Below are positions 1 through 12,932 of a DNA stretch of 12,932 bases, in pieces. Under the pieces are notes generated by a model. The model was given only the letters and a program-made list of their open reading frames with translations. It searched no databases and was not told the DNA's origin. Within the stretch, counting starts at the first letter, position 1; every line of letters starts with the position of its first letter. Source of the DNA: Candidatus Bathyarchaeota archaeon. Lineage in GTDB: Archaea > Thermoproteota > Bathyarchaeia > TCS64. A program made the translations under genes and the position numbers. The DNA lies in the NCBI GenBank assembly GCA_937877765.1, contig CALGBN010000571.1, positions 1 through 12,932 of the forward strand. The letters run 5' to 3'.

Positions 1-68
1 TTCAAGCAGAAGACGGCATACGAGATGTAGAGAGGTCTCGTGGGCTCGGAGATGTGTATAAGAGACAG
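1..68. other. Illumina Nextera adapter and index (artefact)
   Basis: This is not biological sequence. Bases 3-26 match the Illumina P7 flow-cell primer (CAAGCAGAAGACGG...). Bases 27-34 (GTAGAGAG) are an 8-nt i7 index, which I recognise as the N707 barcode in primer orientation. Bases 35-49 are the Nextera read-2 tail, and 50-68 are the Tn5 mosaic end (AGATGTGTATAAGAGACAG). Genomic sequence begins at 69, so position 69 is a transposase insertion point in a library fragment and the contig was not trimmed. Confidence 0.98.
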
Positions 69-302
69 GTATAGGTGAAGCAGATAAACGGCGAGCATTA
101 TCCCATCAGCTATAGTGAACTCTCCTGTAGGCGGTATACCACCTAGTAGAGACAAATGGAACGCCGTAGCTGAGAGAAGCGTGGAAACTCCTATACCGAT
201 TCTCTGAGAGGGATTGCTTGGAGATATTAAGAACGTCAGCAAAACTATTGCCGATATTACAGAGATGGGTATGATGTTCTTTAGTATCGTTGAGAGAAGA
301 GG
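69..302 (-). CDS. Fragment of a pentameric ligand-gated ion channel (M1-M3 region)
   Basis: Read on the minus strand from about 302 down to 69, one frame stays open for about 78 codons and looks like the membrane domain of a Cys-loop-type channel (GLIC/ELIC/nicotinic receptor superfamily). It begins with a pre-M1/M1 segment (LKNIIPISVISAIVLLTFLI). A short loop with prolines and an Arg follows (SPSNPSQRI), then an M2-like pore helix (GIGVSTLLSATAFHLSL), the M2-M3 loop (GGIPPTGEF) and the start of M3 (IADGIMLAVYLLHLY). In family members M2 lines the pore and the M2-M3 loop couples ligand binding to gating. The extracellular domain should lie upstream but is replaced by MBL sequence past about 295-302, where no start codon is available. 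The 3' end is cut by the adapter. It is a partial gene whose placement here may be chimeric. The family call is from motif recognition only. Confidence 0.7.
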
Positions 303-808
303 ACGGCCAATACGATGAAGCCCTCATATATCTGGTGATAGGCGAGGAACGCGCAGCAGTTATCGATGGAGGCACAGGAATAGGTAGACTGGACAGGCTT
401 GTCATGGAACTCACAGACAAACCATACTTCCTACTGCTCACACACACCCACAACGACCACATCTGTTTACTCGACAGGGAAGCCCGTTACCTATACACAG
501 GTGACATCTACTACACAGGAGGCGTCACCAGCTACCTACCGGGAGGAAACCATGATGATTTTATCAAAAGCTGTAAACGGCTTGTTGATCTCATGCCAGA
601 ATATGACTATTTGATGCCCGCACATAACGAGCCTCTCGTTGAACCAGAGCAGATGCGGGAAATGTATGAGGCCGCAAAAGGCATCAAGGATGGCTCCATT
701 ACTGATTACACCAGTAGGCGTTCAGTGGCAACCAACTACGACACTATGATACGAAGATACCAGTTCAGCAAATTCAGCCTATCAGTCAGAGAAAGCCTCT
801 TCAAGTAG
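290..808 (+). CDS. Truncated MBL-fold metallo-hydrolase with internal deletion
   Basis: This 172-residue frame starts at a TTG and is closely related to the two other MBL genes in this window. It keeps the beta-strand lead-in (IYLVIGEERAAVIDGG), the metal motif HTHNDH (H52, H54, D56, H57), the GD of the bridging Asp (D72) and the late His (MPAHNEP, H112). Compared with the intact paralog at 9917-10831, about 55 N-terminal residues are missing, and 88-89 residues between HxHxDHI and CLLDRE are gone, including the metal-binding His of the PGHSPDS motif. The deletion is in frame. The 5' end runs into inverted ion-channel sequence, so the TTG start is probably only the first available codon and not the native one. 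As drawn the enzyme should be inactive. Either it is a real pseudogene or the amplification or assembly removed sequence. The family call is secure; the integrity of the gene is not. Confidence 0.75.
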   Translation: MREEDGQYDEALIYLVIGEERAAVIDGGTGIGRLDRLVMELTDKPYFLLLTHTHNDHICLLDREARYLYTGDIYYTGGVTSYLPGGNHDDFIKSCKRLVDLMPEYDYLMPAHNEPLVEPEQMREMYEAAKGIKDGSITDYTSRRSVATNYDTMIRRYQFSKFSLSVRESLFK

Positions 809-822
809 GGGGGAGGGGGGGG
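808..822 (+). repeat. Poly-G tract at the end of the truncated MBL gene
   Basis: Six G, one A, then eight G follow directly from the TAG stop of the MBL gene, ending in TACCCC. The run is out of keeping with the AT-rich intergenic DNA around it. It could form G-quadruplex-like structure or be a homopolymer where assembly is unreliable. No function can be assigned. Confidence 0.5.
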
Positions 823-966
823 TACCCCAATCCCAGTCAAAATAGGGCTAATACAGCTTAAACAAGCTCCAAAACAGCCCAGATTGATGCCTGATATATG
901 TAAAAAATCGTCACCTTAACGGGTTTTAAACGCAAAAAACTGTGTCATTAAGCTGTTTTTCGCCGG

Positions 967-997
967 GTTTCTTGACAAGAAACGTTGTCAAGTTTCT
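967..997. promoter_or_regulatory. Paired TTGWCAA operator-like sites upstream of the wHTH gene
   Basis: GTTTCTTGACAAGAAAC at 967-983 is a perfect 8+1+8 inverted repeat centred on 975. A second TTGTCAA core lies at 985-991, centred on 988, and is followed by AGTTTCT, which mirrors the AGAAAC arm of the first site. The two cores are 13 bp apart. They lie upstream of a candidate TATA element (about 1010-1018) of the regulator at 1048, a position suited to a DNA-binding protein acting on this promoter. A matching pair with the same spacing sits at 1951-1972. Further inverted repeats follow: GTGTTAAACAC at 1009-1019 and AGAATA-GGGG-TATTCT at 1024-1039. The binding protein is unknown; autoregulation by the wHTH protein is inferred. 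Confidence 0.6.
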
Positions 998-1008
998 GGG
1001 TTCAAAAA

Positions 1009-1019
1009 GTGTTAAACAC
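1009..1019 (+). promoter_or_regulatory. Candidate TATA element for the wHTH gene
   Basis: GTTAAAC inside the palindrome GTGTTAAACAC is the best AT-rich box before the ATG at 1048. Its centre is about 34 nt from the start, which would leave a leader of roughly 7-10 nt, unlike the leaderless spacing seen elsewhere in the window. Weak evidence. Confidence 0.3.
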
Positions 1020-1047
1020 ATCGAGAATAGGGGTATTCTGTTGAAGA

Positions 1048-1383
1048 ATGGTGAAGAATACTTCATCTGAACTGGATGACATTATTATCAAGGCGCTTGG
1101 GCATCAGGAAAGGAAAAACATACTCAAGATAATCGCAAGCTACCCTGAAGGCGTCAACTACACAGGCATCCTCGGTGAAACAGAGCTTTCAACGGGAAGA
1201 CTGAACTATCACCTCGGAGAGCTGGAAGAATTTCTAGACAGAGGCGAGGACCGTCTATACAGGTTGAACAAGATCGGTGAGAAGGCTGTAGCTACTATCG
1301 AGTTCATCAACAAGGATGTTGATCTGAACCTACTTGAGACCGTAAACACGAAACGCAGTAAGAGACTTGACTTAAAGCGATAA
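1048..1383 (+). CDS. Winged-helix DNA-binding regulator (N-terminal part of a membrane-anchored wHTH protein)
   Basis: A 111-residue protein with an ArsR-like winged helix. Helix 1 is LGHQERKNILKII (17-29), the recognition-helix region is LSTGRLNYHLGELEEF (47-62), and the wing and last helix follow (EDRLYRLNKIGEKAV, 67-81). The pattern is common in archaeal transcription regulators, many of which carry a C-terminal membrane hairpin. Here the frame stops at 1381-1383, while another frame, open from 1371, continues directly into two membrane helices (1425-1631). Adding one A to the AAA run at 1374-1376 would join them as ...LDLKAIKKRLDTGF.... The native gene is therefore probably 1048-1631, about 195 residues. 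The start is ATG 1048; GTG 1051 is an alternative. Inverted repeats upstream suggest autoregulation. The target is not known, but the neighbouring ABC exporter is a candidate. Confidence 0.8.
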   Translation: MVKNTSSELDDIIIKALGHQERKNILKIIASYPEGVNYTGILGETELSTGRLNYHLGELEEFLDRGEDRLYRLNKIGEKAVATIEFINKDVDLNLLETVNTKRSKRLDLKR

Positions 1384-1424
1384 AGAAGCGACTGGACACT
1401 GGCTTCTACGTCTTCTCATCCATC

Positions 1425-1631
1425 ATGATAGCCATAACTGGACTAATGGCATATTTCGCCTATGTTCAGAGAGACTCTGTTTTAGCAGTATTCACAGGAT
1501 TCTTTGCACTCTTATCAATTGGATTAATCTTCATAACGGATAAGTCAAGGAAAAACGATCCAGAGCGAATCCTATGGATATGGGAATGGCTAGAATGGCG
1601 ACTCATAGGCAACTACAAAAATAAAAACTAA
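1425..1631 (+). CDS. Two-helix membrane segment, probable C-terminus of the upstream wHTH regulator
   Basis: From ATG 1425 this gives 68 residues with two hydrophobic helices (about residues 2-14 and 18-37, split by QRDS), then a basic Trp-rich tail (RILWIWEWLEWRLIG). The frame is open back to 1371 and reads KAIKKRLDTGFYVFSS before the ATG, which extends the first helix to normal length and makes a separate start at 1425 look artificial. The better reading is that this is the membrane anchor of the wHTH protein, separated by a one-base deletion or, less likely, reached by -1 frameshifting at CTTAAAG. No ribosome binding site of note precedes ATG 1425. If translated alone it would be a small membrane protein of unknown role. 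Confidence 0.55.
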   Translation: MIAITGLMAYFAYVQRDSVLAVFTGFFALLSIGLIFITDKSRKNDPERILWIWEWLEWRLIGNYKNKN

Positions 1632-1634
1632 TTT

Positions 1635-1654
1635 ATAAAAAAGGGGAAAAACCC
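1635..1654 (-). terminator. T-rich terminator after the small membrane protein gene
   Basis: Read on the minus strand, the TGA at 1655-1657 is followed by GGG-TTTTT-CCCC-TTTTTT, two T runs typical of archaeal termination signals. It lies between two convergent genes, so it would also separate their transcripts. Confidence 0.5.
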
Positions 1655-1885
1655 TCAATTTTTCAATAGATTCTTCAAAACAAATCCAAAAGCAGATACT
1701 AATCCACCAACTAACACCAAAACCCCACCTAGTTGTATAGGGTTTCCTGTATATGGGGCTAGGAAGACATTGATGTAGTTTGGTTGGACGTAAACGATAT
1801 ACGCAGCTGTAATAATTAGGGCGACTCCGCCGTAACTCAGGTTTCTAGCAGCGAATGCTAGGATGTTTTGTGTTCTTATAATCAT
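1655..1885 (-). CDS. Small two-helix membrane protein, function unknown
   Basis: From the ATG at 1885 this encodes 76 residues with two membrane helices (about GGVALIITAAYIVYV and QLGGVLVLVGGLVSAFGFVL) joined by a loop rich in Pro, Asn and Tyr, and a basic C-terminus (KNLLKN). The frame is open back to a TTG at 1945. ATG 1885 is preferred because a GGTGA Shine-Dalgarno-like sequence lies just before it and the extra residues look like untranslated leader. The ribosome binding site sits in a perfect hairpin. A candidate TATA (AT-rich, about 1930-1943) and a pair of TTGTCAA sites at 1951-1972 lie upstream, so it has its own promoter although it is 89 nt downstream of the ABC ATPase on the same strand. 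I do not recognise a family. A role linked to the exporter or to the convergent membrane-anchored wHTH protein is a guess from position. Confidence 0.6.
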   Translation of the reverse strand: MIIRTQNILAFAARNLSYGGVALIITAAYIVYVQPNYINVFLAPYTGNPIQLGGVLVLVGGLVSAFGFVLKNLLKN

Positions 1886-1905
1886 TTTTTCACCGTTATC
1901 GGTGA
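1886..1905 (-). promoter_or_regulatory. Hairpin enclosing the ribosome binding site of the small membrane protein
   Basis: On the minus strand TCACCG-ATAA-CGGTGA (1905-1890) is a perfect 6-bp stem with a four-base loop. Its 3' arm contains the GGTGA that would pair with 16S rRNA before the ATG at 1885, with AAAA between. The fold would hide the binding site and could make translation conditional. A chance inverted repeat cannot be excluded. Confidence 0.45.
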
Positions 1906-1929
1906 TACAATGGACAAGCAGCTTAGTTT

Positions 1930-1943
1930 TAACTATTTTTAAC
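1930..1943 (-). promoter_or_regulatory. Candidate TATA element of the small membrane protein gene
   Basis: On the minus strand GTTAAAAATAGTTAAAAC is strongly AT-rich and lies just inside the paired TTGTCAA sites. A start about 25 nt on (near 1910) would give a leader of roughly 25 nt including the hairpin and Shine-Dalgarno. It is one of the few leadered genes suggested in this window. Confidence 0.4.
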
Positions 1944-1950
1944 AAAAAAA

Positions 1951-1972
1951 TTTGTCAAAAAGATTTGTCAAA
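1951..1972. promoter_or_regulatory. Paired TTGTCAA operator-like sites upstream of the small membrane protein
   Basis: TTTGTCAAA occurs at 1951-1959 (centre 1955) and again at 1964-1972 (centre 1968), 13 bp apart. TTGTCAA is an odd-centred near-palindrome. Core and spacing match the pair at 972-991 before the wHTH gene. The sites lie immediately upstream of the AT-rich box, where an archaeal activator or a repressor competing with TFB could bind. The same protein probably binds both pairs; this is inferred from sequence only. Confidence 0.6.
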
Positions 1973-1974
1973 GA

Positions 1975-2871
1975 TTAATTGACTACACCCATACGGTGTA
2001 GCTCCTCACGGAGAACATCAACAGTGTTCTTAAGACCTGTTTGCTGTTTCACGTACTCATCACCAGTGATAATACCCTGCTTAAACCGACTATCCAAGCC
2101 TAGAAGCTCGATCTCGATCTCACTGATACGCGACTGCAGTAACTTTGTATAGTCTGCTGTTGGCGCCTCTGAGTCACCTAGTGATGCAACGTCTGCTTGT
2201 ACTACTCCGTCATGTATTCTGAGTATCCTATCGCTGATACGCGCGATGTTTGGGTCGTGGGTAACCATGATGACGGTTTTCTCAAGCTCCTTATTGATCT
2301 TACGGAGATACTCCACTACTACTCGAGCATTCTCTGTATCCAGTTCACCTGTGGGCTCGTCTGCAAGAATAAGCGGAGGACCATTAGCAAGTGCTGCTGC
2401 TAAGGCGATACGCTGTTGTTCACCGCCGCTTAGCTCACCGGGTTTATGATCTGCTCTGTCAAGTAGTCCAACAACATTCAGTAGCTCCTCGATGCGTTTC
2501 TTACGTTCATCAGCCTTGATTCCAAGAGCCGCCATTGGCAACTCAATGTTCTCAGCTGCAGTAAGAGTTGGAATGAGGTTCATGTTCTGGAAGACATGCC
2601 CCACGGTCTCGCGTCTGAAATTAACAAGGTCCCCTGTGGATAGATTGGTTAGGTCGGTATCGAATACCTTGACACTGCCTGCACTTGCCTTGTCTAAGCC
2701 ACCAATAACGTTTAGTAGCGTGGTTTTTCCGCTTCCGCTTGGTCCTATGATGCTTATCATCTCGCCTTTGCGTACGTTGACGTTCAAGCCTCGGAGGGCT
2801 TGGACTTCGATCTGACCGATCTTGTATATCTTTATCAGGTCCCTTACGATGACCGCGTTTCTTGTACTCAT
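1975..2871 (-). CDS. ABC transporter ATPase, MacB/LolD type, with C-terminal extension
   Basis: A 298-residue nucleotide-binding subunit that would power the FtsX-type permease encoded just upstream. All key motifs are visible: Walker A GPSGSGKTT (43-51), Q-loop Gln95 (HVFQNMNLIP), signature LSGGE (147-151), Walker B LILADEPTGELD (167-178, catalytic Glu172) and switch His205 (VTHD). The ABC domain ends at about 225. Family members of this type are usually 220-240 residues. Here about 60 further residues (240-298) form a likely coiled-coil or SHOCT-like helix pair (SRISEIEIELLGLDSRF...) with a GIITGDEY turn. GELD replaces the more common GNLD after Walker B. The ATG start at 2871 is 2 nt after the permease stop, so the two are co-transcribed and probably translationally coupled. 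The substrate is unknown; MacB-like systems move lipids or peptides or do mechanical work rather than importing solutes. Confidence 0.92.
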   Translation of the reverse strand: MSTRNAVIVRDLIKIYKIGQIEVQALRGLNVNVRKGEMISIIGPSGSGKTTLLNVIGGLDKASAGSVKVFDTDLTNLSTGDLVNFRRETVGHVFQNMNLIPTLTAAENIELPMAALGIKADERKKRIEELLNVVGLLDRADHKPGELSGGEQQRIALAAALANGPPLILADEPTGELDTENARVVVEYLRKINKELEKTVIMVTHDPNIARISDRILRIHDGVVQADVASLGDSEAPTADYTKLLQSRISEIEIELLGLDSRFKQGIITGDEYVKQQTGLKNTVDVLREELHRMGVVN

Positions 2872-2873
2872 TT

Positions 2874-5618
2874 TTATTCCTCCAGTTTTAGATCCGGCTC
2901 AGCCGCGATCCTGTTTACAGCCACCACGATGGGAACAATGGTGGACACTATTATTAGCCCTATGATTAACCCCATCTGCAGTATCACCATATTGGTGAAC
3001 ACTACCTTGTATCTGAATATGAAAGCCAGCGCCTGATTTAGCAGATTAACCACTCCATACAATGTGAATATACCCACAAACAGACCCAAAGCAATAGCGA
3101 ACAAGTCCATGCCAAGGTTTTCCACGAGCAGGGTTACCATCATCTGTCTTGGACTGAAGCCTCTGATGCTCATGATTGTGAGTTCCTTGTTTCTGCTCCT
3201 GATCATTGTTGATACTATCAAGATTATTCCAACTGATGCTACCAAGCCCGCGAAGTATGTGCCTAAAACTTGTACCTGTTTGGAGCCGCTAAGTATCACG
3301 TTATCCAAGGCGTTCTCAAGGTTTATCGCCGTCATGTCTACGCGCTGAACATCAAGGTCCACATCACCTAGAACATTACGCATGGTCTCCGGGTTAACAT
3401 CGGGCTCAAGGTTCACGATTATTCTGCGCTGATCGATATATCGTTCCTTGATCTGCTCCATGAAGATATTGTTGACGTACATCATGGGATTGCTTGGAAC
3501 ATAGTTTTCACCAGTAGCCCAGCCATAGAAACCGACTATACGAACAGTGTAAGTTCTGGCGGCTGTGTTCAGAATCATTGTGTTATTTACGCTTAACCCA
3601 AGTGCATCTGCTGCTCCTCGTTCGATTATCGCTCCGTCATCAATTCTCGCCATACGGTCAAACATAGTAAGATCATCCGTAAAGTCCTCTGGAATATACG
3701 CTGAGTCTCGCCAAGCCAATGGATCGATACCCCTCACTGGAATAGAGCCGAGACTGGTATCCGGTGTGAATAATACCTCGATGCTGGCAGCTTCCACGCC
3801 ATCAACAGCAAGAACCTTCTCCAAGACCCCCTCCGCGTCTTCTCCCTCGAAAAGCCATATCGCGGCGTCTGCGCCTACTGAGCTATAAGTTGCGCTCTTG
3901 ATAAAGTCCTCACTGGACGCCACGTTACCGATAACAGTGATGCTGTAGCTAACGATTAACGCTACCATGAATATTGTGGCTCCTGTCTTCTTTAGGTTCC
4001 TGCTTGAGCTCAGTGTTGAGAACTTTGCGGCATCACCTACGATCATCTCAGATATCTTGCTGAGAAGCTTCTGATAACGGGGTAACACCTTGATGAAGAG
4101 AGTCGTAAAGCCCCAGAAGAACACGATCGAGGATATGAAGCTAAGAATATAGTCAAAACCCCACCAAGTCGAATAAAGCAACGTAACAATCAGGTTAGTT
4201 GAGCTAGGCTGGAACATGTCCACGTTCAAACCAAAATAGATCATCGCAAACCTATAGACACCCAAAAGGAGGGCAATGATTGGTCCAAGTAGATCCTCTT
4301 CTTCCTCGTCGTCTGATAGGTGTTCTCTTAGTGCGTCTACGATGTTTATCTCGACTGCTTTTTGGGCTGGTCTGAAGATTGAGAATAATGAGAGGGCTGC
4401 GCTGAACACGAATACGGTTACAAGCGTTACTGGGTTGGTCGCTAGGAGAATATCAATAGGATTAACGCCCTGAATAACCAGTGGCAATACAAGGCTTCCA
4501 GCAACTATGCCCAATATCCAAGCTAGCACAGATACCAGTACGCCCTCAAAGAGAAGCATCTGCAACACCTGTCTATGATTCAGTCCTCGGGTCAGCAGTA
4601 AACCGATCTCACGACGCCTGAGACCAAACACCACCTCAGCGATAGTGGTCCCAAGATACCACGCCGTAAAGAAGACGGGAAGACTTACCACCATGGTGTT
4701 TGACTTCATCGAGTTAAGATTCTGCTCAATAGCCTCCAGTATCTGCCCAAGGAAGTTTTCCGGCAAATACATGTACTCGGCGCCATTAGCGTTGATCTCT
4801 TCAAGAATCAAAGTAACCCGATCTATACTCCCCTGAATATCCCATGGGTTAACAAGCATATCCCGGTCAAGACTAATTAAAGCTACACCATGCTGGTCAT
4901 CAGTTGGTCGTCGCTCCTCGGCGAAAATCGAGTTTTGAATATCCATGTAAGTGTCTGTGCTCATGAGGATTAGGTTATAGCTGGGACGTTTCTGGCTGGG
5001 ATCATTTCTGTTGAATAAACCGGTCAGATAACTGCTGTATCGCCCTACAAATAATGTCCACGCAGTGTCCTCTACCGCTATTGCGTCCTGTATAGGCATC
5101 TTGAATTGCCTGTTCTCGAACCCCGGTGGGCTCTTCCACAAATAGGTACTGAGGTCTATAACAACGGAGCCATTTTCCATGTACTCCTCTGTGAGAGCTG
5201 AGCTGACGTCAAAATAGACCTTTCCTCTTTCAAGGAAGTCGATGCCCACAAGTTGATCATAAAAGACGCTATCATCAGGAATGGCGATCAGATAGACGCC
5301 CTCAACCGTGACATTTGTGCCCGGCTCCCAGATATTAACAGGGGCATAGACAAATTGATCAATAGCCGTTACGCCCTCAATATCCCCCATAACGTTCTCG
5401 ACGTCAAATATCCGGGTATCAGTGATGTTCTTGTCACTCGCCTCATCAATGATGTCGTAAGGAGCTGACTCGAATATCTGCTGAATGCTCCGAGCACCAA
5501 TAGCGTCCGCTCCTTGAAGTATACCCGCAAATAATGTGGTGGCTAATGCGACGCTTAAGAAGAGGGATAGAAACATACCTCTTCCGCGTATTATTCGTTT
5601 GATAGCGTAACGGAACAT
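2874..5618 (-). CDS. FtsX/MacB-type ABC transporter permease with two FtsX domains
   Basis: A membrane subunit of 914 residues from ATG 5618; the frame is open to a TTG at 5624. ATG is preferred because a TTTAAAC box lies 25-27 nt upstream, matching the leaderless pattern here. Counting from the TTG, there is an N-terminal helix (about 17-36) and a large extracytoplasmic domain (40-305). FtsX domain 1 has three helices (about 311-417) and the cytoplasmic coupling motif RRREIGLLLTRGLNHRQ. An acidic linker follows (SDDEEEEDLL, 437-446), then additional helices (about 447-465 and 490-513), another helix (549-568), a second external domain (570-780), and FtsX domain 2 (about 787-904) with the matching RSRNKELTIMSIRGFSPRQ. 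This duplicated layout is known from large archaeal and bacterial MacB/LolC-like permeases. It works with the ATPase 2 nt downstream. The cargo cannot be read from the sequence. Confidence 0.9.
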   Translation of the reverse strand: MFRYAIKRIIRGRGMFLSLFLSVALATTLFAGILQGADAIGARSIQQIFESAPYDIIDEASDKNITDTRIFDVENVMGDIEGVTAIDQFVYAPVNIWEPGTNVTVEGVYLIAIPDDSVFYDQLVGIDFLERGKVYFDVSSALTEEYMENGSVVIDLSTYLWKSPPGFENRQFKMPIQDAIAVEDTAWTLFVGRYSSYLTGLFNRNDPSQKRPSYNLILMSTDTYMDIQNSIFAEERRPTDDQHGVALISLDRDMLVNPWDIQGSIDRVTLILEEINANGAEYMYLPENFLGQILEAIEQNLNSMKSNTMVVSLPVFFTAWYLGTTIAEVVFGLRRREIGLLLTRGLNHRQVLQMLLFEGVLVSVLAWILGIVAGSLVLPLVIQGVNPIDILLATNPVTLVTVFVFSAALSLFSIFRPAQKAVEINIVDALREHLSDDEEEEDLLGPIIALLLGVYRFAMIYFGLNVDMFQPSSTNLIVTLLYSTWWGFDYILSFISSIVFFWGFTTLFIKVLPRYQKLLSKISEMIVGDAAKFSTLSSSRNLKKTGATIFMVALIVSYSITVIGNVASSEDFIKSATYSSVGADAAIWLFEGEDAEGVLEKVLAVDGVEAASIEVLFTPDTSLGSIPVRGIDPLAWRDSAYIPEDFTDDLTMFDRMARIDDGAIIERGAADALGLSVNNTMILNTAARTYTVRIVGFYGWATGENYVPSNPMMYVNNIFMEQIKERYIDQRRIIVNLEPDVNPETMRNVLGDVDLDVQRVDMTAINLENALDNVILSGSKQVQVLGTYFAGLVASVGIILIVSTMIRSRNKELTIMSIRGFSPRQMMVTLLVENLGMDLFAIALGLFVGIFTLYGVVNLLNQALAFIFRYKVVFTNMVILQMGLIIGLIIVSTIVPIVVAVNRIAAEPDLKLEE

Positions 5619-5639
5619 CCTCAAAAGAGACGCGGTGCA

Positions 5640-5648
5640 TGTTTAAAA
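5640..5648 (-). promoter_or_regulatory. TATA box of the ABC exporter operon
   Basis: On the minus strand TTTTTTTAAACATG places an AT-rich TATA-like core about 25-27 nt before ATG 5618, so transcription would start at or next to the ATG. This supports ATG 5618 over the longer TTG start at 5624. Confidence 0.5.
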
Positions 5649-5663
5649 AAAGTTGCCTAAATG

Positions 5664-5746
5664 GGCTTGTTGAAGCCTTATGTTTATCTAATAAGGATTT
5701 TGCTTAAATAAGCTAAACTTTATAACCGCTCCCCTGTTTTGAACAG
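5664..5746. repeat. Series of four short inverted repeats in a divergent promoter region
   Basis: Between the exporter operon and the DUF1512 gene lie GGCTT-GTTG-AAGCC (5664-5677), CCTTAT-9nt-ATAAGG (5676-5696), GCTTA-AA-TAAGC (5702-5713) and CTGTT-TTG-AACAG (5734-5746). The third sits just upstream of the DUF1512 TATA box and the fourth overlaps the expected transcription start. They could be operators or cruciform-forming DNA, but short palindromes are expected by chance in AT-rich DNA. Confidence 0.35.
5718..5726 (+). promoter_or_regulatory. TATA box of the DUF1512 gene
   Basis: CTTTATAAC is a good archaeal TATA box. Its centre is about 27 nt upstream of GTG 5749 and 36 nt upstream of ATG 5758, favouring a leaderless transcript that starts at the GTG. 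Confidence 0.6.
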
Positions 5747-5748
5747 CA

Positions 5749-6879
5749 GTGAATTTAATGTTCCAACTGCTTGGACAAGTACTTCAACAACAAGACAGCG
5801 AGATAGGCATGATACTGAACACATTGTTCAGTCTAGCGTTTATTGTCTACCTATTCTACGCTCAAAAGATCCAAGGCATGACAATGCTTCGACAAATCGA
5901 AGTAAGCCTACGAAAAATCAAGAGATACCGGGACAAGGGCAAAAACGTAGCCGTTGAAGCCATCAAAGACTATGGTAAACCCGAACAAGACCCCACACCA
6001 CAGGTCGAACGATTCATCGAACACTTCATGATAGAACCAGTGAGCATGGACCCAGCTGGAGTAGTGCAAAAACTAGGAAGTATCATGAATGTAAGAGAGT
6101 TTACGTTCAAACAAGAAGTCGTGCGAATGGCACCAGAAGCCACTGAATCTCAGAGAAACAATCTTGAGAACCTTCTTGAGGCGAGTCTGGTCTTGAATCA
6201 GTTCTACAAGATCATCAGACACTATTACCTGATGGGTAAGAAAACCATGAACATCTACATCATCATGCAGATTCACATGATCCTACCCATGATCATCAAA
6301 CAAATCGAAGCCTACAGTGCAGCACTTCAAGCATTCAGAGACGGCATACCCATCGGAGACAGCGTTGGACCCATCGTAGCATCCAAGCTACTTAATGGCG
6401 CACCCACAAAACTCGTAGCCACAGAGATGATGGCGGGTGAGATCGAGTTTGAGGGAAGAAGAGTCATAGTAACCAAGGCACAGGGACCCGGGGGAAGCGT
6501 AGGTAAACCAGGAGACGCAATTGATTTCCTAGTCAACCGAGAGGAAGGTAAGGTTAAGATGCTTATCACGGTAGACGCAGCCGGTAAACTAGAGGGAGAA
6601 GAAGTAGGCGAGATCGCTGAAGGAGTCGGCGCAGCCATCGGTGGACCCGGAGTAGAGAAGTACAAGATCGAGAAAGCAGCGACAGAGAACAATGTACCGC
6701 TATATGCGGTTGCCATCAAGCAGGGCATGGAACACGTTGTAGCTCCGCTTGTCGAGGAACTCATGGAAGCCACAGATAAAGCAGTAAGCAGCGTCAAAGG
6801 ATTGATACTTGATTATAGCGAGGAAGGCGATACTATAATTGTAGCTGGAATCGGAAACACAGTGGGGGTTGGTCAATAA
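5749..6879 (+). CDS. DUF1512 family membrane-associated protein
   Basis: A protein of 376 residues that I recognise as the archaeal DUF1512 family, whose function is not established to my knowledge. There is one N-terminal membrane helix (about 21-38), then a charged helical region, a helical stretch with IYIIMQIHMILPMI, and a conserved C-terminal half. The hallmark stretches are IPIGDSVGPIVASKLL, TEMMAGEIEFEGRRVIV, KAQGPGGSVGKPG, EIAEGVGAAIGGPGVEKYKIE and the closing IVAGIGNTVGVGQ. The Gly-rich segments suggest a nucleotide or phosphate-binding site, but that is inference. The start is GTG 5749 because of the TATA spacing; ATG 5758 is the alternative and costs three residues. The stop overlaps the start of the zinc-ribbon gene (TAATG), so the two are co-translated. 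Confidence 0.85.
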   Translation: MNLMFQLLGQVLQQQDSEIGMILNTLFSLAFIVYLFYAQKIQGMTMLRQIEVSLRKIKRYRDKGKNVAVEAIKDYGKPEQDPTPQVERFIEHFMIEPVSMDPAGVVQKLGSIMNVREFTFKQEVVRMAPEATESQRNNLENLLEASLVLNQFYKIIRHYYLMGKKTMNIYIIMQIHMILPMIIKQIEAYSAALQAFRDGIPIGDSVGPIVASKLLNGAPTKLVATEMMAGEIEFEGRRVIVTKAQGPGGSVGKPGDAIDFLVNREEGKVKMLITVDAAGKLEGEEVGEIAEGVGAAIGGPGVEKYKIEKAATENNVPLYAVAIKQGMEHVVAPLVEELMEATDKAVSSVKGLILDYSEEGDTIIVAGIGNTVGVGQ

Positions 6880-7292
6880 TGGCAGACAGCGACGTAGGAC
6901 CACTAGCAGGAGCAACCCAGAACTGGACGACCCTAGCGCTCATGGTTGTAGTTGGAGCCATTGCTCTTGCCAGCCTTTACATGGGTTTCACTAATTATGG
7001 TGAAGGCAACATGGAAACAGCGTTCATGTACATACTAATCGGTGTCTCAGGGTTCGTAGCCATAGGGTTCACATTCTTCAAAGCGAAGCCAGCAACCAAA
7101 ACACAGGACGGACCAAAAGAAGTCGAAGTAGTTACCACCCTAGAGTGCCCCCAATGCAACCTCAAGAGAGTAAGGGCATTCCAGCCAGGAGACTATATCT
7201 TCAAGAAAGATGAACCATGCACCCGTTGCGAGGGCATGATGACCGTAACACGGATCAACGCCCGAAAGGACCCTAAAGAGAAGAAAGACTAG
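6879..7292 (+). CDS. Small two-helix membrane protein with a C-terminal zinc ribbon
   Basis: A protein of 137 residues with two membrane helices (about 17-37 and 47-68), a linker rich in Lys and Pro, and a C-terminal zinc ribbon with two CPxCG-like knuckles, C90-PQ-C93 and C114-TR-C117. The ribbon would face the cytoplasm if the hairpin inserts with both ends inside. The ATG overlaps the TAA of the DUF1512 gene by one base, which points to coupled translation and a joint complex at the membrane. Its TAG stop overlaps the stop of the convergent methionine aminopeptidase gene in the palindrome CTAG (7289-7292). I do not recognise a named family. Confidence 0.8.
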   Translation: MADSDVGPLAGATQNWTTLALMVVVGAIALASLYMGFTNYGEGNMETAFMYILIGVSGFVAIGFTFFKAKPATKTQDGPKEVEVVTTLECPQCNLKRVRAFQPGDYIFKKDEPCTRCEGMMTVTRINARKDPKEKKD

Positions 7293-8179
7293 GCTGTAGT
7301 TACTTCACAGCCGTCCTCTGTTACGATGACGCTGTGTTCAGCCTGAGCTACTTTTGCATGGCTACTTTCGATAAGCTGTGGGTAGCTCATTATTGATTTT
7401 GCGTACAATAGTTCTTGGAAAGCCTCTACGCCTTTGTCTGAACTGAATTTTCTCATCACCCAACGGGATGCAAAAGGAAGAGTCCTGTACTCGGCTTGAA
7501 TATATTTCTGCATCTTCTTAGCGGTGCCTTTAACAGAGCGTCGCTTCTGCATCCTGTATATGTTACTTGGAGGACCATCAGTGACCAAGCCATCAGCGGT
7601 TGAGGGAACAGCGAAGGGCTCAATGGCGTAAACATCACCCTCATTGATGAGATGCCTATCATGACCATTGACGTTAGGGATACTCTTACCTGCGTGAACC
7701 ACATAACGAGCTAATTTATGTCCAGTAAGATTACGAATAGGCTTGGCACCATGGCTCCTTATTGCGTCCTCGATTGCAGCTCCGATCTCATTTGCCCTGA
7801 CACCGGGTCTGATCGTCTGTATGGCTGCATCAAGACCAGCAGTAGCCGCCTCCACAAGATAATCATAACTAGGATCAAAACTTACAGTCTTTGCTGTATC
7901 TGCGATGTAGCCGTCAACATGAACACCTACATCAAGCTTCACTAGGCTTCGCTCAGGTATCACAGTCTTGTCATTGATAGGCGCACAATAGTGCGCAGCA
8001 ACATGATCAATGTCCACGTTGCATGGGAAAGCCATCTTTCCCCCCATTTCTGCCACTCTTTGGTTTACTAGGTCGCAGATATACTCTACCTTAATACCGG
8101 GCTCTATCTCAGCAAGCGTGGTATCCCGTACCTTTGATGCGATGCGTCCTGCTTCTCTTAGCGCTTCAAACGGCTCCAT
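7289..8179 (-). CDS. map: Methionine aminopeptidase, type 2 (archaeal)
   Basis: Removes the N-terminal Met from new proteins in the cytoplasm using a dinuclear metal centre. The 296-residue length is normal for archaeal enzymes. All five metal ligands are visible: D83 (VKLDVG), D94 (YIADTA), H154 (TGHKLARY), E187 (AIEPFA) and E281 (QAEHSVIV). H63 (AAHYCAP) is the catalytic-pocket His. The type 2 insertion between the last His and last Glu is present (about 195-260), as expected for MetAP2-like enzymes. ATG 8179 starts at the usual family N-terminus. The gene is convergent with the zinc-ribbon gene, sharing the CTAG stop overlap. It follows a T-rich terminator of the universal stress protein gene, so it probably has its own promoter in 8180-8220, though only a weak AT-rich box is visible there. 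Confidence 0.95.
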   Translation of the reverse strand: MEPFEALREAGRIASKVRDTTLAEIEPGIKVEYICDLVNQRVAEMGGKMAFPCNVDIDHVAAHYCAPINDKTVIPERSLVKLDVGVHVDGYIADTAKTVSFDPSYDYLVEAATAGLDAAIQTIRPGVRANEIGAAIEDAIRSHGAKPIRNLTGHKLARYVVHAGKSIPNVNGHDRHLINEGDVYAIEPFAVPSTADGLVTDGPPSNIYRMQKRRSVKGTAKKMQKYIQAEYRTLPFASRWVMRKFSSDKGVEAFQELLYAKSIMSYPQLIESSHAKVAQAEHSVIVTEDGCEVTTA

Positions 8180-8221
8180 ATCAACTAGAAACGTGTATCC
8201 ATAGGAAAAGGGTTCCCCTCT

Positions 8222-8234
8222 AAAAAAACGGGGG
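8222..8234 (-). terminator. T-rich terminator after the universal stress protein gene
   Basis: On the minus strand, the stop of the universal stress protein is followed by AGCCCCCG and seven T (8228-8222), a typical archaeal poly-T terminator. It suggests the aminopeptidase downstream is transcribed separately. Confidence 0.55.
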
Positions 8235-8705
8235 CTACTTTATGATAAGTACGGGTTTTGTACAGCTCTCAACGACACGCCTACTGGTGCTGCCAAGTAT
8301 CCAGCCTGTAATGCCGCCTAGACCCCTGCTGCCGATGACAATTAGGTCCATATCGTTATTTTCAGCCTCATCTACGATGGTACTGCTAGGTCTTCCTTCC
8401 AAAAGCTGGGTTGTTACCTGTAGATCAGGGAAGTGGCCCTTGATGTCTTCCTCGGCTTCCTCAAGGCTCTTACCATAGATTGTTTTCATCCTGTCTTGGT
8501 AGTCTCCAAGGTCTTGGGCTGCCGTGACTGGGGCTGCCCCGAATCCCTCGTCTGGGAAGACTGGCATCATTACCTTTGGTACGACGGATATGATGTGGAC
8601 TGATGCTTTCGATAAATCAGCGATAGATACAGCGTGATCTAAGGCGTGTTTACTTGCCTCTGAACCATCAAACGCTACTAGTATCTTTTTGTACATTTTG
8701 CTCAT
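8235..8705 (-). CDS. Universal stress protein (UspA family)
   Basis: A 156-residue cytoplasmic single-domain Usp. The N-terminal beta strand and nucleotide-contacting Asp are seen in KKILVAFDGSEAS (D13). The ATP-binding signature G-2x-G-9x-G-S is intact in GSRGLGGITGWILGSTS (G125, G128, G138, S139), and the final strand PVLIIK closes the fold. It therefore belongs to the ATP-binding subgroup. The exact role in this organism is unknown; family members act in stress survival or as small regulatory partners. ATG 8705 is chosen because a TATA box lies 24 nt upstream, giving a leaderless mRNA; a second in-frame Met lies three codons on. The promoter sits right after the stop of the DUF1177 gene. 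Confidence 0.92.
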   Translation of the reverse strand: MSKMYKKILVAFDGSEASKHALDHAVSIADLSKASVHIISVVPKVMMPVFPDEGFGAAPVTAAQDLGDYQDRMKTIYGKSLEEAEEDIKGHFPDLQVTTQLLEGRPSSTIVDEAENNDMDLIVIGSRGLGGITGWILGSTSRRVVESCTKPVLIIK

Positions 8706-8724
8706 GAATTATATGGTGACGAGG

Positions 8725-8734
8725 GATATAAACC
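8725..8734 (-). promoter_or_regulatory. TATA box of the universal stress protein gene
   Basis: GGTTTATATC on the minus strand is a strong archaeal TATA box centred about 24 nt before ATG 8705. It begins 2 nt after the end of the upstream DUF1177 gene. Confidence 0.65.
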
Positions 8735-8736
8735 TC

Positions 8737-9663
8737 TCAACCCAAAGCTTGCAGATGCTTGTGAGCACCATATTTCTCTAGGATGATCTCCCACTCATCA
8801 ACATCATAGAAGCAGCATAACCCCTTACCATACTGCTTAGCAACCTCGATCACATATCTCCCAGCCGCCTCAATATCAGTAGGATGACTAGCACCAGTAC
8901 CACACCCCGGTACAGGCACCTGCGTAGTAATCGCTAAACCAAGAACGGGTACGTTTGTGGCGATACATGGCTGCATTATACTGTTGATGTGATCCAAACC
9001 GTTGCCATAGGGGGTAATGTCCTGAGTTGTAATCGGGCATATTTTGGGTAGTTCCCCTGTAACCCACTCCATGATGTCTACTAGGTCTTTACTCACCTTC
9101 AGCACCCACCCCTCCTTGACCGTGGGAGTTATGGCGAATCCCCTCCAGTTAGCAAGCCTATTCCCCTTAGTTGTATCAATGCTGATGAGGGCGTCCATCT
9201 CCAGATCAACCTCATGCTTGTTCATAGTAACCGTATCAACAGGACTCCCCATGAAAGGCACAGGCTCATGGGGTTTAATTGGGGCATCAGGGCAAATATG
9301 CGTCGCAACGATCACATCCCCCTGTAGTTGATCACCTTTTCGCTGCATGTCAGCCAGCTTCATGGCTACACTGAGGGCTGTGCTTGCTCCATCAGAGTCA
9401 GAGACGAGTCCAATCTGTTCTGGGCGGGCGCCTATGCCCCCGAGTCTTCCGATTACTCCGAGGGTTGGTGCTTTTCCTCCCCTTGTTTTACCGTTTTTAC
9501 CGGGTATGCGTATCTTGATGAAGTCGGTGCTTCCCTCTGCGCCTTTGATTTCCTTGATGGTGATGTCTGTTAAGCCATGTTCCTTTAGTAAGGTTGCTAC
9601 TTTTTCGCCTGTTATATTGGCGTCGTCTAGTAGCTCCATGACATCGATTACTTGTTTCAACAT
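8737..9663 (-). CDS. DUF1177 family protein
   Basis: A protein of 308 residues that I recognise as DUF1177, found in archaea and some bacteria and, as far as I know, without an assigned reaction. Conserved blocks are MLKQVIDVMELLDD at the N-terminus, GSTDFIKIRIPG, GRLGGIGARPEQIGLVSD, ATHICPDAPIKPHEPVPF, SIDTTKGN, ITPYGNGLDHINSI, PGCGTGASHPTDIE and CCFYDVDEWE. The many conserved His, Asp and Glu in turns suggest a metal-dependent hydrolase-like active site; this is inference. The frame is open 42 codons upstream to 9789. ATG 9663 is the right start because the family block begins there and a TATA box lies about 27 nt upstream. No obvious pathway partner lies next to it. Confidence 0.85.
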   Translation of the reverse strand: MLKQVIDVMELLDDANITGEKVATLLKEHGLTDITIKEIKGAEGSTDFIKIRIPGKNGKTRGGKAPTLGVIGRLGGIGARPEQIGLVSDSDGASTALSVAMKLADMQRKGDQLQGDVIVATHICPDAPIKPHEPVPFMGSPVDTVTMNKHEVDLEMDALISIDTTKGNRLANWRGFAITPTVKEGWVLKVSKDLVDIMEWVTGELPKICPITTQDITPYGNGLDHINSIMQPCIATNVPVLGLAITTQVPVPGCGTGASHPTDIEAAGRYVIEVAKQYGKGLCCFYDVDEWEIILEKYGAHKHLQALG

Positions 9664-9685
9664 GATTTGAATATAGCCTGAATAG

Positions 9686-9695
9686 GGATAAAACC
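9686..9695 (-). promoter_or_regulatory. TATA box of the DUF1177 gene
   Basis: GGTTTTATCC on the minus strand is centred about 27 nt before ATG 9663 and fixes that start over the longer open frame. Confidence 0.6.
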
Positions 9696-9715
9696 CTTGA
9701 TGCTCAGTGACATCA

Positions 9716-9723
9716 GGTTTAAC
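9716..9723 (+). promoter_or_regulatory. Candidate TATA box of the small coiled-coil ORF
   Basis: GGTTTAAC lies with its centre about 27 nt upstream of GTG 9747, the same spacing as the other promoters here. It lies about 30 bp from the divergent DUF1177 TATA box. Confidence 0.4.
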
Positions 9724-9746
9724 AGAGGTCTCACCGAGAACAAACC

Positions 9747-9920
9747 GTGGCAGTGACTGTAACCAACAGAAACGAGGAAGAGGAGACACTCAAACACAGG
9801 ATAAAACAACTTAAAAAACGGGAAAAACGCCTCAGAGAAGAACGTCACAACATCGAAGCTCAGCTAAGAGAAAAAATATTCAAACGATACAAGAAAATGT
9901 ATGAAAAAATAGAAGATTAA
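9747..9920 (+). CDS. Very small highly charged coiled-coil protein
   Basis: A 57-residue frame from GTG 9747 to TAA 9920, with GTG 9753 as an alternative start. After a short N-terminus (MAVTVTNRN) it is almost entirely Lys, Arg and Glu with regularly spaced Leu and Ile (TLKHRIKQLKKREKRLREER...), predicting one long helix able to form a coiled coil. It ends in an aromatic basic patch (FKRYKKMYEKIED). Support comes from the TATA-like box at leaderless distance and from the stop overlapping the convergent MBL gene stop in TTAA (9917-9920), as happens at another gene pair in this window. No family is recognised. It could bind nucleic acid or a partner protein. It is close to divergent with the DUF1177 gene. 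Confidence 0.6.
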   Translation: MAVTVTNRNEEEETLKHRIKQLKKREKRLREERHNIEAQLREKIFKRYKKMYEKIED

Positions 9921-10831
9921 CGCTCAGCCCGAACAATCAAGCTGAAACGCCCATAATCATACCGGTGAACCGGAATACCATCAGCGACGCCCTCAGTATA
10001 CTCACCAGCTGTATCCGCCTTGATGCTTTTCGCCGCCTCGTAACATTCTTTGATGAGATGTTTCTCGATCCGAGGCTCATTGTGGCTGGGCATAACCCAA
10101 TCATAGTAAGGCATCAGCTCAGTCATCTTCGCGAAACTCTCGATAAACTGATCGAGGTTCGTGGTCGGTTTATAGACATAGATGGGTGCAGGGTAGAAGC
10201 TGTCACCGGTCCAGAATAGCTTGTTTTCCCTATCCAGTAAACATATGCTGTCGGGGCTATGACCGGGAGTGAATATTACCTCTAGGATTCTTCCACCAAG
10301 GTCGATCTTGTCCCCGTCTTTGAGCCACCTTGTTACTTTGAAGGGCTTGACACTCCACGTTTCCTTGTCGAAACCGTCTGGGAATGGTTTCCAAACCATG
10401 TCTCCATCAAGGTAGTTACCAGTCGAAGCCTTGGTTCTGCCTTTAGCTGCCTGTTCTCTACTGTACGGGGTGTCTGGAGTGGCTATCTTATCGAATTGGT
10501 GGTTTCCTCCTATGTGGTCTAGGTGGGTGTGGGTGTTGACTACCAGTATGGGTAGGTCTGTGAGTTTCTCAGCAAGTGCTTTGATGTCACCGATGCCATT
10601 GGCGGTGTCAATAAGTGCTGCTTTTTCGTCTCCAAGCACGAGATAGCTGATTACTTCCTCAAAGTGTCCATCCTCGTATATCGCGTAGACGGAGTCAGTG
10701 AGCCTGTAGACCTCAAACCAGTTGTCTGGTTGGTCGATTTTATCATATTTACTCCACGCTTCTCGGGGGAGCTTCTCATACCATTTCTTGGGTACAATGA
10801 TGTCTGATTCCGTGTCATCTGAATAAGCCAT
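9917..10831 (-). CDS. MBL-fold metallo-hydrolase, intact
   Basis: A cytoplasmic MBL-superfamily hydrolase of 304 residues. Metal ligands are all present: H101, H103, D105 and H106 in NTHTHLDHIGGN, H191 in FTPGHSPDS, D210 in WTGDSFY and H250 in MPSHNEP. This pattern is that of the glyoxalase II-like and related two-metal hydrolases. About 50 N-terminal residues precede the fold (KKWYEKLPREAW..., DNWFEVYRL). The C-terminus ends in YDYGRFSLIVRA, also found in the paralog at 12115. The substrate is unknown: the family includes thioesterases, lactonases and phosphodiesterases. ATG 10831 is supported by a TATTAC box 24 nt upstream. The gene is convergent with the small coiled-coil ORF. Confidence 0.92.
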   Translation of the reverse strand: MAYSDDTESDIIVPKKWYEKLPREAWSKYDKIDQPDNWFEVYRLTDSVYAIYEDGHFEEVISYLVLGDEKAALIDTANGIGDIKALAEKLTDLPILVVNTHTHLDHIGGNHQFDKIATPDTPYSREQAAKGRTKASTGNYLDGDMVWKPFPDGFDKETWSVKPFKVTRWLKDGDKIDLGGRILEVIFTPGHSPDSICLLDRENKLFWTGDSFYPAPIYVYKPTTNLDQFIESFAKMTELMPYYDWVMPSHNEPRIEKHLIKECYEAAKSIKADTAGEYTEGVADGIPVHRYDYGRFSLIVRAER

Positions 10832-10850
10832 AAGGGGGAACCCACATACA

Positions 10851-10860
10851 GAGTAATAGG
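10851..10860 (-). promoter_or_regulatory. Candidate TATA element of the intact MBL gene
   Basis: CCTATTACTC on the minus strand is centred about 24 nt before ATG 10831. The match to a TATA box is moderate, but the position is the same as for the other leaderless genes. Confidence 0.4.
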
Positions 10861-10872
10861 ATTAACGTTTAC

Positions 10873-10921
10873 GGGCTACGCAAATGGCACCATTTCTGGT
10901 GTTGAACCCAGTAGGCAGCCC
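10873..10921. repeat. Nested inverted repeats between the MBL and glycosyltransferase genes
   Basis: GGGCT (10873-10877) pairs with AGCCC (10917-10921), and inside it CACCA-TTTC-TGGTG (10888-10901) makes a second perfect hairpin. This could be a structured RNA leader, a terminator or an operator for either divergent gene. No poly-T follows on either strand, which argues against a simple terminator. Confidence 0.35.
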
Positions 10922-10966
10922 CGGTTACAGGGAAGTTATTCACACACCTTAGTATCAAGTGATGAC

Positions 10967-12134
10967 TTGGAGATATCCGTTGTACATCCCTCGCTAAACA
11001 AAACAGGGGGAGCAGAACGCTACTGCATAGAGATGATAAACACTCTCACTAACCTAGAGCATACAGTCAATCTCTACACAATCGACAAAACAGACTGGAT
11101 TAAACTCAGAGAGAAACACAACCTCATTGCAGAGCCAGACAAAGAACACTATCTTCAGGAAAAAACACTGACACCAGATGGTTTGTTTTCGTGGATAAGA
11201 ACAGCCTCCGCCTACATGTGGCTCCTCATAGAAGGCACTGAGGAATCAGACATCTGCATCAATAACTACGGAGAGATAATGCCCTTCTTCGCACAGGTCT
11301 CGGTAGTTCACTCGGTGCCCATGAGTTCCATTACAGAGAACAACTATGGAATACCCCTTTGGAAACTAATCCAGCGCGTGTACAATTACATATACGAGAA
11401 CATGGTGCCCTATCACAGCGAAATCATAGTCACCAATAGCAGCTACAACGCCGGGAGAATCAACCACCTTGGAAAAAAAGAGATAATATACCCCCAGTCA
11501 AGCTACCATCTACAAGTCAAGAAGAAAAAAACGGCGAGATCCTTACAGTAGCCAGACTCAAACCCGGGAAAAACCTCAACAGAGTAGCCGAAATAGCCTC
11601 CAACTCCCGTAACAGGTTCAATGTAGCCGGGCATTCAGAGTATGGTTCAGAGCGTCTCATCAAGGAGCTAAGAGACTTCAAGAACATCGAGGTCTATGTG
11701 AATCCACGTAGAGACAAGATAATCGAGCTGATGACCCGGTGCAGTGTTTATCTCTCCACTCAAAACGATGAAGCTTTTGGAATTGCTATCGTGGAAGCCA
11801 TGAGCCTTGGCTGTATCCCATTAGTGTATCGTGGCGGTGGACCGTGGACAGATATTCTCGTTGAGAACGAGGAAAATGGGCTATGTTACTCGACTAGTGA
11901 TGAGGCTGTTGAGAAGATCAGAATGATTCTAATGGACGAGCCAAGCTAAGGGAGAATGGAGTTATTCGCGCTCAAGCATTCACGGATAACGTGTTCAGGC
12001 AAAGTTTCACTGATTTCATGAACAGATTAGAGCCAAGAGAAAAACAAGACAATAGACTCTACAAATGGTATCGTAAAATCAAGTCAATAAAAGCGGGTGT
12101 GAGAGAAAGGGTTTCTATTCGGGTGCCCTTGTGA
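10967..12134 (+). pseudogene. GT4-type glycosyltransferase split by two frameshifts
   Basis: Three consecutive frames together make one glycosyltransferase of about 389 residues, a usual length for the GT4 (GT-B fold) family. Frame A runs from TTG 10967 to about 11495: MEISVVHPSLNKTGGAERY with the Gly-rich loop of the acceptor domain. Frame B runs from about 11491 to 11942: ILTVARLKPGKNL, then the nucleotide-sugar site EAFGIAIVE (E-7x-E) and GCIPLVYRGGGPW. Frame C runs from about 11943 to TGA 12134: KLRENGVIRAQAFTDNVF, the C-terminal helix. Read in frame A alone, translation stops at 11551. Both breaks look like loss of one base, at the C run 11491-11495 and at CC 11941-11942. There are no other stops and the sequence is well conserved, so this is either a very young pseudogene or assembly error. 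It probably made cell-surface or lipid-linked glycans. The 3' end overlaps the convergent MBL gene by 20 bp. Confidence 0.8.
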
Positions 12135-12932
12135 CGACGCTGAATCGTCCGTAATCGTATTTTCGGATTGGGGTTCCCCTGTCTGTGCCTTCCTTGTATG
12201 TGCCTCTTCCCTCGGCTATATCCACGACTGCCTTGAACACTTCCTTGAGTAGCTCTTTCTCGACCCATGGTTCATTGTGGCTAGGCATCAATCGCTCGTA
12301 TTCATCGTAATAGTCCAGCATCCGCATATAGCTATTAACGAACGTAGGAATATCGCCGCCATTGAGATACGTGTAGATTCCGCCTGTATAGAACATATCC
12401 CCCGTGAAGAGAAGCTTGTCCTCCCTATCCAGAAGACATAAACTGTCAGGTGTGTGACCCGGCGTATGCATTACCTCTAGTGTTCGGTTGCCTAGATCAA
12501 ATACATCTCCATCTTTGAACCACTTTGTGACCTTGAACCCGGGAACAACGTAGTTCTCTTTGTCGAAATCCTCTGGTAGTGGTTTCCATGTCATGCCTTC
12601 TGCGATTAGGTGAGCCATCTCGCTGTTGGGTAGCCCTTCTTGTGCTTTGTGGCTCCATGGATGGTCCAGCATGGCTATCTCGTCAAACATGTAGTTCTGG
12701 GCGATGTGATCGTTGTGGGCGTGAGTGTTCAAGACCATCACCGGCATATCCGTGACCTCCGCTACTGCTTTCTTGAGGTTACCGATGCCACAGCCTGTGT
12801 CGATGAGTATTGCCTTATCCTCGCCTAGGACCAGTGTGCTGATGGCTTCCTCATACTGGTATGGCTCGTAAAAGACGTAGATATCGGGGAGCACCCTGTA
12901 GACTTGGAACCAGTCCTGCTTGATAGGTACTC
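12115..12932 (-). CDS. MBL-fold metallo-hydrolase, 5' end beyond the window
   Basis: A third member of the same MBL family, reading from the right edge to TAG at 12115. The visible part covers about 271 residues. It begins with VPIKQDWFQVYRVLPD, aligning with DNWFEVYRLTDS of the paralog at 9917, so the GTG at 12894 is internal and the true start lies past 12932. Counting from that GTG, metal ligands are H58, H60, D62 and H63 (NTHAHNDHIAQN), H147 (HTPGHTPDS), D166 (FTGDMFY) and H206 (MPSHNEP). The catalytic site is complete. The C-terminus YDYGRFSVVTRA matches the paralog. The substrate is unknown. The stop lies inside the last 20 bp of the convergent glycosyltransferase gene. Confidence 0.92.
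   Translation of the reverse strand, partial: VPIKQDWFQVYRVLPDIYVFYEPYQYEEAISTLVLGEDKAILIDTGCGIGNLKKAVAEVTDMPVMVLNTHAHNDHIAQNYMFDEIAMLDHPWSHKAQEGLPNSEMAHLIAEGMTWKPLPEDFDKENYVVPGFKVTKWFKDGDVFDLGNRTLEVMHTPGHTPDSLCLLDREDKLLFTGDMFYTGGIYTYLNGGDIPTFVNSYMRMLDYYDEYERLMPSHNEPWVEKELLKEVFKAVVDIAEGRGTYKEGTDRGTPIRKYDYGRFSVVTRAPE

Follow-up and report, generated by a model that had tools for sequence, protein, structure and literature searches.

The minus strand of positions 69 to 302 in the window (the whole stretch of DNA analysed, 12,932 nucleotides) carries a genuine piece of a pentameric ligand-gated ion channel (pLGIC) gene, kin of the animal neurotransmitter-gated channels, and this archaeal gene fragment very probably lies on a chimeric contig end that still bears a sequencing adapter (Table 1).

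Table 1. Features at the start of the window and how they were delimited.
Feature	Position	Strand	Basis or remark
Untrimmed sequencing adapter: P7 (3-26), 8-base index (27-34), Nextera read-2/mosaic end (35-68)	1-68	+	P7 and Nextera parts are exact matches
pLGIC gene fragment: pre-M1 GRP, M1, M2, M2-M3 loop, part of M3	69-308	-	Profile and homologue matches
M3, first part, cut by adapter	69-113	-	Residues 248-262 of complete homologue L048
M2 pore helix	138-212	-	Residues 215-239 of L048; -2' Ser, -1' Gln, 0' Arg at 201-209
M1 helix	225-299	-	Residues 186-210 of L048, aligned to its model
Join 1: overlap of the channel frame (-) with the metallo-beta-lactamase-fold frame (+)	299-311		About 11 bases at most fit both genes
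Metallo-beta-lactamase-fold gene, 5'-truncated, internally deleted	299-808 (frame 290-808)	+	Comparison with relatives
Join 2, within the metallo-beta-lactamase-fold gene: 89 codons missing, present in 5/5 relatives	451-463	+	Edges share the short repeat NDH[IV]

Read from 302 to 69, the minus strand is free of stops and its translation contains the motifs quoted in a preliminary description of this DNA, which had proposed a pLGIC membrane domain comprising M1, M2 and the start of M3. This assignment is borne out by the search against the channel transmembrane family that the description had called for, in which the fragment alone matches PF02932 with an E value of 7.2e-5 (23.6 bits, below the curated cut-off of 28.1), and more strongly by two full-length channel genes in genomes of the same family, which all 78 residues match at E 2.5e-25 (58% identity) and 4.8e-22 (55%), respectively. 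NCBIfam profiles gave weak matches only, far below their cut-offs. Used as a query, a full-length homologue matches the window at 69-311 with its residues 182-262, placing the right limit of the channel reading at about 308-311. The reading from 302 to 1 yields 100 residues, the last 22 of which are translated adapter, and in the alignment to the predicted structure of L048 the fragment covers 15 of the 28 residues of M3. Identity amounts to 56-67% for 28 of the 30 Bathyarchaeia-group rows and to 53-54% for the remaining two. The M1 proline, a basic residue at M2 0' (the pre-M2 Arg described earlier, codon 201-203), Leu 9' and the M2-M3 loop proline are all present in the alignment, and conservation of the first three among pLGICs is described in the text of PMC4795631. 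That the piece stems instead from an unrelated membrane protein resembling a channel by chance could be argued from the fragment's own Pfam score; this explanation is vanishingly improbable and was ruled out, given that the full-length gene matched at E 2.5e-25 has a model that matches GLIC, that the best PDB sequence matches of the fragment are alpha-7 nicotinic receptors (E 1.3e-4) and that PF02932 matched in none of 14 control genomes.

The piece had been thought to be cut on both sides, and both cuts can be placed, although neither adapter nor join figured in the preliminary description. On the left the piece starts at base 69, exactly where the first 68 bases stop; we take these to be an Illumina P7 sequence followed by an 8-base index and a Nextera read-2/mosaic end, so that this border is that of a library molecule rather than a biological one. 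A reading of the 68 bases as natural sequence was rejected. Elsewhere in the assembly they recur in at least 40 exact copies beyond the window's own (scoring covered 40 of the 278 first-look candidates, the window's own copy lying outside those 40). At least 25 of the 40 copies listed are no more than 5 bases away from a contig end, 21 starting at contig base 1-5 and 4 lying within 3 bases of an end, these 25 being the copies for which the distance was checked. According to the text of PMC11536531, adapter contamination in public genome databases is concentrated at contig extremities. With so many untrimmed Nextera adapters in this assembly, chimeric ends may also be present on further contigs.

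On the right, the piece ends at the first of two joins, where both the channel gene and the metallo-beta-lactamase-fold gene have lost their 5' parts. The length shared by the two readings at 299-311 is an estimate, since the genes of relatives had to stand in for intact copies from the organism itself. DNA homology of the metallo-beta-lactamase-fold gene to its genus and family relatives, all five of which read 301-321 codons between stops, begins at 299 in four and at 305 in the fifth. About 165 bases separate this join from the second, at whose edges the aligned pieces overlap by 10-13 bases in four of the five relatives, L101 showing no overlap. Compared with the closest genus and family relatives, the first 52 residues of the gene are 80-87% identical and the rest 60-71%, and the 12.9-kb contig carries three metallo-beta-lactamase-fold paralogues, at 290-808, 9917-10831 and 12115-12930.

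Two short-repeat joins within about 165 bases, together with an adapter at the contig start, point to a chimeric molecule. Both joins follow from the computed alignments; their origin would lie in vitro, where a library molecule, or an earlier amplification product, may have joined part of the channel gene to the metallo-beta-lactamase-fold gene at a short shared sequence, the latter gene having undergone a joining of its own at another short repeat. Assembly would then have carried the contig on through the chimeric molecule as far as the Tn5 cut and the adapter. For multiple displacement amplification (MDA), more than 70% of chimeric junctions are reported to be primed at 2-21 complementary bases (in the text of PMC1855051), and the overlaps of MDA chimeras are described as peaking at 6 bases, most being 5-8 (PMC4595205, likewise from its text). 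The latter are shorter than the overlaps found here, a point against the proposed chimera. PCR template switching may equally be the joining process. This case is built on the sequences of the contig and its relatives, and amplified DNA as the source is an assumption.

A true genomic rearrangement, in which each gene lost its 5' part and the two now form a head-to-head fusion of pseudogenes, would leave a similar picture. Decay of this kind would fit with the in-frame stops or split frames in the channel genes of several relatives (G197, G168, G206, G117, L071), which may themselves be assembly errors, and with the fact that the fragment breaks 5 of 31 positions otherwise invariant in the 30 Bathyarchaeia-group rows. 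However, in a leave-one-out comparison 5 of 36 such positions are broken in the same-family gene of G026, which is nonetheless intact with 313 codons, so divergence alone is no sign of decay, and a rearrangement does not readily account for two closely spaced short-repeat joins near an adapter at the contig start. We therefore regard a rearrangement as improbable and prefer a chimeric molecule. This contig end is thus no sound basis for conclusions about gene order or about a channel rare among archaea.

Compatible with a chimeric molecule is the further question of whether the piece is native to this genome or came from another archaeon in the sample, by a cross-genome chimera or by contamination. 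The suspicion, voiced in the preliminary description, that it comes from elsewhere in the genome or from a contaminant is justified by its position on an adapter-bearing, apparently chimeric contig end; as to which of the two applies, a foreign origin is a serious possibility that falls just short of being favoured. The channel is found in none of seven congeners, the closest matches (67% identity) are two genes from a different family of the class, the two same-family genes reaching 57% and 56% (81 residues), and the assembly (2.48 Mb, 573 contigs, 77.83% complete) has 4.27% contamination. Scored with the window's codon table, the piece has a raw codon log-likelihood below that of every one of 261 overlapping pieces cut from the window's own genes, and after correction for amino-acid make-up its codon z is -3.2, a value as low being reached by 17 of 42 homologue regions; with the same correction, however, 3 of 37 own pieces score as low. 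Also against a foreign source, the GC content fits (0.449 versus 0.40-0.48 per kb in the window), two of the family's 26 other genomes carry the gene, a tree of 81 columns leaves the place of the piece unsettled on a long end branch, and 348 of 475 MDA chimeras are reported in the text of PMC1855051 to have joined segments less than 10 kb apart. The preliminary description had proposed looking for the complete gene in the same assembly or in relatives. Full-length genes do occur in two genomes of the family; in the assembly itself, searches with PF02932, the fragment and a full-length homologue matched only this piece and found the rest of the gene nowhere else, although very short pieces could escape them.

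Such channels had been called rare in archaea, which does not apply to Bathyarchaeia: 37 of 256 class genomes, the fragment's own included, match at E<=1e-5 a three-row profile of which the window piece is itself one row. Four of these genomes (G162, G131, G127, G132) give weak matches only and may hold divergent relatives. Across the phylum sample, PF02932 matches at E<=1e-5 in 19 of 398 genomes, 14 of them above the curated cut-off. The 25 confirmed loci in the named collection comprise 22 titled Bathyarchaeota and one each titled as an uncultured archaeon, a Brockarchaeota member and an alphaproteobacterium (29% identity). Across 24 loci (L048-L071) no neighbouring gene is conserved, and the largest shared clusters, presumably an ABC-transporter ATPase-like protein and a membrane protein, occur at 6/24 and 5/24 loci, respectively. 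No channel relative was among 48 pattern matches in IMG/VR viral contigs, and all nine matching plasmid records were below 26% identity. Within the literature collection searched, no paper pairs Bathyarchaeota with a ligand-gated ion channel, and for Nitrososphaer with pLGIC there is only PMC4795631, whose main text has no occurrence of 'bathyarchae'. Its text shows that thaumarchaeal pLGICs have been published since 2016, with a patchy distribution for which frequent gene loss is suggested, and the gene behind the fragment is a further member of this already known kind of channel, displaced here. In-frame stops or split frames are seen in the channel genes of L027, L019, L038 and L071, which suggests repeated loss, in line with the text of PMC4795631, or assembly errors.

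The pore helix had been described as lacking a Glu at the inner mouth. This is correct for the fragment, which has Ser, Gln and Arg at -2', -1' and 0' when aligned to GLIC and the alpha-7 nicotinic receptor, and it is no peculiarity of this piece: Asp and Glu are absent from the M1-M2 loop through M2 in the window and in all 38 rows of the archaeal clade, one of which is a piece of a broken gene. The channel-frame set held 90 matching frames, 47 after removal of duplicates; triplets were counted in 37 rows, 30 of the Bathyarchaeia group (one titled Brockarchaeota), leaving aside three bacterial rows, the divergent archaeal paralogues L039 and L091:1-858, and short pieces. In the Bathyarchaeia group the triplets are GQR (12), AQR (9), SQR (7) and TMR (2), giving Gln at -1' in 28 and Arg at 0' in all 30, while the seven other Thermoproteota rows read TAR (2), APR (2), AQR, PPR and TSR (1 each), with Ala, Pro or Ser at -1' in six. 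The cation signature, a Glu at -1' or -2', is thus absent from the window, and an acid at these two positions occurs in 0/37 clade rows; the animal anion signature A[R/K] at -1'/0' is likewise absent from the window (QR), and the clade has AR in 2/37 rows and PR or SR in 4/37. The missing acid is a trait of this clade rather than of every archaeal member, since L039 (GQR) carries two acids in the M1-M2 loop and L091:1-858 (AER) a further acid later in the segment; all three bacterial rows also have an acid between the M1-M2 loop and the end of M2. In L091 two channel-like frames are adjacent, 1-858 (AER) and 904-1845 (APR, non-acidic), possibly two selectivities side by side.

From the lack of an acid through M2, weak or absent cation selectivity of the archaeal clade would be a reasonable guess, and anion permeation through its pores is conceivable. 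This is tempered by the text of PMC4795631, which gives GE[K/R] as the cationic and A[R/K] as the anionic motif in animals and warns that in prokaryotes selectivity cannot be read from the inner-mouth site by itself; it also states that, beyond the Cys-loop clade, its phylogeny is uninformative about ion selectivity. The wider proposition, that of an old Thermoproteota pLGIC clade whose pores, acid-free from the M1-M2 loop through M2, would pass anions or not select by charge, we place on the doubtful side. If true, an inner mouth with the chemistry known from inhibitory receptors would occur beyond the eukaryotes. The full-length archaeal genes, most of them from records titled Bathyarchaeota and lacking the inner-mouth acid of GLIC and nicotinic receptors, make the selectivity question testable by expression.

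Among the closest known systems is GLIC, which is both the top fold match of the L048 model and the top PDB profile match. The model of this complete homologue shows an extracellular beta-sandwich and four transmembrane helices (mean pLDDT 72.1), of which the window holds M1 to part of M3. The sequence alignment used for the structure covered 20 of the 25 named loci, leaving out L054, L056, L059, L071 and L072, the gene of L054 being covered by L002. All 20 full-length homologues match PF02932 at E<=0.01 (L048 with 30.0 bits against the cut-off of 28.1), and two of them match the ligand-binding domain PF02931 at this threshold (best 0.002), a domain that lies outside the window. In that domain the cysteines of the Cys-loop disulphide are absent from the homologues, which have FDF..YPFE instead, as judged by eye in homologues and consensus. 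Intact channels of this family would have subunits some 310 residues long, each comprising a signal peptide, a beta-sandwich outside the cell and four helices, and would probably work in a GLIC-like manner as a pentamer whose extracellular domain gates a pore lined by M2. They share with GLIC this length and architecture, the short M3-M4 loop (in the model), the M1 proline and the M2-M3 proline, whereas GLIC has Glu at -2' and Asn at 0' in place of the Bathyarchaeia-group Gly, Ser or Ala at -2' with Gln at -1' (28/30; TM in 2/30) and Arg at 0' (30/30).

The thaumarchaeal/archaeal clade of Jaiteh et al., 2016 likewise consists, in its text, of patchily distributed Pro-loop channels without Cys-loop cysteines, for which loss is suggested; Bathyarchaeia are unnamed in the main text, and the likeness is drawn by description rather than by direct sequence comparison (PMC4795631). 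Our guess is that the f29 and f61 archaeal rows belong to that group. With the alpha-7 nicotinic receptor, M1-M2 of the fragment aligns with one single-residue gap, but the receptor has GEK at -2'/-1'/0' where the window has SQR, the -1' Glu being replaced by Gln, and it has the Cys-loop cysteines that the archaeal homologues lack. GlyR, GABA-A and GluCl, which we take as the anion-selective animal comparators, resemble the archaeal channels in an inner mouth without an acidic residue, and GluCl and GABA-A are among the fold matches. The Bathyarchaeia-group rows differ from these receptors in having mostly Gln at -1', whereas six f29/f61 rows, with Ala, Pro or Ser at -1' and Arg at 0', come near the A[R/K] given for the anionic animal channels in the text of PMC4795631.
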